NCBI RefSeq assembly: GCF_023897065.1
Contig: NZ_JAMHIV010000013.1
Span: forward strand, 124,001 to 188,000
Direction of reading: 5' to 3'
Length of the DNA stretch: 64,000 nt
Source of the DNA: Crossiella sp. SN42
GTDB lineage: Bacteria > Actinomycetota > Actinomycetes > Mycobacteriales > Pseudonocardiaceae
Shown: in pieces, positions 1-64,000 of the stretch
Layout of the letters: each line of letters starts with the position of its first letter
How positions within the stretch are numbered: position 1 is the stretch's first letter
Translations under genes and position numbers: made by a program
Notes under the pieces: model-generated
The model's input: only the letters and a program-made list of their open reading frames with translations
Database searches by the model: none
What the model was told of the DNA's origin: nothing

Positions 1-316
1 GCACCGGCCCGGTGAACGGGCTGGTGCCGCCGACCGCGGCCTCGCAGGCGTCGGCGTGTGCCAGCGCCAGGTCGACCTGCCGCGCGCCGAGCTGGCGCAG
101 GTTGTCCACGCTGGCCTGGGTCTGGGCCGGGGTGCAGCGCAGTTTCGGGGTGGCTGAGGAGACCTCGGCGGCCAGCCGGGTGGCGAAGGCCAGGTACGGG
201 CCGCCGGGTTCGCCCGCGCCGATGGACAGCGGCCGGGCCGGACCGGTGTAGTCGGCGGTGGTGCAGGCCACGGCGGCCAGCGGGACGAGCAGGAAGGCGC
301 GGCGGGACAGGCTCAT
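1..316 (-). CDS. TAXI-family TRAP transporter substrate-binding protein, N-terminal part (cut by window edge)
   Basis: Only the first ~105 residues are present; the gene runs off the left edge. The product opens with a short hydrophobic secretion signal containing a possible lipobox (AAVAC), then a segment rich in Gly-Ala (SIGAGEPGGPYL) followed by SVDNLRQL and DLALAHAD. That pattern matches the start of TAXI binding proteins, extracytoplasmic receptors of TRAP transporters that bind small organic acids. The ATG (316-314) overlaps the TGA of the upstream sensor kinase (ATGA), so the two are translationally coupled. No TRAP permease is visible on this side. The receptor may instead, or also, act as a ligand sensor for the kinase; that is inference. 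Confidence 0.75.
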   Translation of the reverse strand, partial: MSLSRRAFLLVPLAAVACTTADYTGPARPLSIGAGEPGGPYLAFATRLAAEVSSATPKLRCTPAQTQASVDNLRQLGARQVDLALAHADACEAAVGGTSPFTGPV

Positions 317-1716
317 CCGGCCGCCCTGGGGAGTCCGATGTGGACGGACAGGCCGTGCGGCTCGGCCCGGTGCAGGATCAGCTCGCCGCCGTGCGCGGTG
401 AGCAGCTGTTCGGCGATGGCCAGGCCCAGCCCGCTGCCCCGGCTGCCGCGGTGCTCCTGGGACCGCCAGAACCGTTCGGTGGCCAGCGCCAGCTCCTCGG
501 CGGTGAGGCCGGGGCCGGTGTCGGTGACGGTGAGCCGCAGCGTTTCGGGCTCGGCCAGCAGGCGCAGGGTGACCGTGGCGCCGGACCCGGCGTACTTGAT
601 CGCGTTGTCCAGCACCACATCGAGGACCTGGGCCAGCTCCTCGGCCGGGAACGCGGCCAGCACGGGCGTGGCCGGAGCGCCGCCGATCCGCAGGGTGATC
701 CCGGCGGCGTCGGCCGCGGCCGACCAGGCGTCCCTGCGGTCGGCCAGCACCAGCAGCGGCTCGCAGTCGGCCGCGGGCTCCTCCGGGGTGGCGGGGGCGC
801 GCAGCTCGGCGGCCCGGTTCTCCGCGCTGGCCAGGGTGAGCAGCCCGTCCAGCAACGACTCCAGCCGGTCCACCTCGCCGAGCACCGACTGGTAGGAGCG
901 CTGCGCGGGCTCGGCCACCGAGGGCCCGAGCGCGTCCACCCGCAGCCGCAGCGCGGTCATCGGGTTGCGCAGCTGATGGGAGGCCTCGGCGACCAGGCGG
1001 CGCTGCCGTTCGGCCGCGTCGGAGACCGAGTCCGACATCTGGTTGAAGGCCGCGGCCACCGTGCGCAGCTCGCTCGGCCCGTGCACCGCGACCTGGGCGT
1101 GCGGCTCCCCGGAGGCGACCGCGCGCACCCCGCGTTCCAGCTCCCGCAACGGCCGCAGCACCCAGCGGGAGACCCCCAGCGCCAGTGCGGCGCAGGCGAT
1201 CGCGGCGGCCAGCGCGCCCAGCAGCACCACCACCCAGCGGCGCGCGATGTCCCCCGCCGCCGCGGTCACGTCGGCGCGCAGCACCACCGCGCCGGTGACC
1301 CGGATGCCGGTGCCGACCGGGCGGGCCAGCAGCACCGGCTCGGCCGACCACGGCGTCAGGGAGTCCACTGTGGACGCTCGCTCGTTGCGCAGCGCGCCGT
1401 CGACCAGGCGCACCACCGCCGGGTCAGTGGGGCGCAGGTCGCCGGTGGCCACCAGGGACTGCCGCCGGGTGTCCACCACCAGCACCGCCTCGCCGTAGAG
1501 CTCGCCGTAGCGGCGGACCTCCGCGGTCAGCGTGCCCAGGTCGGCGGTGGCGTTGGCGGTGTCGGCCAGCGCGGCGAAGCGGTCCAGGTCCGCGGTGCGG
1601 GAGAGCAGCAGCTGCTGGGTGCGTTCGGCCGCGGTGCTCATCAGCAGCGGCCAGGCGAAGGCGGCCACCGCGAGCACCGCGAAGGCCAGCAGCGCCGCCA
1701 GCAGCCGCCCGCGCAC
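313..1716 (-). CDS. Sensor histidine kinase (HAMP-HisKA-HATPase)
   Basis: Membrane sensor kinase of a two-component system, 467 aa. Helix 1 spans about residues 5-26, an extracytoplasmic segment 27-160, helix 2 161-183, HAMP 184-236. The phospho-acceptor His is ~247 in the motif EASHQLRNP. The ATPase half has the N box DNAIKYAG, the G1 motif DTGPGL and the G2 motif GSGLGLAI near the C terminus. The GTG start (1716-1714) shares one base with the TAG of the response-regulator gene; a longer in-frame extension would lie inside that gene and was rejected. It probably phosphorylates the adjacent regulator. The signal is unknown; the linked TAXI protein is a candidate ligand receptor (inference). 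Confidence 0.93.
   Translation of the reverse strand: MRGRLLAALLAFAVLAVAAFAWPLLMSTAAERTQQLLLSRTADLDRFAALADTANATADLGTLTAEVRRYGELYGEAVLVVDTRRQSLVATGDLRPTDPAVVRLVDGALRNERASTVDSLTPWSAEPVLLARPVGTGIRVTGAVVLRADVTAAAGDIARRWVVVLLGALAAAIACAALALGVSRWVLRPLRELERGVRAVASGEPHAQVAVHGPSELRTVAAAFNQMSDSVSDAAERQRRLVAEASHQLRNPMTALRLRVDALGPSVAEPAQRSYQSVLGEVDRLESLLDGLLTLASAENRAAELRAPATPEEPAADCEPLLVLADRRDAWSAAADAAGITLRIGGAPATPVLAAFPAEELAQVLDVVLDNAIKYAGSGATVTLRLLAEPETLRLTVTDTGPGLTAEELALATERFWRSQEHRGSRGSGLGLAIAEQLLTAHGGELILHRAEPHGLSVHIGLPRAAG
1363..1375. repeat. 13-bp palindrome GTCCACTGTGGAC (copy 1)
   Basis: Perfect inverted repeat inside the sensor kinase gene, spelling Ser-Thr-Val-Asp on the coding strand. Same sequence as 14794-14806. 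Confidence 0.8.
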
Positions 1717-2381
1717 TACAGCTCCAGCCGGTAGCCGAAGCCGCGGATGGTGCTGATCAGGTTGGGGCGGCCCAGCTTCGCCCGCAGCTGCGCGATGTGC
1801 ACGTCCAGCGACCGGGAGATCGCCAGGTAGGCGTCGCCCCACAGCTCGTCCATCAGCTGCTGGCGGCTCACCGCCGCGCCCGCGCGCCGGGCCAGCGCGG
1901 CCAGCAGGTCGAACTCCTTGGCGGTCAACGAGACCAGCTCTCCGCCTGCCTCCACCCGGCGACCGGCCAGGTCGATGCGCACATCGCCCGCGGTGATTTC
2001 CTCGGGCGGATCCTCGGCACTGGCGCGGTGCGCGGCGCGGCGGGTGACCACGTCCATCCGGGCCAGCAGCTCGGCCAGCCGGACCGGTTTCACCAGGTAG
2101 TCATCCGCCCCCAGGCGCAGCCCGCGCACCACGGAGCGTTCGTCACCGCGGGCGGTCAGCACCATCACCGGCACCGAGGTGACCCGGCGCAGCTTGTGCA
2201 GCACCTCCAGGCCGTCGCCGTCGGGCAGGCCCAGGTCCAGCAGCACCAGGTCCGCCTCGCGGTGGCCGGTGAGGGCGTCCGCGCCGTGCCGGACCCGGCG
2301 CGGCTGGTGGCCGTGCGCGGTGAGGACTTCGAGGAGGGCCTCGGCGACCCCGTCGTCGTCCTCCACCAGCAGCACCTTCAT
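1716..2381 (-). CDS. OmpR/PhoB-family response regulator
   Basis: DNA-binding regulator of 221 aa, partner of the adjoining kinase. The receiver domain carries the acidic pair EDDD (7-10), phospho-acceptor Asp49 (LLDLGLPDG), the switch region VLTA and Lys98 (LVKP). The C-terminal winged helix begins around residue 125 with GDVRIDL and includes LTAKEFDLL and the closing RGFGYRLEL typical of the PhoB subfamily. The ATG at 2381 was chosen because the receiver fold starts right there (MKVLLVEDD); an upstream in-frame extension would overlap the preceding gene. It follows the DUF4333 gene by about 10 bp and overlaps the kinase start, so it is inside one operon. Confidence 0.94.
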   Translation of the reverse strand: MKVLLVEDDDGVAEALLEVLTAHGHQPRRVRHGADALTGHREADLVLLDLGLPDGDGLEVLHKLRRVTSVPVMVLTARGDERSVVRGLRLGADDYLVKPVRLAELLARMDVVTRRAAHRASAEDPPEEITAGDVRIDLAGRRVEAGGELVSLTAKEFDLLAALARRAGAAVSRQQLMDELWGDAYLAISRSLDVHIAQLRAKLGRPNLISTIRGFGYRLEL

Positions 2382-2391
2382 GCCGGGCAGC

Positions 2392-2940
2392 CTATTTGGG
2401 CTGGCCGACCTCGTACTCACCGGAGTCGTTGGTCACCTTCACCGGCACCTGCCGCTGCTTGCCGTCGATGCTGGCGGTGCAGGTGAAGGTGTTGCCGGCC
2501 TTGATCGCGGGCTGGTTCGGGCAGCTCACCCCGGTGACCTTGGCGATGCCGAAGTTCTCGGTGAGCACCTTCTGCACGCCCTGCTGGACCGCCTTGGTGT
2601 CGAGCACCTTGCTGGTGAACACGCCCAGCACGGCCAGCACGCCGAAGACCACGCCGATCAGCACCAGGCCGACGATCCCGTACAGCAGCGGCTTCTTCAT
2701 GCCGCCGTCGGACTTCTTCGGCTGCTGCTGCGGCCCGCCGTAGGGCGCGGAGCCGTACGGCGCGCCACCGGGACCACCGGGGCCCTGCGGCTGCTGGTAC
2801 CCGGGCGGCGGGGTGGGCGCGCCCTGCTGCGGATAGCCGGGCTGCGGGGCGGGCTGGCCGCCCCACTGGGGCTGCTGGTACGGGTTCGGCTGCTGCGGCT
2901 GGCCCCACTGCGGCTGCTGCGGCTGGTACGGGTTGTTCAT
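2392..2940 (-). CDS. Pro/Gln-rich membrane protein with C-terminal DUF4333-like domain
   Basis: 182 aa. The first ~75 residues are cytosolic and strongly biased to Pro, Gln, Gly and Tyr (repeats such as NPYQQPQW and PYGSAPYGG). A basic stop (KKSDGGMKK) precedes one transmembrane helix (~82-106). The extracytoplasmic C-terminal ~75 residues hold two cysteines in the context VSCPNQ and FTCTASI plus GKQRQVPV, the signature of DUF4333 domains found in actinobacterial envelope proteins of unknown function. A GAGGT Shine-Dalgarno lies about 6 nt before the ATG. Downstream of the lipoprotein gene (14 bp gap) and upstream of the response regulator (10 bp), so co-transcribed with the sensory system. 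No enzymatic role is evident. Confidence 0.85.
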   Translation of the reverse strand: MNNPYQPQQPQWGQPQQPNPYQQPQWGGQPAPQPGYPQQGAPTPPPGYQQPQGPGGPGGAPYGSAPYGGPQQQPKKSDGGMKKPLLYGIVGLVLIGVVFGVLAVLGVFTSKVLDTKAVQQGVQKVLTENFGIAKVTGVSCPNQPAIKAGNTFTCTASIDGKQRQVPVKVTNDSGEYEVGQPK

Positions 2941-2954
2941 CTCTGACCTCGGTT

Positions 2955-3875
2955 CTACAGCGCGGCGAGCCGGTTGAAGAAATCCTTGCGGGCGTTCACA
3001 TCGGGCAGATCGGTGCGGTCCAGCGGCGAGGGCTCCGGCGGGAAGTCCTTCGCGGTGGCCTTGCCGAGGATCTCGTAGCCCACCTGGATCTCGATCTTCG
3101 GACCGCCCTTGTCCACGATCCCGTTGATCTCGATCTTCTTCAGCAGGCCCTGCGGGTCCAGCACCACCGTGGTGCGCAGGAAGGACTCCAGCATCGGCGG
3201 CGTCATCTGCTTCTTGTAGTCCTCGGGGAAGCTCAGCACCCGAGCGTCCACAAAGGACTTCAGGGTGACCCCGGTGAGCAGCTCCGCGCTGCCGTCGGCC
3301 TGCTGCCGGTACTCCTTGACCAGCCCGGCGGGCGAGGACTTCTGGGTCGCCTTCATCGCGTCCTGCATGGCGCACACCGTCTGCACGCCGGTCAGCAGGC
3401 ACACGTTGAAGCCGTCCTTGGGCGTGAAGGTCGGGAACCGCACCCACGGCGTGGTGGCCAGCGACCGGAACCGCTCACCCAGCAGCAGGTAGTCCCACTC
3501 CGAGCCGCTCGGGTGGTACTGGTCCAGGTTGTCCTTCATCTCCTTGCTGGTGCGGGACTTGGTGAAGATCGCGGGCGGCTCCGGCTTGCCCTTGTCCGCC
3601 GCCTGGTAGCGGAAGATGTCGATCTCCTTGTCCGTCTTCTTCTCGTTGAACCGCCCGTGCCAGTACACAGTGGACTTCTCGTCCCTCGGCTTGACCAGCT
3701 CCTGGTCCAGCTTCTTGAACGCGCCGTCGAACTGACTGGCCATGTAGGCGCTCACCGCCTGCTGGTCGGCCAGCGCGAGACCGGGGGAGGCGCTGCTGCA
3801 CCCGGACGCGGTCACCGCCAGCACCAGGGCACAGGCCACTCCCGTGACCCGCCCGCTTCGCCGGTTCATCCTCAT
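2955..3875 (-). CDS. Secreted lipoprotein of unknown function
   Basis: 306 aa. An N-terminal signal (MRMNRRSGR followed by a hydrophobic stretch) ends in a lipobox TASGC, so the mature protein should be lipid-anchored outside the membrane. The body has no motif I recognise; it is rich in Lys and Asp with mixed alpha/beta character, and two Cys in VCLLTG and VCAMQD may form a disulfide. The start ATG 3875-3873 overlaps the TGA of the upstream protease gene (ATGA), implying coupled translation; a second ATG (3869) is an alternative. Its position between a secreted protease and a two-component system suggests envelope sensing or protease partnership, which is inference only. Confidence 0.8.
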   Translation of the reverse strand: MRMNRRSGRVTGVACALVLAVTASGCSSASPGLALADQQAVSAYMASQFDGAFKKLDQELVKPRDEKSTVYWHGRFNEKKTDKEIDIFRYQAADKGKPEPPAIFTKSRTSKEMKDNLDQYHPSGSEWDYLLLGERFRSLATTPWVRFPTFTPKDGFNVCLLTGVQTVCAMQDAMKATQKSSPAGLVKEYRQQADGSAELLTGVTLKSFVDARVLSFPEDYKKQMTPPMLESFLRTTVVLDPQGLLKKIEINGIVDKGGPKIEIQVGYEILGKATAKDFPPEPSPLDRTDLPDVNARKDFFNRLAAL

Positions 3876-4918
3876 GCTCCCGAGTCCGCCTGCTTGTAGA
3901 GGTTGTGCGCCACCTGGCCGAGCACCGCGCCGGAAAGCGTCCTGGCGTTGCCCACCGAGGACACCGACACCACGATCCCCGCGCCGCGCCCCGGGTCGAA
4001 CCGGGTGAACCACGGCCCGCCGGAACAGCCCGGCGTCATCACGCAGTTGATGGTGTAGTCGCCGAAAGGTCCCTTGACCCAGTTCGGCGAGGAGCAGTAC
4101 CGCATCACCTTGCCGTCGAAGGGCGGCGCGGTCGGGTAGCCGATCGCGGTCAGCCCCTCGGCCATCACCCCGAAGGCCATGCCCTGCGCGCCCAGCGCGT
4201 CCTGGATCTTCTGCCCGTTCAGCGGCCGCATCCGCAGGAAGGCGATGTCGTAGGCCCAGCCCTCGCCGGAGGTGCCCCGGTCGGTGCTCTCCGCCTTGGT
4301 CATGAACTCGCGGGTGGTGTAGATCGACTCCGCCGCCCACTTGCCGTGCGGGGCCTGCCCGGCCCGGTCGCCCGGCACGAACATCACGTTGTCGGCCCAC
4401 ATCTTCTCGCCCTGGGTCTCCCAGATGCAGTGGCCGGCGGTGGCCACCAGGCTCTTCGAGGGCGAGCTGACCACCGACGCGGAGCACACATACGGCTTTC
4501 CGCCGAAGGTGTAGTAGAGCCGCCCGACCGTGGTCTCGCTCAGCCCGGCCCGTGACCACGCGTCACCGCGCGGATTGGTTCCGTTGGAGTCCGGTTTCAC
4601 CTGACCGATGACCCCGTCGCTGGGCTGGATCACCACCTGGGCGCCCGGGTTCTCCTTCGGCACGTCGCTGCCGCCCTCGCTGGGCCCCGGCTGCTTGGGC
4701 CGGGCGTCCTTGAGCCGGTCGCTGTTCCAGTAGTCGTTGACCTGCTGCGGGGTCGAGGAGAAGGTCTTGCGCAGCTCCGAGGTCGGGCCGCCCTTGATCT
4801 CATCCGCGATGTTGCGGGTGGAGGGCCCAGCCTTCGGCTGCCCAGGTGAGACCTGGACGCAGGCGGTGAGCGCGGCAGCGGTGAACAGCACCGCCACGAC
4901 GGCACTCAGATGTCGCAT
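3872..4918 (-). CDS. Secreted trypsin-like serine protease, lipoprotein
   Basis: 348 aa with a signal peptide and lipobox LTAC (Cys20), so probably anchored outside the membrane. A ~110-residue linker rich in Pro, Ser and Asn precedes the chymotrypsin-fold domain. The catalytic triad is complete: His163 (TAGHC), Asp224 (YDIAFLRM) and Ser299 in PGCSGGPW. It resembles the glutamyl-endopeptidase/V8-like branch in lacking an activation cleavage site. Start: ATG at 4918; an in-frame TTG six bases upstream is possible. It is first in a six-gene minus-strand operon with a lipoprotein, a DUF4333 protein and a two-component system, suggesting an envelope-surveillance function (inference). Its substrate cannot be read from sequence. 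Confidence 0.88.
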   Translation of the reverse strand: MRHLSAVVAVLFTAAALTACVQVSPGQPKAGPSTRNIADEIKGGPTSELRKTFSSTPQQVNDYWNSDRLKDARPKQPGPSEGGSDVPKENPGAQVVIQPSDGVIGQVKPDSNGTNPRGDAWSRAGLSETTVGRLYYTFGGKPYVCSASVVSSPSKSLVATAGHCIWETQGEKMWADNVMFVPGDRAGQAPHGKWAAESIYTTREFMTKAESTDRGTSGEGWAYDIAFLRMRPLNGQKIQDALGAQGMAFGVMAEGLTAIGYPTAPPFDGKVMRYCSSPNWVKGPFGDYTINCVMTPGCSGGPWFTRFDPGRGAGIVVSVSSVGNARTLSGAVLGQVAHNLYKQADSGA

Positions 4919-5001
4919 CGTCAATACCCCAGATGGCCGTGTAACGCGGATACCGCGGGCAGATTAGCCCGATCGGAGCCACCGCACCCGGGGAAGTGGC
5001 G

Positions 5002-5041
5002 AAAAGCCCGCCGGGTGGGCGACACGCGCCACCCGGCGGGC
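5002..5041 (-). terminator. Rho-independent terminator of the kgtP-like gene
   Basis: A perfect 13-bp stem, GCCCGCCGGGTGG (5006-5018) pairing with 5029-5041 around a 10-nt loop. Read on the minus strand it is followed by TTTT (complement of 5002-5005). It lies just after the symporter stop codon at 5060 and separates that gene from the protease operon. Confidence 0.85.
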
Positions 5042-5059
5042 CCGGCCTCGTCCCGTTGA

Positions 5060-6412
5060 TCAGCGGAAAGAGCCCTCTTCCAGCGGCGAGGACTTCGAGG
5101 TCTCCCGCATGCTGCCGTAGACGATCAGCGAGACCAGCACGCAGCCGGCCACGTAGTAGAAGTACACCGACTCCATCCCGGCCTGCTTGAGCCAGAGCGC
5201 CACGAACTCCGAGGACCCGCCGAAGATGGCCACCGTCAGCGCGTACGGCAGGCCCACGCCCAGGGCGCGGATGTTGGTCGGGAACAGCTCGGCCTTCACG
5301 ATCGCGTTGATCGAGGTGTAGCCGGTGACGATGACCAGCCCGGCCAGCATCAGGAAGAACGCGCCCACCGGCGAGTTCGTGCCGGCCAGCGCGGTCAGCA
5401 GCGGGACCGTGCCCAGGGTGCCGCAGACGCCGAAGAACAGCAGCAGCGGCCGCCGCCCGATCCGGTCGGAGAGCTTGCCCGCCAGCGGCTGGATCACCAC
5501 GAAGACCACCAGGGCCAGGAAGTTGATCCAGGCCGCGTTCTGCTTGCTGATCCCGCTGGTGTTGACCATGAACTTCTGGAGGTAGGTGGTGTAGGTGTAG
5601 AAGGCCACCGTGCCGCCCAGGGTCAGGCCCACCACCAGCAGGCACTCCTTGGGGTGCTGGAGCAGGGCGCGCAGGGTGCCGCGCTGCGGGGCCTTGCCGT
5701 CCTCGGACTGGGCGACCTTCTTGAAGCTCTCCGACTCGTCCATGCTGCGCCGCAGCCACATCACCACGACCGCGCCGGCCGCGCCGATGACGAAGGCGAT
5801 CCGCCAGCCCCAGGAGTGCATCTGCTCGTCGGTGAGCACCTGCTGCAGCACGATCTGCACACCCAGCGCGAGCAACTGGCCCGCGGTCAGCGTGACGTAC
5901 TGGAAGCTGGAGTAGAAACCGCGCTTGCCGGGCGAGGCCACCTCGGAGAGGTAGGTCGCCGAGGTGGCGTACTCACCGCCCACCGACAGGCCCTGCAACA
6001 GCCGCGCGGCCACCAGCAGCGCGGGCGCGGCCAGGCCGATCGTGGTGTAGGACGGGGTGATCGCGATGATCAGCGAGCCCACCGCCATCAGCGTCACCGA
6101 CAGCGTCAGCGCGGCCCGGCGGCCGTACCGGTCGGCGTAGCGGCCCAGCATCCAGCCGCCCAGCGGGCGCATCAGGAAGCCGACCGCGAACACCGCCGCG
6201 GTGTTCAGCAGCTCGGCGGTGGGGTTGTTCTTCGGGAAGAACGAGCTGGCGAAGTAGATGCTGAACGCCGTGTAGGCGTACCAGTCGTACCACTCGATCA
6301 GGTTGCCGATGGAGCCGCGCAGCACATTGGCCACGACCCGCCGCTCACCCTGCTTGTTTCCCTTGGGCAGTCCCCCGCCGTTGGGGACGTCCTCGCTGAC
6401 GCCTACCGACAT
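5060..6412 (-). CDS. kgtP: MFS metabolite:H+ symporter, alpha-ketoglutarate permease-like
   Basis: 450 aa, twelve predicted helices. It belongs to the MHS branch of the major facilitator superfamily. Loop motif GRYADRYGRRAAL (helices 2-3) and the repeat LSDRIGRRP (helices 8-9) are present, and the segment GGEYATSATYLSEVA closely follows E. coli KgtP, as do SSFQYVTLTAGQLLAL and IRALGVGLPYA. The likely role is proton-coupled uptake of 2-oxoglutarate or a related dicarboxylate. The ATG at 6412 is preceded by AAGGAGGA, an unusually strong ribosome site, which rules out the upstream in-frame extension. Transcribed away from asnB across a spacer holding a palindromic operator candidate; it has its own terminator. 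Exact substrate is inferred. Confidence 0.88.
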   Translation of the reverse strand: MSVGVSEDVPNGGGLPKGNKQGERRVVANVLRGSIGNLIEWYDWYAYTAFSIYFASSFFPKNNPTAELLNTAAVFAVGFLMRPLGGWMLGRYADRYGRRAALTLSVTLMAVGSLIIAITPSYTTIGLAAPALLVAARLLQGLSVGGEYATSATYLSEVASPGKRGFYSSFQYVTLTAGQLLALGVQIVLQQVLTDEQMHSWGWRIAFVIGAAGAVVVMWLRRSMDESESFKKVAQSEDGKAPQRGTLRALLQHPKECLLVVGLTLGGTVAFYTYTTYLQKFMVNTSGISKQNAAWINFLALVVFVVIQPLAGKLSDRIGRRPLLLFFGVCGTLGTVPLLTALAGTNSPVGAFFLMLAGLVIVTGYTSINAIVKAELFPTNIRALGVGLPYALTVAIFGGSSEFVALWLKQAGMESVYFYYVAGCVLVSLIVYGSMRETSKSSPLEEGSFR

Positions 6413-6483
6413 GTGAGTCCTCCTTGAGACCCCTGTCACGGTGGGTGGCGGCATCGTGATCGGCAAGCGGAGGCCGGCAGAAC

Positions 6484-6502
6484 TTACCTCTCCTTGAGGT
6501 AA
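6484..6502. promoter_or_regulatory. Palindromic operator candidate between kgtP and asnB
   Basis: TTACCTCTCCTTGAGGTAA: perfect 7-bp inverted arms TTACCTC/GAGGTAA around a 5-bp spacer, in the 167-bp divergent spacer between the symporter and asparagine synthetase genes. Size and symmetry fit a dimeric repressor site; the regulator is not identifiable here. Confidence 0.45.
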
Positions 6503-6579
6503 CCCGTTGGCGAACGCCCGGCGCGCGCCCGGGATACTCGAACCACCGGCCCGACGACGACTTTGAGGTGAGCAGCGAC

Positions 6580-8514
6580 GTGTGTGGAGTGCTGGGACTG
6601 ATCTGCGCCACGCCCGCGGCGGCGGCGAACGCGCGCGGCGCGGTCGCGGCGGCCATGCGCTGCCAGCGGCACCGCGGTCCCGACGAGCACGACACCTGGC
6701 AGGGCGCCGAGGTCGTCTACGGCTTCAACCGCCTGGCCTTCATCGACCTGGAGCACTCGCACCAGCCGCTGGTCTGGGGCCCGCCGGAGAACCCGACCCG
6801 GTACACGCTGAACTTCAACGGCGAGATCTACAACTACCGCGAGCTGCGCCAGGAGCTGACCGCCCGCTTCGGCACCCGCTTCAACACCCAGGGTGACGGC
6901 GAGTCCATCGTGGCCGGTTACCACCACCTCGGCCCGGCCATCCTGCCCAAGCTGCGCGGCATGTTCGCCTTCATGATCTGGGACAACCAGGAACGGATCG
7001 TCTTCGGCGCGCGCGACCAGTTCGGCATCAAACCGCTCTACTACTCCGCCGGCCCCGGCGGCATCGCCTTCGCCAGCGAGAAGAAGAGCCTGCTGGAGCT
7101 CTCCGGCGTGCTCGGCGTGGCCGAGGAGCTCGACCGCACCGCGCTCCAGCACTACCTGGTGCTGCAGTACGTGCCCGAGCCCGAGTCGCTGCACGCCGGC
7201 ATCCGGCGGATCGAGTCCGGCACCGCCTTCCGGGTCCGGCCCGGCGGGCAGCTGGAGACCGCCCGCTACTTCAACCCGACCTTCACCGCCCAGCCGGTCC
7301 GCGGCGAGGCCGAGGCCGAGGCGCTGTACCAGCGGATCGCCGACGTCATGCGCGACTCGGTGGGCAAGCACATGATCTCCGACCCCGAGGTCACCGTCGG
7401 CGCCTTCCTCTCCGGCGGCATCGACTCCACCGCCACCGCCACCCTGGCCAAACAGTTCAACCCCAACCTGATCGCCTTCACCGCCGGGTTCGAGCGAGAG
7501 GGCTACTCCGAGGTCGACGTGGCCGCCGAGACCGCGGCCGCGATCGGGGTCAAGCACGTGGTCCGCACCGTCTCGGCCAGGGAGATGATGCAGGCGATGC
7601 CGCTGATCATCTGGTACCTGGACGACCCGGTGGCCGACCCGGCGCTGGTGCCGCTGTGGTTCATCGCCCGCGAGGCCCGCAAGCACGTCAAGGCGGTGCT
7701 CTCCGGCGAGGGCGCGGACGAGCTCTTCGGCGGCTACACCGTCTACGGCGAACCGCTGTCCCTGGCCCCGTTCGAGAAGATGCCCGGCGGCGTGCGCAAG
7801 GTGCTGGGCAAGGTCTCCACCAAGATCCCCGAGGGCGTGCGCGGCAAGGACCTGCTCCGCCGCGGCGCGCTCACCCTGGAGGAGCGCTACTACGGCAACG
7901 CGCGCAACTTCCGGGACGCCCAGCTGCGCGCGGTGCTGCGGCACTACGACGAGCGGATCGGCTTCCAGGACGTCACCGCGCCCTGGTACGAGATCTCCCG
8001 CGGCTGGGACCCGGTGGCCCGGATGCAGCACATCGACCTCTACACCTGGCTGCGCGGCGACATCCTGACCAAGGCCGACAAGGTCACCATGGCCAACTCC
8101 CTGGAACTGCGGGTGCCGTTCCTGGACATGGAGGTCTTCAAGGTCGCCTCCAGCATCCCGCTGGACCAGAAGCTGGCAGGCGGCACCACCAAGTACGCGC
8201 TGCGCCAGGCCCTGGCCAAGATCATCCCGCCGCACGTGCTCAACCGGCGCAAGCTCGGCTTCCCGGTGCCTATCCGGCACTGGCTCAAGGACGAGATGCA
8301 CGACTGGGCCTGGGGCATCATCGCCGACTCCAAGACCGAGGACCTGCTGGACAAGAAGGCGGTGTTCCAGCTGCTCGCCGAGCACAAGGCCGGGCAGCAG
8401 GACCGCAGCCGCCAGCTCTGGGCGGTGCTGATGTTCATGATCTGGCACGGCATCTTCATCGAACACCGGATCAAGGTCGAGGTGCCGGAGCCGGTCTACC
8501 CCGTCCGGCTGTGA
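6580..8514 (+). CDS. asnB: Glutamine-hydrolysing asparagine synthetase
   Basis: Converts aspartate, glutamine and ATP to asparagine. 644 aa. The N-terminal class II glutaminase needs Cys as first mature residue: starting at GTG 6580 gives Met-Cys-Gly-Val, and GAGGTG (6565-6570) sits 9 nt upstream as ribosome site, so the longer GTG start at 6568 was rejected. The glutaminase also shows RHRGPDE and FNGEIYNY. The synthetase half has the PP-loop SGGIDS, the SGEGADELFGGY motif and a conserved end LELRVPFLD. It matches the actinobacterial AsnB length (~650 aa). Coupled by a GTGA overlap to the following acetyltransferase gene. In such bacteria AsnB may also amidate cell-wall precursors; not determinable here. 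Confidence 0.95.
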   Translation: MCGVLGLICATPAAAANARGAVAAAMRCQRHRGPDEHDTWQGAEVVYGFNRLAFIDLEHSHQPLVWGPPENPTRYTLNFNGEIYNYRELRQELTARFGTRFNTQGDGESIVAGYHHLGPAILPKLRGMFAFMIWDNQERIVFGARDQFGIKPLYYSAGPGGIAFASEKKSLLELSGVLGVAEELDRTALQHYLVLQYVPEPESLHAGIRRIESGTAFRVRPGGQLETARYFNPTFTAQPVRGEAEAEALYQRIADVMRDSVGKHMISDPEVTVGAFLSGGIDSTATATLAKQFNPNLIAFTAGFEREGYSEVDVAAETAAAIGVKHVVRTVSAREMMQAMPLIIWYLDDPVADPALVPLWFIAREARKHVKAVLSGEGADELFGGYTVYGEPLSLAPFEKMPGGVRKVLGKVSTKIPEGVRGKDLLRRGALTLEERYYGNARNFRDAQLRAVLRHYDERIGFQDVTAPWYEISRGWDPVARMQHIDLYTWLRGDILTKADKVTMANSLELRVPFLDMEVFKVASSIPLDQKLAGGTTKYALRQALAKIIPPHVLNRRKLGFPVPIRHWLKDEMHDWAWGIIADSKTEDLLDKKAVFQLLAEHKAGQQDRSRQLWAVLMFMIWHGIFIEHRIKVEVPEPVYPVRL

Positions 8515-9023
8515 CCGAGCTCCGCACCGCCCGCCTCGCTCTGCACCGCCCCGCGCCTGCCGACGTCGAGGCCATCCTGGCCATCCACGCCGACCCGCTG
8601 GCCTGCGCGCACAACCCCGCCGACGCGCTGGCCACGCTGGCCGAGGCCGAAGGGCTCTACCGGCGCTGGGACGCGCACTGGCGGCGGCACGACTACGGCT
8701 ACTGGGTGCTGCGCCGCTACCACGAGGCCGGCCCGATCGGCTTCTGCGGCCTCAAGGCCATGCGGCTGCACGGCAGGCCCGTGCGCAACCTGTTCTACCG
8801 CCTCGCCCCGGCCGCCTGGGGCCAGGGCCTGGCCACCGAGGCGGTCGCCGCCGTGCTCGACCAGGCGCGGGCACAGGGGGCGGACCCGCCGGTCATCGCC
8901 AGGGTCCGCCCGGCCAACCTGGCCTCACACCGGGTCGCGGCCGCCGCCGGGCTGCGGCGCGCGCCCCACCTGGACACCGGCGGCCCAGATGGTCCAGACC
9001 AGATTTACCAACTACCTACTTAA
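8511..9023 (+). CDS. GNAT-family N-acetyltransferase (RimJ/RimL-like)
   Basis: 170 aa. It opens with LRTARLALHRPAPADVEAI, the first strand and helix of RimJ/RimL-type GNAT proteins. It carries the acetyl-CoA-binding segment AAWGQGLATEAVAA (motif A, Q/RxxGxG/A variant) and a closing AxxVAAAAGL region where a small side-chain helix usually sits. The GTG start overlaps the asnB TGA (GTGA), so translation is coupled to asparagine synthetase. The acceptor substrate, whether a protein N terminus or a small amine, cannot be told from sequence. Confidence 0.85.
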   Translation: MTELRTARLALHRPAPADVEAILAIHADPLACAHNPADALATLAEAEGLYRRWDAHWRRHDYGYWVLRRYHEAGPIGFCGLKAMRLHGRPVRNLFYRLAPAAWGQGLATEAVAAVLDQARAQGADPPVIARVRPANLASHRVAAAAGLRRAPHLDTGGPDGPDQIYQLPT

Positions 9024-9217
9024 GTCACTTCCGCCAAAGCGCTCGACTGTGGCGAAATGGGTCCCGCAGTCGAGCTGAGCCTGTTGTCACCACCGCCGCC
9101 CGGAAGTGGTTATTGGGGCCACCCCTGCGCTTCGCCCTTCCGTGGTGCCCGGTGAAGTCCTGCTGCGAATTCGCGGGTCCCTGCCCGCGCATTTCCCTGT
9201 GCAGCGAGGAGCGTGTG

Positions 9218-9922
9218 ATGAAACGTCGTCTGCTCGGAATACTGGTCGCGCTGATGGCTGCGGCCGGGTTCGCCGCCGTGGTGCCCGCCGCCGCGGCGCC
9301 CACCGCGTTCATGATCAGCGAAGCCCAGTTCAACCAGATGTTCCCCGGCCGCAACGGCTTCTACAGCTACGCCGGCCTGCGCAACGCCGCCCAAACGTTT
9401 GGCGCCTTCGCCAACCAGGGCAGCGCCACCGTGCAGAAGCAGGAACTGGCCGCCTTCCTGGCCAACGTCAGCCACGAGACCGGCGGCCTGCGCCACGTGG
9501 TGGAGCAGAACACCGCCAACTACCCGCACTACTGCGACCGGAGCCAGCCCTACGGCTGCCCCGCCGGGCAGGCCGCCTACTACGGCCGCGGCCCGATCCA
9601 GCTCAGCTGGAACTTCAACTACAAGGCCGCGGGCGACTACCTCCGGGTCAACCTGCTGGGCAACCCCTGGCTGGTGCAGAACGACGCGACCATCTCCTGG
9701 CGCACCGCGATCTGGTACTGGATGACCCAGAACGGCCCCGGCTCGATGACCCCGCACAACGCGATGGTGAACAGCCGCGGCTTCGGCGAGACGATCCGCA
9801 GCATCAACGGCTCGCTGGAATGCAATGGCAAGAATCCGGGACAGGTGCAGAGCCGGGTCAGCAACTACCAGCGCTTCACCGGGATCATCGGTGTCGCGCC
9901 GGGCGGGAACCTGTACTGCTGA
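9218..9922 (+). CDS. Secreted GH19 chitinase, catalytic domain only
   Basis: 234 aa. The signal peptide (MKRRLLG, hydrophobic core) should be cleaved near AAAA/P (~27). The rest is a family 19 glycoside hydrolase lacking any chitin-binding module. The catalytic Glu87 lies in VSHETGG and the second acid is probably Glu96 (VVEQN). YYGRGPIQLSWNFNY is the family's substrate-cleft signature, and W residues in ISWRTAIWYWM complete the fold. Cysteines at ~106 and 114 and near the C terminus are positioned for disulfides. GAGGAGC (9205-9211) is the ribosome site before ATG 9218. Expected to cut chitin extracellularly, for nutrition or antifungal activity. Confidence 0.93.
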   Translation: MKRRLLGILVALMAAAGFAAVVPAAAAPTAFMISEAQFNQMFPGRNGFYSYAGLRNAAQTFGAFANQGSATVQKQELAAFLANVSHETGGLRHVVEQNTANYPHYCDRSQPYGCPAGQAAYYGRGPIQLSWNFNYKAAGDYLRVNLLGNPWLVQNDATISWRTAIWYWMTQNGPGSMTPHNAMVNSRGFGETIRSINGSLECNGKNPGQVQSRVSNYQRFTGIIGVAPGGNLYC

Positions 9923-10079
9923 GGTAATTCACTGCTCCATTCGGGGGTGTGGCCGGAATGGGTCGCGCCCCCCGTTTTCCCGAGCGCCGGGGCGCGAGGC
10001 GGCGAGGGGGCCGCCAGATCTGCCGGTTGCGCGTCTTCGATGCCTATTCCAGCAGGTCCGGGGCGACCGACTAGCCTGA

Positions 10080-10817
<738 letters not shown>

Positions 10818-10877
10818 CCTGTTCTGCCAGGCTAGGGCCGTCGTCATCAACTTCAGTTCAACTCGGAGGAAGAGCAC

Positions 10878-11645
10878 GTGACCGGACTGCTCGAAGGCAA
10901 GCGGGTGCTGATCACCGGAGTGATCACCGAGGCGTCCATCGCCTTCCACGCCGCAAGGATCGCGCAGGAGCAGGGGGCCGAGGTCGTGCTCACCGGCTTC
11001 GGGCGCCTCCGGCTGGTGGAGCGCATCGCGCAGCGGCTGCCCAAGCCCGCGCCGGTGATCGAACTGGACGTCACCAACCAGGAACACCTGGACGGCCTGG
11101 CGGACAAGATCCGCGAGCACGTGCCCGCGCTGGACGGCGTGCTGCACTCCATCGGCTACGCCCCGCCGTCCTGCCTCGGCGAGAACTACATGGACGTGCC
11201 GTGGGAGGACGTCTCGGTCGCCGTGCACACCTCGGCGTACTCGATGAAGGCGCTGGCCAAGGCGGTGCTGCCGCTGATGGGCGAGGGCGGCTCGATCGTC
11301 GGCATGGACTTCGACGCCCGGGTCGCCTGGAGCAGCTACAACTGGATGGGCTTCGCCAAGGCCGCGCTGGAGAACTGCACCAAGTACCTGGCCAGGGAGC
11401 TTGGCAAGCAGGGCATCCGGGTCAACCTGGTCGCCGCCGGTCCGCTCGAAACGATGGCCGCGCGGTCCATCCCCGGCTTCAGCGACTTCAACAACCTGTG
11501 GACCGAGCGCGCCCCGCTGGGCTGGGACACCTCGGACCGCACCCCGGCCGCCAAGGCCATCTGCGCGCTGCTGTCCGACTGGTTCCCGGCCACCACCGGC
11601 TCCATGGTGATGGTCGACGGCGGCATGCACGCCGTCGGTGACTGA
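10878..11645 (+). CDS. inhA: Enoyl-ACP reductase, InhA/FabI type
   Basis: 255 aa NADH-dependent enoyl-ACP reductase, the last step of the FAS-II cycle. The N terminus GKRVLITGVITEASIAF is the InhA/FabI cofactor loop. HSIGYAP, the MDFDARVAW segment (equivalent of Phe149) and Tyr-(x)6-Lys in YNWMGFAK are present, as is the substrate loop AAGPLETMAARSIPGF. GTG start with GGAGGAAG just upstream. It lies between fabG and ferrochelatase, as in M. tuberculosis. InhA in mycobacteria serves mycolate synthesis; here it may be the ordinary enoyl reductase, since no mycolate genes are visible. Confidence 0.95.
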   Translation: MTGLLEGKRVLITGVITEASIAFHAARIAQEQGAEVVLTGFGRLRLVERIAQRLPKPAPVIELDVTNQEHLDGLADKIREHVPALDGVLHSIGYAPPSCLGENYMDVPWEDVSVAVHTSAYSMKALAKAVLPLMGEGGSIVGMDFDARVAWSSYNWMGFAKAALENCTKYLARELGKQGIRVNLVAAGPLETMAARSIPGFSDFNNLWTERAPLGWDTSDRTPAAKAICALLSDWFPATTGSMVMVDGGMHAVGD

Positions 11646-11712
11646 CTGACAACTGCCTGACAATCCCTGCCCCCGCCCGGTGCGCGAAACCGGACGGGGG
11701 CAGGATTGTGCG

Positions 11713-12768
11713 GTGAGCTTCGACGCGTTGCTGTTCCTGTCCTTCGGCGGGCCGGAAGGACCTGAGGACGTCCGGCCGTTCCTGGAGAACGTCACCAGGG
11801 GACGCGGGGTCCCGCCCGAACGCCTGGACGAGGTCGCCCAGCACTACCTGCACTTCGGCGGCGTCTCGCCGATCAACCGGCTGAACCTGGCCATCATCGA
11901 CGCGGTCCGCGCCGAGCTGGCCCGGCACGGCCTGGACCTGCCGGTCTACTTCGGCAACCGCAACTGGCACCCGATGGCGGAGGACACCGCCGCCAAGATG
12001 GTCGCCGACGGCGTTCGCTCGGCGCTGGTGTTCCCGACCAGCGCCTACGGCGGCTACTCGGCCTGCAGGCAGTACGACGAGGACATCCTGCGCACCCGCT
12101 CCGCCGTGGACGGCGCGCTGGAGCTGGTCAAACTCCGCCAGTTCTTCGACCACCCGCTGTTCATCGCGGCCTTCGCCGACGCCGTCCGCGCCGCCACCGC
12201 CGAACTGCCGGCCGAGCACCGCGAGCAGGCCCGTCTGGTCTTCACCGCGCACTCGGTGCCGAACTCCGCCGACCAGGCCGCAGGCCCGCCGGAGGAAGGC
12301 GGCAAGCGCTACTCCCGGCAGGTCGCCGAGGCCGCCCGGCTGGTCGCCAATGCGGTCGGCGTGGACGGGTACGACGTGGTCTGGCAGTCCCGCTCCGGCC
12401 CGCCCCAGGTGCCCTGGCTGGAACCGGACATCGTCGACCACCTCGACACCTTGCACGAGCAGGGCGTGCCCGCGGTCGTGGTGTGCCCGGTCGGCTTCGT
12501 CAGCGACCACCTGGAGGTCATCTGGGATCTCGACGCCGAGGCCAAGGACCGCGCCGCCGAGCTCGGCCTGGCCTTCGCCCGCGCCGCCACCCCCGGCCCG
12601 GACCCGCGCTTCGCCGAACTCGTGGTGGAGCTCATCCGCGAGCACACCGACGGCGTCCCCGCGCGCAAGCTCTCCGACTTCCCGGCCGCGGGCTGCACCC
12701 GCAACGGAGCGCCCTGCGCGCCGCTGTGCTGCGAACCCCCGGCCCGCCGCCGCCCGGCCCCAGCCTGA
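11713..12768 (+). CDS. hemH: Ferrochelatase (coproporphyrin III type)
   Basis: 351 aa, inserts ferrous iron into a porphyrin; in Actinobacteria the family acts on coproporphyrin III (then called CpfC). N terminus [18 protein letters not shown] is the family start; the metal-binding His lies in [11 protein letters not shown], and [14 protein letters not shown] and [12 protein letters not shown] follow. The C terminus has a cysteine cluster, C-x6-C-x3-C-C, within the last 25 residues. Some actinobacterial ferrochelatases bind a [2Fe-2S] cluster, and these cysteines may be part of one (inference). GTG 11713 was chosen because it starts the conserved domain. Third in the fabG-inhA-ferrochelatase order known from mycobacteria. 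Confidence 0.93.
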
Positions 12769-12775
12769 CTCGTGG

Positions 12776-13549
12776 CTAGTGCCGTCCCGCCTGGTCGCTG
12801 AACAGGCGGACGGCCTCGGCCACCGCGGCGTAGCGGGCCGCGCGCACCGCGTCGGAAAGTGGGCGCAGTGCGGCGACCCGAGCCCTGGCGGCGGAGGCGG
12901 ACACCGTGCCGCCGTCCGGGTCGCCCATCGCGGCTTGCACGATCGCGGCCACCTCCGCGGCTCGTTCCAGCACCCGCAGCGACCGGCCCGGCATGCCGTG
13001 CGGCCAGGGGTCGCGGGGACGGGCGCGCAGGGCCGCGTCGATCTCGGTGCGCACGCCAGGGCGGTGCCGGGCCACGTCCAGGGAGACCAGGGTGGCCGCG
13101 GCCGCGCGGACCGCCTCGGCCATCCGGTGCTCGGCCTCGCCGATCGGCACGTACTCCAGGTTCGGCGGCGCGGGCAGGGCGAACACCGACCAGCGCAGCA
13201 CCCCCTCGGCCACCTCCGCCGGCACCAGGCCCATGGCGGCCGAGGGCAGCACCACCGCCTCCTCGGCGTGCAGCGCGGCCACCTGGAACGGGCCAGGCCC
13301 GCCGAGCCCGCGCACGTCTCCAGGGGCGGGCAGGACCAGCGCGCCGGTGCGCGCCCCGGCCCGGCGCAGGCAGGCCAGCAACAGGGCGGGGCCCACCGGG
13401 CGGTCGTCGGGCAACGGCAGGTCGAACCGTTCGGCGGCGTGTTCGTCCCCCGCGGTGACCTCCTGGAGCTCACCCCACGCCTGGAGGGCGTCGAGCACGT
13501 CATCAGAGGCCGCGGAACCGTTCAGCCACGCGGAGGTCCAGACCGCCAT
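12776..13549 (-). CDS. Conserved actinobacterial protein of unknown function
   Basis: 257 aa, Ala-rich and soluble, with no signal or membrane helix. No motif identifies a function. Seen: a hydrophobic N-terminal domain (~1-130) with GPALLLACLRRAGA and GLGGPGPFQVAAL, then a helical C-terminal half. Its location, reversed between ferrochelatase and the NfeD/SPFH pair, is the position of Rv1486c in M. tuberculosis, so it is probably that ortholog (context inference). ATG 13549 is preferred over GTG 13570. It converges on the ferrochelatase gene with only 7 bp between stop codons. Confidence 0.75.
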   Translation of the reverse strand: MAVWTSAWLNGSAASDDVLDALQAWGELQEVTAGDEHAAERFDLPLPDDRPVGPALLLACLRRAGARTGALVLPAPGDVRGLGGPGPFQVAALHAEEAVVLPSAAMGLVPAEVAEGVLRWSVFALPAPPNLEYVPIGEAEHRMAEAVRAAAATLVSLDVARHRPGVRTEIDAALRARPRDPWPHGMPGRSLRVLERAAEVAAIVQAAMGDPDGGTVSASAARARVAALRPLSDAVRAARYAAVAEAVRLFSDQAGRH

Positions 13550-13583
13550 GGTCGCGCTGGCACAAGGCACCGGACGAGGTTAC

Positions 13584-13589
13584 TAGGCT
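13584..13589 (+). promoter_or_regulatory. -10 box TAGGCT of a probable leaderless transcript (DUF3097 gene)
   Basis: TAGGCT is followed by 7 nt and then GTG 13597, with no Shine-Dalgarno between. That geometry puts the transcription start on or beside the start codon, as in leaderless actinobacterial mRNAs. Confidence 0.6.
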
Positions 13590-13596
13590 GGCCGCC

Positions 13597-14418
13597 GTGC
13601 CCAGCTTCTCTGGTGATCCCTATGGACGTGACGTACTCGCCGGCGGCCCCAAGCGCCGCGCCGTCCCTGAGGTGCCTGCCGAGCAGGACCTCGTGGTGGA
13701 GGACCCCGCCAGCGGTTTCTGCGGCGCGGTGCTGCGCGTCGAAGGCGGCAACGTGGTCCTGGAGGACCGGCGCGGCAGGCAGCGGCTGTTCCCGCTGCGC
13801 CCGGCCGCCTTCCTGCTCGACGGCCAACCGGTGACGCTGGTCAAACCCGCGGCCAAGCCCGCCGGACCCGGCACCTCGGCTTCCGGTTCGGTGCGGGTCG
13901 ACGGGCTGCGCGCCAAGACCGCCGCCGCCAGCCGGATCTGGGTGGAGGGCATCCACGACGCCGAGCTGGTGGAACGGGTCTGGGGCCACGACCTGCGAGT
14001 GGAGGGCGTGGTGGTCGAGCCGCTGGACGGCATCGACGCGCTGGCCGAGCGGATCGCGGAGTTCCAGCCCGGTCCGCGCAGGCGGCTCGGCGTGCTGGTG
14101 GACCACCTCGTCGAGGGCAGCAAGGAGTCGCGGATCGTGGCCGCCGCCGCGCACCCGGACGTGCTGGTCACCGGCCACCCGTACGTGGACATCTGGCAGG
14201 CGGTCAAACCCGCCTCGGTGGGCATCCGGCAGTGGCCGGTGGTGCCGCGCGGCCAGGACTGGAAGACCGGCGTGTGCGCCGAGCTGGGCTGGGGCGAGCC
14301 GCCGGCGGGCTGGCGGCGGGTGCTCTCCGGGGTGCGCGGGTTCCGGGACCTGGAGACGCCGTTGGTCGGAGCGGTGGAACGGCTCATCGACTTCGTCACT
14401 GTCGGTCCACAGGACTGA
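13597..14418 (+). CDS. DUF3097 family protein
   Basis: 273 aa soluble protein of the DUF3097 family, conserved in Actinobacteria, function unknown. Two parts are visible: an N-terminal small beta domain (~1-90; VLRVEGGNVVLEDRRGRQRLFPL), and a C-terminal domain starting at SRIWVEGIHDAELVERVWG. The latter has the look of a Toprim-like core, with an acidic WVEGxHDxEL turn and a later LGVLVDHL strand. The end WKTGVCAELGW is highly conserved-looking. The gene appears leaderless. It sits between the Rv1486c-like gene and nfeD. Role in nucleic acid metabolism is conceivable from the Toprim resemblance but not shown. Confidence 0.83.
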   Translation: MPSFSGDPYGRDVLAGGPKRRAVPEVPAEQDLVVEDPASGFCGAVLRVEGGNVVLEDRRGRQRLFPLRPAAFLLDGQPVTLVKPAAKPAGPGTSASGSVRVDGLRAKTAAASRIWVEGIHDAELVERVWGHDLRVEGVVVEPLDGIDALAERIAEFQPGPRRRLGVLVDHLVEGSKESRIVAAAAHPDVLVTGHPYVDIWQAVKPASVGIRQWPVVPRGQDWKTGVCAELGWGEPPAGWRRVLSGVRGFRDLETPLVGAVERLIDFVTVGPQD

Positions 14419-14509
14419 ACCCGGATCGGGTGATACCCGTCGCCCGGTAGATCACACGTCGGTCACGGCGGCTGGTCACGGTCGGCAACGGCATGGGCAC
14501 TCTGACACG

Positions 14510-14947
14510 ATGGGCGTCATGGCGGCCCTGGTCTGGTTGGTAGCCGGAGTCTTGTTGCTGGCAGCGGAAATGCTCTCCGGTGACTTCGTGCTGCTCATGA
14601 TCGGCGCGGCGGCTCTGGCCGCGGCGGGCTCGGCCGCGGTGATCGACGTGCTGTGGATCGACGTGGCCGTGTTCGCGGTGACCTCGGTGGTGCTGCTGGC
14701 CGCGGTGCGGCCCTCGCTGCGCCGCCGGATGCTGGCCGGGGACCACGTCAAGACCAACGTCGAGGCGCTGGTCGGCGGCAAGGCCGTAGTACTGTCCACT
14801 GTGGACGCTCACAGTGGTCAGGTGAAGATCGGTGGCGAGATCTGGTCGGCCCGCGCCTACGACGAGACGCAGGTGATCGAGGCCGGACGGGCCGTCACCG
14901 TCATGGATATCGCTGGAGCGACCGCGGTCGTGTGGGCGGAAGGCTGA
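14510..14947 (+). CDS. NfeD-like membrane protein
   Basis: 145 aa. Two or three hydrophobic helices (about 3-22, 27-46, 48-66) are followed by a small beta-barrel OB-like domain (~80-145: VGGKAVVLSTVD, GEIWSARAYDE, VTVMDIAGATAVV), the NfeD C-terminal fold. Such proteins partner SPFH/flotillin proteins encoded next door, as here (14964). Start ATG 14510; ATG 14519 is possible. Codons 95-104 switch to rare A/T-ending choices (GTA GTA ... ACT GTG GAC GCT CAC AGT GGT) around the 13-bp palindrome at 14794-14806, unlike the rest of the gene. Confidence 0.87.
   Translation: MGVMAALVWLVAGVLLLAAEMLSGDFVLLMIGAAALAAAGSAAVIDVLWIDVAVFAVTSVVLLAAVRPSLRRRMLAGDHVKTNVEALVGGKAVVLSTVDAHSGQVKIGGEIWSARAYDETQVIEAGRAVTVMDIAGATAVVWAEG
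14794..14806. repeat. 13-bp palindrome GTCCACTGTGGAC (copy 2)
   Basis: Perfect inverted repeat inside the NfeD gene, encoding Ser-Thr-Val-Asp with atypical codons. Identical to 1363-1375 and the W-variant of 61803-61815. Confidence 0.8.
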
Positions 14948-14963
14948 GGCGTTGGAGGCTGGG

Positions 14964-16226
14964 TTGGGCGCGGTCATTGTCGTCGCCGTCATAGTCCTGC
15001 TGGTGCTGGTGGCTGTCGTCAAGGCAGTGCTGGTCATCCCGCAGGCGCAGGCGGCGGTCATCGAGCGGCTGGGCCGCTTCCGCACGGTCGCGGCCCCAGG
15101 GCTGAACGTGCTGGTCCCGTTCCTGGACCGGGTGCGGGCCCGGATCGACCTGCGCGAGCAGGTGGTCTCCTTCCCGCCGCAGCCGGTGATCACCGAGGAC
15201 AACCTCACGGTGTCCATTGACACGGTGGTCTACTTCCAGGTCACCGACCCGCGGGCGGCGGTCTACGAGATCTCCAACTACATCATCGGCGTCGAGCAGC
15301 TCACCACCACCACCCTGCGCAACGTGGTCGGCGGCATGAGCCTGGAGCAGACGCTGACCTCGCGTGACTCGATCAACGGCCAGCTGCGCGGCGTGCTCGA
15401 CGAGGCCACCGGCCGCTGGGGCATCCGGGTCGCCAGGGTCGAGCTCAAGGCGATCGACCCGCCGCCCTCCATCCAGGACTCGATGGAGAAGCAGATGCGC
15501 GCCGACCGGGAGAAGCGCGCCATGATCCTCACCGCGGAAGGCCAGCGGGAGTCCTCGATCAAGACCGCGGAAGGTCAGAAGCAGGCCCAGATCCTGGCCG
15601 CCGAGGGCGCCAAGCAGGCCGCGATCCTCTCCGCCGAGGGCGAGCGGCAGAGCCGCATCCTCAAGGCCCAGGGTGAGCGGGCCGCGCGCTACCTGCAGGC
15701 CCAGGGCCAGGCCAAGGCGATCGAGAAGGTCTTCGCCGCGGTCAAGGCGGGCAGGCCGACGCCGGAACTGCTGGCCTACCAGTACCTGCAGACGCTGCCG
15801 CAGATGGCGCAGGGCGACTCCAACACGGTGTGGATGGTGCCCAGCCAGTTCGGCGACGCGCTGCAGGGCTTCGCGAAGATGTTCGGCAGCAAGGGCGAGG
15901 ACGGCGTCTTCCGCTACGAGGCCCCGCCGGCCGACACCGAGTCCAAGCCGGAGGAGGACGACGAGTCGATCGCGTCCTGGTTCGACACCGCGCCCGACCC
16001 GGAGATCGCCCGCGCGGTCAAGGAGGCCACCGCGGTCGCGCAGAAGGACGTGCCCCCGCCCGGCCGCTCCTCGGTCCCGCCGCCGGTGCTGCCCCCGATC
16101 GCCGAGCCCGAGCCCGTCCCGTCGCCCGCGCCGGAACCTCCGGTCCCGGCCCCGGCGCCAGCCCAGGCCCCGGCACCGGCTGCTCGGGGTGACTCGACCG
16201 AGCTGTCCGACGGCGAGACCAAGTAA
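14964..16226 (+). CDS. SPFH/Band-7 (stomatin/QmcA-like) membrane protein
   Basis: About 420 aa. One N-terminal helix (~3-25) anchors the protein, followed by a Band-7 domain (VIPQAQAAVIERLGRF through the GLNVLVPFLDRV and RIDLREQVVSFPPQPVIT signatures). A long helical region carries repeated AEGxxxxxI units (ILTAEGQRESS, IKTAEGQKQ, ILAAEGAKQ, ILSAEGERQ) that form the oligomerising coiled coil. The last ~110 residues are acidic then Pro/Ala rich. TTG 14964 was chosen because GGAGG (14954-14958) lies 5 nt before it; TTG 14952 is an alternative. It works with NfeD in membrane microdomains or membrane protein quality control (family knowledge). The order corresponds to Rv1487-Rv1488. Confidence 0.9.
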   Translation: MGAVIVVAVIVLLVLVAVVKAVLVIPQAQAAVIERLGRFRTVAAPGLNVLVPFLDRVRARIDLREQVVSFPPQPVITEDNLTVSIDTVVYFQVTDPRAAVYEISNYIIGVEQLTTTTLRNVVGGMSLEQTLTSRDSINGQLRGVLDEATGRWGIRVARVELKAIDPPPSIQDSMEKQMRADREKRAMILTAEGQRESSIKTAEGQKQAQILAAEGAKQAAILSAEGERQSRILKAQGERAARYLQAQGQAKAIEKVFAAVKAGRPTPELLAYQYLQTLPQMAQGDSNTVWMVPSQFGDALQGFAKMFGSKGEDGVFRYEAPPADTESKPEEDDESIASWFDTAPDPEIARAVKEATAVAQKDVPPPGRSSVPPPVLPPIAEPEPVPSPAPEPPVPAPAPAQAPAPAARGDSTELSDGETK

Positions 16227-17396
<1,170 letters not shown>

Positions 17397-17468
17397 CCGC
17401 AACCCGCTGGACCACCTGGTCGTATCCGCTGCGCTGAACGGGGTCAGCCCGCGCGCCGGTCTCGGTGC

Positions 17469-18521
17469 GTGCGGTTTCATCTGTTCGTGGCGGGCCGGGC
17501 AGGGGACGAGTTCCACGATGTCGCTGCTTTGCGCGGCGCACTGCACGGCTCGCTGTCCCCGCCCAGCCACCACGACGACACCGCGCACTGGCAACGGCTG
17601 CACCAGGTGGTCCAGTCCCTGCACGACCTCGTCTCCGACGGCCGCGCCCAGGAGGCCGTGCAGTTCGCCGAACAGGTCGTCGACGTGCTCGCCGGGGCCG
17701 CGCACCAGGTCACCGGCCAGTGGGACGAGCTGGCCGACCTGGCCCAGCGGGCGCTGGCCGCGCACGCCACCGCCTGCCGCCTGGCCCGCCCCGACCCCTA
17801 CCGGCTGGCCGGCTGGCTGATCCGGCTCCAGCTCACCCACCCCGACGGCCCCGAGGTCCGGCTCGCCGAGTACGCCGAGGCGCTGGGCAGCGCCGGGCTC
17901 GCCTACTACCGGCAGGGCGCGGAGTCCGCCTGCCGCGGCCTGCCCACCATCCGCTTCGGCCAGCCCGGCCGCTACGACCGGCACCGCGCCGCGGTCACCA
18001 AGCTGGTGGAGCAGCTGGCCGCGCACACCGGCGACCCCGACCTCACCGTGCAGATCCTGGCCACCGACCTGTCCAACGCCTGGCAGTACCTGCGCATCGC
18101 CTCCGTGCTGGAGGAAGCCGGCCGCAGCGAACAGGCCCTGGCCTGGGTGGAACGCGGCCTGGTCGCGGCCAAGGGCACCAGCGCGGTGCCCAGGCTGGTC
18201 GACCTCGCGGTGGACCAGTGCGTCCGCCTGGGCAGGCTGGACCGCGCGGTCGAACTGCGCCGCACCGCCTTCCGCGCCCGCCCCGGCCTGGACGCCTTCC
18301 TGCGCCTGCGCGCGGTCGCCGATCACGACAAGTCCTGGGAACGGGAACGCCAACGTGTGCTCAGATGGCTGCGCCAGCCCGGCGAGGACGAGCTGACCCG
18401 CAACACCGCGCTGGTGGAGATCCTGCTCTGGGAGGGCGACCGGGACGCCGCCCGCCGCGCCGCCGCCGAACGCGGCTGCACCCCCGAGATCCGCGCCAGG
18501 GTTGACCGTTTCGAGGACTAG
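17469..18521 (+). CDS. TPR-like helical protein resembling the C-terminal part of SWIM zinc-finger proteins
   Basis: 350 aa, soluble and helical. Repeated helix pairs such as LATDLSNAWQYLRIASVLEEAGRSEQALAWVERGL and VRLGRLDRAVELRRTAFRARPGL resemble tetratricopeptide units. The same region follows a SWIM zinc finger in a large actinobacterial family, but no CxCx-CxH finger is present here, so the protein is either a finger-less paralog or a truncated form. GTG start at 17469. It stands alone between the aminopeptidase and the Rieske gene. Function unknown; a scaffold role is plausible but unproven. Confidence 0.65.
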   Translation: MRFHLFVAGRAGDEFHDVAALRGALHGSLSPPSHHDDTAHWQRLHQVVQSLHDLVSDGRAQEAVQFAEQVVDVLAGAAHQVTGQWDELADLAQRALAAHATACRLARPDPYRLAGWLIRLQLTHPDGPEVRLAEYAEALGSAGLAYYRQGAESACRGLPTIRFGQPGRYDRHRAAVTKLVEQLAAHTGDPDLTVQILATDLSNAWQYLRIASVLEEAGRSEQALAWVERGLVAAKGTSAVPRLVDLAVDQCVRLGRLDRAVELRRTAFRARPGLDAFLRLRAVADHDKSWERERQRVLRWLRQPGEDELTRNTALVEILLWEGDRDAARRAAAERGCTPEIRARVDRFED

Positions 18522-18540
18522 ACACATTCCGGGGTTTTCT

Positions 18541-18546
18541 TAGGAT
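18541..18546 (+). promoter_or_regulatory. -10 box TAGGAT of a probable leaderless transcript (Rieske gene)
   Basis: TAGGAT followed by exactly 7 nt and ATG 18554, without a ribosome site in between. Confidence 0.6.
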
Positions 18547-18553
18547 GTGCGGC

Positions 18554-18970
18554 ATGTCGACGCCGTTACCCCGCCGAACGGTCCTGTGCGGACTACTCGC
18601 CCTGGCCGGTTCCGCGGCCGCCTGCGGCGACGGCAAGCCCCCGCGCACCGGCGGCACCGGCACCGCCAAACCCGGCGCCGAGCTGGCCCGGCTGTCCGCG
18701 CTGCCCTCCGTCGGCGGCGCGCTGGTGGAGACCGAGGGCAACGGCATCCTGCTCATCGTGCGGGCCAAGGACGGCGCGGTGCGCGCCTTCGACCCACGCT
18801 GCCCGCACAAGGGCAACCTGATCAGCCCACCGGTCGGCGGCGTGATCGACTGCCCGACCCACGGCAGCGCCTTCGACGGTGAGACCGGCGAAATCCGCAA
18901 GGGGCCGTCGAAAGCGGGACTCACCCAGATCCCGGTGAAGGTCGACGGGGAGCGGATCATCCTGATCTAG
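18554..18970 (+). CDS. Tat-exported Rieske [2Fe-2S] lipoprotein
   Basis: 138 aa. The twin-arginine signal (PLPRRTVLCGLL) leads to a lipobox-like SAAAC, so it is likely folded with its cluster, exported by Tat and lipid-anchored. The Rieske motifs are complete: CPHKG (Cys-x-His) and CPTHGSAFD (Cys-x2-His), 17 residues apart. It lacks any oxygenase or cytochrome domain, so it is a free-standing electron carrier; partner unknown. The start ATG follows TAGGAT by 7 nt. It ends 46 bp before uvrC and shares no operon overlap with it. Confidence 0.92.
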   Translation: MSTPLPRRTVLCGLLALAGSAAACGDGKPPRTGGTGTAKPGAELARLSALPSVGGALVETEGNGILLIVRAKDGAVRAFDPRCPHKGNLISPPVGGVIDCPTHGSAFDGETGEIRKGPSKAGLTQIPVKVDGERIILI

Positions 18971-19004
18971 CCAGACCTGGCAATCCGGTGTCGGTGACTC
19001 GCCG

Positions 19005-19010
19005 TAGGCT
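19005..19010 (+). promoter_or_regulatory. -10 box TAGGCT of a probable leaderless transcript (uvrC operon)
   Basis: TAGGCT then 6 nt then GTG 19017. No Shine-Dalgarno precedes the start, so the uvrC-rapZ-yvcK-whiA message probably starts at the uvrC initiation codon. Confidence 0.6.
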
Positions 19011-19016
19011 TACCGC

Positions 19017-21032
19017 GTGCCCGATCCGTCCACCTACCGCCCCGCGCCAGGGACCATCCCGGACTCCTTCGGCGTGTACAAGTTCCGCGACGGCACCGGG
19101 CGGGTCATCTACGTCGGCAAGGCCAAGAGCCTGCGCAGCCGGCTCAACTCCTACTTCGCCGACCTCGCCGGCCTGCACCCGCGCACCCGGCAGATGGTCA
19201 CCACCGCCGCCTCGGTGGAGTGGACCGTGGTGTCCTCCGAGGTGGAGGCGTTGCAGCTGGAGTACTCCTGGATCAAGGAGTTCGACCCCCGGTTCAACGT
19301 CCGCTACCGCGATGACAAGTCCTACCCGATGCTCGCGGTCACCGTCGGCGAGGAGTTCCCGCGGCTGCACGTCTACCGCGGGCCCCGGCGCAAGGGCGTG
19401 CGCTACTTCGGCCCGTACTCCCACGCCTGGGCGCTGCGCGAGACCATCGACCTGCTGCTGCGGGTCTTCCCCGCGCGCACCTGCACCGGCGGGCTGTTCA
19501 AGCGGCACAGCCAGATCGGCCGCCCCTGCCTGCTCGGCTACATCGACAAGTGCTCCGCGCCCTGCGTCGGCAAGGTCAGCGCCGAGGAGCACCGGGACAT
19601 CGTCGAGGACTTCTGCGACTTCTTCTCCGGCCGCACCGACACCATGATGCGCCGCCTGGAAAAGCAGATGCAGGCCGCGGCCGAGGAGCTGGAGTTCGAG
19701 AAGGCCGCCCGGCTGCGCGATGACCTGGACGCGCTGCGCCGGGCCATGGAGAAGCAGGCCGTGGTGCTCGGCGACGGCACCGACGCCGACGTGATCGCCT
19801 TCGCCCAGGACGAGCTGGCCGCTGCGGTGCAGGTCTTCCACGTGCGCGGTGGCCGGGTCCGCGGGCAGCGCGGCTGGGTGATCGACAAGGTCGAGGAGGT
19901 CGACACCCCCGGCCTGGTCGAGCAGTTCCTCACCCAGTTCTACGGCGAGCAGAACGAGCTCGGCGAACAGGCCGACGGCGGTGGGGCAGAGGCGGTGCCG
20001 CGCGAGGTGCTGGTGCCCGAGCTGCCGCCGGAGGCCGAGGCGGTCACCGAGTGGCTGTCGAAGCTGCGCGGCTCCCGGGTGCAGCTGCGGGTGCCGCAGC
20101 GCGGGGACAAGCGCGCGCTGGCCGAGACGGTGGCCCGCAACGCCGCCGAGGCATTCACCCAGTTCAAGCTCCGCCGCTCCGGCGACCTCACGGCCCGATC
20201 CCTTGCCCTGCAAGAACTTCAGGACGCGCTGGCGCTGGACACCGCGCCGCTGCGGATCGAGTGCGTCGACGTCAGCCACATCCAGGGCACCGACGTGGTC
20301 GCCTCACTGGTGGTCTTCGAGGACGGGCTGCCGCGCAAGTCCGAGTTCCGGCACTTCGCCATCCGCGGCGACGCCGACACCGGTGACGTGGGCGGCGACG
20401 TCGGCTCCATCGCCGAGGTGGTGCGCCGCCGCTTCGCCCGGCACCGCGCCGACGTCGAGGAGATCGCCCAGACCGCCCCGGTCTCCGGCGAGGTGGACGC
20501 GGCCGAAGCCGAGGCCCGGCCCGGCATCGACCCGGCCACCGGCCGCCCCAAGCGGTTCGCCTACCCGCCCAACCTGCTCGTCATCGACGGTGGCGCGCCC
20601 CAGGTCAACGCCGCCGCCGACGTGCTCGCCGAGCTCGGCGTGCAGGACGTGGCGGTCATCGGCATCGCCAAGCGGCTGGAGGAGATCTGGCTGCCGGCCG
20701 ACCCCGATCCGGTGATCCTGGCCCGGAACAGCGCGGCGATGTACCTGCTGCAGGAGGTTCGGGACAAGGCTCACGACTTCGCCATCCGCTACCACCGGCA
20801 GAAGCGGTCCAAGCGGATGACCACCTCGGCGCTGGACGACGTGCCGGGCCTGGGCGAGTCCCGCAAGACCGCGCTGCTCAAGCACTTCGGCTCGGTGCGC
20901 AAGCTCCGCGCGGCCAGCGTCGAGCAGCTCACCGAGGTGCCCGGGGTCGGGCGGCAGACGGCGCTGGCGGTGCTGGTGGCGTTGCAGAACAAGGACGACA
21001 AGCAAGTCCCGCGACAGCAGGAGGACGGGTGA
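19017..21032 (+). CDS. uvrC: Excinuclease ABC subunit C
   Basis: 671 aa nucleotide-excision-repair nuclease that incises DNA on both sides of a lesion in the UvrB complex. The N-terminal GIY-YIG domain is visible ([21 protein letters not shown]), then a Cys-rich stretch (CTGG...[15 protein letters not shown]), a UVR motif ([16 protein letters not shown]), the RNase-H-like 5' incision domain ([15 protein letters not shown]) and tandem helix-hairpin-helices ([26 protein letters not shown]). Length is normal. The TGA overlaps the rapZ GTG (GTGA). First gene of the uvrC-rapZ-yvcK-whiA block conserved in Actinobacteria. Confidence 0.97.
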
Positions 21033-21907
21033 CCGAGGAGAAGTCCGGCGTCGAGGTGGCGGTGGTGACCGGCCTGTCCGGAGCCGGCCGCAGCACCGCC
21101 GCCAAGTGCCTGGAGGACCTGGGCTGGTTCGTGGTGGACAACCTGCCGCCCGAACTGGTCGCCACCATGGTCGAGCTGGGCGCGCAGGCCCAGGGCGTCA
21201 TCTCCAGGGTCGCGGTGGTGATGGACGTGCGCAGCCGCGCCTTCACCGACGACCTGGCCGCGGTGATCAAGGACCTGGACGCGCGCGGCTACAAGCCCAA
21301 GGTGCTGTTCCTGGAGGCCACCGACGCGGTGCTGATCCGCCGCTTCGAGCACGTCCGCCGCGGCCACCCGCTGCAGGGCGACGGGCGGCTGGCCGACGGC
21401 ATCGCCAATGAGCGCAGGCTGCTGACCCCGTTGCGGGAGGAGGCGGACCTGGTGCTGGACACCTCCGCGCTGTCCGTGCACCAGCTGCGCGCCAAGATCG
21501 AGGACGCCTTCGGCAGCGAGACCTCGGCCAGCACCAGGGTCACCGTGCTCTCCTTCGGCTACAAGTACGGCCTGCCGATGGACGCCGACCTGGTGATGGA
21601 CGTGCGGTTCCTGCCCAACCCGTTCTGGATCCCGGAACTGCGCGACTTCACCGGCCTGGACGAGGCGGTGCGCAACTACGTGCTCTCCCAGGAGGGCGCG
21701 GAGGAGTTCCTGGAGCGCTACCACGAGCTGCTGCGGCTCATCGGCGCGGGCTACCGGCGCGAGGGCAAGCGGTACCTGACCCTGGCGATCGGCTGCACGG
21801 GTGGTAAGCACCGCAGTGTGGCGATCTCCGAACAGCTGGCCGGGCTGCTGGCCAAGGAGGACGGCATGGCGGTCAAGGTCGTGCACCGGGACCTGGGGCG
21901 GGAGTGA
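21029..21907 (+). CDS. rapZ: RapZ-family nucleotide-binding protein
   Basis: 292 aa. P-loop NTPase domain, then a C-terminal domain with [23 protein letters not shown] and [15 protein letters not shown], the family hallmark. In Proteobacteria RapZ guides sRNA decay controlling glucosamine-6-phosphate synthase; in Gram-positives YvcJ is linked to cell-wall metabolism, and this actinobacterial role is undefined. The Walker A is GLSGAGRST: the usual Lys is Arg. The same substitution is known to me in mycobacterial homologs, so it is lineage-typical, but ATP/GTP hydrolysis may be altered. GTG start overlaps uvrC, and its stop overlaps yvcK (GTGA). Confidence 0.94.
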
Positions 21908-22941
21908 CGCCGGCACCCGACGACGAGCCAGGCAGGCCGCTGCGCGCCGTCGCGCTGGGCGGCGGCCACGGCCTGCAGGCCACGCTGTCCGCGCTGCGGC
22001 GGCTCACCGACGACGTCACCGCCGTGGTCACGGTGGCCGACGACGGCGGCTCCTCGGGGCGGCTGCGCCGCGAGCTCGGGCTGCTGCCGCCGGGCGATCT
22101 GCGCAAGGCGCTGACCGCGTTGGCGGATGAGGACGAAGATCGTCTACTGTGGACGGACGTGTTCCAGCACCGCTTCGGCGGTTCGGGCGCGCTGGCCGGG
22201 CACGCGGTGGGCAACCTCGTGCTGGCCGGGCTCCTCGAGGTGCTCGGCGATCCGGTGGCGGTGCTGGACGAGGTGCGCAAACTGTTGGGAGTGCGTGGAC
22301 GGGTGCTGCCGATGTGCCGGGTGCCACTGGACATCGAGGCCGACGTGGTCGGTCTCGACGAGGACCCCAGGTCGGTGCGCCGGATCCGCGGGCAGGTCGC
22401 CGTGGCCAGCACACCCGGCCGGGTGCAGCGGGTCCGCCTGCAGGGCGCGGCGCCCGGCGACGAGGCGCCCCGGGCCTGTGAGGAGGCGGTGGCCGCGGTC
22501 GAGGCCGCCGATGTCGTGCTGCTGGGCCCCGGCTCCTGGTTCACCAGCGTGCTGCCGCACCTGCTGGTCCCGGAGTTGCACGAGGCGCTGGTGCACACCC
22601 AGGCGCGCAAGGTGGTCGTGCTCAACCTGGTCCCGCAGCCGGGGGAGACCGAGGGTTTCTCCCCGGAGCAGCACCTGCACGTGCTCGCCGAGCACGCGCC
22701 CAGGCTCAGGGTGGACGCGGTGGTGGCCGATACCGACTCGGTGTCCACCCCCGACCGCCTGCGCCGGGCCGCGGCCGCCCTCGGCGCGGTCACCACACTG
22801 CGCAAGATCTGTCACCACGGCAGCCCGGACCGGCACGACCCGGCGGCGCTCGCGGTGAGTCTGCAGGAAGCACTAGCCGAGATCCCCGGTCCGGGCAGGC
22901 CGGCTCCCGGCGAAGAGAAGGAGGGCCGGCCATGGCGATGA
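21904..22941 (+). CDS. yvcK: YvcK/CofD-like UDP-sugar-binding protein (gluconeogenesis factor)
   Basis: 345 aa. The Rossmann-like N terminus [17 protein letters not shown] and the [25 protein letters not shown] segment are the family signature. Later [12 protein letters not shown] and [15 protein letters not shown] fit the ligand pocket. YvcK proteins bind UDP-GlcNAc and are needed for growth on gluconeogenic carbon and for cell-wall synthesis. In mycobacteria the homolog (CuvA) acts at the wall and is phosphorylated. It overlaps rapZ by 4 bp and whiA by 10 bp, so all three are translated in concert. The C-terminal ~20 residues are poorly conserved-looking. Confidence 0.95.
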
Positions 22942-23912
22942 CCGCCTCGGTCAAGGACGAGCTGAGCCGTCTCACCGTCACCAAGACCTGCTGCCGCCGC
23001 GCCGAGGTGTCCTCGCTGCTGCGCTTCGCCGGCGGCCTGCACATCGTGGCGGGGCGCGTGGTGGTGGAGGCCGAGATCGACACCGGCTCGGCCGCGCGCA
23101 GGCTGCGCAAGGAGATCCAGGAGCTGTTCGGCCACATCAGCGACGTGCACGTGATCACTTCGGGCGGCCTGCGCAAGGGCACCCGGTACGTGGTCAGGGT
23201 GGTCAAGGACGGCGACGGCCTGGCCCGCCAGACGGGTCTGCTCGACCCCAGGGGCCGCCCGGTGCGCGGCCTGCCCGCGCACGTGGTCAGCGGCGGCACC
23301 TGCGACTCCGAGGCCGCCTGGCGCGGGGCCTTCCTCGCGCACGGCTCGCTCACCGAACCGGGCCGCTCCTCCGCCCTGGAGGTCACCTGCCCCGGCCCGG
23401 AGGCGGCGCTGGCCCTGGTCGGCGCGGCCCGCCGCCTGGGCATCCAGGCCAAGTCCCGTGAGGTCCGCGGCGCCGACCGGGTCGTGGTCCGCGACGGCGA
23501 CGCCATCGGCGCGCTGCTGACCAGGCTCGGCGCCCACTCCAGCGTGCTGGCCTGGGAAGAACGCCGGATGCGCCGCGAGGTCAGGGCCACCGCCAACCGC
23601 CTGGCCAACTTCGACGACGCCAACCTGCGCCGCTCCGCCCGCGCCGCGGTCGCCGCCGCGGCCAGGGTCGAACGGGCCCTGGACATCCTCGGCAACGAGG
23701 TCCCCGACCACCTGGTCGCCGCCGGCCAGCTCCGCCTGGCCCACCGGCAGGCCTCCCTGGAGGAGCTCGGTCAGCTGGCCGAGCCGCCGATGACCAAGGA
23801 CGCGGTGGCGGGCAGGATAAGGCGTCTGCTGGCCATGGCGGACAAGAAGGCCCGCGAGCTCGGCGTCGGCGACACCGAGAGCGCGGTCACCGCGGACATG
23901 CTGGACGCCTAG
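22932..23912 (+). CDS. whiA: Sporulation/cell-division transcription factor WhiA
   Basis: 326 aa. The N-terminal half is a degenerate LAGLIDADG homing-endonuclease fold ([13 protein letters not shown] stands where the nuclease motif would be, so it is not catalytic). The C-terminal helix-turn-helix ([25 protein letters not shown]) binds DNA. In Streptomyces WhiA works with WhiB to start sporulation septation; in other Gram-positives it supports division. GGAGGG at 22919-22924 favours ATG 22932 over 22938. Last gene of the uvrC unit, followed by a strong hairpin. Confidence 0.96.
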
Positions 23913-23926
23913 CGCACCCCCGGGCA

Positions 23927-23968
23927 GGAGCGGGCTGGGCGCGAGCAGGACCGCGCCCAGCCCGCTCC
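23927..23968. terminator. Strong hairpin between whiA and the convergent gene
   Basis: Perfect 16-bp stem, 23927-23942 with 23953-23968, 10-nt loop. No T run follows, but the position between two convergent stops suggests bidirectional termination. Confidence 0.75.
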
Positions 23969-23998
23969 CCGCGCCGCCCGGTTCGGCGCTGGTCGTCC

Positions 23999-24385
23999 TC
24001 AGGTCGCGGTCCCGAACCGGAGGAACCCCGCCACCCGCGGCGCCAGGGACAGCTCACCCTCGCCGATCCCGTCCCGCACGCCGGCCAGCACGTCCGGTTC
24101 CGGCTCGCCGTAGACCTCGAAGCGGTCCACCCGGCAGTGCGCCATCACCTCCTGGATGTAGGGGTCGGCCAGCCGCCAGTGCGCCCGGACCGCCTCCGAG
24201 TCACCGAAGAGCTGGAAGCTGTGCGCGGTCATCCGGTCCTCGTCGATGAAGACCTCGACCATCAGCTGCGGCCCGTGCCGCCGGGCGAAGGCCACCGCCT
24301 CGGCGATGGCGGCGCGGAACCCGGCCAGGTGGCCCTCGGTGATCCGCATCGTGTTGTGGAAGAGCAGGATGCCGTTGTCGTCCAT
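23999..24385 (-). CDS. Small protein resembling dimeric alpha-beta barrel (antibiotic monooxygenase-like) folds
   Basis: 128 aa, soluble. It begins DNGILLFHNTMRITEGHLAGFRAAIAEAVAFARRHGPQLMVEVFIDEDRMTAHSFQLFGD..., where a first strand, a helix with regularly spaced Ala/Phe and a second strand pair alternate as in ferredoxin-like alpha-beta barrel proteins. No catalytic residue is certain. Start ATG 24385. It points toward whiA across a hairpin and away from gap. Function unknown; fold assignment is tentative. Confidence 0.6.
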   Translation of the reverse strand: MDDNGILLFHNTMRITEGHLAGFRAAIAEAVAFARRHGPQLMVEVFIDEDRMTAHSFQLFGDSEAVRAHWRLADPYIQEVMAHCRVDRFEVYGEPEPDVLAGVRDGIGEGELSLAPRVAGFLRFGTAT

Positions 24386-24507
24386 GGCTCCATGCTCGAA
24401 CCTCCACCTTGCTGGAGGGCAAGCGCGGGGGCCTCTCGGTGACCTTGGTCTCTGTCTCGATCAAGCCAGTTCCCCGGGTGGCCGTGACCAGCGCGATTCC
24501 GGCCCGC

Positions 24508-24513
24508 TAGGGT
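24508..24513 (+). promoter_or_regulatory. -10 box TAGGGT upstream of gap
   Basis: TAGGGT lies 65 nt before the gap start codon in the only non-coding stretch ahead of the gap-pgk-tpiA operon. No clear -35 is visible. Confidence 0.4.
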
Positions 24514-24515
24514 GA

Positions 24516-25583
<1,068 letters not shown>

Positions 25584-25596
25584 CGGAGAGAAAACT

Positions 25597-26817
25597 GTGA
25601 AGACCCTGGCAGATCTTCTGGCCGAGGGTGTTGCGGGTCGGCGCGTCCTGGTGCGCGCCGACCTCAACGTTCCTCTGGACGGTTCCGTCATCACCGACGA
25701 CGGCCGGGTACGCGCCTCGCTGCCCACCATCAAGCAGCTCTCCGAGGCCGGTGCCCGGGTCGTGGTGATGGCCCACCTCGGCCGTCCCAAGGGCAAGCCG
25801 GACCCGAAGTTCTCCCTCGGCGTGGTCGCCGTCCGCCTCGGCGACCTGCTGGGGCGCGAGGTTCTCGGCATCACCGAGATCACCGGCCAGGCCGCGCAGG
25901 CGGCGGTGGACGGGCTCGCCGACGGCGACGTGGCGCTGCTGGAGAACGTGCGCTTCGACCCGCGCGAGACCAGCAAGGACGAGGCCGAGCGGACCGGGTT
26001 CGCCCAGGAGCTGGCCGCGCTGGCCGGCCCTGACGGCGCCTTCGTCTCCGACGGTTTCGGCGTGGTGCACCGCAAGCAGGCCTCGGTCTACGACCTGGCC
26101 AAGCTGCTGCCGCACTACGCCGGTGGCCTGGTGCTGGCCGAGGTCGAGGTGCTGCGCAAGCTCACCGCGGACACCGCGCGCCCGTACGTGGTGGTGCTCG
26201 GCGGGTCCAAGGTCTCCGACAAGCTCGGCGTGATCGAGAACCTGCTCGCCAAGGTCGACCGCCTGCTCATCGGCGGCGGCATGGCCTACACCTTCCTCAA
26301 GGCCCAGGGCCACGAGGTCGGCAAGTCCCTGCTGCAGGAGGACCAGCTCGACACGGTGCGCGGCTTCCTGGCCGAGGCGGACAAGCGCGGCGTGGAGCTG
26401 GTGCTGCCGGTCGACGTGCGCACCGCCGAGCAGTTCCCCGACTTCGGCGCCGAGAGCCAGCCGGACCCGGTGGTCGTGCCGGCCGGCGGCATCCCGGCCG
26501 AGCGGATGGGCCTGGACATCGGCCCGGACACCGAGCGGCTGTTCGCGGACAAGCTCGCCGACGCCAAGACCGTGTTCTGGAACGGGCCGATGGGCGTGTT
26601 CGAGGTCGCGGAGTTCGCAGGCGGCACCCGCGCCGTGGCGCAGGCCCTGGTCGACTCCTCGGCCTTCACCGTGGTCGGCGGCGGCGACTCCGCGGCCGCG
26701 GTGCGCCAGCTCGGCCTGCCCGAGGACGGTTTCTCGCACATCTCCACCGGTGGTGGAGCCTCTCTGGAGTTCCTTGAGGGCAAGGAACTCCCCGGCGTTA
26801 CCGTCCTGGAGGACTGA
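25597..26817 (+). CDS. pgk: Phosphoglycerate kinase
   Basis: 406 aa, transfers phosphate between 1,3-bisphosphoglycerate and [14 protein letters not shown], the [15 protein letters not shown] substrate loop, [16 protein letters not shown] and the nucleotide segment [16 protein letters not shown] mark both lobes; the closing [12 protein letters not shown] and [18 protein letters not shown] are standard. GTG start preceded by GGAGAG. The TGA shares its A with the tpiA ATG (TGATG), so the two are translationally coupled. Confidence 0.98.
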
Positions 26818-27602
26818 TGGCGCGCAAGCCGTTCATCGCAGGCAACTGGAAGATGAACCTGAACCACCTGGAAGCCATCGCGCTGGTCCAGAAGTTCGCG
26901 TTCTCCCTGCCGGACAAGTACTACGACAAGGTCGACGTGGCGGTGCTGCCGCCGTTCGTGGACATCCGCAGCATCCAGACCCTCAAGGACGGCGACAAGC
27001 TGCTGCTCACCTATGGTGCGCAGGACCTCTCGCCGCACGACTCCGGCGCCTACACCGGGGACATCTCGGGTCCGATGCTGGCCAAGCTCGGCTGCGCCTG
27101 GGTGGTCGTGGGCCACTCCGAGCGCAGGGAGATCCACGGCGAGACCGACGAGCTGGTCAACAAGAAGGTGCGCGCGGCGCTCAAGCACGGCATCTCGCCG
27201 ATCTTCTGCATCGGCGAGAAGCTGGAGATCCGCGAGGCGGGCACGCACGTGGAGTACACCACCGACCAGCTCATCGCCGGGCTCAAGGGCCTCAAGGCCG
27301 AGCAGGTCCAGCAGGTCGTGGTGGCGTATGAGCCGGTGTGGGCCATCGGCACCGGCCGGGTGGCCAGCGCGGCCGACGCGCAGGAGGTCTGCGGCGCGAT
27401 CCGCGCCAAGCTCGCCGAGAAGTACGGCCCCGAGGTGGCCGGTGCGGTGCGCGTGCTCTACGGCGGCTCGGTCAAGTCCGGCAACATCGCCGAGCTGATC
27501 AAGCAGGAGGACATCGACGGCGCCCTGGTCGGCGGAGCCAGCCTGGACGCCGAGGAGTTCGCCAAGCTCTGCGCCCTCGCCGCGGGCGGCCCGCTGCCGT
27601 AA
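26817..27602 (+). CDS. tpiA: Triosephosphate isomerase
   Basis: 261 aa TIM barrel that interconverts dihydroxyacetone phosphate and glyceraldehyde-3-phosphate. N terminus FIAGNWKMN contains Asn and Lys of the active site; catalytic His lies in GHSERR and Glu in [11 protein letters not shown]; the phosphate loop is YGGSVKSGN. Length fits the bacterial form. It starts on the pgk stop codon and ends 122 bp before secG. Confidence 0.98.
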
Positions 27603-27614
27603 GGCCGCGATCTG

Positions 27615-27652
27615 CCATTACGTAGTGCAATCGCCATTACGTACGGCAATGA
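27615..27652. repeat. Tandem 19-bp repeat upstream of secG
   Basis: Two adjacent units, GCCATTACGTAGTGCAATC (27615-27633) and GCCATTACGTACGGCAATG (27634-27652), match at 16 of 19 positions. Each has partly symmetric TTxC...GxAA ends. It is AT-richer than its surroundings and lies between tpiA and secG, so it may be a tandem operator. Confidence 0.6.
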
Positions 27653-27724
27653 TCCGGAGGGCGGTCCAAGTCGGCCGCTCTTACCGGTACTCTGTGACGT
27701 CTACCGCGGTACGGCGAGGATGAG

Positions 27725-27973
27725 ATGAAGCTGACTCTTCAGATTGTGTTGATCGTGTCCAGCGTGGTGCTGGTGCTCCTGGTGCTGCTGCACCGCGGCC
27801 GTGGCGGCGGGCTTTCCTCGCTGTTCGGTGGCGGCATGCAGTCGAGCCTGTCCGGCTCAAGCGTGGTGGAGAAGAACCTGGACCGGCTCACGCTGTTCTT
27901 CGGCGCGATCTGGTTGATCTCCATCATCGGTGTCGGCCTGTTGATGAAGCTCGCGCCAGCGGCGGCAGGCTGA
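27725..27973 (+). CDS. secG: Preprotein translocase subunit SecG
   Basis: 82 aa, small component of the SecYEG channel. Two helices are clear: ~3-24 (LQIVLIVSSVVLVLLVLLH) and ~55-76, joined by the conserved loop GRGGGLSSLFGGG. Terminal AAAG tail is short. GGCGAGG precedes ATG 27725. Standing between tpiA and an rbpA gene follows the common actinobacterial gap-pgk-tpi-secG order. Confidence 0.96.
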   Translation: MKLTLQIVLIVSSVVLVLLVLLHRGRGGGLSSLFGGGMQSSLSGSSVVEKNLDRLTLFFGAIWLISIIGVGLLMKLAPAAAG

Positions 27974-28013
27974 GGGAACCGGATCCGGCCGTCGACCGTT
28001 CCCACTGTTGACA

Positions 28014-28027
28014 GTCCGGATCCGGAC
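28014..28027. promoter_or_regulatory. Perfect 14-bp palindrome upstream of rbpA
   Basis: GTCCGGATCCGGAC, with a second CCGGATCCGG core at 27979-27988, so two copies of the same 10-bp palindromic core lie 38 bp apart just ahead of rbpA. Could be an operator or part of a hairpin; function unknown. Confidence 0.45.
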
Positions 28028-28083
28028 TTGACAAGTGAACACAGGCACCAGGGGCAAATACATGACGGGGGAAGTGAGGGTCG

Positions 28084-28428
28084 ATGGCTGGCGGTAACGC
28101 GATCCGCGGCACCCGAGTCGGTGCTGGCCCGATGGGCGAGTCCGAACGAGGGGAGTCGGCGCCGAGGCAACGGGTGGCCTACTTCTGTGCCAACGGGCAC
28201 GAGGTCCGGCCGTCGTTCGCCTTGGAGGCCGAGGTACCGGAGAGCTGGGACTGCCCGCGCTGCGGGCTCCCGGCAGGCCGCAACGAGCAGGCGCCCCCGG
28301 CCGCGCCACGCAACGAGCCCTACAAGACTCACCTGGCCTACGTGAAGGAGCGCCGCTCCGACGCCGACGGCCAGGCGATCCTGGAGGAGGCGCTGGCCCG
28401 CCTGCGGGCCCAGCGCGGCGAGGGCTAG
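28084..28428 (+). CDS. rbpA: RNA polymerase-binding protein RbpA
   Basis: 114 aa transcription activator unique to Actinobacteria that binds sigma factor and RNA polymerase and stabilises open complexes. N-terminal tail (GNAIRGTRVGAGPMGESERG), zinc-binding core (VAYFCANGHEV...SWDCPRCGLPAG) and the C-terminal sigma-interaction domain (KTHLAYVKERRSDADGQAILEEALARLR) are complete. The second zinc site has CxxC, while the first half has CxxGH, as known in the family. It is monocistronic and ends before a good hairpin terminator. Confidence 0.96.
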   Translation: MAGGNAIRGTRVGAGPMGESERGESAPRQRVAYFCANGHEVRPSFALEAEVPESWDCPRCGLPAGRNEQAPPAAPRNEPYKTHLAYVKERRSDADGQAILEEALARLRAQRGEG

Positions 28429-28551
28429 CCGGCGGGTGCAGCCTTGCGGGTCGGGTAGGTGTCGCAGTCCGGCGCGCGTTGCAGCAGTGAGCGGGACGGC
28501 CGTGGGGGCATGGCCGGGTAGTGGGTAAGTAGCAGGGGTCAGAACAACGAC

Positions 28552-28581
28552 AGGCCCGGGGGCGGGTACGCCTCCGGGCCT
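28552..28581 (+). terminator. Hairpin terminator downstream of rbpA
   Basis: Stem of 11 positions with one mismatch: AGGCCCGGGGG (28552-28562) pairs with CCTCCGGGCCT (28571-28581) across an 8-nt loop. Followed by TCTGCT. Confidence 0.7.
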
Positions 28582-28690
28582 TCTGCTGTCCGCCCCGAGC
28601 CCAGCATCGAGCCTGGCTCCGCCTCGCCACGGCACCCCTCTCGCTCTCCTCCTCCTCCCCGCGCCGGCCCCGCCCCCCGCCCCCGCCGCC

Positions 28691-28790
28691 AAGACGACCG
28701 GTCATATTCAGCGTGCTGTGGGCACCCACGGCCAGGTAACGCCAGATGACCGGTCGTCTTGAGCCACCGCTGAATATGACCGGTCGTCTT
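28691..28790. repeat. 23-bp inverted repeat plus a third copy of its core
   Basis: Arms at 28691-28713 and 28768-28790 are perfect reverse complements. Between them a further copy of ATGACCGGTCGTCTTGA (28746-28762) repeats in direct orientation the sequence at 28776-28792, 30 bp apart. All copies share GACCGGTC. The 468-bp spacer 28429-28896 around it holds no convincing gene. Origin unknown: operator array, stem-loop RNA or relic of a small mobile repeat. Confidence 0.7.
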
Positions 28791-28883
28791 GATCCCCGTG
28801 CCTGCGCCCGCGCCGCGACCGCCCCGATGGTCGTTGTGGGTGGACTACCTCGATCGCCCCCACCCACCCCGTCCCGCCCTCGG

Positions 28884-28889
28884 TAGCGT
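28884..28889 (+). promoter_or_regulatory. -10 box TAGCGT of a probable leaderless transcript (cutA)
   Basis: TAGCGT followed by 7 nt and ATG 28897; no ribosome-binding site is visible. Confidence 0.5.
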
Positions 28890-28896
28890 CCACCCC

Positions 28897-29211
28897 ATGG
28901 CCGAACACCTGATCGTCACCACCACCGTCAACACCCCCGAGGCCGCACACGCGCTCGCCGCCGCCGCCGTCGAGGCGCGGCTGGCCGCCTGTGTCCAGAT
29001 CGTGCCGGTGACCAGTGTCTACCGCTGGGACGGGGCGACCCAGACAGACGGTGAGTGGCGGGTGGAGTGCAAGACCGTGGCGGGGCGGGTGGAGGAGTTG
29101 CTGGCGCAGTTGCGGGGTTCGCACAGCTATGACGTGCCGGAGCTGATCGTGACGCCGGTGGTCGGGGGCGGGGCGGACTACCTGGACTGGGTCGCCGCGG
29201 AGACCCGTTAG
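28897..29211 (+). CDS. cutA: CutA1 family divalent-ion tolerance protein
   Basis: 104 aa trimeric ferredoxin-like protein. LIVTTTVNTPEAAHALAAAAVEARLAACVQIVP and SVYRWDGATQ...EWRVECKT, then HSYDVPELIVTPV, reproduce the CutA1 fold with the conserved Cys in AACVQ. E. coli mutants were linked to copper tolerance; the true role is unsettled. The ATG at 28897 begins the conserved domain; a longer frame upstream has no homology. The stop codon overlaps the end of the reversed hydrolase pseudogene. Confidence 0.94.
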   Translation: MAEHLIVTTTVNTPEAAHALAAAAVEARLAACVQIVPVTSVYRWDGATQTDGEWRVECKTVAGRVEELLAQLRGSHSYDVPELIVTPVVGGGADYLDWVAAETR

Positions 29212-29535
29212 CCGGCGGTGAACCGGGTGACCGCGCGGTAGAAGCGCTCCGGTTCCTTCCCGGTCGGGGTGGTCCAGGACGCCGTCGACGAACTCGGCGT
29301 AGCGGCGCATCGTCTACTGGCCGGCGGGCAGCCTGCCGCTCTGACCGGTGCCGACCGGTTCGAGGTAGACCATGGTCAGGTGACGCTCCGGCTCCGGCAT
29401 CCGCAGGTACTCCCAGTGGATGCCGGGACCGCCGGAGTGGACGAGGCAGACCAGTCTCGCGCCCGTCACGTGCTAGCGCTGGCGGATGCCGCCGATCTCG
29501 ATGGTGTGCGTTCCGGGGGACAGGACGTCGGTCAT
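29208..29535 (-). pseudogene. Decayed alpha/beta-hydrolase (proline iminopeptidase-like)
   Basis: Translating from ATG 29535 gives LSPGTHTIEIGGIRQR, then a TAG (29475-29473), HV...VCLVHSGGPGIHWEYLRMPE, HLTMVYLEPVGTGQSGRLP, a second TAG (29316-29314), and TMRRYAEFVDGVLDH. These are the N-terminal strands and oxyanion loop (HSGGPG, EPVGTG) of alpha/beta hydrolases. Both stops fall where Tyr is expected, consistent with TAC to TAG changes. The nucleophile elbow is missing: the frame shifts to a remnant of the C terminus (ERFYRAVTRFTAG and stop), so an internal deletion removed the middle. Not functional. Confidence 0.85.
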
Positions 29536-29619
29536 GCGCTCAGCATGAGCCGGTCCGGCGCCCCCGGAACGCGCCGGTCAGGGCTTGTCACCGCGAGACA
29601 GGGAACCTTGCCCCCGGTG

Positions 29620-31320
29620 TCATTGGGCTGACAGGTGGAGTTCCGCCGGGCTGGGTTCGCGGGGCCGGGGGTGGCGCAGCATCGCCAGGTGCTCGCTTGA
29701 GGTCAGCGCGGGCGGTCCGGCGGCGGGAGCGTGCGTGGTCCGCCGGATCGGGACCGGTGGCGGGGCTGGGTCGGGTGCCGGCGGGGGAGCCGACGACGCG
29801 GAGTGCTTGGCCGTGATCGGCAGCGGCGCGGTGGTGTGGGCCGCGGTTGCCGGAGCCGGGACCGCGCGGGCCGCAGCCGCATGGGCCGGGACTGAGCGGG
29901 CGGGGCCCGGGTCGGTCGGCACTGAGCGGGCCGGGGCCGTCGTGGCCGGGACCGAGCGGGCCGGGGCCGAGTGGGCTGGGACTGAGCGGGCCGGGGCCGG
30001 ATCGGCCGGGCCTGAGCTGGCCGGGACCGAGCGGGCCGCAGCGGAACGCGCCGGAACCGAATGCGCCGGAGTGGAGTTCGCCGGAGCCGAATGCGCCGTC
30101 ACCGAGTAGTGGGCCGGGGCCGGGGGGATCGGCGCCGAGTGCGCAGCGGGGATCGGCGTGGCCGGTGCGGGGGCGGCCAGGTTCTCCGGGGTGAGCGGGA
30201 AGCTGGCGCGGACCACGTAGCCGCCGTCCTCCGTGGGCTGCGCGGTGAGCGTGCCGCCGAGCATGGCCGCGCGCTCGCGCAGGCCCATCAGGCCGTGGCC
30301 GCCGGGGGGCAGCGGTGCGAGGCCGTCCTGGGCGCGGGGGCAGGCGTTGCGCACCTCCACGTGCAGGCTGCCCGAGGCCAGGCCCAGGTGCACCGTGACC
30401 GGGGCGCCGGAGGCGTGCTTGCCGATGTTGGTCAGTGCCTCCTGCACCGTCCGGTACACCGCGCAGCCCAGCTGCGGGGACACCGGGCCGGGCATCGGGC
30501 CCATGGTCAGCGTGGCGGGCAGGCCGCAGTCGGCGACCAGCTGGGGCACGTCTTCCAGGGTCGGTTGCACGGCTTCGCAGTCCAGGGTGGAGGAGCGCAG
30601 CAGGCCGACCAGGTTGCGCAGCTCTTCCAGGGTGCGGTTGGACAGCTTGCGGATGGTCTGCGCGATCTCCTTGGAGTCCGCGTCCTCGGCCACCATCTGC
30701 AGCGCGCCTGCCTGGATCGCGATCAGCGTGACCTGGTGGGACACCACGTCGTGCATCTCGCGGGCCAGCCGGGTCCGCTCCTCGGCGCGCACCGCGTGGT
30801 CGTGCAGCCGCTGCTGCTTCTCCCGGCCGGCGGCCAGCTCGGTGAGCCTGCCGGTCAGCTCGCACCGGGCCCGCACCAGCAGGCCGACGGTGACCGGGGT
30901 GCCCGACAGCAGCGCGGCGTACAGGGCGCGCAGGAGCGCCTCGTGCGGGGCCACGTCGGGGAAGACCTGCATCGGGCCCAGGGTGAGGCAGCCACCGAAG
31001 ACCAGCAGTGCGCCCGCGACGGTCTGCCAGTCCAGCTTGCGCGACCTGGCCACCGTGTACAGCGCGACCATCGCGGCCAGCACGGTGAAGCCCACCACGA
31101 GGCCGGGAATGGTCAGCACCAGCGCGGTGCGCGGGAACTCCCTGCGGAACAGCAGCGCCAGGCAGGCCAGCGCGGGCAGCAGGAACGTGTAATGCGTCGA
31201 GGGCGCCGTGTTCACCACGACGTCCAGACCCGCCAGGGTGAGCAACCCCAGGTCGGTCAGCGTGCGCCGCAGGCAGCGCAGTCCGTCCGGCCCGCGGTCG
31301 CCGCGGGTTTCCGTGCTCAC
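29620..31320 (-). CDS. NarL/DesK-type sensor histidine kinase with long repetitive C-terminal tail
   Basis: 566 aa. Several hydrophobic helices (~22-150) form the membrane sensor. The HisKA_3 dimerisation helix carries His190 (REMHDVVSHQ), followed by the ATPase domain (VQEALTNIGKHA, GGHGLMGLRERA) to about 380. Then come ~185 residues of Ser/Pro/Ala/His repeats (ARSVPAHSAP-like, period 5 aa), not part of the kinase fold. GTG 31320 was chosen where the family N terminus begins. No NarL-type regulator gene adjoins it, so it is orphaned in this window. The tail may be an unstructured linker or a product of repeat slippage. Confidence 0.87.
   Translation of the reverse strand: MSTETRGDRGPDGLRCLRRTLTDLGLLTLAGLDVVVNTAPSTHYTFLLPALACLALLFRREFPRTALVLTIPGLVVGFTVLAAMVALYTVARSRKLDWQTVAGALLVFGGCLTLGPMQVFPDVAPHEALLRALYAALLSGTPVTVGLLVRARCELTGRLTELAAGREKQQRLHDHAVRAEERTRLAREMHDVVSHQVTLIAIQAGALQMVAEDADSKEIAQTIRKLSNRTLEELRNLVGLLRSSTLDCEAVQPTLEDVPQLVADCGLPATLTMGPMPGPVSPQLGCAVYRTVQEALTNIGKHASGAPVTVHLGLASGSLHVEVRNACPRAQDGLAPLPPGGHGLMGLRERAAMLGGTLTAQPTEDGGYVVRASFPLTPENLAAPAPATPIPAAHSAPIPPAPAHYSVTAHSAPANSTPAHSVPARSAAARSVPASSGPADPAPARSVPAHSAPARSVPATTAPARSVPTDPGPARSVPAHAAAARAVPAPATAAHTTAPLPITAKHSASSAPPPAPDPAPPPVPIRRTTHAPAAGPPALTSSEHLAMLRHPRPREPSPAELHLSAQ
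29837..30110. repeat. Imperfect 15-bp tandem repeats encoding the kinase tail
   Basis: Units such as GCCGGGACCGAGCGG, GCCGGGGCCGAGTGG and GCTGGGACTGAGCGG follow one another with 15-bp period (5 codons), in frame with the kinase. Length variation between strains would be expected. Confidence 0.8.
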
Positions 31321-31816
31321 GTTTGTCCTAGGGGCGGCCTGACGCAGGCCGGGCCCGGACAACCTCTTCGTGACCAGAGCAGCACCTCCGAGTCACCCGT
31401 CCGATCGACCCCACCGTACGGCAGCTTGCTGCCAAAAAACAGAGCCAGTTGACAAGTCTGTCCAGCTTGTCATGATCTGCGGGCAGCTGACTCGGCAGGC
31501 AGCCTGAGGACTTGTCAAAGTTTGTCAGATTGACCAAGTCATGCGTGACTACGCAGCGTGTTCCCTGTTCGGCTGCTCGACCGACTCGTTGCTCCGAACG
31601 TGGGCGTGTCATCAGTTTGACAACTTTGAACCAGTTGTCCGGCCATCGAACGGTCCAGTAACCCCTGGTGTTGACCGGGCAAATGGTACAGACCATTACG
31701 TCCGGTGGCGGTGCGCGGGAAATCGGCACACAGTTACCGCCGTCCGAGGGAACCGAGCGGGCCGTTGCCTAGTCTGACCGGGCGACAGGGTGGAATGGGG
31801 GGCGAGTGAAAGGTGA
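31321..31816. promoter_or_regulatory. Divergent 496-bp spacer with repeated TTGACAA/TTGTCA motifs
   Basis: No gene is supported here. The segment is visibly richer in A/T. TGACAAG (31450-31456) and CTTGTCA (31466-31472) form an inverted pair; CTTGTCA (31511-31517), TTTGTCA (31521-31527), TGACCAAG (31531-31538) and TGACAA (31618-31623) follow. It separates the orphan kinase from the type VII cassette and could hold both promoters and a multi-site operator. A -10-like TAGTCT is at 31770-31775. Confidence 0.5.
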
Positions 31817-32311
31817 ATGTTTGTGGACCCCGAAGCGTGGGTAGCGCGCATGGAGCGGGAGAACCGGGCCCGGCTGGCCGCCGTGGACGCGGTCTCCGGT
31901 GAACTGCAGCAGCTGAGCGGCCGCGCCAGCACCCCGGACGGGAAGATCAGCGTCGAGGTGCACGTCAACGGGACGCTCAAGGACGTGCAGATCCACCCCT
32001 CGCTGGTGGACGCCTCACTGCGCAACCTCGGCCAGCTGCTCGTGCAGCTCGCCCAGCAGGCCCAGGCGCAGGCGGGCCGCCAGCTGGAGGAGGTGGTCAC
32101 GCCGCTGTTCGGCGACGCCACCCAGACCATGGCCATGCTGCGCGGCTACCTGCCGCCCGCCGAGGACGAGGACGCCCCCGGCCAGCCAGGTCAGCCGCCG
32201 CAGGCCCAGCGGGAACCGAACGCCCCGCCGCGCCCGTCCCAGCCGCCGCGGCAGCCGCGGCCGGACCGGGACGAGGACGAGGACGACTTCGGCGGCCCGA
32301 TCCTGCGCTGA
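31817..32311 (+). CDS. YbaB/EbfC-like DNA-binding protein (type VII cassette)
   Basis: 164 aa. The first ~110 residues match the YbaB/EbfC fold: an N-terminal helix (EAWVARMERENRARLAAVDAVSGEL), a central sheet with DGKISVEVHVNGTLKDVQIHP and a closing helix. The C-terminal ~50 residues are a Pro/Gln/Asp-rich disordered tail. YbaB-like proteins bind DNA as dimers; versions beside ESX substrate genes are common in Actinobacteria with unknown purpose. Start ATG 31817; the GTG two codons later is possible. The next gene, an EspC-like substrate, starts 37 bp downstream. Confidence 0.8.
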   Translation: MFVDPEAWVARMERENRARLAAVDAVSGELQQLSGRASTPDGKISVEVHVNGTLKDVQIHPSLVDASLRNLGQLLVQLAQQAQAQAGRQLEEVVTPLFGDATQTMAMLRGYLPPAEDEDAPGQPGQPPQAQREPNAPPRPSQPPRQPRPDRDEDEDDFGGPILR

Positions 32312-32348
32312 GCGGGTTCGGCTGGCACACCCACTGGGGAAGGCAGTT

Positions 32349-32657
32349 ATGACGGCTGACAAGTTCACCACCAAGAGCGCCGAGCTGGAGAAGTACGCGG
32401 CCACCCTCCAGCGCATCGGCGAGGGCCTGTCCGGGCAGGCCACCGCCGCGGCGGGCATCCAGCTGGGCCACGAGGCCTACGGCGTGATCGGCATGCGCTT
32501 CGCAGGCGACCTGAACAAGCAGGCCGCCGAGGCCAGGGCGCAGATCGAGGACGGCGCGCAGGGATTGCAGGACGTGGCGAAGTCGCTCAAGGACGCCGCG
32601 CTGACCTACCAGCAAGCGGAGGACGGCATCCGCGACTCCTTCGACGGGAAGAAGTGA
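32349..32657 (+). CDS. EspC-like ESX/type VII secretion-associated protein
   Basis: 102 aa helical-hairpin protein. TTKSAELEKYAATLQRIGEGL and a second long helix (DVAKSLKDAALTYQQAEDGIRDSF) match the EspC/ESX secretion-associated family. YQQAE at the end is a YxxxD/E type VII export signal. It carries no WxG turn, as usual for this family; the turn is GIQLGHEAYGVIG. Just before it stands a YbaB-like gene and 7 bp after it a WXG-type protein, with which it probably pairs for export. No ESX core (EccC, EccD) lies in this window. Confidence 0.82.
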   Translation: MTADKFTTKSAELEKYAATLQRIGEGLSGQATAAAGIQLGHEAYGVIGMRFAGDLNKQAAEARAQIEDGAQGLQDVAKSLKDAALTYQQAEDGIRDSFDGKK

Positions 32658-32664
32658 GCTGACG

Positions 32665-33723
32665 ATGGAGTGGTTCTCCAACTTCGACGGCGCGACCAAG
32701 TCCCTGGACGGCTCTGGCGCGATCGGCAGCACTGCGGAGACGGTCTCGGCGCTGGTGCAGGGCGAGTTCCCGGAGGCGGGCGCCTCCGCGGCCGGGCTGG
32801 CCTTCGACGCGGTGGGCGTGGTCATGGACCCGTTCGGCTCGCTGCTGGAGGCAGGCATCGGCTGGGCGATGGAGCACATCGGCCCGCTCAAGGAGTGCCT
32901 GGACTACGTCAGCGGGGACGACGGCGAGGTCAAGAAGGGCGTGCTGGCCTGGCACAACGTGTCCAAGGAGATCACCGACCTGGCCACCGACACCCGCAAC
33001 GAGCTCAACGCGCAGATCGGCGGCTGGAGCGGTGACGCGCAGCTGGCGTTCAAAGAGCAGATGACCATCGTCAACGACAGCCTGCTGGCCATCAGCGGCG
33101 AGGCCAAGGCCACCTCCGAGGCCGCGGGCGGACTCGGCCAGGCGATGGCCGTGGTGCGCGCGATCGTGCGGGACACCATCTCGATCGTGGTCGCCGAGAT
33201 CATCAAGGCCATGGTCGCGGCCGGCCTGACCGCCTTCTTCACCTTCGGCGCCTCCATCGCCGCCGGGGTGTCCTGGGTGATCGCCAGGGTCGGCATGGCG
33301 GTCTCGAAGATCATGAAGTACTTCACCAAGTTCCTGCGCCTGTGCCAGGGCGTGAACCGGGTGCTGTCCACGATGATCCAGAACATGGCCAAGGCGGCCA
33401 GCAAGATCAAGGGCCTCGGCGGCCTCGGCAAGTACAGCCGCAGCGGGTTCGACCTGTCCAAGAGCGTCAGCAAAACCAACCAGAGCATGTTGCGCGGGCT
33501 CAGAGGCAACAGAGGCGAGCAGATACCCCGGCTGGACGGCTTGAAGGACGACTACGGGCAGGCCGCCGAGTACGGCAAGCAGGTCGGCAAGGAAGTCGGC
33601 AAGGAGTACCTGTGGCAGGCCCCGATCAAGGTCGGCCTTGAGGCGGGCAAGACCGCGGTGAAGGACGACTTCAACCCGGAGAACATCGAGCAGAACGAGA
33701 AGAAGGGCTGGTGGGAGAAGTAG
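32665..33723 (+). CDS. WXG-domain type VII substrate with hydrophobic central region
   Basis: 352 aa. Residues ~1-75 are an ALA/Gly-rich helical region; ~75-170 is a WXG100-type helical hairpin with the turn GGWSGDAQLAFKEQM (W-S-G). A hydrophobic block (~172-235: ISIVVAEIIKAMVAAGLTAFFTFGASIAAGVSWVIARVG) could span or disrupt a membrane. The last ~110 residues are Lys/Gly rich (KIKGLGGLGKYSRSG) and end KKGWWEK. Such layouts occur in type VII-exported polymorphic toxins, but no recognised toxin domain or adjoining immunity gene is visible. Last gene of the cassette; a perfect hairpin follows. Confidence 0.75.
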   Translation: MEWFSNFDGATKSLDGSGAIGSTAETVSALVQGEFPEAGASAAGLAFDAVGVVMDPFGSLLEAGIGWAMEHIGPLKECLDYVSGDDGEVKKGVLAWHNVSKEITDLATDTRNELNAQIGGWSGDAQLAFKEQMTIVNDSLLAISGEAKATSEAAGGLGQAMAVVRAIVRDTISIVVAEIIKAMVAAGLTAFFTFGASIAAGVSWVIARVGMAVSKIMKYFTKFLRLCQGVNRVLSTMIQNMAKAASKIKGLGGLGKYSRSGFDLSKSVSKTNQSMLRGLRGNRGEQIPRLDGLKDDYGQAAEYGKQVGKEVGKEYLWQAPIKVGLEAGKTAVKDDFNPENIEQNEKKGWWEK

Positions 33724-33741
33724 CTCCCGCCCGCTGACGCG

Positions 33742-33769
33742 AAGGCCCGGTCCCGGCGGACCGGGCCTT
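33742..33769. terminator. Bidirectional hairpin terminator
   Basis: Perfect 12-bp stem AAGGCCCGGTCC (33742-33753) with 33758-33769 and tetraloop CGGC, between the convergent WXG gene and the reverse-strand membrane protein gene. Confidence 0.88.
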
Positions 33770-33777
33770 CCGCGCGT

Positions 33778-34284
33778 TCAGGAGCGGTAGAAGCGGCGGG
33801 CGCGCCGCCACCCGGCCGGGTTGAGCCGCCTGGCCAGCGCGGGCCCGAACCGCCGGGACACTCCCAGCGCCAGCAGCAGCGCGCCGACCAGCAGGAAGGT
33901 GATCCGCAAGCCCCACTGCGGGCCGCGCGGAGCCAGTGGCGTGGTGGACAGCTCGGTGCGTCCCCACAGGCTGGGTTGCCGGCCCCACACCTCGATGTCC
34001 CCGGCCTCGCGCTGGGCGCGGGTGAGGCTCAGGTTGCCGCGCTCGGTGCTGCGGTCGTCCCAGGTGACGGTGACCGCGCAGTAGCCGGTGGCGCAGGGTT
34101 CGGCGAGGGTGGCCCGGCCGTGCAGTGGGGCGGGTTCCGGCCGGAAGGTCAGGGCGAACAGGGTGAGCAGGGTCAGGCCGAGGAGTCCGGCGATGAGCCG
34201 GACGGTGATGATCACCGCGTAGGCCAGGCGGGGGAAGCGGCGGTAGAGCTGCTCGTGGTCGGGGTGTGCGCCGGGGTAGGGCAT
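33778..34284 (-). CDS. Two-helix membrane protein, unknown function
   Basis: 168 aa. A short cytosolic start (MPYPGAHPDHEQLYRRFPRL) precedes helix 1 (~22-46). An extracytoplasmic segment of ~80 residues follows with two cysteines (EPCATGYCAVTVTWDD) likely in a disulfide, then helix 2 (~125-142) and a basic C terminus. No family recognised. It follows pgl on the same strand, with 3 bp between the pgl stop region and this start reversed in order (pgl ends at 34288), so the two are probably co-transcribed. Confidence 0.7.
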   Translation of the reverse strand: MPYPGAHPDHEQLYRRFPRLAYAVIITVRLIAGLLGLTLLTLFALTFRPEPAPLHGRATLAEPCATGYCAVTVTWDDRSTERGNLSLTRAQREAGDIEVWGRQPSLWGRTELSTTPLAPRGPQWGLRITFLLVGALLLALGVSRRFGPALARRLNPAGWRRARRFYRS

Positions 34285-34287
34285 GGC

Positions 34288-35034
34288 TCAGGCGGGGACC
34301 CGGGCGGCGGCGGTCCGGTCGAGCAGCCACAGGGTGCGCTCGGCGCCGCGGGCGCCGGCGGCCGGGATGTCGACCTCGGACACGCCGGTCAGGGCCTGGG
34401 CCACGGGGTCGGCCTTGGCCTCGCCGGTGGTCATCAGCCAGACCTCGCGGGCCGCCCGGATCGCGGGCAGGGTCAGGCTGACCCTGGTGGGCGGGGGCTT
34501 GGGGCAGTCGCGGACGGCGACCACGGTGCGCTCGGTCTCGTGCACGGCGGGGGAGTCCGGGAAGATCGAGGCGGTGTGGCCCTCCTCGCCGACGCCCAGC
34601 AGGCACACGTCGAAGGCGGGCACCGCGCCGGCACCGGCCGCGGCCAGGATCTCGGCGTAGGCGGCGGCCGCGGCGTCCGGGTCGTCGCCGAAGCGGCCGT
34701 CACTGGGCTCCATCGCGTGCACGCGGGCCGCCTCGACCGGGATGTGGTCGAGCAGGGCGGCCCGGGCCTGGGTCTCGTTGCGGTCCGGATGGCCGGCCGG
34801 CAAGAACCTTTCGTCCCCCCAGTACAGGTCCACCCGGCCCCAGTCCACCGCGTCCCTGGCGGCCAGGTGGCGCACCTGCTCCAGCACCGCGTTGCCGGTG
34901 CGGCCGCCGGTGAGCACCAGCGAGGCCGCGCCGCGCGCCGACTGGGCGTCCACCAGCGCCGTGACCAGGCGCGCGGCGGCCGCGGCGGCGAGCAGTTCCT
35001 GGTTGGCGTGCACCACTACCTGCGGTCGGCTCAT
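34288..35034 (-). CDS. pgl: 6-phosphogluconolactonase
   Basis: 248 aa. Hydrolyses 6-phosphogluconolactone after glucose-6-phosphate dehydrogenase in the oxidative pentose phosphate pathway. LVLTGGRTGNAVLEQV, VDLYWGDERFLP and GVGEEGHTASIFPDSPA are the DevB/Pgl motifs. GGRTGN binds phosphate, and the GEEGHTAS loop carries the catalytic His. ATG 35034 fits spacing from AGGA; ATG 35040 is also possible. Unusually, it is not next to zwf/opcA: zwf starts at 63386 on the opposite strand, so pgl is a separated or extra copy. Confidence 0.93.
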   Translation of the reverse strand: MSRPQVVVHANQELLAAAAAARLVTALVDAQSARGAASLVLTGGRTGNAVLEQVRHLAARDAVDWGRVDLYWGDERFLPAGHPDRNETQARAALLDHIPVEAARVHAMEPSDGRFGDDPDAAAAAYAEILAAAGAGAVPAFDVCLLGVGEEGHTASIFPDSPAVHETERTVVAVRDCPKPPPTRVSLTLPAIRAAREVWLMTTGEAKADPVAQALTGVSEVDIPAAGARGAERTLWLLDRTAAARVPA

Positions 35035-35176
35035 GGTCATCCATCCTGCCCTATCGGCCTACGGAGTGAGCCCGTAGGGGACCGGGGTCGCGGATCATCC
35101 CCGGGGTGGCAGACGGGGACCCGGCCGGTGCGCGAGCGTCGGTGCGGTCATCGTCACCACGAGGAAGGGGGACTCG

Positions 35177-36613
35177 ATGCGGTCGACCACCCGAGCGCTG
35201 GGCGTGCTGCTGACCGGTTCGGCGCTGCTGCTGTCCACCGGTACGGCTGCCGCGCGGCCCGGCCCGGACCGGAGCATCACCTGGGCGCCATGCCCGGAGG
35301 ACAAGAACGTCGAGTGCGGCACGCTGCGGCTGCCCGTCGACTGGGCCGATCCGGCGGGGGAGGAGTTTGATCTCGCCGTCGCCCGGCGGAAGGCGCTGGA
35401 CCCGGCGCGGCGGATCGGCGTGCTGCTGGTCAACCCCGGTGGCCCTGGCGGTTCGGGCGTCAGCTTCGCGTTGCGGGCCGACTCGACCTTCAGCCCGGAG
35501 GTGTTGCGGCGCTTCGACATCGTCGGGTTCGACCCGAGGGGTGTGGCGCGCAGCCATCCGGTGCGCTGCTCGGCGGAGCTGCTTCGGCGCCAGCCCTCCC
35601 GGTACCCGGGGACCCAGGCGGAGTTCGACCGGCTGGTCGCCTTCAACCGGGAGGTCCAGGCCGACTGCCGGGCCCGGACCGGGCCGCTGGCCGGGCACGT
35701 CGACGCCAAGGCGGTGACCACGGACATGGACGCGCTGCGCGCCGCCCTCGGTGAGCGGCAGATCAGCTACTTCGGGGTCTCCTACGGCTCGCTGTACGGC
35801 CAGCGCTACGCCGAGGACCACGGCCACCGGGTCCGGGCGATGGTCCTGGACTCGGGCATGGACCACAGCCTGGGCGCGACCGCCTTCGCCGCCACCGAGG
35901 CCGCCGCGGCCGGGGACTCCTTCCACGAGTGGGTCCGCTGGTGCGAGCGCACCCCCGGCTGCGCCCTGCACGGCCGGAACCTGGTGCGGGAGTGGGACGA
36001 GCTGCTGGCGCGGGCCGACCGGGGCGAGGTCAGGGACCCCGCCGATCCCGGCCGCTCGCTCACCTCGGCCGAGCTGACCGAGCGGGCGTTCATGCACCTG
36101 CGCGACCCGGCCTGGGCGGAGCTGGCCGACTACGTCAAAGCCGTGCTGGACCAGCGGCCGCGGGCGCTGGCCGCGCCACCGGAGACCGCGCCGAACCCGT
36201 TCCCGTTCGTCTTCTGCCAGGACTGGCGGATGGCGGTGCGCACCCTCGGCGACCTGACCCGGATCACCGAGCTGACCCGCCGGATCGCGCCGCGCCTGCG
36301 GGGCTCCCTGGCCGGGCAGCTGGCGGTGACCGGCTGCCTCGGCGCGCCCCCGGCCACCAGCCCGCAGCGCGAGCCCCGGCTGACCACCGCGCCCAGGCTG
36401 TTGCTGCTGCACGCCGCGCACGACCCGATCAGCCCGTACGCGTGGGCGGTCAACCTGCACCGGCAGGCCCGCGGCGGCACCGCGTTGCTCACCTACGACG
36501 GCTGGGGCCACGGGGTCTACCGGCGCAGCGCCTGCACCAGGGCCGCGCTGGAGGAGCACCTGGTCCACGGCAGGCTGCCCGCCGAGGGCGCGCGCTGCGC
36601 CGCGGTCGAGTGA
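35177..36613 (+). CDS. Secreted alpha/beta-hydrolase of the tripeptidyl aminopeptidase family
   Basis: 478 aa. A signal peptide (VLLTGSALLLSTGTAAA) is followed by ITWAPCPEDKNVECGTLRLPVDWADP, the family start. The oxyanion segment is VNPGGPGGSG, the nucleophile Ser lies in YFGVSYGSLYG, and a C-terminal TAP-like domain contains the acid (AHDPISP) and the His (GWGHGVYRRS). Six or more cysteines suggest disulfides. The SlpD/E/TAP family cleaves N-terminal tripeptides or related substrates outside the cell. GAGGAAGG precedes ATG 35177. Followed by its own hairpin at 36620-36648. Confidence 0.92.
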   Translation: MRSTTRALGVLLTGSALLLSTGTAAARPGPDRSITWAPCPEDKNVECGTLRLPVDWADPAGEEFDLAVARRKALDPARRIGVLLVNPGGPGGSGVSFALRADSTFSPEVLRRFDIVGFDPRGVARSHPVRCSAELLRRQPSRYPGTQAEFDRLVAFNREVQADCRARTGPLAGHVDAKAVTTDMDALRAALGERQISYFGVSYGSLYGQRYAEDHGHRVRAMVLDSGMDHSLGATAFAATEAAAAGDSFHEWVRWCERTPGCALHGRNLVREWDELLARADRGEVRDPADPGRSLTSAELTERAFMHLRDPAWAELADYVKAVLDQRPRALAAPPETAPNPFPFVFCQDWRMAVRTLGDLTRITELTRRIAPRLRGSLAGQLAVTGCLGAPPATSPQREPRLTTAPRLLLLHAAHDPISPYAWAVNLHRQARGGTALLTYDGWGHGVYRRSACTRAALEEHLVHGRLPAEGARCAAVE

Positions 36614-36619
36614 GCGGGT

Positions 36620-36648
36620 GGCGGCACCGACCATCGGCCGGTGCCGCC
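36620..36648 (+). terminator. Hairpin after the aminopeptidase gene
   Basis: Perfect 10-bp stem GGCGGCACCG (36620-36629) with 36639-36648 and a 9-nt loop. No T run. Confidence 0.6.
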
Positions 36649-36704
36649 GCGCCCCCGCTGGACCTAGGCAGGAAGCACAGCCTGGACGAGGAGGGGACAC
36701 CGTC

Positions 36705-37793
36705 ATGCGAGGACGAGCCACCGTAGTGCTGACCGCGGCCGCGCTGCTGCTGGTCGGGCCGCAGAGCAGCGCCCTGCCCGAGCAGCCGACCGCGCCAGGT
36801 GGGGCCGAGGCCGAGGTTGCCGAAGCCGAGGGCCGACGCCCCGCCCCGGACGCCCGCAACGTGGTGCTGGCCGTGCACGGCGGCGCCGGCGGCGGCCTGG
36901 TGCGCAAGGACACCAAGCCCGAGGTGGAGAAGGCCTACCGGGACGGCCTGACCGCCGCGCTGCGGGCGGGGCAGAAAGTGTTGCAGGGCAAGGGGACCAG
37001 CGTGGACGCGGTGGAGGCCGCGGTCAAGGTCCTGGAGGACGACCCGTTGTTCAACGCGGGCAAGGGCGCGGTGTTCACCGAGGACGCCGGGCACGAGCTG
37101 GACGCCTCGATCATGCGCGGCAAGGACCTGGCCGCCGGGGCGGTGGCCGGGGTGCGCAACGTGCGCAACCCGATCTCGGCGGCGCGGCTGGTGATGGACA
37201 AGAGCAAGCACGTGCTGCTCGCCGGTGAGGGCGCGGACGACTTCGCCGCCCGCAACGGCCTGCCCACGGTCACCCAGGACTACTACTGGACCCAGGCCCG
37301 CTGGGACGCGCTGATGAAGGCCAAGAACCCGGCCACCAGGGACCTGGCCGACCCGCAGGCGCACGGCACGGTCGGCGCGGTCGCGCTGGACCGCTCCCGC
37401 GACCTGGCCGCGGCCACCTCCACCGGCGGCCTGACCAACAAGATGACCGGTCGTCTCGGGGACTCGCCGGTGATCGGCGCGGGCACCTACGCGCGCAACG
37501 ACACCGCCGCGGTCAGCGCGACCGGGGCCGGTGAGGTGTTCATCAGGGGAGCGGCCGCGGGCACCATCTCGAACCTGGTCGAGTTCGGGCGGCGGTCACT
37601 GGCCGAGGCCGCCTTCGACGTGGTGGTCAAGCGGCTGCCCGCGCTCGGCGGCCAGGGCGGGGTGATCGCGCTGAACCGGGCCGGGGAGTTCGACGCGCCG
37701 CACAGCACGCCGGGCATGCTGCACGGCTACCTGACCGCGGATGGCCGGGTCGTCACGAAGGTGTTCCTGGACGAGACCCCGGCCAACCGCTGA
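36705..37793 (+). CDS. Secreted plant-type asparaginase / isoaspartyl peptidase (Ntn hydrolase)
   Basis: 362 aa. The first ~23 residues form a signal peptide (VVLTAAALLLVGPQSSA), an unusual trait because IaaA-type enzymes are mostly cytosolic. The Ntn fold begins at VVLAVHGGAGG. The proenzyme is cut before Thr222 in AHGTVGAVALDR. Substrate residues sit in TNKMTGRLGDSPVIGAGTYA. The family hydrolyses beta-aspartyl peptides and asparagine. A GAGGAGGGG ribosome site lies 8 nt before ATG 36705. A 14-base match to the spacer repeat core (ATGACCGGTCGTCT) at ~37442 falls in the conserved NKMTGRL codons and is probably fortuitous. Confidence 0.92.
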   Translation: MRGRATVVLTAAALLLVGPQSSALPEQPTAPGGAEAEVAEAEGRRPAPDARNVVLAVHGGAGGGLVRKDTKPEVEKAYRDGLTAALRAGQKVLQGKGTSVDAVEAAVKVLEDDPLFNAGKGAVFTEDAGHELDASIMRGKDLAAGAVAGVRNVRNPISAARLVMDKSKHVLLAGEGADDFAARNGLPTVTQDYYWTQARWDALMKAKNPATRDLADPQAHGTVGAVALDRSRDLAAATSTGGLTNKMTGRLGDSPVIGAGTYARNDTAAVSATGAGEVFIRGAAAGTISNLVEFGRRSLAEAAFDVVVKRLPALGGQGGVIALNRAGEFDAPHSTPGMLHGYLTADGRVVTKVFLDETPANR

Positions 37794-37800
37794 GGTCAGG

Positions 37801-38421
37801 TCAGGAACCGGAGCCCGGGGTCACCTTGAGCACGTCGATGACGAAGATCAGGGTCTCGTTCGGGCCGATGTCGCTCTGGCCGCGCTCGCCGTAACCCAGG
37901 TTCGGCGGCACCACCAGCACGCGGCGGGCGCCCGCCTTGACACCGATCAGGCCCTGGTCCCAGCCCGGGATGACCCGGCCCGCGCCGACCTGCACCGGGA
38001 ACGGCTTGCCCGCGTCGTAGGAGGACTGCTTGAAGGCGCGGTCGGAGAAGGTGGTCAGGTGGTAGTGCGCCTCGATCGAGTCGCCTGCCTTGACCGCGGG
38101 ACCGTTGCCGGGGGTGATGTCCTTGGACAGCAGCTCGGTCGGCGCGGAGCAGCCGGTGGGCACGGTCACCGTGGGCTTGGCGTTGGCCGCGCCCTCGACC
38201 TTGAACGCGTCCAGCGCGCAGGCCGGGCCGGTGGGCTTCGGCGCGGCGCTGGTGCTCGGGGCCGCGGCGCTGGTGGCCGAGGTCGGCGTCTGGTTGGCCT
38301 TGGCCAGCTCTTCCGGCGAGGCGGGCTCTTCGCTGGGCGTGCAGCCGGCGAGCAGGCCCAGCGCGGTCACCGCGCCGAGGGCGAGCAGCCGGACCCGGGA
38401 GGTCGTGTGAGAAGTGGACAC
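37801..38421 (-). CDS. FKBP-type peptidyl-prolyl isomerase lipoprotein
   Basis: 206 aa. The signal ends at lipobox LLAGC. A ~45-residue Ser/Thr/Ala/Pro linker follows. The C-terminal ~110 residues are a single FKBP domain: GDSIEAHYHL, FKQSSYDAGKPFPVQVGAGRVIPGWDQGL, GVKAGARRVLVVPPNLGYG and LIFVIDVLKV contain nearly all pocket aromatics. It probably helps folding of secreted proteins at the membrane. It converges on the asparaginase gene with 7 bp between stops. Confidence 0.94.
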   Translation of the reverse strand: MSTSHTTSRVRLLALGAVTALGLLAGCTPSEEPASPEELAKANQTPTSATSAAAPSTSAAPKPTGPACALDAFKVEGAANAKPTVTVPTGCSAPTELLSKDITPGNGPAVKAGDSIEAHYHLTTFSDRAFKQSSYDAGKPFPVQVGAGRVIPGWDQGLIGVKAGARRVLVVPPNLGYGERGQSDIGPNETLIFVIDVLKVTPGSGS

Positions 38422-38435
38422 GGCACGCAGCCTAG

Positions 38436-38471
38436 ACGGCCCCGGCCCGCCGGGTGGCGGACCGGGGCCGT
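38436..38471 (-). terminator. Hairpin downstream of the candidate immunity gene
   Basis: Outer 10-bp stem ACGGCCCCGG (38436-38445) with 38462-38471 and an inner CCGCC/GGCGG pair. It ends the 42491-38479 operon before the FKBP gene. Confidence 0.7.
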
Positions 38472-38478
38472 GCGCTGC

Positions 38479-38751
38479 TCAGATCCAGGGCGCGAGCAGC
38501 CGGGTGAACTGCTCGTCGGTCAGGTTGAGCGGTCCTGGCTGGTGGAAGCCCTGCCAGGTCTCGGCCTCCAGCAGCACCTTGAGCGGGATGCCGAAGGCCC
38601 GCCGGAACGAGGCGATGAACAGCATGGTGGGCAGCTCGCCGAGCCGCTGCCGGAGCAGCTCCACGAGCTCGACCGCGCCCGCACCGTCGGCCTTCGCCGC
38701 GCGCAGCAGCTCAGCCGCGACCTCGATCCGGTCGGGTTCCCGCGTGGTCAC
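38479..38751 (-). CDS. Small acidic-helical protein, candidate immunity partner of the ALF-repeat protein
   Basis: 90 aa, soluble, all-helical: DRIEVAAELLRAAKADGAG, LVELLRQRLGELPTMLFIASFRRAF, LKVLLEAETW and LTDEQFTRLLAPWI. No family is recognised. The gene lies 26 bp after the giant ALF-repeat gene on the same strand and is preceded by GAGGAG 7 nt before GTG 38751, so it is well translated and co-transcribed. The order large secreted repeat protein, then tiny cytosolic protein is typical of polymorphic toxin/immunity pairs. That role is inference from context. Confidence 0.65.
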   Translation of the reverse strand: MTTREPDRIEVAAELLRAAKADGAGAVELVELLRQRLGELPTMLFIASFRRAFGIPLKVLLEAETWQGFHQPGPLNLTDEQFTRLLAPWI

Positions 38752-38777
38752 GATCGATCTCCTCACTGGTGCGCCGG

Positions 38778-41700
38778 TCAGGAGAACCGGACCTTCACCT
38801 TGGTGTACGCGCCGCGCGTGCCCTCGGGGGTATCCAGGAACTCGACCTTGGTGAAGCCGTACCTGCCCGCCATCTTCCCAGTGAAGGTGCCGCGGGCCGC
38901 GTCGTCGTCCGACTTGCCCGCCTTGATCAGCTCGTTGAACGTGTTGAGGTTGTCGACCATGCTCCCGCCGGCGATCCAGGCGCCGTCGACGGCCTTGACC
39001 TTCGCGCCGAAGTGGTCCATCGCGGAGCTGAAGAACTTGCCGCCGAGACCCGGTACGCCGGTGGTGTTCTGCACGGCCAGCGCCAAGTGGCCTGAGTTGT
39101 CCAGGGTGGCGAAGATCCCGTTCTTGTTGTCGGGCAGGAACATGCTGAACTCGGTGTCGGTGTTCTCGCCGAGCCGGGCCGACTTGGCCAGCAGTTCGGC
39201 CGAGCGCAGGATCCGCGCGGGCGGGATGACCGAGGCCGCGACCCACGCGCACGCCTCGGCCTGGCCCCAGCCGGTGTCGGTGGCGCACCGGATGAAGTCG
39301 TCGAGCATGCCCTTGGCCAGGGCGAGCAGGATCTGGCCGCTGACCACGGCGGTGTTGAACATCTGCTCGGTGGTGTAGTGGAAGTCGATCGGGCTGGTGC
39401 CGATCTCCACCCGGCGGCACTGGCCCTTGCCGGTGGCTCCCGGCGGGCAGTCGAAGGTGAAGAACCGCAGGGTGCCGGTGATGTGGTGGTCGACCTTGTA
39501 GAAACAGGTCGCCGAGCTGGCGCCGAAGCCGAGGCCGCTGCCCCAGCAGCGGGCCGACTTGGGGTCGACCGTCGGGGTGTCCTTCATGTTCTCCGGCACC
39601 TTCTCGATGCCGAAGGGGCTGACCTCGGTCTCCTTGGGGACCTCGCCGACGTTCTCCCGTTGTTCGCCGACCTGGTGGAACCGGGCCGCGGCGTCCTTGG
39701 CCTCCTGGGCGGCGCGTTCGGCCGCCTCGGCGTCCTTGCCTGCCTGGATGGCGTCGGCGCGGGCCTGGTCAGCGGCGCGCTGGGCCGCGGCGGCCGCGGT
39801 GTTCGCCCTGGTCGCCGAGGCCGAGGCCCGGGCGGCCGAGGCGTCGGCGCTGCGGGCGCTCTTGGCGGCGTTGGCGGCGGCGTCGCGGGCCCGCTTGGCC
39901 GACTGCGCGGCCTGGTCGGCTGAGCGCTGGGCGGCCTCGGCGGAGGCCTTGGCCGCGTCGGCGGCGAGCTTGGCCTGCTCGGCCGACTCCTGGGCCTTGG
40001 CTGCCCACCGCGCGGCCTCGTCGGCGGCCTGGCGGGCGATGGCCGCGTGCTCGGCGGCCAGGTTGGCGTTCTGCCTGGCCAGTGCCGAGGACTGGTCGGC
40101 CCTGGCCAGGTAGCTCTCGATCTGGGCGCGGTGGGTGGCGGTGTCGGCGTCGCGCAGCCGGGCCTGGGGCAGCTCGACGTGCAGGAAGCGGGTGAGGTAG
40201 CTGTCCGGGCCGGAGAGCGCGGCCTGCGCGCCCGCGGCCACCTCGCGCAGTCCGTCCCGCTGCGCCTCGGCCAGGATCTTGTTGACCTGCCTGCGGTCCT
40301 CGGCCTTGGCCGCGGTGAACCGGCCGGTCTCCAGGAACCGGTGCAGCGCCTCGGTGTCACCCCTGGAGTCGGCGTTGAGGGCCTCGTTGCCCGCGGCGTG
40401 CACCAGCGAGTCCGGTCCGGCCGCGGCCATCACCTGGTTGACCTGCTTGCGGTCGTCGTTCACCTTTCCGGGGTAGTTCCGCAGGCGCAGGAACTCCTTG
40501 ACCTGCTCGTGCGTTCCGGTTTGCGTGGCGAAGGCGGCCGCCTGCTGCGCGGGCCGGTCGGTAGATCCGGCGATGATGCCGAGCCCGGCCCGGTCGTCCT
40601 GTTCCACGGCCTGGCCGAGCGCGGTGCTGACGAACAGCCGCACCGCGGGGTCGGGGCCGCTCAGCGCGGTGGTGGCCGCGGTTTGCGCCCAGGGGCCGCC
40701 CCGGGTGAGCAGCCGCAGCGCGGCCGCGCGGCCGTCGCGCAGGGCGTCGGGCCCCGGCTTGGCGGCTTCGGTGAGCAGGCGCTGGGTCTCCTGGTCGAAG
40801 GTCTCGGCCTGACCGCCCTGCCAGCGGCGCTGGTCCTGCGCCTCGGCCTCGGCGCGGGCGGCCTCCTCGGCGTCCCGGACCGCCTGCGACTCCTGCTGTT
40901 TGACGCGTTCGTCGTCGGCGGCCCTGGCGGTCGCGGCGACCTGGTGCGCCTGGTCGGAGGCCGACTTCGCCTGCTGGGCGGCGCGATCGGCCTCGGTGGC
41001 CGCGGTGGCCGCTCGCCGGGCGGCGGCCTCGGCGTTCTCGTAGGCGTCCGCGGCGGCGATCGCGGCATCGGCGGCGGCCTCGGCGTGGCCGGCGGCGGAG
41101 CTGGCCGCGTCCCTGGCGTCGAAGGCGGCTCGCGCGGCCTGTTCGGCCAGTGCCTGGGTGCGGCCGGCGGCGCGGGCCGCCTCGGCGGCGGCCTGGCGGG
41201 CCCTGGCCGCTGCGCGTTCCGCCTCGGCCGCGCTGGCGCCCGCGCGCCTGGCCGCCGCGGCGGCGTCCTCGGCGGCCTTGGCCGCGGCGTCGGCGTGTCC
41301 GCTGGCCCCACGGGCCGCTTCGGAGGCCTTGCCCGCCTCGGCGACCGCGCGACCGGCGGCGTCGGCGGCGGCCGCGGCCTGTTTGGCCGACTTGGCCACG
41401 TCCCTGGCCTGCTCGGCGGCCACCCTGGCCGCGTGCGCCTTGGACTTGTCCCTGGCCGCGCCCGCGGCGGCGTCCTGCGCCCTGGCCGCGGCGCGCTCGG
41501 TCATGGACGCGGCGATCGCGGCCTGCCCGGCGGCGTTCGCGGCGACCCTGGCCGCGGCGTTGGCCCGGCCTGCCGCGTTGATCGCGGTCTGCGCGGCCGC
41601 GGCGGCGCCCTGGGCCGCGGTGGCCGCCCGGCTCGCCGCCTGCGCGGCCTTGCGCGCGTCGCCCTGGGCCGCGGCGGTCTCGGCGGCGGCCCGCTCGGCG

Positions 41701-42491
41701 GCCTCCTTGGCCTTGCCCGCGGCGGCCAGCGCCTGGTCGGCGTTGTCCTTGGCGATGTCGGTCTGCTCGGCGGCCCTGACCTGGGCGTCGGCGGCCAGTT
41801 CGGCCAGCCCGGCGACGGTCAGCGTCTCCTCGTCCCGCTGCACCGCGACCGGCCAGCCGCTGCGCAGGAACTCCCGGATGTCCTCCGCGCCGCCGTCCAG
41901 GGCGCGCTGGGCGGTGACGTGGACCGCGGAGCCCTCCTTGGCCGCGGCCAGGATCTTGTTGACCCGGATCCGGTTGTCCTGGTCCTCGGCGACCAGCCGG
42001 CCCTTGGCGAGGAAGGCCTCGACGTCGGCGTCGGTGCCGTCGAGCGCGGCCTGCCCCGCCTTGGCCAGCTGGGTGCCGCCGCGGGCGATCAGCTGGTTGA
42101 CCAGCCTGCGCTGGTCGTTGCGGTGCGGCTGCTGCCAGCCGGTGTCCAGGAAGGCCCGCAGTTCGGCCATCTTGCCGTTGAGCGCGGTGTCGGCCGCCGC
42201 CCGCACGGCGGGTCCGGAGGCGGCCAGCAGCCGGGTGACCTCGATCCGGGCGTCGTGCTCGGCGGCCACCGGACGCTGTTCGGTGAGGAAGCGCCGCACG
42301 TCCTCCTCGCTGCCCAGCAGCGCCGCCTCGGCGGCCCGCGCGGTGACCTGGCCGCCGGCCCGGTAGGCGGCCAGCACTTCCGCCCGGGAATGGGCCGGTG
42401 CCGGTGCGGCATTCACCGGTAGTGGCGCCAGCAAGCCCGCGCCCATGGTCAGCGCCGTCGCCAGGACGGCTGCACGTGTTATAGCTTTCAT
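38778..42491 (-). CDS. Giant secreted ALF-repeat protein, candidate polymorphic toxin
   Basis: 1237 aa. Signal peptide MKAITRAAVLATALTMG ending near NA/APA. Residues ~35-230 hold ALF-type repeats (VRRFLTEQRPVAAEHDARI; VEAFLAKGRLVAEDQDNRI; IREFLRSGWPVAVQRDEE). Then ~330 residues of Ala-rich helix, predicted coiled coil. A second ALF block lies at ~590-850 (VKEFLRLRNYPGKVNDDRK, LHRFLETGRFTAAKAEDRR), then a second Ala-rich coil to ~935. The last 300 residues differ: Cys pairs, a hydrophobic pre-toxin-like helix (QILLALAKGMLDDFIRC) and a C-terminal module (GHLALAV...VDGAWIAGGSMVDNLNTFNELIKAGKS...FTGKMAGRYGFTKVEF). I do not recognise its activity. A small helical gene follows. Confidence 0.85.
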   Translation of the reverse strand: MKAITRAAVLATALTMGAGLLAPLPVNAAPAPAHSRAEVLAAYRAGGQVTARAAEAALLGSEEDVRRFLTEQRPVAAEHDARIEVTRLLAASGPAVRAAADTALNGKMAELRAFLDTGWQQPHRNDQRRLVNQLIARGGTQLAKAGQAALDGTDADVEAFLAKGRLVAEDQDNRIRVNKILAAAKEGSAVHVTAQRALDGGAEDIREFLRSGWPVAVQRDEETLTVAGLAELAADAQVRAAEQTDIAKDNADQALAAAGKAKEAAERAAAETAAAQGDARKAAQAASRAATAAQGAAAAAQTAINAAGRANAAARVAANAAGQAAIAASMTERAAARAQDAAAGAARDKSKAHAARVAAEQARDVAKSAKQAAAAADAAGRAVAEAGKASEAARGASGHADAAAKAAEDAAAAARRAGASAAEAERAAARARQAAAEAARAAGRTQALAEQAARAAFDARDAASSAAGHAEAAADAAIAAADAYENAEAAARRAATAATEADRAAQQAKSASDQAHQVAATARAADDERVKQQESQAVRDAEEAARAEAEAQDQRRWQGGQAETFDQETQRLLTEAAKPGPDALRDGRAAALRLLTRGGPWAQTAATTALSGPDPAVRLFVSTALGQAVEQDDRAGLGIIAGSTDRPAQQAAAFATQTGTHEQVKEFLRLRNYPGKVNDDRKQVNQVMAAAGPDSLVHAAGNEALNADSRGDTEALHRFLETGRFTAAKAEDRRQVNKILAEAQRDGLREVAAGAQAALSGPDSYLTRFLHVELPQARLRDADTATHRAQIESYLARADQSSALARQNANLAAEHAAIARQAADEAARWAAKAQESAEQAKLAADAAKASAEAAQRSADQAAQSAKRARDAAANAAKSARSADASAARASASATRANTAAAAAQRAADQARADAIQAGKDAEAAERAAQEAKDAAARFHQVGEQRENVGEVPKETEVSPFGIEKVPENMKDTPTVDPKSARCWGSGLGFGASSATCFYKVDHHITGTLRFFTFDCPPGATGKGQCRRVEIGTSPIDFHYTTEQMFNTAVVSGQILLALAKGMLDDFIRCATDTGWGQAEACAWVAASVIPPARILRSAELLAKSARLGENTDTEFSMFLPDNKNGIFATLDNSGHLALAVQNTTGVPGLGGKFFSSAMDHFGAKVKAVDGAWIAGGSMVDNLNTFNELIKAGKSDDDAARGTFTGKMAGRYGFTKVEFLDTPEGTRGAYTKVKVRFS

Positions 42492-42566
42492 AATGAAGTC
42501 AGTATCGGTTCGCGGCGCGGCAAAAAGCTCTACTACCTGCATCCAGAGAAATTGAGGACATTTGTC

Positions 42567-43025
42567 ATGAGCGCATTACTGCGGTTGGCCTATTTCGTGG
42601 CGGTCGTTGTTTCCGGCACGATTCTGGGCGCGGCCACGCCTGCTGCGGCGGCGGAGAACCCGCCGCCGGTGGAGGAGGACTACGCCTATCCGGGCGCGGA
42701 CAAGATTTTCGCCGAACGCGGTATCCGGCTGTTGAAGGGAAATGGCGTTATTCTGCTGACCACCTGCGTGCCGGGGCACGCCAACCAGATCGTGCTCAGC
42801 AGTTCCGCTTTCGCCGACCCGATTTGTTTCGTGGCCGGACCGGGTGCCGGATTTGTCAGCATGGACATTCCCGAGGTCTACTCGGTCAAGGGCGACAGCC
42901 ACCGCGGGTCGGTCACGGTGCGGGTCAAGGACGTCACCAGCACCTCGCCGATCACGCCGAACCGGTGGAACCCGGTCAACAACGGCGACGGCGGGACCCT
43001 GCTGGAGCTGCGCACCCAGCCCTGA
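42567..43025 (+). CDS. Small secreted protein of unknown function
   Basis: 152 aa, with a clear signal peptide (RLAYFVAVVVSGTILGAATPAAAA). The mature part (~120 aa) is beta-rich, with two Cys (LLTTCVPG and DPICFVAG) that likely form one disulfide. No motif recognised. Divergent from the ALF-repeat gene across 75 bp, so both may share a regulatory region; base composition at the start is AT-richer (GTTATTCTGCTG, GATTTGTTTCGTG). GAGGA lies 8 nt before ATG 42567. It could be a co-regulated effector, an adaptor or unrelated. Confidence 0.7.
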   Translation: MSALLRLAYFVAVVVSGTILGAATPAAAAENPPPVEEDYAYPGADKIFAERGIRLLKGNGVILLTTCVPGHANQIVLSSSAFADPICFVAGPGAGFVSMDIPEVYSVKGDSHRGSVTVRVKDVTSTSPITPNRWNPVNNGDGGTLLELRTQP

Positions 43026-43032
43026 GCGCGGC

Positions 43033-43581
43033 TCAGCCCAGCAGCTCCCTCAGCGCGGTCTCCACGGCGTTCGCCGAGGTCAGCCCCTTGACCAGGGTGC
43101 CGCCGGGGGCGATGACGGCCAGCAGCGGCGGTTCGGCCACGGCGTAGCTCCGGCCGACGGTCTGCTGCTGGTCGTCGTGGCCGACCGGATAGGGCACCTG
43201 GTGTTGCTCCAGGTAGCCGCGCAGGTCGGCCTCGGTGTCCCTGGCGGCGACCCCGAGGAAAGCCACCTTGTCCCGGTAGGTGTTCGCCAGTTCGGTGAGT
43301 TTGCGCTGCTCAGTGCCGCACTTGGCGCACCAGGAGCTGAAGAACACCACCACCAGAGGCCGGTCCTTCCACAGCGTGGCGGCGGTGACCTTGGTGCCGT
43401 CGGTGAGCGGCACGGTGAAGTCAGGGGCCGCACCCGCTTCTGGCGGCGGCGGGCGGAAGGTGACCCCCGGCGGCAGCGGGCCGGGCAGGGCGGCGGCCCC
43501 GCCGCGCGCGGGCGCGGGCGGCGGGGCCGCGGTGCAGGCGGCCAGCAGCGCCGCCAGCAGCAGGGCGAGGACGGTTCTCAC
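43033..43581 (-). CDS. TlpA-like thioredoxin-fold lipoprotein
   Basis: 182 aa. The signal ends at lipobox LLAAC, giving a membrane-anchored extracytoplasmic protein. After a Pro/Ala linker comes a thioredoxin/AhpC-TSA fold: PDFTVPLTDGTKVTAATLWKDRPLVVVFFSSWCAKCGTEQRKL, with redox pair CAKC, then VAARDTEADLRGYLEQHQVPYPVGHD and a cis-Pro (EPPLLAVI). It likely reduces or shuffles disulfides of exported proteins. GTG start overlaps the upstream lipoprotein stop (GTGA). Confidence 0.9.
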   Translation of the reverse strand: MRTVLALLLAALLAACTAAPPPAPARGGAAALPGPLPPGVTFRPPPPEAGAAPDFTVPLTDGTKVTAATLWKDRPLVVVFFSSWCAKCGTEQRKLTELANTYRDKVAFLGVAARDTEADLRGYLEQHQVPYPVGHDDQQQTVGRSYAVAEPPLLAVIAPGGTLVKGLTSANAVETALRELLG

Positions 43582-43997
43582 GTGGTCAATCCCACCAGGG
43601 GCGCCCGCTCGCCCAGACTCGGGTCGCGGGCCAGCTCGATCGGCGGCAGGTCGCCGACCAGCAGCCGGTAGCCGTCGGCGGCAGGCAGTTCGGCGGTGAA
43701 CTCGACCTGGCAGAACGTGGGCTCCCTCGGCACGTCGAGCTGCTCCTCGATGGCCTTGACCGCCTTGCCCGGCGGCAGCGTGCCCTCGGCCAGCCGCTTG
43801 CCCCCGGCGTCCTGCACGCGGAAGCCGGCCTTGGGGTGGATGGCCTGGTAGGCGCCGGTGCCGGAGCACTCGGCGCCCACCTCGCGCATCGCCCCGTCCC
43901 GGACGAGCAGCTTCACCGGCGCGGCGGTGGGGGCGGGCGTGCTCGCGCAGCCCGCCACCACCAGTGCGGTGAGCAGGATCAGGACAGGACGGTGCAC
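43578..43997 (-). CDS. Small lipoprotein of unknown function
   Basis: 139 aa with a signal and lipobox VAGC. The mature part, ~120 aa, contains two Cys (GAECSGTG and TFCQVEF) probably paired, and a beta-rich body ending PIELARDPSLGERAPLVGL. No family identified. The GTG start lies inside the 3' end of the M6 protease gene (19-bp overlap), and its TGA overlaps the TlpA-like GTG, so the three genes form one operon: metalloprotease, lipoprotein, thiol-redox protein. Confidence 0.75.
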   Translation of the reverse strand: MHRPVLILLTALVVAGCASTPAPTAAPVKLLVRDGAMREVGAECSGTGAYQAIHPKAGFRVQDAGGKRLAEGTLPPGKAVKAIEEQLDVPREPTFCQVEFTAELPAADGYRLLVGDLPPIELARDPSLGERAPLVGLTT

Positions 43998-45982
43998 GTC
44001 GCCGTCGCGGTCTTGCTCGGGTCGGACTCCGAGGTCGCGGTCAGCTTGACCGTGGCGGGCTCGACCGGTTTCGCGGTGGTGCGCTCCACGTTGACCGCCA
44101 CGTTCGCCTTCTCGCCGAACTTCGCCGTCGCGAGGGCGTTGGGCAGCTGGACCTGCCAGCCCGCGCCGCTGACCTCGGCCTTGAGCCGGTAGACGTCCGA
44201 GCGCAGGTGCGCGGCCGGGCTGCCACTGGCCTTGCCGGTGTTGGTCAGCGGGAAGGAGCACGCGGTCGCGCCGCGGTGCCCGATCCAGCCGGTGCGGGCG
44301 TTGTCCAGCTTGACGCCCCGGGTGTGCGGGCCAGCGCCGTCCAGGGAGCGGACCGCGACGGTGTAGGAGAGCACGCCCTGGGCGTCCCGCTTGATGTCGA
44401 GCACGTAGAAGTGCAGCCGGTTGTGGGTGTCGGTGTACTCGTAGATCGACTTGGACCCGGTGCCCGCCTTGAGCAGCGCGTCGGCCAGCTGGCGCGGGTC
44501 GCCCACGGTGACCTTCACCGGGGTGCCGTCCGGCTTGTAGTAGTCGACCAGGTTGATGTCCTGCGGGTTGGCGTCGATGACCCACTTGAACGGGGCGGCG
44601 TCGGCGTTCTTCGTCTTGGCCAGCAGCACGCCGCTGTCCGGGGTGAAGGAGTCCGCCCCCATCCGGTCCACGACCTCCAGGGTGTAGTTCTGGTAGCCGC
44701 GGCCGTCGCAGAGCGGATCCTTGGCCTGGCTGCACGCCGGGGCCTTGTCCCCGCCGGGCATGACCACGTTGATCCCGGCCAGCCCGCCGGGTCCCGGCTG
44801 CGCCGCGCGGGCGGTCACCGTGGCCACCGCGAGGCCGGAGGTGGTCAGCGTGCCGCGGTCCAGCCGCAGCACGTGCGCCTCGTCCACGATGCCGAGCTTC
44901 ATCTTGTTGCGCAGCATGTGTTGCGCGCCCATGGACGCCCCGGCCGTCGGTGGGATGAACCAGCGGGTGTGGGTGCCGCCGGGGCCGTTGAAGGTGCCGC
45001 GGCTGAGCATGTCCCACGGGCCGCTGTAGGCGCGCACCGGCGGGTTGCCGAAGGGGTTGTTGTAGTTGTCGCCGATGCCCAGGATGTGGCTGAACTCGTG
45101 CGCGTACACGCCCTGCCCCGAGCTCTCCGCCTGGGTGGAGGAGCCGCCGCCGGCGTTGGGCCAGATGGAGGCCGCGGCCTTCCACGAGGTCCACTCCACG
45201 TAGCGGGTCTTCGCCCAGTTCGGGAGGTTGGGGTCGGGCGGGCCGAAGGAGTCCGGCACGTCCTCCTTCTTGGCGAACATCATCGGCCCGAACTCCTGCC
45301 AGGTGCCCGACTCGTCCTGTCCCGCGGAGAGGAAGAAGACGAAGTCGAAGCCCTTGGGCACCTCGGTGCCGACGTCGTCGCGCCAGGCCTTGCCGGCGTC
45401 GGTGCGCAGGTCCTTGGTGCAGTTGGACCCGGCCGGGCAGGCGCCGGAGCCCTGGAACTCCATCGCGTACTCGTAGGACTTGCCGGGTAGCTGGTACGCG
45501 CCGAAGGCCTTGAGGTCCACGCCGAAGCGGCCGCCGGAGTCCTCCATCCAGTACTCGTTGATGGTGTGCCCGTTGTTGATCTTGCCGGGCTTGTTGAGGA
45601 AGTCCTGGTAGAACTGCGCGACCTGGGCGCGCGGGATGTTGTTGGCCAGCTGGGTGGGGTTGCCGAAGACGGTGGACTTCGGTGGCTGGGTGACCGCGAA
45701 GGGCTGGTCGGGGTAGTCGACGAGGACGAGCGCGCCCTTGAACATCCGCTTGGTCGGCTTGCGCGCCGGGTTCGCCCAGTCGGTGCCCGGCGGCTTCTTG
45801 TAGTCCGACCACGTCATGTCAGCGGGGTTCTCCCACTGCTGCGGGTCGATCGGCGCGAGGGAGACCGGCGAGCCCCACCCGGCGGGCGCGGCGGCGGCCG
45901 TGCCCGCCACCGACACCGACAGGGCGGCGGCCAGCACGAGGGCTCCGGTTCGCCTGACCCGGAAACGACGACGTAGCTGCAT
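43979..45982 (-). CDS. Secreted M6-family metalloprotease (immune inhibitor A-like)
   Basis: 667 aa. The Arg-rich signal MQLRRRFRVRRTGALVLAAALSVSVAGTAAAA includes RR and may go by Tat or Sec. The catalytic domain contains KRMFKGALVLVDYPDQPF, INEYWMEDSGGRFGVDL and the zinc site YAHEFSHILGIGDNYN (HExxH, with the third ligand likely D/G region). SGPWDMLSRG follows as Met-turn. The C-terminal ~300 residues are beta-rich domains. M6 proteases degrade host or matrix proteins. Start ATG 45982, before the signal; GAT(C)C(T)AGG lacks a strong ribosome site. Confidence 0.92.
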   Translation of the reverse strand: MQLRRRFRVRRTGALVLAAALSVSVAGTAAAAPAGWGSPVSLAPIDPQQWENPADMTWSDYKKPPGTDWANPARKPTKRMFKGALVLVDYPDQPFAVTQPPKSTVFGNPTQLANNIPRAQVAQFYQDFLNKPGKINNGHTINEYWMEDSGGRFGVDLKAFGAYQLPGKSYEYAMEFQGSGACPAGSNCTKDLRTDAGKAWRDDVGTEVPKGFDFVFFLSAGQDESGTWQEFGPMMFAKKEDVPDSFGPPDPNLPNWAKTRYVEWTSWKAAASIWPNAGGGSSTQAESSGQGVYAHEFSHILGIGDNYNNPFGNPPVRAYSGPWDMLSRGTFNGPGGTHTRWFIPPTAGASMGAQHMLRNKMKLGIVDEAHVLRLDRGTLTTSGLAVATVTARAAQPGPGGLAGINVVMPGGDKAPACSQAKDPLCDGRGYQNYTLEVVDRMGADSFTPDSGVLLAKTKNADAAPFKWVIDANPQDINLVDYYKPDGTPVKVTVGDPRQLADALLKAGTGSKSIYEYTDTHNRLHFYVLDIKRDAQGVLSYTVAVRSLDGAGPHTRGVKLDNARTGWIGHRGATACSFPLTNTGKASGSPAAHLRSDVYRLKAEVSGAGWQVQLPNALATAKFGEKANVAVNVERTTAKPVEPATVKLTATSESDPSKTATATCTVLS

Positions 45983-46043
45983 GAACCCGGATCCTAGGAA
46001 CCCCCTGGCGGGCAACCCAGCCGCCGAAGGGACTGTGTCCCGC

Positions 46044-47276
46044 TCAGTCCGGGATCAGCACGAACCGGCTGGCGGGCAGCGCGGGCACCCGGCGCAGCGA
46101 TATCCGCAGGTCCTGGGGCGGCACCTGGTAGTCGAGCCGGGCCAGCCGGGTCGTCAGCGCCTCCAGTAGCCCGAGGGTGAACGCCTCGCCGGGGCAGCGG
46201 TGGCCGGTGCGCGGATCGCCCGCGCCCTGTGGGACGAGCTCGAACTCGCCGATCGTGCGGTCGAGGAAGCGGGCCGGGTCGAAGCGGTAGGGGTCGGGCC
46301 AGAGCCGGGGGTCGTGGTTCTGGCCGTAGAGGTCCAGCAGCACCAGCGCCCCGGCCGGGATGTCCTCGCCCTGCCAGGTGAGGTCGCGGGCGGCGCGGCC
46401 GCCGAGGAACGGGGCGAAGGGGTAGAAGCGGCGCAGCTCCTGGGCGAAGGCGGTGGCGTAGCCCGGTTCGCCCGCGCGCAGCGGTTCCCGGTGCTGCGGC
46501 CAGCGGTGCAGGGCGTGCCCGGCGAAGGTGACGAACCAGCTGACCGCGACGGTGGGCCGGATGATGTTGAGCAGCTCCACCGCGGCCAGCCGCGGGTCCA
46601 GCGGCTGCCCGTCGGCGTCCCGGTGGCTGGCCACGGCCAGCAGCGCGGAGCCGGGCAGCGCCGGCGCCGCGCCCGCGCGGACCTGGGTCACCAGCTGCCC
46701 GAGTCGTTCCTCCTGGCGGGCGCGGGCGCGGCGGGCCCGCCAGTGCCGGGGACCGGGGGTGGCGAAGCCGTCGACCATGGCGGTCAGGTCGCGGGCCACG
46801 GCGGGGGTCTCGGCCTCGGTCAGCGGTATCCCGGCCCAGCGGCAGACGCCCTGGGTGAGCACCCTGGCGGCGGCCTCGAACAGCACGATCCGCTGGCCGC
46901 CGCGCCAGGAGCCGGTCTCCTGCTTCCAGCAGGTGGTGGCGTGTTCGACCAGGTCGGCGGCGGTGTCCGGGCCGACCACGGAGAGGAACAGGTCCTTGCG
47001 GCAGCGGTGCTCGTCCCCGTCCAGGGTGTGCACCGCGCCGCGGCCGAACAGGGTGCTCTGCACCGGCCCCGGGATGGCGGTCTGCCTGCGGATGTTGTGC
47101 TCGTCGTAGAAGAACCGGGCCGCCTCGGGACCGGTGAGGCAGACCGTGGGCTGGCCCATCAGCCGGGTGTGCACGACCGCGCCGTCGGCCTGGCGCAGCC
47201 GGTCCGGCAGCCAGGCGTAGCCCTCGACGAGGAGCGCGGCCGAGTTGTCCGTCAGCGGTGCCTGGAGAAGTCGCAT
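46044..47276 (-). CDS. CYP152-like fatty-acid peroxygenase cytochrome P450
   Basis: 410 aa. Instead of the typical AGxxT helix, the I helix reads IIRPTVAVSWFVTFAGHAL with Arg-Pro, as in CYP152 enzymes. ELRRFYPFAPFLGGRA, LDLYGQNHDPRLWPDPYRFDPARF and the heme loop GDPRTGHRCPGE (Cys ~361) closely track Bacillus BS-beta. That family uses H2O2 directly to hydroxylate or decarboxylate fatty acids, without reductase partners; none is encoded nearby. Start ATG 47276, before RLLQAPLTDNSAALLVEGYAWL, a typical CYP152 N terminus. Which of alpha, beta hydroxylation or decarboxylation is favoured cannot be told. Confidence 0.9.
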   Translation of the reverse strand: MRLLQAPLTDNSAALLVEGYAWLPDRLRQADGAVVHTRLMGQPTVCLTGPEAARFFYDEHNIRRQTAIPGPVQSTLFGRGAVHTLDGDEHRCRKDLFLSVVGPDTAADLVEHATTCWKQETGSWRGGQRIVLFEAAARVLTQGVCRWAGIPLTEAETPAVARDLTAMVDGFATPGPRHWRARRARARQEERLGQLVTQVRAGAAPALPGSALLAVASHRDADGQPLDPRLAAVELLNIIRPTVAVSWFVTFAGHALHRWPQHREPLRAGEPGYATAFAQELRRFYPFAPFLGGRAARDLTWQGEDIPAGALVLLDLYGQNHDPRLWPDPYRFDPARFLDRTIGEFELVPQGAGDPRTGHRCPGEAFTLGLLEALTTRLARLDYQVPPQDLRISLRRVPALPASRFVLIPD

Positions 47277-47374
47277 GGACAGGGAGTGCCCGCTGTGCCG
47301 CGATCGACTCCTGCCGTTTGTCCGGGCGGCGCGGGGGTAGCCGGAACGCACCGCGTACCAGGGAAGGAGCGACG

Positions 47375-47713
47375 ATGTCCGAGCACGCCGAGCTGCCGCT
47401 GCCCGACTACGACCACCTGCCGCAGGGCAGCCTGGTTCACCGGATCCGGGCCCTGGACCGGCCGCAGCTGGCCACGTTGCGCGAGTACGAGGCGGCGCAC
47501 GCGAACCGGCCGGCCGTGCTGGCCGTCTTCGACGCCCGGCTGGCCGAGCTGGACGCCGGCGCCCAGCCCTCCGGTGGCGACCAGCGGCGGCAGCCGGAAC
47601 AGGCCCCGCCGCCCAGTGCTGGATCCCCGGTGGGCTCCGGCACCGGCGCGGAACCCAGCGCGCCGCCGCACCAGGGTGTGCACGAGCAGGCCGCCCGCCA
47701 CCAGCGGTCCTGA
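47375..47713 (+). CDS. Small actinobacterial protein with a conserved PLPDYDHLP... domain
   Basis: 112 aa. Residues ~5-62 (LPLPDYDHLPQGSLVHRIRALDRPQL, ATLREYEAAHANRPAVLAVFDARLAEL) form a compact helical domain that I know from many actinobacterial small proteins of unknown role. The remaining ~50 residues are disordered, rich in Pro/Gln/Ser. GGAAGGAG precedes ATG 47375. Followed 8 bp later by another small gene and recQ, all the same strand, so the three probably form one transcript. Confidence 0.75.
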   Translation: MSEHAELPLPDYDHLPQGSLVHRIRALDRPQLATLREYEAAHANRPAVLAVFDARLAELDAGAQPSGGDQRRQPEQAPPPSAGSPVGSGTGAEPSAPPHQGVHEQAARHQRS

Positions 47714-47721
47714 CCGCGCCG

Positions 47722-48009
47722 ATGGCTCCCGGACTCGCCGCGGTGGCGGCCTCCCGCGAGTGGACCGGCGAGGACGGCGTCCGGCTGCCCGCCGGTGACG
47801 TGCACGCCTGGTGGCCGCGGACCAACCAGACGGTGTGCGGGCTGGCGCTGCGCCGGTCCCAGCTGGCGCCGTTCCCGCACGTGGTCTGGCCGGACGCGGT
47901 GTGGCTGACCCAGTCTGAGGAGGCGCGGGATCAGCTGCTGCGGCTGTGCCACCGGTGCACGGCGGCCATGGCTCCTCGGCCGCGGCGGCGGGAGCGGGTT
48001 CGCCGGTGA
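47722..48009 (+). CDS. Small Trp/Cys-containing protein upstream of recQ
   Basis: 95 aa. Seen: VRLPAGDVHAWWPRTNQTVCGLALRRSQLAPFPHVVWPDAVW and a C-terminal CHRCTAAMAPRPRRRERVRR. Cys in VCGL and CHRC could bind a metal (weak evidence). No known family. Translation couples to recQ by GTGA overlap, so it may be a partner of the helicase, but nothing shows this directly. Confidence 0.65.
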   Translation: MAPGLAAVAASREWTGEDGVRLPAGDVHAWWPRTNQTVCGLALRRSQLAPFPHVVWPDAVWLTQSEEARDQLLRLCHRCTAAMAPRPRRRERVRR

Positions 48010-49637
48010 CGAGCTCAGCCGGGTATGAGGACGAGTTGAGCAGGGTTGCCGCGGAGAAGTTCGGCTGGCCGGAGCTGCGCCCGGAGCAGCTGCGCGCGAT
48101 GGCGTTGCTGATGGCAGGGCACGACGTGCTCGCGGTGCTGCCCACCGGCGCGGGGAAGTCCGCGATCTACCAGGTGCCCGCGCTGCTGCTGGCCGGGCCG
48201 ACCGTGGTGGTCTCGCCGCTGATCGCCCTGCAACGTGACCAGGTGGACGGCATCGCCGGCAGCGGGGCTCCGGCGGCGGTGGCGGTGAACTCCGCGCTGC
48301 GGGCCGCCGAGCGGGACCAGGCCTGGCGGTCGCTGCGCGCGGGCGAGGCCGAGTACCTGTTCCTCGCGCCCGAGCAGCTGGCCAAGGAGGACCTGGTGGC
48401 CGAGCTGGCCGGGCTGGGGGTGTCGCTGTTCGTGGTGGACGAGGCGCACTGCGTCTCGGCCTGGGGCCACGACTTCCGGCCGGACTACCTGCGGCTGGCC
48501 CCGGTCATCGCCCGGCTCGGCCGGCCGAGGGTGCTCGCCCTGACCGCCACCGCGGCCCCACCGGTGCGCGCGGACATCGCGGAGCGGCTCGGCCTGCGCG
48601 AGCACCGCGAGGTGGTCACCAGCTTCGACCGGCCCAACCTGACCCTGTCCGTGCGGCGCTGCGCCGACGAGGCCGCCCGGCGGGCCGCGGTGCTGGCCAG
48701 GGCGGCCGAGCCGGTGCGCGGCCGGGGACTGGTCTACACGGCCAGCCGCAAGGACGCCGAGCAGTACGCCGCCGACCTGGCCGCGGCCGGGGTCCGGGCC
48801 GCCGGGTACCACGCCGGGATGAAGGCGGCCGACCGCGACCGGGTGCAGGAGCGGTTCACCGCGGGCGAGCTGGACGTGGTGGTGGCGACCTCGGCCTTCG
48901 GCATGGGCATCGACCTGCCGGACGTGCGGTTCGTGCTGCACGCGGCGATGCCGGAGTCGGTGGACTCCTACTACCAGCAGATCGGGCGGGCAGGCCGGGA
49001 CGACGAGCCCGCCGAGGTCGTCCTGTTCCACCGCCCGCAAGACGCTGCCCTGCAACGGTTCCTGACCAGCAGCCCGCCGCAGGCGGACACCCTGGCCGAG
49101 GTGGCGCGGGCGATCGAGGACCACGACGGCCCGCTGCCGCCCGGCGAGCCCGCGGAGCTGCCCCCTGCCCGGCGCACCAGGGCGGTCAACCTGCTGGCGG
49201 AGGCCGGGGCGGTGAACACCGGCGCGGACGGCCACGTCGAGTACGCCGACCCCGGGCTGACCCCGGAGCAGGCGGTGGCCAGGGCCACGGCCACGGCCGA
49301 AGCGCGGCAGCGGCTGCTGCGGTCCAGGGTGCGGATGATGAGCGGCTACGCCGAGACCACCGGCTGCCGCCGCCAGTACCTGCTCGGCTACTTCGGCGAA
49401 GCGCACGACGGCGGCTGCCGCGCCTGCGACAACTGCCTCAGCGGCGTGGCCGAGCCGCGACCGGCGGAAGACCCGGAGTTCCCGCCCAACAGCGCGGTGC
49501 GGCATCGGGAGTGGGGGCACGGCGTGGTGGTCTCCGCCGAGGGGGACCGGCTGACCGTGCTGTTCGACGAGCAGGGCTACCGGACGCTGTCCCTGGCGGC
49601 CGTGCGCGAGCGGAACCTGCTCAGCGCGGCGGACTGA
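48006..49637 (+). CDS. recQ: RecQ-like ATP-dependent DNA helicase
   Basis: 543 aa. All superfamily 2 motifs are seen: LRPEQLRAMALLMAGHDVLAVLPTGAGKS (0 and I), DEAH (II, VVDEAHCVSAWGHDFRPDY), LALTATA (III), VVATSAFGMGIDLPDVRFV (V), QQIGRAGRD (VI). The RecQ zinc motif is CRRQYLLGYFGE...CRACDNC. There is no HRDC domain; instead the C terminus (VRHREWGHGVVVSAEGDRLTVLFDEQGYRTLSL) looks like the small beta-barrel of PcrA/UvrD tails. Start GTG 48006, overlapping the preceding stop. Unwinds DNA in repair or replication restart. Confidence 0.93.
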   Translation: MTSSAGYEDELSRVAAEKFGWPELRPEQLRAMALLMAGHDVLAVLPTGAGKSAIYQVPALLLAGPTVVVSPLIALQRDQVDGIAGSGAPAAVAVNSALRAAERDQAWRSLRAGEAEYLFLAPEQLAKEDLVAELAGLGVSLFVVDEAHCVSAWGHDFRPDYLRLAPVIARLGRPRVLALTATAAPPVRADIAERLGLREHREVVTSFDRPNLTLSVRRCADEAARRAAVLARAAEPVRGRGLVYTASRKDAEQYAADLAAAGVRAAGYHAGMKAADRDRVQERFTAGELDVVVATSAFGMGIDLPDVRFVLHAAMPESVDSYYQQIGRAGRDDEPAEVVLFHRPQDAALQRFLTSSPPQADTLAEVARAIEDHDGPLPPGEPAELPPARRTRAVNLLAEAGAVNTGADGHVEYADPGLTPEQAVARATATAEARQRLLRSRVRMMSGYAETTGCRRQYLLGYFGEAHDGGCRACDNCLSGVAEPRPAEDPEFPPNSAVRHREWGHGVVVSAEGDRLTVLFDEQGYRTLSLAAVRERNLLSAAD

Positions 49638-49667
49638 GACGACAGGAGCGGACCAGCCGGCCCGGCG

Positions 49668-49709
49668 GACGGCCTCGTCCATAGCGGATCGCGCCGGGGC
49701 GAGGCCGTC
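49668..49709. terminator. Hairpin between recQ and the EF-hand gene
   Basis: Perfect 10-bp stem GACGGCCTCG (49668-49677) with 49700-49709; 22-nt loop. Lies between convergent genes. Confidence 0.6.
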
Positions 49710-49721
49710 ACCGCGCGGCGT

Positions 49722-50270
49722 TCAGCCCAGCAGCCCCGTCCCGGGGGCATCGGGATCGGAGCTGGTGAACAGCTCCCGCAGAGCCGCCACGAACTCGGCG
49801 TAGTCGATCACGCCGTCACCGTTCTGGTCGATCCGGTCGAATGCCGCGCCCGCGATGTCGTCACCCACGTCCGCGGAGCGGTACAGCTCGATGTACTCCC
49901 CGCGGTCGACTTGTCCGTCGCCATCCCGGTCAATCGCCTCGAACACCGATTCGGCGGCCTTCAGATAGGACTGTTCCAGATAATCCGGGTTTTCCGCCAG
50001 GCCACGTTCGGTGGCCGCGATGAACTCCTCTCTGCTCACCTGTCCGTCACCATCGGAGTCGGCGTCCCGTTCGATCTGCGCCCACCAGCCGCGGAAGGCG
50101 GCGGTGATGTTCTCCCTGCGGTGTGCCGCCGCTCCCGGTGCGAGCCGGTCGGCCATCTGCGTGGCCAGCGCGTCGAAGTCCTCGGCGGTGATGATGCCGT
50201 CCCTGGTGATGTCGAGCGTGTCGAACGCTTTGCCGAGGTTGGCGTCCTGAATCGGTGATTCGGTGCTCAC
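49722..50270 (-). CDS. EF-hand calcium-binding protein, calerythrin-like
   Basis: 182 aa, four EF-hands: DITRDGIITAEDF (first, lacking one ligand, perhaps degenerate), DSDGDGQVSREEF, DRDGDGQVDRGEY and DQNGDGVIDYAEF. Length, order and linker resemble calerythrin from Saccharopolyspora erythraea, a cytosolic calcium buffer or sensor. No signal peptide. GTG 50270 is supported by GGGAGG 7 nt upstream; the longer in-frame extension has no homology. Possible role: calcium buffering during differentiation (inference). Confidence 0.92.
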   Translation of the reverse strand: MSTESPIQDANLGKAFDTLDITRDGIITAEDFDALATQMADRLAPGAAAHRRENITAAFRGWWAQIERDADSDGDGQVSREEFIAATERGLAENPDYLEQSYLKAAESVFEAIDRDGDGQVDRGEYIELYRSADVGDDIAGAAFDRIDQNGDGVIDYAEFVAALRELFTSSDPDAPGTGLLG

Positions 50271-50394
50271 GTGCTGCCTCCCGGTCGCTGACTCCTCTTG
50301 GAGTAAACCGCTTCCGCTCATCGGCATACCAGGGTGATTCCACGGTGCACGCATTCGGCCGTACCCGGCCGGGAAGCCTAGATATCCGGTGTTG

Positions 50395-50766
50395 TCAGCG
50401 GGCCGCGGTGCCACCGGCGCGGGTGGCCGGAAACGTCACGCCCGTGTGGCAGAGGCGGCGCACCCAGCCGGCCACCGCGCGCGGCGGCGGCCGGTGCTCG
50501 CCGTCCAGGCGGGCCACCACCTCCAGGTCCGCGCCGCAGCGGGTCTCCACCGCGACCGCCCAGCCGCGGTCCGCTGCCCACAGCAGGGCGACATCGCGGC
50601 CGGGGAAGTCCGGTAGTCGCTCCTCCAGTGGCAGGTACACGCTGACCGGGCGCTCCTGCTCCACGCACAGGCAGTCCCCGCGCAACCCGAGCGCGGCGGC
50701 GACCCGCCGGAGGTAGTGGCGCGCGGCGCGCACCGGTTCGTCGTCGTCCTCGAACCGAAGCTCCAT
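50395..50766 (-). CDS. DUF6292-like protein
   Basis: 123 aa soluble. RAARHYLRRVAAALGL, VSVYLPLEERLPDFPGRDVALLWAADRGWAVAVETRCGADLEVVARL and an N-terminal acidic patch match what I recall of DUF6292, a small actinobacterial family of unknown role. Three Cys (DCLCVEQ, RLCHTG) may bind metal or pair. ATG 50766. About 60 bp separate it from the hydrolase gene upstream, so co-transcription is uncertain. Confidence 0.72.
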   Translation of the reverse strand: MELRFEDDDEPVRAARHYLRRVAAALGLRGDCLCVEQERPVSVYLPLEERLPDFPGRDVALLWAADRGWAVAVETRCGADLEVVARLDGEHRPPPRAVAGWVRRLCHTGVTFPATRAGGTAAR

Positions 50767-50828
50767 CCAGACCGCCGCCCTTCGCCCAGCCGGGCCCTCC
50801 GGCGTGTCTGCCTGATACCCGGACCGGG

Positions 50829-51605
50829 CTAGCGCAACCGCCCGTCCGGTCCCGGCAGGTCACTGTTCCGATCCAGTGCGGCCTCGGCGATCAACCGGGA
50901 GGTCAGGCCGCCCTGGCCGTAGGGGAAGGCGTGCGCGCCGGGCAGGGTGCGGGACACCGCCTCCGGTGCGGCGGCGGCGAGCCGGTCGACCCAGTCCTGC
51001 GGGGCGAAGCCGTCCTGTTCGCCGCGGGCCAGCAGCACCGGGCAGCCAACGCGGGTGATCAGCTGTTCCGGCCGGTCCCGCTGGGCGGAGCGGACGAACC
51101 GGGCGACCTGCCGCGCCCCGCCGCGCAGGTAGTAGGGCACGGTCACCGGGAGCAGCCCGAGCGGTTCGTGCCGGGAGCTGTGCAGGTAGCCGCGGAAGAG
51201 TCCGGGCAGCCTGCGCTGCTCCGGCGGGAAGGTCGGGCCCAGCAGCACCAGGGAGCGCACCCGGTCCGGCCGGTCCACCGCCGCCCGCAACGCGGCCTGC
51301 GCGCCGGTGGAGTGCCCGACCAGCACCACCGGCTCGTCCGGCACGTCCAGCCAGGCGGCCACCGTTTCGGCCACCGCGCCCAGTTCGGCCGGACAGGCCA
51401 GCGGGCCGCGCTTGCCGAAGCCGGGCACGTCCAGCAGGAAGGCCCGGGCCCACGCGCCGCAGCCGGCCAGGGTGTCGTGCAGGTAGCCCAGCGCGCCCAG
51501 CCCCGGCACCAGCACCACCACCGGGCCCCGCTCGCCCGCGGTCAGGCTGCGCACGCTGGCGTCCGCCACCTCGTCCCACCGCTCCCGCCACGGCTGCTCG
51601 GTCAT
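50829..51605 (-). CDS. Alpha/beta-hydrolase
   Basis: 258 aa. VVVLVPGLGALGYLHDTLAGC supplies the oxyanion region; the nucleophile Ser lies in VLVGHSTGAQAAL (GxSxG); the acid is in ARGEQDGFAP and the base in LPGAHAFPYG. A lid of ~50 residues follows strand 6. No signal, so cytosolic. Substrate unknown: esterases, lipases and thioesterases share this layout. The gene appears monocistronic, starting at ATG 51605 next to the divergent pseudo-protease gene. Confidence 0.88.
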   Translation of the reverse strand: MTEQPWRERWDEVADASVRSLTAGERGPVVVLVPGLGALGYLHDTLAGCGAWARAFLLDVPGFGKRGPLACPAELGAVAETVAAWLDVPDEPVVLVGHSTGAQAALRAAVDRPDRVRSLVLLGPTFPPEQRRLPGLFRGYLHSSRHEPLGLLPVTVPYYLRGGARQVARFVRSAQRDRPEQLITRVGCPVLLARGEQDGFAPQDWVDRLAAAAPEAVSRTLPGAHAFPYGQGGLTSRLIAEAALDRNSDLPGPDGRLR

Positions 51606-51798
51606 CGCGCCTCCTCCGCCGGTCTGCCCGAAGCAGGCCTACCGCCGACAGGCGCGGCCCAAACCGAGGGGCAGGACAGAAGTACTGGTCACCACGCACC
51701 CGGCTGGTGGCTGGTGGTTCGGCCGTGCGGCTGCTGCACGCCCCGGCCGCGGGTGCGAGGTTGAGGTCGTTGACCGAACAACTGGGGGAGAGTCCCGC

Positions 51799-53466
51799 AT
51801 GTCCTCGACCACCCGGCTACCCGCCGGACTGCTCGCCGTGCTGATCGCGCTGCTGGCCGCGCCGACCGCGCAGGCGGTCAGCGGCGCTCCGGTGCCCGAC
51901 GGCGGCCACCGGTTCACCGTCAAGCTGGACACCGGCGACGGGGCTCGCGCCTGCTCCGGCGCGCTCGTCGACCCGCAGTGGGTGCTCACCGCCGCCTCCT
52001 GCTTCACCTTCGAGCCGGGGGAGACCCTGCGGCCCGGCCCGCCGGGCAGGCCCGCGCGGGCCACGGTCGGCCGGACCGCGCTGTCCCAGACCGGCGGCCA
52101 GGTCCTCAGCGTGGCCTACCTGGAGCCGCGCGCGGACCGGAACGTGGTGCTGGCCAAGCTGGCGCACCGGGTCCTGGACGTGCCGGTGGCGCCGATCGGC
52201 GGGGCGCCGGCGGCGGGGGAGAAGGTGCGCGTGGCCGGGTTCGGCCGCACCGCCACCGAGTGGACCCCGGACCGGTTGCACGCCGCGCCGTTCACGGTGA
52301 GCGCGGTCGGCGCGACCACGGTCGATCTCACCGGTGACGGCGCGAACACCGGTGTGTGCAAGGGAGACTCGGGCGGTCCCGCGTTCCGCGAGCGGGACGG
52401 CCGGGCCGAGCTGGTGGCCGTGCACCACACCTCCTGGCAGCGCGGCTGCCTCGGTGAGACCGAGCAGCGCAACCTGGCGGTGGAGTCCAGAGTGGACGAT
52501 CTCGCGGGCTGGGTGCGCGAGCGGATCGCCGTCGACGACCCGGATCCCGGTCCCGGCAACGGCCCCGCCGCGCTGGCCGCGGGCGATCAGCTCAACTTCT
52601 TCGGCCGCGGCACCGACAACCAGCTGCACCGCTGGTGGTATGCGCCCGGCCAGCCCACCCAGCGGGAGGTGCTGGGCGCGGGGATCGCGGGCAAACCGGC
52701 CGCGGTGCTCTACCGCGACCAGCTGACCGTCTTCGCCAGGGGCGCGGACGGCACGCTGCGGCACTGGTGGCACGACGGCACCCGGTTCCACCACGACGTG
52801 TGGGGCGAGGGACTGGCCGGTGACCCGACAGTGTTGCTGTACAAGGGAGAGCTGACCGTCTTCGCCAGGGGCACCGACGGTTCGTTGAAGCACTGGTGGT
52901 TCGACGGCCAGCTGCGCCACGACACCTGGGGCACTGGTCTGGCCGGCGATCCGGTGGCCACGCAGTTCGGCGAGGAGCTGACCGTGTTCGCCCGCGGCGG
53001 CGACAACAGCCTGCGGCACTGGTGGTTCAACGGCAGCCTGCACAGCGACACCTGGGGCACCGGCATCCTGGGCAACCCGGCCGCGCTGGTCTACCGCAAC
53101 GAGCTGACCGTCTTCGCCAGGGGCACGGACGGTTCGCTGAAGCACTGGTGGTTCAGCGGGAGCCTGCGGCACGACTCCTGGGGGCTGGGCATCAGCGGCA
53201 ACCCGGCCGCGGTCGTCTTCGGCGACCACCTCACCGTGTTCGCCCGCGGCAGCGACAACAGCTTGCAGCACTGGTGGTTCGACGGGCAGCTGCACCGGGA
53301 CTCCTGGGGCGGCGGGGTGACCGCGACGCCGAGTGTCACGGTGTACCGCGGGCAGGAGCTGACCGTGTTCGCGCGCGGGGACAACGGCGGTCTGGAGCAC
53401 TGGTGGTTCGTCGCGGGCGGCGCGGCGCACCAGCGGGACTCCTGGGGCGCGGGGCTCCAGGACTGA
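51799..53466 (+). CDS. Secreted trypsin-fold pseudo-protease fused to a seven-repeat propeller lectin-like domain
   Basis: 555 aa. Signal ends near AQA (26). The trypsin fold (~27-235) keeps Ser191 (CKGDSGGPAF), but the His position is Ser67 (WVLTAASCF; family reads AAHC) and the Asp position is probably Asn115 (DRNVVLAKL), so the triad is broken. A linker (DDPDPGPGNGP) joins seven ~43-residue repeats (e.g. LTVFARGTDGSLKHWWFDG...DTWGTGLAGDP), resembling PLL-type seven-bladed propellers that bind sugars. Repeats start with DQLNFFGRG and end at the C terminus. The likely role is glycan or surface binding rather than cleavage (inference). ATG 51799 follows GGGGGAGAG. Confidence 0.88.
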   Translation: MSSTTRLPAGLLAVLIALLAAPTAQAVSGAPVPDGGHRFTVKLDTGDGARACSGALVDPQWVLTAASCFTFEPGETLRPGPPGRPARATVGRTALSQTGGQVLSVAYLEPRADRNVVLAKLAHRVLDVPVAPIGGAPAAGEKVRVAGFGRTATEWTPDRLHAAPFTVSAVGATTVDLTGDGANTGVCKGDSGGPAFRERDGRAELVAVHHTSWQRGCLGETEQRNLAVESRVDDLAGWVRERIAVDDPDPGPGNGPAALAAGDQLNFFGRGTDNQLHRWWYAPGQPTQREVLGAGIAGKPAAVLYRDQLTVFARGADGTLRHWWHDGTRFHHDVWGEGLAGDPTVLLYKGELTVFARGTDGSLKHWWFDGQLRHDTWGTGLAGDPVATQFGEELTVFARGGDNSLRHWWFNGSLHSDTWGTGILGNPAALVYRNELTVFARGTDGSLKHWWFSGSLRHDSWGLGISGNPAAVVFGDHLTVFARGSDNSLQHWWFDGQLHRDSWGGGVTATPSVTVYRGQELTVFARGDNGGLEHWWFVAGGAAHQRDSWGAGLQD

Positions 53467-53477
53467 CCGATGGGCGT

Positions 53478-53499
53478 GCCCGGCCGCGATGGGCCGGGC
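53478..53499 (+). terminator. Hairpin after the pseudo-protease gene
   Basis: 8-bp stem GCCCGGCC (53478-53485) with 53492-53499, 6-nt loop. No T run. The remaining spacer to 53738 holds nothing I can support as a gene. Confidence 0.5.
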
Positions 53500-53738
53500 G
53501 CACCCGGTCCAGGTGCACGGCGGTGACCGCGCTGTGCAGGGTGGTGTGCCTGATCACCGTGCGCCCGCCGCCGGTCCGCTCGCCGGTGCGGATCCCGTTG
53601 GCCACCACGGTCCAGCCCTCCGGCGCGTCCACCCGGTCCGGCTGCGCCCACAGCGCGCCCCCCGTTGCCCAGGCCCGGCAGCAGCGCGGCGGCCCGGCGG
53701 CCACCTCCACCGATCGGTCGGCAAGAGCGGCCGTTCGG

Positions 53739-55682
53739 CTACACCCTCCGCAGCACCCACAGCAGGTACTCCTTGCGGTTCAACGGGTTGTGGTCGGTGC
53801 GCGGCCGCTCCGGCACCGGTCCGCGCACCGGCCGGTGCCCGGCGAAGACGCACTCCAGCACCCCCTCGCCGCGGGTCAGGCCGGGCAGTTGCCGTTGCAG
53901 GGTGTGCACCGCGGCCGCCGGGATGTCCCCGGTCAACCGGTAGGCGGCGCCGTGCGCGGTGGTCTCCCTCGGCACCGCGCCCAGCGGCGCGAGCGCGGCC
54001 CGGACCGGGGCCAGGGTGTCGGCCGGGATGTCCAGCTCGAAGCGGTGCAGCGGCTCGTGCACGGTGGTCCCGGCCTGGCGCAGCGCGGTCATCAGCACCA
54101 GCGGGGTGAGCAGCCGGAAGTCGCCCGCGGTGCTGGACATGCTCTTGTCGAAGGTGGCGTGCGCGTGGCTCTGCCTCGGCGCGTAGCCGGAGCGGACCAG
54201 GGTGACCGCGCAGTCGGTGACCGGCCAGCCGTGCAGGCCCTGGCGCAGGGTCTCGTGCACGGTCTCCTCGATCGCCTTGAGGAAGGCCGGCGGCAGCGAG
54301 CCCAGTTCGATCTCGTAGCCGAAGCGCACCCCCGACCCCGGCGGCGTCGCCTCCAGGCGCAGGCCGATGGTGGCCAGGAACGGGTTGACCTCCTTGTCCT
54401 TGGTCATCACCTCCACCGCCGTGCCGGTGCCGGCCGGGCGTTCCAGGCAGATCGTGGTGGTCTCCCGGAACTCCACCGCGATGCCGAACTCCTCGGCCAG
54501 GGTCGCCTCGATGACCTCCTTCTGCACCTCGCCGTAGAGGGAGACCGCGATCTCCTGGCGGGTCTCGTCCCGGCGCAGGTTGATCAGCGGATCGGCCTCG
54601 GCGAGCTGGCTGAGCGCCAGGTGCAGCGCGCCCCGATCGGCCGGATTCCTGGGCAGCACCACGGTTTCCAGCGTCGGCGGCGCGAACTGCCTGCTGAGCG
54701 AGGAGCGGGGATGCGGCTGCCCGACCGGGTCGCCGATGCGGATCTCGTCCAGTCCGCGCAGCAGCCCGATCCGGCCCGCGGCCACCGCATCCGCGGGCGT
54801 GGCCGTGCCGTCGGCGAACACGCTGACCCCGGTGACCTTGCCCTGGCGACCGCGGCCGAAGTCCAGGCGGTCGCGGGTGCGCACGGTCCCGGCGAACAGC
54901 CGCAGGTAGGCCAGCTTCTCCCCGGCCGGGCCGCGGTCGACCTTGAACACGGTGCCGGAGACCGGCGCGGCCGGATCGCCGGTGTCCGCGGGCAGGAACT
55001 CGCGGATGCCCTCGATGAGCGCGTCCACCCCGGCCCCGGTCATCGCCGACCCGGCGTACACCGGGTGCACCAGCGCCTGCCGGGTCTGCTCGGTGAGCGC
55101 GGCGCGCAGCCGGGGCCACGTCACCGAGCGCTCGTCGGCCAGGTAGTCGGCCAGCAGCGCGTCGTCCTGCCGGGACAGCACGTCCACCAGGCGGTCGGCA
55201 GGGCGAGCGCCCAGGTCCACCACGGAGGGGGTGAGCCGTTCGGTGATCTCGCCCAGCACCCGCGCCGGGTCCGCGCCGCGCCGGTCGGTCTTGTTGATGA
55301 AGATCAGCGCCGGGATGCCCAGCCTGCGCAGCGCGCGCAGCAGCACCCTGGTCTGCGCCTGCACGCCCTCCACCGCGGAGACCACCAGCACCGCGCCGTC
55401 GAGCACGCTGAGCACCCGCTCCACCTCGGCGATGAAGTCCGGGTGGCCGGGGGTGTCGATCAGGTTGACCGTGGTCCCGCCGAGGGCGAAGGACACCACG
55501 GCGGACTTGATGGTGATGCCGCGCCTGCGTTCCAGCGCGAGGGAGTCGGTCTGGGTGTCACCGTGGTCGACCCGGCCGATCCGGTCGATGACCCCCGCGG
55601 TGTGCAGGAGTCGTTCGGTGAGGCTGGTCTTACCGGCGTCGACGTGCGCCAGGATGCCGAGGTTGATCGTGTGCGAAGCCAA
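53739..55682 (-). CDS. Ribosomal protection GTPase, Otr(A)/Tet(M)-like
   Basis: 647 aa, EF-G-like translational GTPase. G1 AHVDAGKTS, G2 RRRGITIKSA, G3 DTPGHPDF and G4 NKTDR are intact. Domain II (VSGTVFKVDRGPAGEKLAYLRLFAGTV) and the domain IV to V region (SGYAPRQSHAHATFDKSMSSTAGDF) follow the tetracycline ribosomal-protection family. Length suits Otr(A). Such proteins remove tetracycline from the ribosome; without a tetracycline biosynthesis cluster nearby it may be an intrinsic resistance or housekeeping copy. The start is TTG 55682 with AAGGA upstream; no ATG is available earlier. Confidence 0.9.
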   Translation of the reverse strand: MASHTINLGILAHVDAGKTSLTERLLHTAGVIDRIGRVDHGDTQTDSLALERRRGITIKSAVVSFALGGTTVNLIDTPGHPDFIAEVERVLSVLDGAVLVVSAVEGVQAQTRVLLRALRRLGIPALIFINKTDRRGADPARVLGEITERLTPSVVDLGARPADRLVDVLSRQDDALLADYLADERSVTWPRLRAALTEQTRQALVHPVYAGSAMTGAGVDALIEGIREFLPADTGDPAAPVSGTVFKVDRGPAGEKLAYLRLFAGTVRTRDRLDFGRGRQGKVTGVSVFADGTATPADAVAAGRIGLLRGLDEIRIGDPVGQPHPRSSLSRQFAPPTLETVVLPRNPADRGALHLALSQLAEADPLINLRRDETRQEIAVSLYGEVQKEVIEATLAEEFGIAVEFRETTTICLERPAGTGTAVEVMTKDKEVNPFLATIGLRLEATPPGSGVRFGYEIELGSLPPAFLKAIEETVHETLRQGLHGWPVTDCAVTLVRSGYAPRQSHAHATFDKSMSSTAGDFRLLTPLVLMTALRQAGTTVHEPLHRFELDIPADTLAPVRAALAPLGAVPRETTAHGAAYRLTGDIPAAAVHTLQRQLPGLTRGEGVLECVFAGHRPVRGPVPERPRTDHNPLNRKEYLLWVLRRV

Positions 55683-55833
55683 GCGTCGTGTCCTTGAGGT
55701 AGAGGGGGACTCCTTCCCGGTGGCACACGAACGAGGGACGCATGATCATCTCCTAGGTCGGGGGCTGGCAGCCCTAGGCTGCGCAGCAGACCAGAGTCCG
55801 GATTGGGCAGGCAACCGAATATCGGGGGAAGTC

Positions 55834-56817
55834 ATGAGCCAGGCGCTGCGCACGGCCGCGGAGATCGCCGACACCGTGCTGTTCCCGGCGGCGAACGCGG
55901 TGGACACCGCCGACCGGGTGCCTGTCAGCCACCTGGACCTGTTGGCGGACAACGGCTTCCACGGACTGTCCACATTGGACATCGAGGACTATTCCTCGGT
56001 GCTTCGGCTGGTGGAGATCCTGGCCGGTGGCTGCCTGAGCACCACGTTCGTCTGGCTGCAACACCACGGCCCGGTGCGCGCCCTGGACCGCTCGGCCAAC
56101 CAGGCCCTGCGCGAGACCTACCTGGCCGAGCTCACCGCGGGCCGCCGCCGCGCGGGCATCGCGGTCGGCGCGGCGGTGCGCCCCGGCCCGCCGCTGCTGC
56201 GCGCCGAACCGGTCGAGGGCGGCTACCGCTTCGACGGCAGCGCGCCCTGGGTCTCCGGCTGGGGCATGGTCGACCTGCTCCAGGTGGCCGCCCGCGACGA
56301 GCAGGACGTGCTGGTCTTCGCCCTGCTCGACGCGGTGGCAGGCGACACCCTGTCGGTGGCGCCGCTCGACCTGCTCGCGGTCCAGGCCAGCCGCACGGTC
56401 ACCCTCACCTTCGACGGCTGCTTCGTGCCGCACGAGCGGGTGGTGCACACCGTCCCGCAGGCCGAGCACCTCACCGGCGACGCCGAGTCCCAGCGCTTCA
56501 ACGGCGCCCTCGCCCTCGGCGTCGCGGGCCGCGCGATCACCCTGCTCGGCGACGCGGCTGGCACGCTGCCCGATCAGCTCGACGCGGCCCGCGCCCAACT
56601 GCACACCGCCGCGCCGGAGGACGTGCCACTGGCCCGTGCCGCGGGCGCGGAGCTGGCCCTGCGCGCGGCGAACGCCTGCGCGGTGCACCAGGGCAGCCGC
56701 AGCCTGCTGCCCGGCTCCGACGCCCAGCGCCTGGTCCGCGAGGCCACCTTCCTGCTGCTGTTCGGCTCCCGGCCGGCCATCCGGTCAGCCCTGCTGAACA
56801 GGCTGACCCAGTGCTGA
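55834..56817 (+). CDS. Acyl-CoA dehydrogenase family protein (short form)
   Basis: 327 aa. The N-terminal helical domain and middle beta domain are visible (LAGGCLSTTFVWLQHHGPVRAL, YRFDGSAPWVSGWGMVDLLQVAA, VTLTFDGCFVPHERVVH), followed by a helical C-terminal domain (LGVAGRAITLLGD, ACAVHQGSRSLLPGSDAQRLVREATFLLLFG). The enzyme is 50-60 residues shorter than ordinary acyl-CoA dehydrogenases, and the catalytic Glu is not clear, so flavin-dependent oxidase or hydroxylase roles are possible. GGGGGAA precedes ATG 55834. Its 3' end overlaps a convergent membrane protein gene by 33 bp. Confidence 0.82.
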   Translation: MSQALRTAAEIADTVLFPAANAVDTADRVPVSHLDLLADNGFHGLSTLDIEDYSSVLRLVEILAGGCLSTTFVWLQHHGPVRALDRSANQALRETYLAELTAGRRRAGIAVGAAVRPGPPLLRAEPVEGGYRFDGSAPWVSGWGMVDLLQVAARDEQDVLVFALLDAVAGDTLSVAPLDLLAVQASRTVTLTFDGCFVPHERVVHTVPQAEHLTGDAESQRFNGALALGVAGRAITLLGDAAGTLPDQLDAARAQLHTAAPEDVPLARAAGAELALRAANACAVHQGSRSLLPGSDAQRLVREATFLLLFGSRPAIRSALLNRLTQC

Positions 56818-57216
56818 CCCGCCCGCGCCGCGCACCGCCGACGCGAAGTGCCGCCGGGCCGGTCCCCACAGCAGGACCAGCACAAACGCCGACAGCGCCC
56901 ATCCGCAGACCAGGTCCGCCCGCACCTCCAGGTCCGGGTAGGCCAGGAACACGAAGTACCGGCCGACCGCCTGGAAGCCGAGCAGCACGGTGATCGCGAT
57001 CCGCCCCCAGTTCCGGCCCCGGTAGACCACCGTGGCCAGCCACACGTACAGCACCGCGCTGATCGGGTGGTAGACGGTGCCGGGATTGACGCCCGCGGCG
57101 GCCGGCTCGGCTATGAAGCGCCACACGTCCTGCACCACCACGGTCAGATGGTTGAACGCGTGGGTGGCGATCCCGGCGGCGGCCACCGCGGCCGAATCGG
57201 GGGTGTTGCGGTGCAT
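56785..57216 (-). CDS. Four-helix membrane protein, unknown function
   Basis: 143 aa. Helices near 13-30, 48-66, 74-92 and 102-120 (e.g. GRIAITVLLGFQAVGRYFVFLAY; LVCGWALSAFVLVLLWG). HPISAVLYVWLATVVYRGRN is typical of small actinobacterial integral proteins. AGGAGG 5 nt before ATG 57216 decides the start over GTG 57240. It points away from ctaB's stop region and overlaps the acyl-CoA dehydrogenase 3' end. Function unknown. Confidence 0.7.
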   Translation of the reverse strand: MHRNTPDSAAVAAAGIATHAFNHLTVVVQDVWRFIAEPAAAGVNPGTVYHPISAVLYVWLATVVYRGRNWGRIAITVLLGFQAVGRYFVFLAYPDLEVRADLVCGWALSAFVLVLLWGPARRHFASAVRGAGGSALGQPVQQG

Positions 57217-57303
57217 CGGACCTCCTCGAAGTGCGAACACTCCGGGGACGCCCTCGGGCGATGGTCAGGCCGTGTCGGCTGGATCACAGCCCGGACGGGT
57301 GGC

Positions 57304-58239
57304 TCAGAACGGCAGGCCGAGCACCGGCAGGCCGATCGCGGAGTCCACCGCGAGCACCACGAACACCGCGGTCAGGTAGGTGTTCGACATGTGGAACAGC
57401 TTCATCGGGTTGGCCGGCTCGCCGTCCCGCACCGCCTTGTACAACCGGTGCGCCAGCAGCAGGAACCAGGCCCCGGCGAGCACCGCCGCGCCGGTGTAGA
57501 GCCAGCTGGTGGCGGGCGCGAGCAGCAGCGACCAGGCCACCATCACCCAGGAGTAGATGACGATCTGCTTGGCCACCTGCACCGGGGTGGCCACCACCGG
57601 CAGCATCGGCACCCCGGCCGCGGCGTAGTCGTCCTTGAACTTCATGGCCAGCGCCCAGAAGTGCGGCGGGGTCCAGAAGAAGATCACGCCGAACATGACC
57701 AGCGCGGGCCAGTCCACCGAGTTGGTCACCGCGGACCAGCCGATCACCACCGGCATGCACCCGGCCGCGCCGCCCCACACGATGTTCTGCGCCGTGCGGC
57801 GCTTGAGCACCATCGTGTAGATGAGCACGTAGAACAGGATCGCGCCGACCGCCAGGATCGCGGAGAGCAGGTTCGTGGTGGCCCACAGCCAGCCGAAGCT
57901 GGCCACGCCGAGCACGATGCCGAAGATCAGCGCGTTGCGGGTGGGCACCGCGTGCCTGGCCAGCGGCCGGGACTTGGTGCGCTTCATCACCGCGTCGATG
58001 TCGGCGTCGGCCACGCAGTTGAGCGCGTTCGCGCTGCCCGCGGCCATGGTGCCGCCGACCAGCGTGGTCAGCACCAGCCACACGCTCGGGATGCCCCGCT
58101 GGGCCAGCAGCATGGCCGGGATGGTGGTCACCAGCAGCAGCTCGATGATCCGCGGCTTGGTCAGGGCCACGTACGCCCCGACGGTGGTCTTGACCCTGGC
58201 GAGGGGGCGCTGCGGTGGCGCGTCGAGGGTGGCGCTCAT
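57304..58239 (-). CDS. ctaB: Protoheme IX farnesyltransferase (heme O synthase)
   Basis: 311 aa, UbiA prenyltransferase with about nine helices. [20 protein letters not shown] and [21 protein letters not shown] (aspartate-rich NxxxDxxxD) are diagnostic. A second motif [17 protein letters not shown] and [17 protein letters not shown] follow. It converts heme B to heme O for the aa3-type oxidase. Divergent from tkt as in many Actinobacteria, sharing a 307-bp spacer with a 15-bp inverted repeat. Confidence 0.96.
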
Positions 58240-58367
58240 CGGACCCTCTTGACCACGGTCACCGGCGGCATCTCGCTCCTCATCGGCCCGGCCGCTGCGG
58301 ATGGGTGGGGCGGGCCGGGTAGATCCTCGTCAGGTTCGGGGAGACCCAGCTGCGGGTCCCATCGGAT

Positions 58368-58382
58368 GGTAGCCGCGCTACC
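58368..58382. promoter_or_regulatory. Inverted repeat GGTAGCCGCGCTACC in the ctaB-tkt spacer
   Basis: Perfect 6-bp arms around CGC within the 307-bp divergent spacer 58240-58546; a possible operator for ctaB and/or tkt. Nothing else gene-like lies in this spacer. Confidence 0.5.
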
Positions 58383-58455
58383 TAAGCGGGGCGCGCACGG
58401 GGGTCCGGGCGCGCCAACATCTGGATCGAGTCCGGTGAGCTGCCAGCCGAAGGAC

Positions 58456-58461
58456 TAGGCT
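58456..58461 (+). promoter_or_regulatory. -10 box TAGGCT upstream of tkt
   Basis: TAGGCT lies 85 nt before the tkt GTG in the ctaB-tkt spacer. No clear -35 at 17 bp. Confidence 0.4.
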
Positions 58462-58546
58462 GAGCCGAAAGAGGGAAAACAACGGTTCGGGGCTGGTCAG
58501 TCCGCCGGTTCCGCCGCTATGGCAACCAAGTTGGGAGCAGCGTCAA

Positions 58547-60651
<2,105 letters not shown>

Positions 60652-60655
<4 letters not shown>

Positions 60656-61767
60656 CTGCCAAGAGCCCACTGGCCGCGCTGAGCGAGGCCGGCGTCTCCA
60701 TCTGGCTCGACGACCTGTCCAGGGAGCGGCTCAACACCGGCAACCTGGTCTCGCTGATCGAGAACCAGCACGTGGTCGGCGTGACCACCAACCCGACCAT
60801 CTTCGCCGCCGCCCTGTCCAAGGGCGAGGCCTACGACGAGCAGGTCCGGGAGCTGGCCGCGCGCGGCGCGAACCTGGACCAGGCCGTGCGCGAGCTGACC
60901 ACCGCCGACGTGCGCAACGCCTGCGACGTCTTCCGCGGCGTCTACAACGGCACCGACGGCCTGGACGGCCGGGTCTCCATCGAGGTCGACCCGCGCCTGG
61001 CGCACGACACCGAGCGCACCACCGCCGAGGCCCTCGACCTGTGGAAGACGGTCGACCGGCCCAACCTGATGGTCAAGATCCCGGCCACCGTCGAGGGTCT
61101 GCCCGCCATCACCAGGGCCCTGGCCGAAGGCGTCAGCGTCAACGTCACGCTGATCTTCTCGGTGGCCCGCTACCTGGACGTGATGGACGCCTACCTCACC
61201 GGGCTGGAGCAGGCCAAGGCCAACGGCCACGACCTGTCCACGATCGCCTCGGTGGCCTCCTTCTTCGTCTCCAGGGTGGACACCGAGATCGACAAGCGGC
61301 TGGCGGACAAGGGCACGCCCGAGGCGCAGGCGCTGCGTGGCCAGGCCGCCATCGCCAACGCCCGGCTGGCCTACGCCGCCTACGAGGACGTCTTCGCCTC
61401 CGAGCGCTGGCAGCGCCTGGAGCAGCAGGGCGCCCGGCCGCAGCGGCCGCTGTGGGCCTCCACCGGGGTGAAGGACCCGAACTACTCCGACACCCAGTAC
61501 GTGGACCAGCTGGTCGCGCCGAACGTGGTCAACACCATGCCGGAGAAGACCCTGTTCGCGGTCGAGGACCACGGCCGGATCGAGGGCGACACCGTGCGCG
61601 GCACCGCCGAGGCGGCCCAGGAGCTCTTCGACGCCCTCACCGAGGCCGGCATCGACGTGGACGACGTCTACGCGGTGCTGGAGCGGGAAGGCGTGGAGAA
61701 GTTCGAGAAGTCCTGGGAAGAACTGCTGCAGACCGTCACCGACCAGCTCGCACGCGCGAAGGGCTGA
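60652..61767 (+). CDS. tal: Transaldolase
   Basis: 371 aa, the larger actinobacterial transaldolase. Transfers dihydroxyacetone units. Motifs: [17 protein letters not shown] (N-terminal), [13 protein letters not shown], the Schiff-base Lys in [32 protein letters not shown], and [26 protein letters not shown] 60652 overlaps the tkt stop (GTGA). Eight bp after its stop the pgi gene begins. With tkt it feeds non-oxidative carbon rearrangements. Confidence 0.97.
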
Positions 61768-61775
61768 GACCACAG

Positions 61776-63389
61776 ATGACCGAGCAGATCTCGGTTGAGA
61801 TCGTCCACAGTGGACTGAACGCCGAAGCGGAACCGTTGGCGGCGCAGCTCGCGGAGGAACAGGTCGCGAGCAAGCTCACCGCCCAGGACGCCACCCTGTG
61901 GGGTCCTGAGGCCGAGTCCGAGGCCGCCATCCGGCTGTCCTGGACCACGCTGCACGAGAGCTCCCGGCCGCTGGTCGCCGAGATCCTCCAGCTGCGCCAG
62001 GAGCTGCACGCCGACGGCGTGGACCGGGTGGTGCTGGCCGGCATGGGCGGCTCCTCGCTGGCGCCGGAGGTGATCTGCGAGACCGCCGGAGTGCGGCTGG
62101 TCGTGCTGGACACCACCGACCCCGGCCAGGTGGCCGACGCGCTGGCCGGTGACCTGTCCCGCACCGTGATCGTGGTCTCCTCCAAGTCCGGCGGGACCGT
62201 GGAGACCGACAGCCACCGGCGGATCTTCGCCAAGGCCTTCGCCGACAACGGCATCGACGCGGCCAGCCGGATCGTCGTGGTCACCGACCCCGGCTCCCCG
62301 TTTGAGAAGCTCTCCGCCGAGGCGGGCTACCGCAAGGTGTTCCTGGCCGATCCGAACGTGGGCGGCCGCTACTCCGCGCTGACCGCGTTCGGGCTGGTCC
62401 CGGCCGGTCTGGCCGGGGCGAACATCGCCAGGCTGCTGGACGAGGCCGCCGCCGCGGCGGCCGTGCTGTCCCAGGACCGCGCGGACAACCCGGCGCTGCG
62501 CCTGGCCGCGGCCTTCGGCGCGGCGCACGCCCGCGGCGCGGAGAAGGTGGTGCTCACCGACACCGACTCCGGCATCAAGGGCTTCGGCGACTGGGCCGAG
62601 CAGCTGGTCGCGGAGTCCACCGGCAAGAACGGCACCGGCCTGCTGCCGGTGGCGGTGGAGAACCCGGGCGCGCCCGGCTTCGCCGACGCCGGTGAGGACG
62701 CCACCACCGTGGGCATCGCCCCCGGCACGCCCGGCGCCCAGATCACCACCTCGGGTCCGCTCGGCGGGCTGTTCCTGTTGTGGGAGTACGCCACCGCGGT
62801 GGCCGGGCGGCTGCTCGGCATCAACCCCTTCGACCAGCCCGACGTGGAAGCGGCGAAGAAGGCGGCCCGCGCGCTGCTGGACGCGCCCACCGGCGAAGCG
62901 GCTGATCCGTCCTTTGTGGACGGCCCGGTCGAGGTCTACGCCGCGGGCGACTTCCTGGCCGGGGCGGGCACGGTGGCCGAGGCGCTGCGCGCGCTCAAGG
63001 CCGCGCTGCCCGAGCACGGCTACCTGTCGGTGCAGGCCTACCTGGACCGGCTCGACGACGCCTCCGCCGCGGTGCTGCGGCCCGAGCTGGCCAAGCGCTT
63101 CGGCGTGCAGACCACCTTCGGCTGGGGCCCCCGGTTCCTGCACTCCACCGGCCAGTACCACAAGGGCGGACACCAGAACGGCGTCTTCCTCCAGCTGACC
63201 GGCGCGAACGAGCAGGACCTGGAGGTGCCGGAGCGCCCGTACACCCTCAGCGTGCTCCAGCTGGCGCAGGCCAAGGGCGACGGCTCGGTGCTCGCCGAGC
63301 ACGGCCGCCCGGTGCTGCGCCTGCACCTTACCGACCGCGCGGCCGGTCTGGCGCACGTGGTCAAGGCCGTCCAGGAGGTCGCTGAGTGA
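61776..63389 (+). CDS. pgi: Glucose-6-phosphate isomerase
   Basis: 537 aa. Interconverts glucose- and fructose-6-phosphate. GMGGSSLAPEV, SSKSGGTVETDS, GGRYSALTAFGLVPAGL and the C-terminal HSTGQYHKGGHQNGVFLQL are the PGI signatures of the fused actinobacterial type found beside tal. The start ATG 61776 was taken rather than the long upstream overlap with tal. The 13-bp palindrome GTCCACAGTGGAC (61803-61815) lies in its N terminus with atypical AGT GGA codons. Stop overlaps zwf GTG (GTGA). Confidence 0.94.
   Translation: MTEQISVEIVHSGLNAEAEPLAAQLAEEQVASKLTAQDATLWGPEAESEAAIRLSWTTLHESSRPLVAEILQLRQELHADGVDRVVLAGMGGSSLAPEVICETAGVRLVVLDTTDPGQVADALAGDLSRTVIVVSSKSGGTVETDSHRRIFAKAFADNGIDAASRIVVVTDPGSPFEKLSAEAGYRKVFLADPNVGGRYSALTAFGLVPAGLAGANIARLLDEAAAAAAVLSQDRADNPALRLAAAFGAAHARGAEKVVLTDTDSGIKGFGDWAEQLVAESTGKNGTGLLPVAVENPGAPGFADAGEDATTVGIAPGTPGAQITTSGPLGGLFLLWEYATAVAGRLLGINPFDQPDVEAAKKAARALLDAPTGEAADPSFVDGPVEVYAAGDFLAGAGTVAEALRALKAALPEHGYLSVQAYLDRLDDASAAVLRPELAKRFGVQTTFGWGPRFLHSTGQYHKGGHQNGVFLQLTGANEQDLEVPERPYTLSVLQLAQAKGDGSVLAEHGRPVLRLHLTDRAAGLAHVVKAVQEVAE
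61803..61815. repeat. 13-bp palindrome GTCCACAGTGGAC (copy 3)
   Basis: Perfect inverted repeat in the pgi N terminus (codons for Val-His-Ser-Gly-Leu region). Central base differs from copies 1 and 2. Confidence 0.8.
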
Positions 63390-64000
63390 GTCGGCAATGG
63401 CAGAACCCGTTGCGGGACCCCAGGGACAAGCGGCTACCCCGGATCGCCGGCCCCTGCGGCCTGGTGATCTTCGGCGTGACCGGTGACCTGTCCCGCAAGA
63501 AGCTCATGCCCGCCATCTACGACCTGGCCAACCGCGGCCTGCTGCCGCCCGGTTTCGCGCTCACCGGGTTCGCCCGCCGCGAGTGGGAGAACCAGGACTT
63601 CGAGCAGGTCGTCTACGAGGCGGTCAAGCAGCACGCGCGCACCCCGTTCCGCCAGTCGGTGTGGGACTCCCTGGCCGAGGGCTGCCGGTTCGTGCAGGGC
63701 ACCTTCGACGACGACGACGCCTTCGACCGGCTCGCCGCCACCATCAAGGAGCTCGACGAGCAGCGGGGGACCGGCGGCAACCACGCCTTCTACCTGTCCA
63801 TCCCGCCCGGCGCGTTCCCCACGGTGTGCAAGCAGCTGGCCCGCTCCGGCCTGTCCGAGCAGGCCCCGGACCAGTGGCGCCGGGTCGTCATCGAGAAGCC
63901 GTTCGGCCACGACCTGGCCAGCGCGCGCGAGCTGAACCGGATCGTCAACGAGGTCTTCCCCGAGGAGTCGGTGTTCCGCATCGACCACTACCTCGGCAAG
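63386..64000 (+). CDS. zwf: Glucose-6-phosphate dehydrogenase, N-terminal part (cut by window edge)
   Basis: First 205 codons. GLVIFGVTGDLSRKKLMPAIYDLANRGLLP is the NADP-binding fold; VIEKPFGHDLASAREL and RIDHYLGK, the substrate and catalytic site, end exactly at the edge. Oxidises glucose-6-phosphate to the 6-phosphogluconolactone. The GTG start overlaps the pgi TGA (GTGA), so it belongs to tkt-tal-pgi-zwf. An opcA gene usually follows. Confidence 0.97.
   Translation, partial: MSRQWQNPLRDPRDKRLPRIAGPCGLVIFGVTGDLSRKKLMPAIYDLANRGLLPPGFALTGFARREWENQDFEQVVYEAVKQHARTPFRQSVWDSLAEGCRFVQGTFDDDDAFDRLAATIKELDEQRGTGGNHAFYLSIPPGAFPTVCKQLARSGLSEQAPDQWRRVVIEKPFGHDLASARELNRIVNEVFPEESVFRIDHYLGK

Follow-up and report, generated by a model that had tools for sequence, protein, structure and literature searches.

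A probable umbrella-toxin locus in Crossiella sp. SN42 with a mobile C-terminal tip and a small candidate immunity gene

A locus within a 64,000-nucleotide stretch of the Crossiella sp. SN42 genome (hereafter the window) very probably encodes an umbrella toxin (Umb), in which a UmbC protein would carry a toxic C-terminal payload and a 90-aa partner would block this tip in the producer. Umbrella particles are a secreted weapon of soil actinobacteria against related bacteria, published in 2024 (PMC11062931). Two adjoining ORFs on the (-) strand form the core of the locus, a 1237-aa exported protein (38,778–42,491) followed after 26 nt by a helical 90-aa gene (38,479–38,751), both as described in the first-pass annotation. 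That annotation had ranked the pair as the best candidate for an undescribed system, a claim that does not survive since the carrier is UmbC with umbB adjoining and Umb is already published (PMC11062931). By analogy with the published system, UmbC would be exported with its eight ALF repeats forming a ring and its two Ala-rich coils a stalk, UmbB would link the ring to UmbA lectins that pick the target cell, the 118-residue C-terminal tip would be the toxic payload and the 90-aa protein would remain in the producer cytoplasm, binding and blocking the tip. Particle assembly, targeting and delivery at this locus are modelled on the published particles, and from the genes themselves we infer that the tip may be toxic, neutralised by its partner and directed at a cytoplasmic target.

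The identity of the carrier was established by comparison with 8W20, which together with 8W22 is a structure deposit of Zhao et al. 2024 (PMC11062931). Residues 17–939 match the solved UmbC ring and stalk (8w20_A, E 5.8e-92), the stalk share of this match being largely Ala-rich. In Pfam the 1237-aa protein matched ALF repeats only (PF03752, E 7.8e-45, 7 stretches), and an iterated profile on this one sequence, seeded with one of the protein's own repeats, gave eight repeats in two sets of four, each at E 3e-11 or better with the next best stretches at E 0.04 or worse. This bears out the two blocks of ALF-type repeats separated by Ala-rich segments that had been noted earlier. Set 1 (41,856–42,359; residues 45–69, 85–118, 131–164 and 177–212) is followed by a first stalk segment that is 47% Ala and probably a coiled coil by homology (40,812–41,816; residues 226–560), then by set 2 (40,182–40,718; residues 592–623, 641–669, 684–723 and 736–770), detected by the iterated profile, and by a second stalk segment of 44% Ala, assigned by homology and composition (39,657–40,091; residues 801–945). 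A pre-toxin linker (39,135–39,656; residues 946–1119) leads to the tip, and a portion of it is also present in a protein of genome G033 that was judged by eye to be Rhs-like. The N terminus appears Sec-like by eye, with no RR within the first 35 residues and hence no twin-arginine signal.

Divergent from umbC and next to it lies umbB (42,567–43,025, + strand), encoding a predicted small secreted adaptor that matches 8w20_B at E 2.2e-13. Umbrella loci are expected to hold UmbB within ten genes of UmbC, and here it is the next-door gene; five umbB matches were found genome-wide, the second best adjoining a paralogous umbC. An umbA-like gene (51,799–53,466, + strand) encodes 555 aa with a trypsin-like domain (Trypsin, E 2.7e-19) and DUF346 repeats, which we take to be a lectin. 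Its motifs are TAASC, at the place of TAAHC in trypsins, and GDSGG, in keeping with a UmbA, which combines a trypsin-like domain lacking the full triad with a lectin and may be encoded nearby or as an orphan, the triad being judged here by motif only. On sequence comparison UmbC and UmbB are thus homologous to deposited Umb1 chains, and the third chain (8w20_C, E 1.9e-46) is matched by an umbA-like gene at the paralogous locus, to which the one in the window is related at 44%. The distance from umbA to umbB is 8.8 kb; this distance and the missing twin-arginine signal were counted against the umbrella reading. Neither umbB nor the umbA-like gene appears in the first-pass annotation.

The small gene occupies the umbD position and probably encodes an immunity protein. 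It starts with GTG, has codon-position G+C of 0.75/0.45/0.93 and is preceded by the ribosome-binding site GAGGAG (38,759–38,764, - strand). A 16-bp GC-rich hairpin lies 3′ of its stop (38,436–38,471, - strand), a possible terminator lacking a T run, with the 60-nt stretch that holds it folding at -48.7 kcal/mol. An orthologous pair is present in one other genome of the genus (G003; 70% across the last 228 residues of the large protein and 80% in the small one) and a paralogous pair in the host genome (53% for the C-terminal part, 42% for the small protein), a recurrence as orthologue and paralogue that makes the pair more than chance; G001 and G002, also of this genus and from the same sample, have neither the C-terminal part nor the small protein. 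Before counting, four of the eight genomes matched by the small protein were set aside (G117, G134, G142 and G148, in which the match sits within longer, TadA ATPase-looking frames), as was one of the seven matched by the C-terminal query (G033, in which the match is to the pre-toxin part).

The tip (38,781–39,134, - strand; residues 1120–1237) behaves as a mobile module. Homologues occur at 24 loci, forming the C-terminus at 19 of these, with five copies enclosed in giant frames. The carriers include ALF proteins (the window, L020, L021, L022 and L070), a Rhs protein with a T7SS signal (L065) and another Rhs protein (L064), ricin-lectin proteins with or without PT-HINT (L067, L069, L071, L025 and L072) and a PT-HINT protein (L048). 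The earlier reading of the pair as a polymorphic toxin with a cognate small partner, which had proposed a look for the module on Rhs toxins with swapped N termini, is borne out by these carriers and by the small gene that follows the tip at nearly all loci where it is C-terminal. Searching genome contigs with an alignment query found one tip (L047), and with a single protein none. No relatives were found of the window C-terminus and small protein among plasmids, of the L065 tip among phages and plasmids or of the tips among viral contigs.

The sequence of the tip gives limited clues to its chemistry. Across 23 copies, conservation reaches 90% or more at G, F, A, N (62, 67) and T (83, 85) positions, and 21 copies have K/R87. 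The absence of any near-invariant His, Cys, Asp or Glu among these copies argues against a toxin of the usual metal-dependent nuclease, metallopeptidase or papain type. We lean towards a ligand-binding or transferase-like enzyme. The tip matched no family in Pfam (best E 0.034, 23 members), NCBIfam (13 members) or, like its partner, PADLOC, and tip profiles found no solved structure better than E 0.088. The secondary structure appears alpha+beta by eye, and a GNAT-fold acetyltransferase was considered on the basis of the strand/helix order and a GF motif ahead of a strand pair (both by eye), together with QGIGRA in L022 at the place of the GNAT motif Q/R-x-x-G-x-A. A profile comparison against 30 GNATs from the same genome aligned both GF motifs in register and came out a little ahead of the controls made from the tip (six column-shuffled, E 0.76–0.96; reversed, 0.98), but it was not significant (probability 0.1%, 9 columns, E 0.48), the unrelated partner family reached 0.39, the GNAT halves matched each other at E 3.5e-9 and none of the 8 families listed at E 5 for the 23 tips was GNAT. 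The comparison therefore lends no support to a GNAT fold, which we regard as unlikely.

The reading of tip and partner as toxin and immunity protein is well supported by their conservation. Where the tip ends the protein (19 loci), a partner homologue lies downstream in 18, so that the absence of the small gene from homologous loci, named beforehand as grounds for rejection, applies to one locus only. In 12 leave-clade-out tests the partner ORF ranked first every time (E 1e-24 to 1.1e-4), with the next best ORF of these loci at E > 1. Profile-profile comparison related the partner groups to each other (1 vs 2, E 2.9e-6; 1 vs 3, E 9.4e-5; 2 vs 3, E 0.0014) against reversed controls of 0.2–0.5. 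Distances between tips correlated with those between partners (Mantel r 0.88, 17 pairs, 0 of 10,000 permutations), a co-divergence also expected from plain joint inheritance. At L022 (G086), which has an ALF-type carrier, no partner homologue was found within its 14 kb and a different ORF of 165 aa is present instead; no partner match was found beside the five giant-frame tips in the stretches compared; and seven genomes of one genus carry a partner-family gene with no intact tip less than 1.5 kb away, suggesting that the family may have other roles. These three observations were counted against the model.

No Pfam family was matched by the partner (best E 0.14, 18 members), and NCBIfam, searched with P0002 only, gave E 0.16. 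The partner profile matched the solved structures 8v2d ('O43_129 component A', E 1.9e-5), which we take to be a designed protein, and 7mcd ('AI-designed TIM-barrel', E 5.2e-4), with no natural relative among the remaining rows (E 0.16 or worse); both were dismissed as clues to function and read as helix-composition matches to designed proteins. A small protein that adjoins the tip and co-diverges with it could also be a chaperone or adaptor loading the tip for export, as such data imply binding only. That it keeps company with the tip whether the carrier is ALF, T7SS-signal Rhs or HINT points to no single export route, and orphan copies without an intact tip nearby, which are usual for immunity genes, also speak against a chaperone, making this role improbable. 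A partner that tracks the tip rather than the carrier fits immunity rather than delivery. The 90-aa protein has no export signal by eye and would be cytoplasmic, which makes the cytoplasm of a related actinobacterium the likeliest place for the tip to act. That the tip instead serves UmbC in attachment or processing, without being toxic, and has the small protein as a secondary structural partner would suit its lack of a recognised catalytic motif and its so far putative toxicity, but is very unlikely for an exchangeable C-terminus of unrelated carriers, placed behind HINT or Rhs cores in the usual polymorphic-toxin slot.

Tentatively, tip and helical partner could represent an undescribed toxin-immunity family, with a chemistry independent of conserved His, Cys and acidic residues, one cassette moving between umbrella, T7SS Rhs and HINT/ricin-lectin proteins and the tip alone also lying within giant actinobacterial multi-effector proteins. 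The locus adds an umbrella system with a likely immunity gene and connects a single payload with several means of delivery. The route by which umbrella toxins with cytoplasmic targets get into cells was left as an open question in 2024 (PMC11062931), for which natural tip/partner pairs would be useful. A toxin domain without a familiar family or the usual catalytic residues could strike a new target, and orphan partner genes may record earlier exposure to such toxins.

Compared with S. coelicolor UmbC1 (PDB 8W20), the window tip is different and its partner, having no Pfam match, is unlike the Imm1-type UmbD1 and Imm88-type UmbD3 (PMC11062931). The three S. coelicolor UmbC proteins have an N-terminal twin-arginine signal (PMC11062931), which the window UmbC lacks, and the window umbA is set apart from the rest of its locus. 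The C-terminal domain had not been recognised in the first-pass annotation, which holds for family databases and solved relatives found by sequence, and no name for the tip was found in a literature corpus thin in subscription journals and without supplementary tables. Zhao et al. 2024 catalogue 77 UmbC toxin families, including 4TM tox and Ntox71 (Supplementary Table 2; PMC11062931), and the window tip, at the same position at the UmbC end, may be one of these. The same tip and partner occur in Rhs/T7SS and HINT polymorphic toxins of actinobacteria (L064, L065, L025, L048 and L072), a class surveyed by Zhang et al. 2012 (PMC3482391), but on other carriers with other export routes, the window carrier being an ALF ring.

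The exported-protein gene (42491-38778, minus strand) and small gene (38751-38479, minus strand) described in the first-pass annotation were both borne out as ORFs, with the small gene lying directly 3′ behind a strong ribosome site as had been stated (26-nt gap, GAGGAG) and followed by a GC-rich hairpin of 16 bp. A second pair is present on another contig of the same genome (53% with the C-terminal query, 42% with the small protein) and an orthologous pair in G003, another genome of the genus (70 and 80%, respectively). Neither the C-terminus of the big gene nor the small gene was found in G001 and G002, sampled from the same genus.

The last ~118 residues of the big protein (the tip) and the small protein (its partner) probably form a toxin-immunity pair of a family unlisted in the libraries searched. 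The tip matched nothing in Pfam better than E 0.034 (23 members), with no match in NCBIfam (13 members) or PADLOC (three tips), while the best Pfam match of the partner was E 0.14 (18 members). The window's small protein alone reached E 0.16 in NCBIfam with none in PADLOC, and five proteins gave E 0.13 or worse in PHROGs. Among solved structures, the partner profile matches two apparently designed proteins. The tip is not named in the accessible parts of a 2025 paper (PMC13274773) or in the ALF passages of a 2012 survey (PMC3482391). It is not claimed here as undescribed, since PMC11062931 reports 77 UmbC toxin families, many of them new, and the tip may be among them.

The tip was detected in 6 of 150 relatives' genomes (G033 set aside), at least 9 of 397 genomes of the order, at least 3 of 396 of the phylum and at least 11 of 295 of g83, a genus of the class taken for Streptomyces; these samples are not disjoint, the window's own genome is counted in the first three, and the last three counts may be low. 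A search of genome contigs added a tip in Streptomyces sp. NRRL F-5126 (L047). The 24 loci assembled comprise 19 with a C-terminal tip (the window, its paralogue L020, the G003 orthologue L021, L022, L023, L025, L047, L048 and L064-L074; the L023 tip is broken and L047 runs off its contig) and five with the tip inside giant frames (L024, L049-L052).

Helical ORFs of 75-100 aa next to the tip were first chosen by eye as partners at 18 of the 19 C-terminal loci. An iterated search from three seed proteins found the partner strongly at 10 of the 19 loci and marginally at L070 (E 0.011-0.044). In profile-profile comparison, partner group 1 matched group 2 at E 2.9e-6 and group 3 at E 9.4e-5, with groups 2 and 3 more weakly related (E 0.0014; reversed controls 0.2-0.5). 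Because the choice was made by eye, leave-clade-out tests were run in which the remaining clades searched all ORFs of the omitted loci (12 tests, 18 loci; 272 ORFs across the 19 loci). The expected ORF ranked first in all 12, from E 1e-24 at best to 1.1e-4 at worst (L023; 8.9e-5 and 1e-4 for L070 and L047 omitted together), and no non-partner ORF of the tested loci fell below E 1. The refuting condition of the first-pass annotation, absence of the small gene from homologous loci, applies to L022, which has no partner match within its 14-kb stretch, and not to the other 18. At L022 a different 165-aa ORF (8662-9156), with no Pfam match at E 0.01, occupies the usual partner's place 3′ of the tip of an ALF carrier and is possibly a second, unrelated immunity protein.

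Tip and partner distances are correlated (r 0.88, 17 pairs, L023 left out; r 0.94, 12 pairs for L047 plus g83; 0 of 10,000 permutations in each case), which joint inheritance explains as well as co-adaptation does. The partner profile matches 18 of 295 g83 genomes, 11 of them being the tip genomes, at the tip locus; these are not an independent test because their partners are among the sequences that make up the profile. In the remaining seven genomes no intact tip lies within 1.5 kb of the match. In one of these (L131, G1079) a 40-aa tip-like stretch (1373-1492, E 1.9e-4) immediately precedes the otherwise orphan partner gene. At L135 (G939) the partner-family domain extends in frame by about 100 residues, possibly as a fusion. 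An orphan homologue also occurs in G003 (L029), and in three genomes of two genera orphans lie near what we take to be an rlmN-like gene (~30 nt in L027, G086, and L028, G056; 1.1 kb in L030, G003). The fetched stretches of these four loci hold no tip match, and a profile of the orphans matches the partner family at E 4.5e-20 (profile-profile).

Carriers were typed by Pfam for 12 proteins or pieces of them, and by visual inspection of the sequence preceding the tip for L023, L066, L068, L073 and L074. ALF carriers occur at L020, L021, L022 and L070, ricin lectin at L067, L069 and L071, and PT-HINT at L067, L048, L072 and L025. The proposed search for the module on Rhs-type toxins was positive, with RHS at L064, a T7SS signal plus RHS at L065, and RHS together with ricin lectin at L072 and L025. 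The giant frames, of one family and up to 20,955 aa (L024, G144; L049 and L050, G778; L051, G732; L052, G698), yielded no match to the partner in the stretches retrieved. They may be multi-effector proteins, since a 4659-aa piece of L024 holds Peptidase_M3, Gln_amidase (a papain-fold toxin), Fic, Abhydrolase_8 and a LuxR-type HTH besides the tip.

A GNAT reading of the tip found no support in a profile comparison. Across 23 tips, positions conserved at 90% or more are G15, G31, G43, N62, F66, N67, A79, T83, T85, G86, G93, G105 and F117, and position 87 carries K in 19 tips and R in two. Near-invariance is reached by no acidic residue, His or Cys, the best conserved being E77 (17 tips), D12 (16) and H41 (15). 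The simplest guess from sequence would be a cytoplasmic target, since by eye the small protein lacks both an export signal and any strong membrane segment (largest 19-residue hydropathy 1.4). We infer that the tip is toxic, that the small protein neutralises it and that particles form.

That the window is an umbrella-toxin locus is well supported. With phmmer against solved structures, the single match of the big protein at E 0.001 is 8w20_A (E 5.8e-92, residues 17-939), and the divergent neighbour (42567-43025) matches 8w20_B (E 2.2e-13) from near its signal peptide. PMC11062931 lists 8W20 and 8W22 as its deposits; from homology and length, chains A, B and C would be UmbC1, UmbB1 and UmbA1, the molecule names being printed otherwise. 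An umbA-like gene lies at 51799-53466 in the window, another directly adjoins the paralogous pair (L020:4061-5842) and L021:1-1751 in G003 appears similar by eye. In the window's genome UmbB has five matches, and the UmbA-like query aligns with 13 stretches, in several cases over the trypsin part alone. Near the umb genes are a secreted M6-type metallopeptidase (43979-46015, minus strand; Pfam E 4e-8) and, adjoining it, a thioredoxin-like protein (43033-43869). The features described for the umbrella system in the accessible text of PMC11062931 are found at the window locus except the twin-arginine signal, none being found in the window's UmbC. The umbrella system itself is not new, as the same text already describes it, and from the undescribed system suggested by the first-pass annotation what stands is a payload that might be new.
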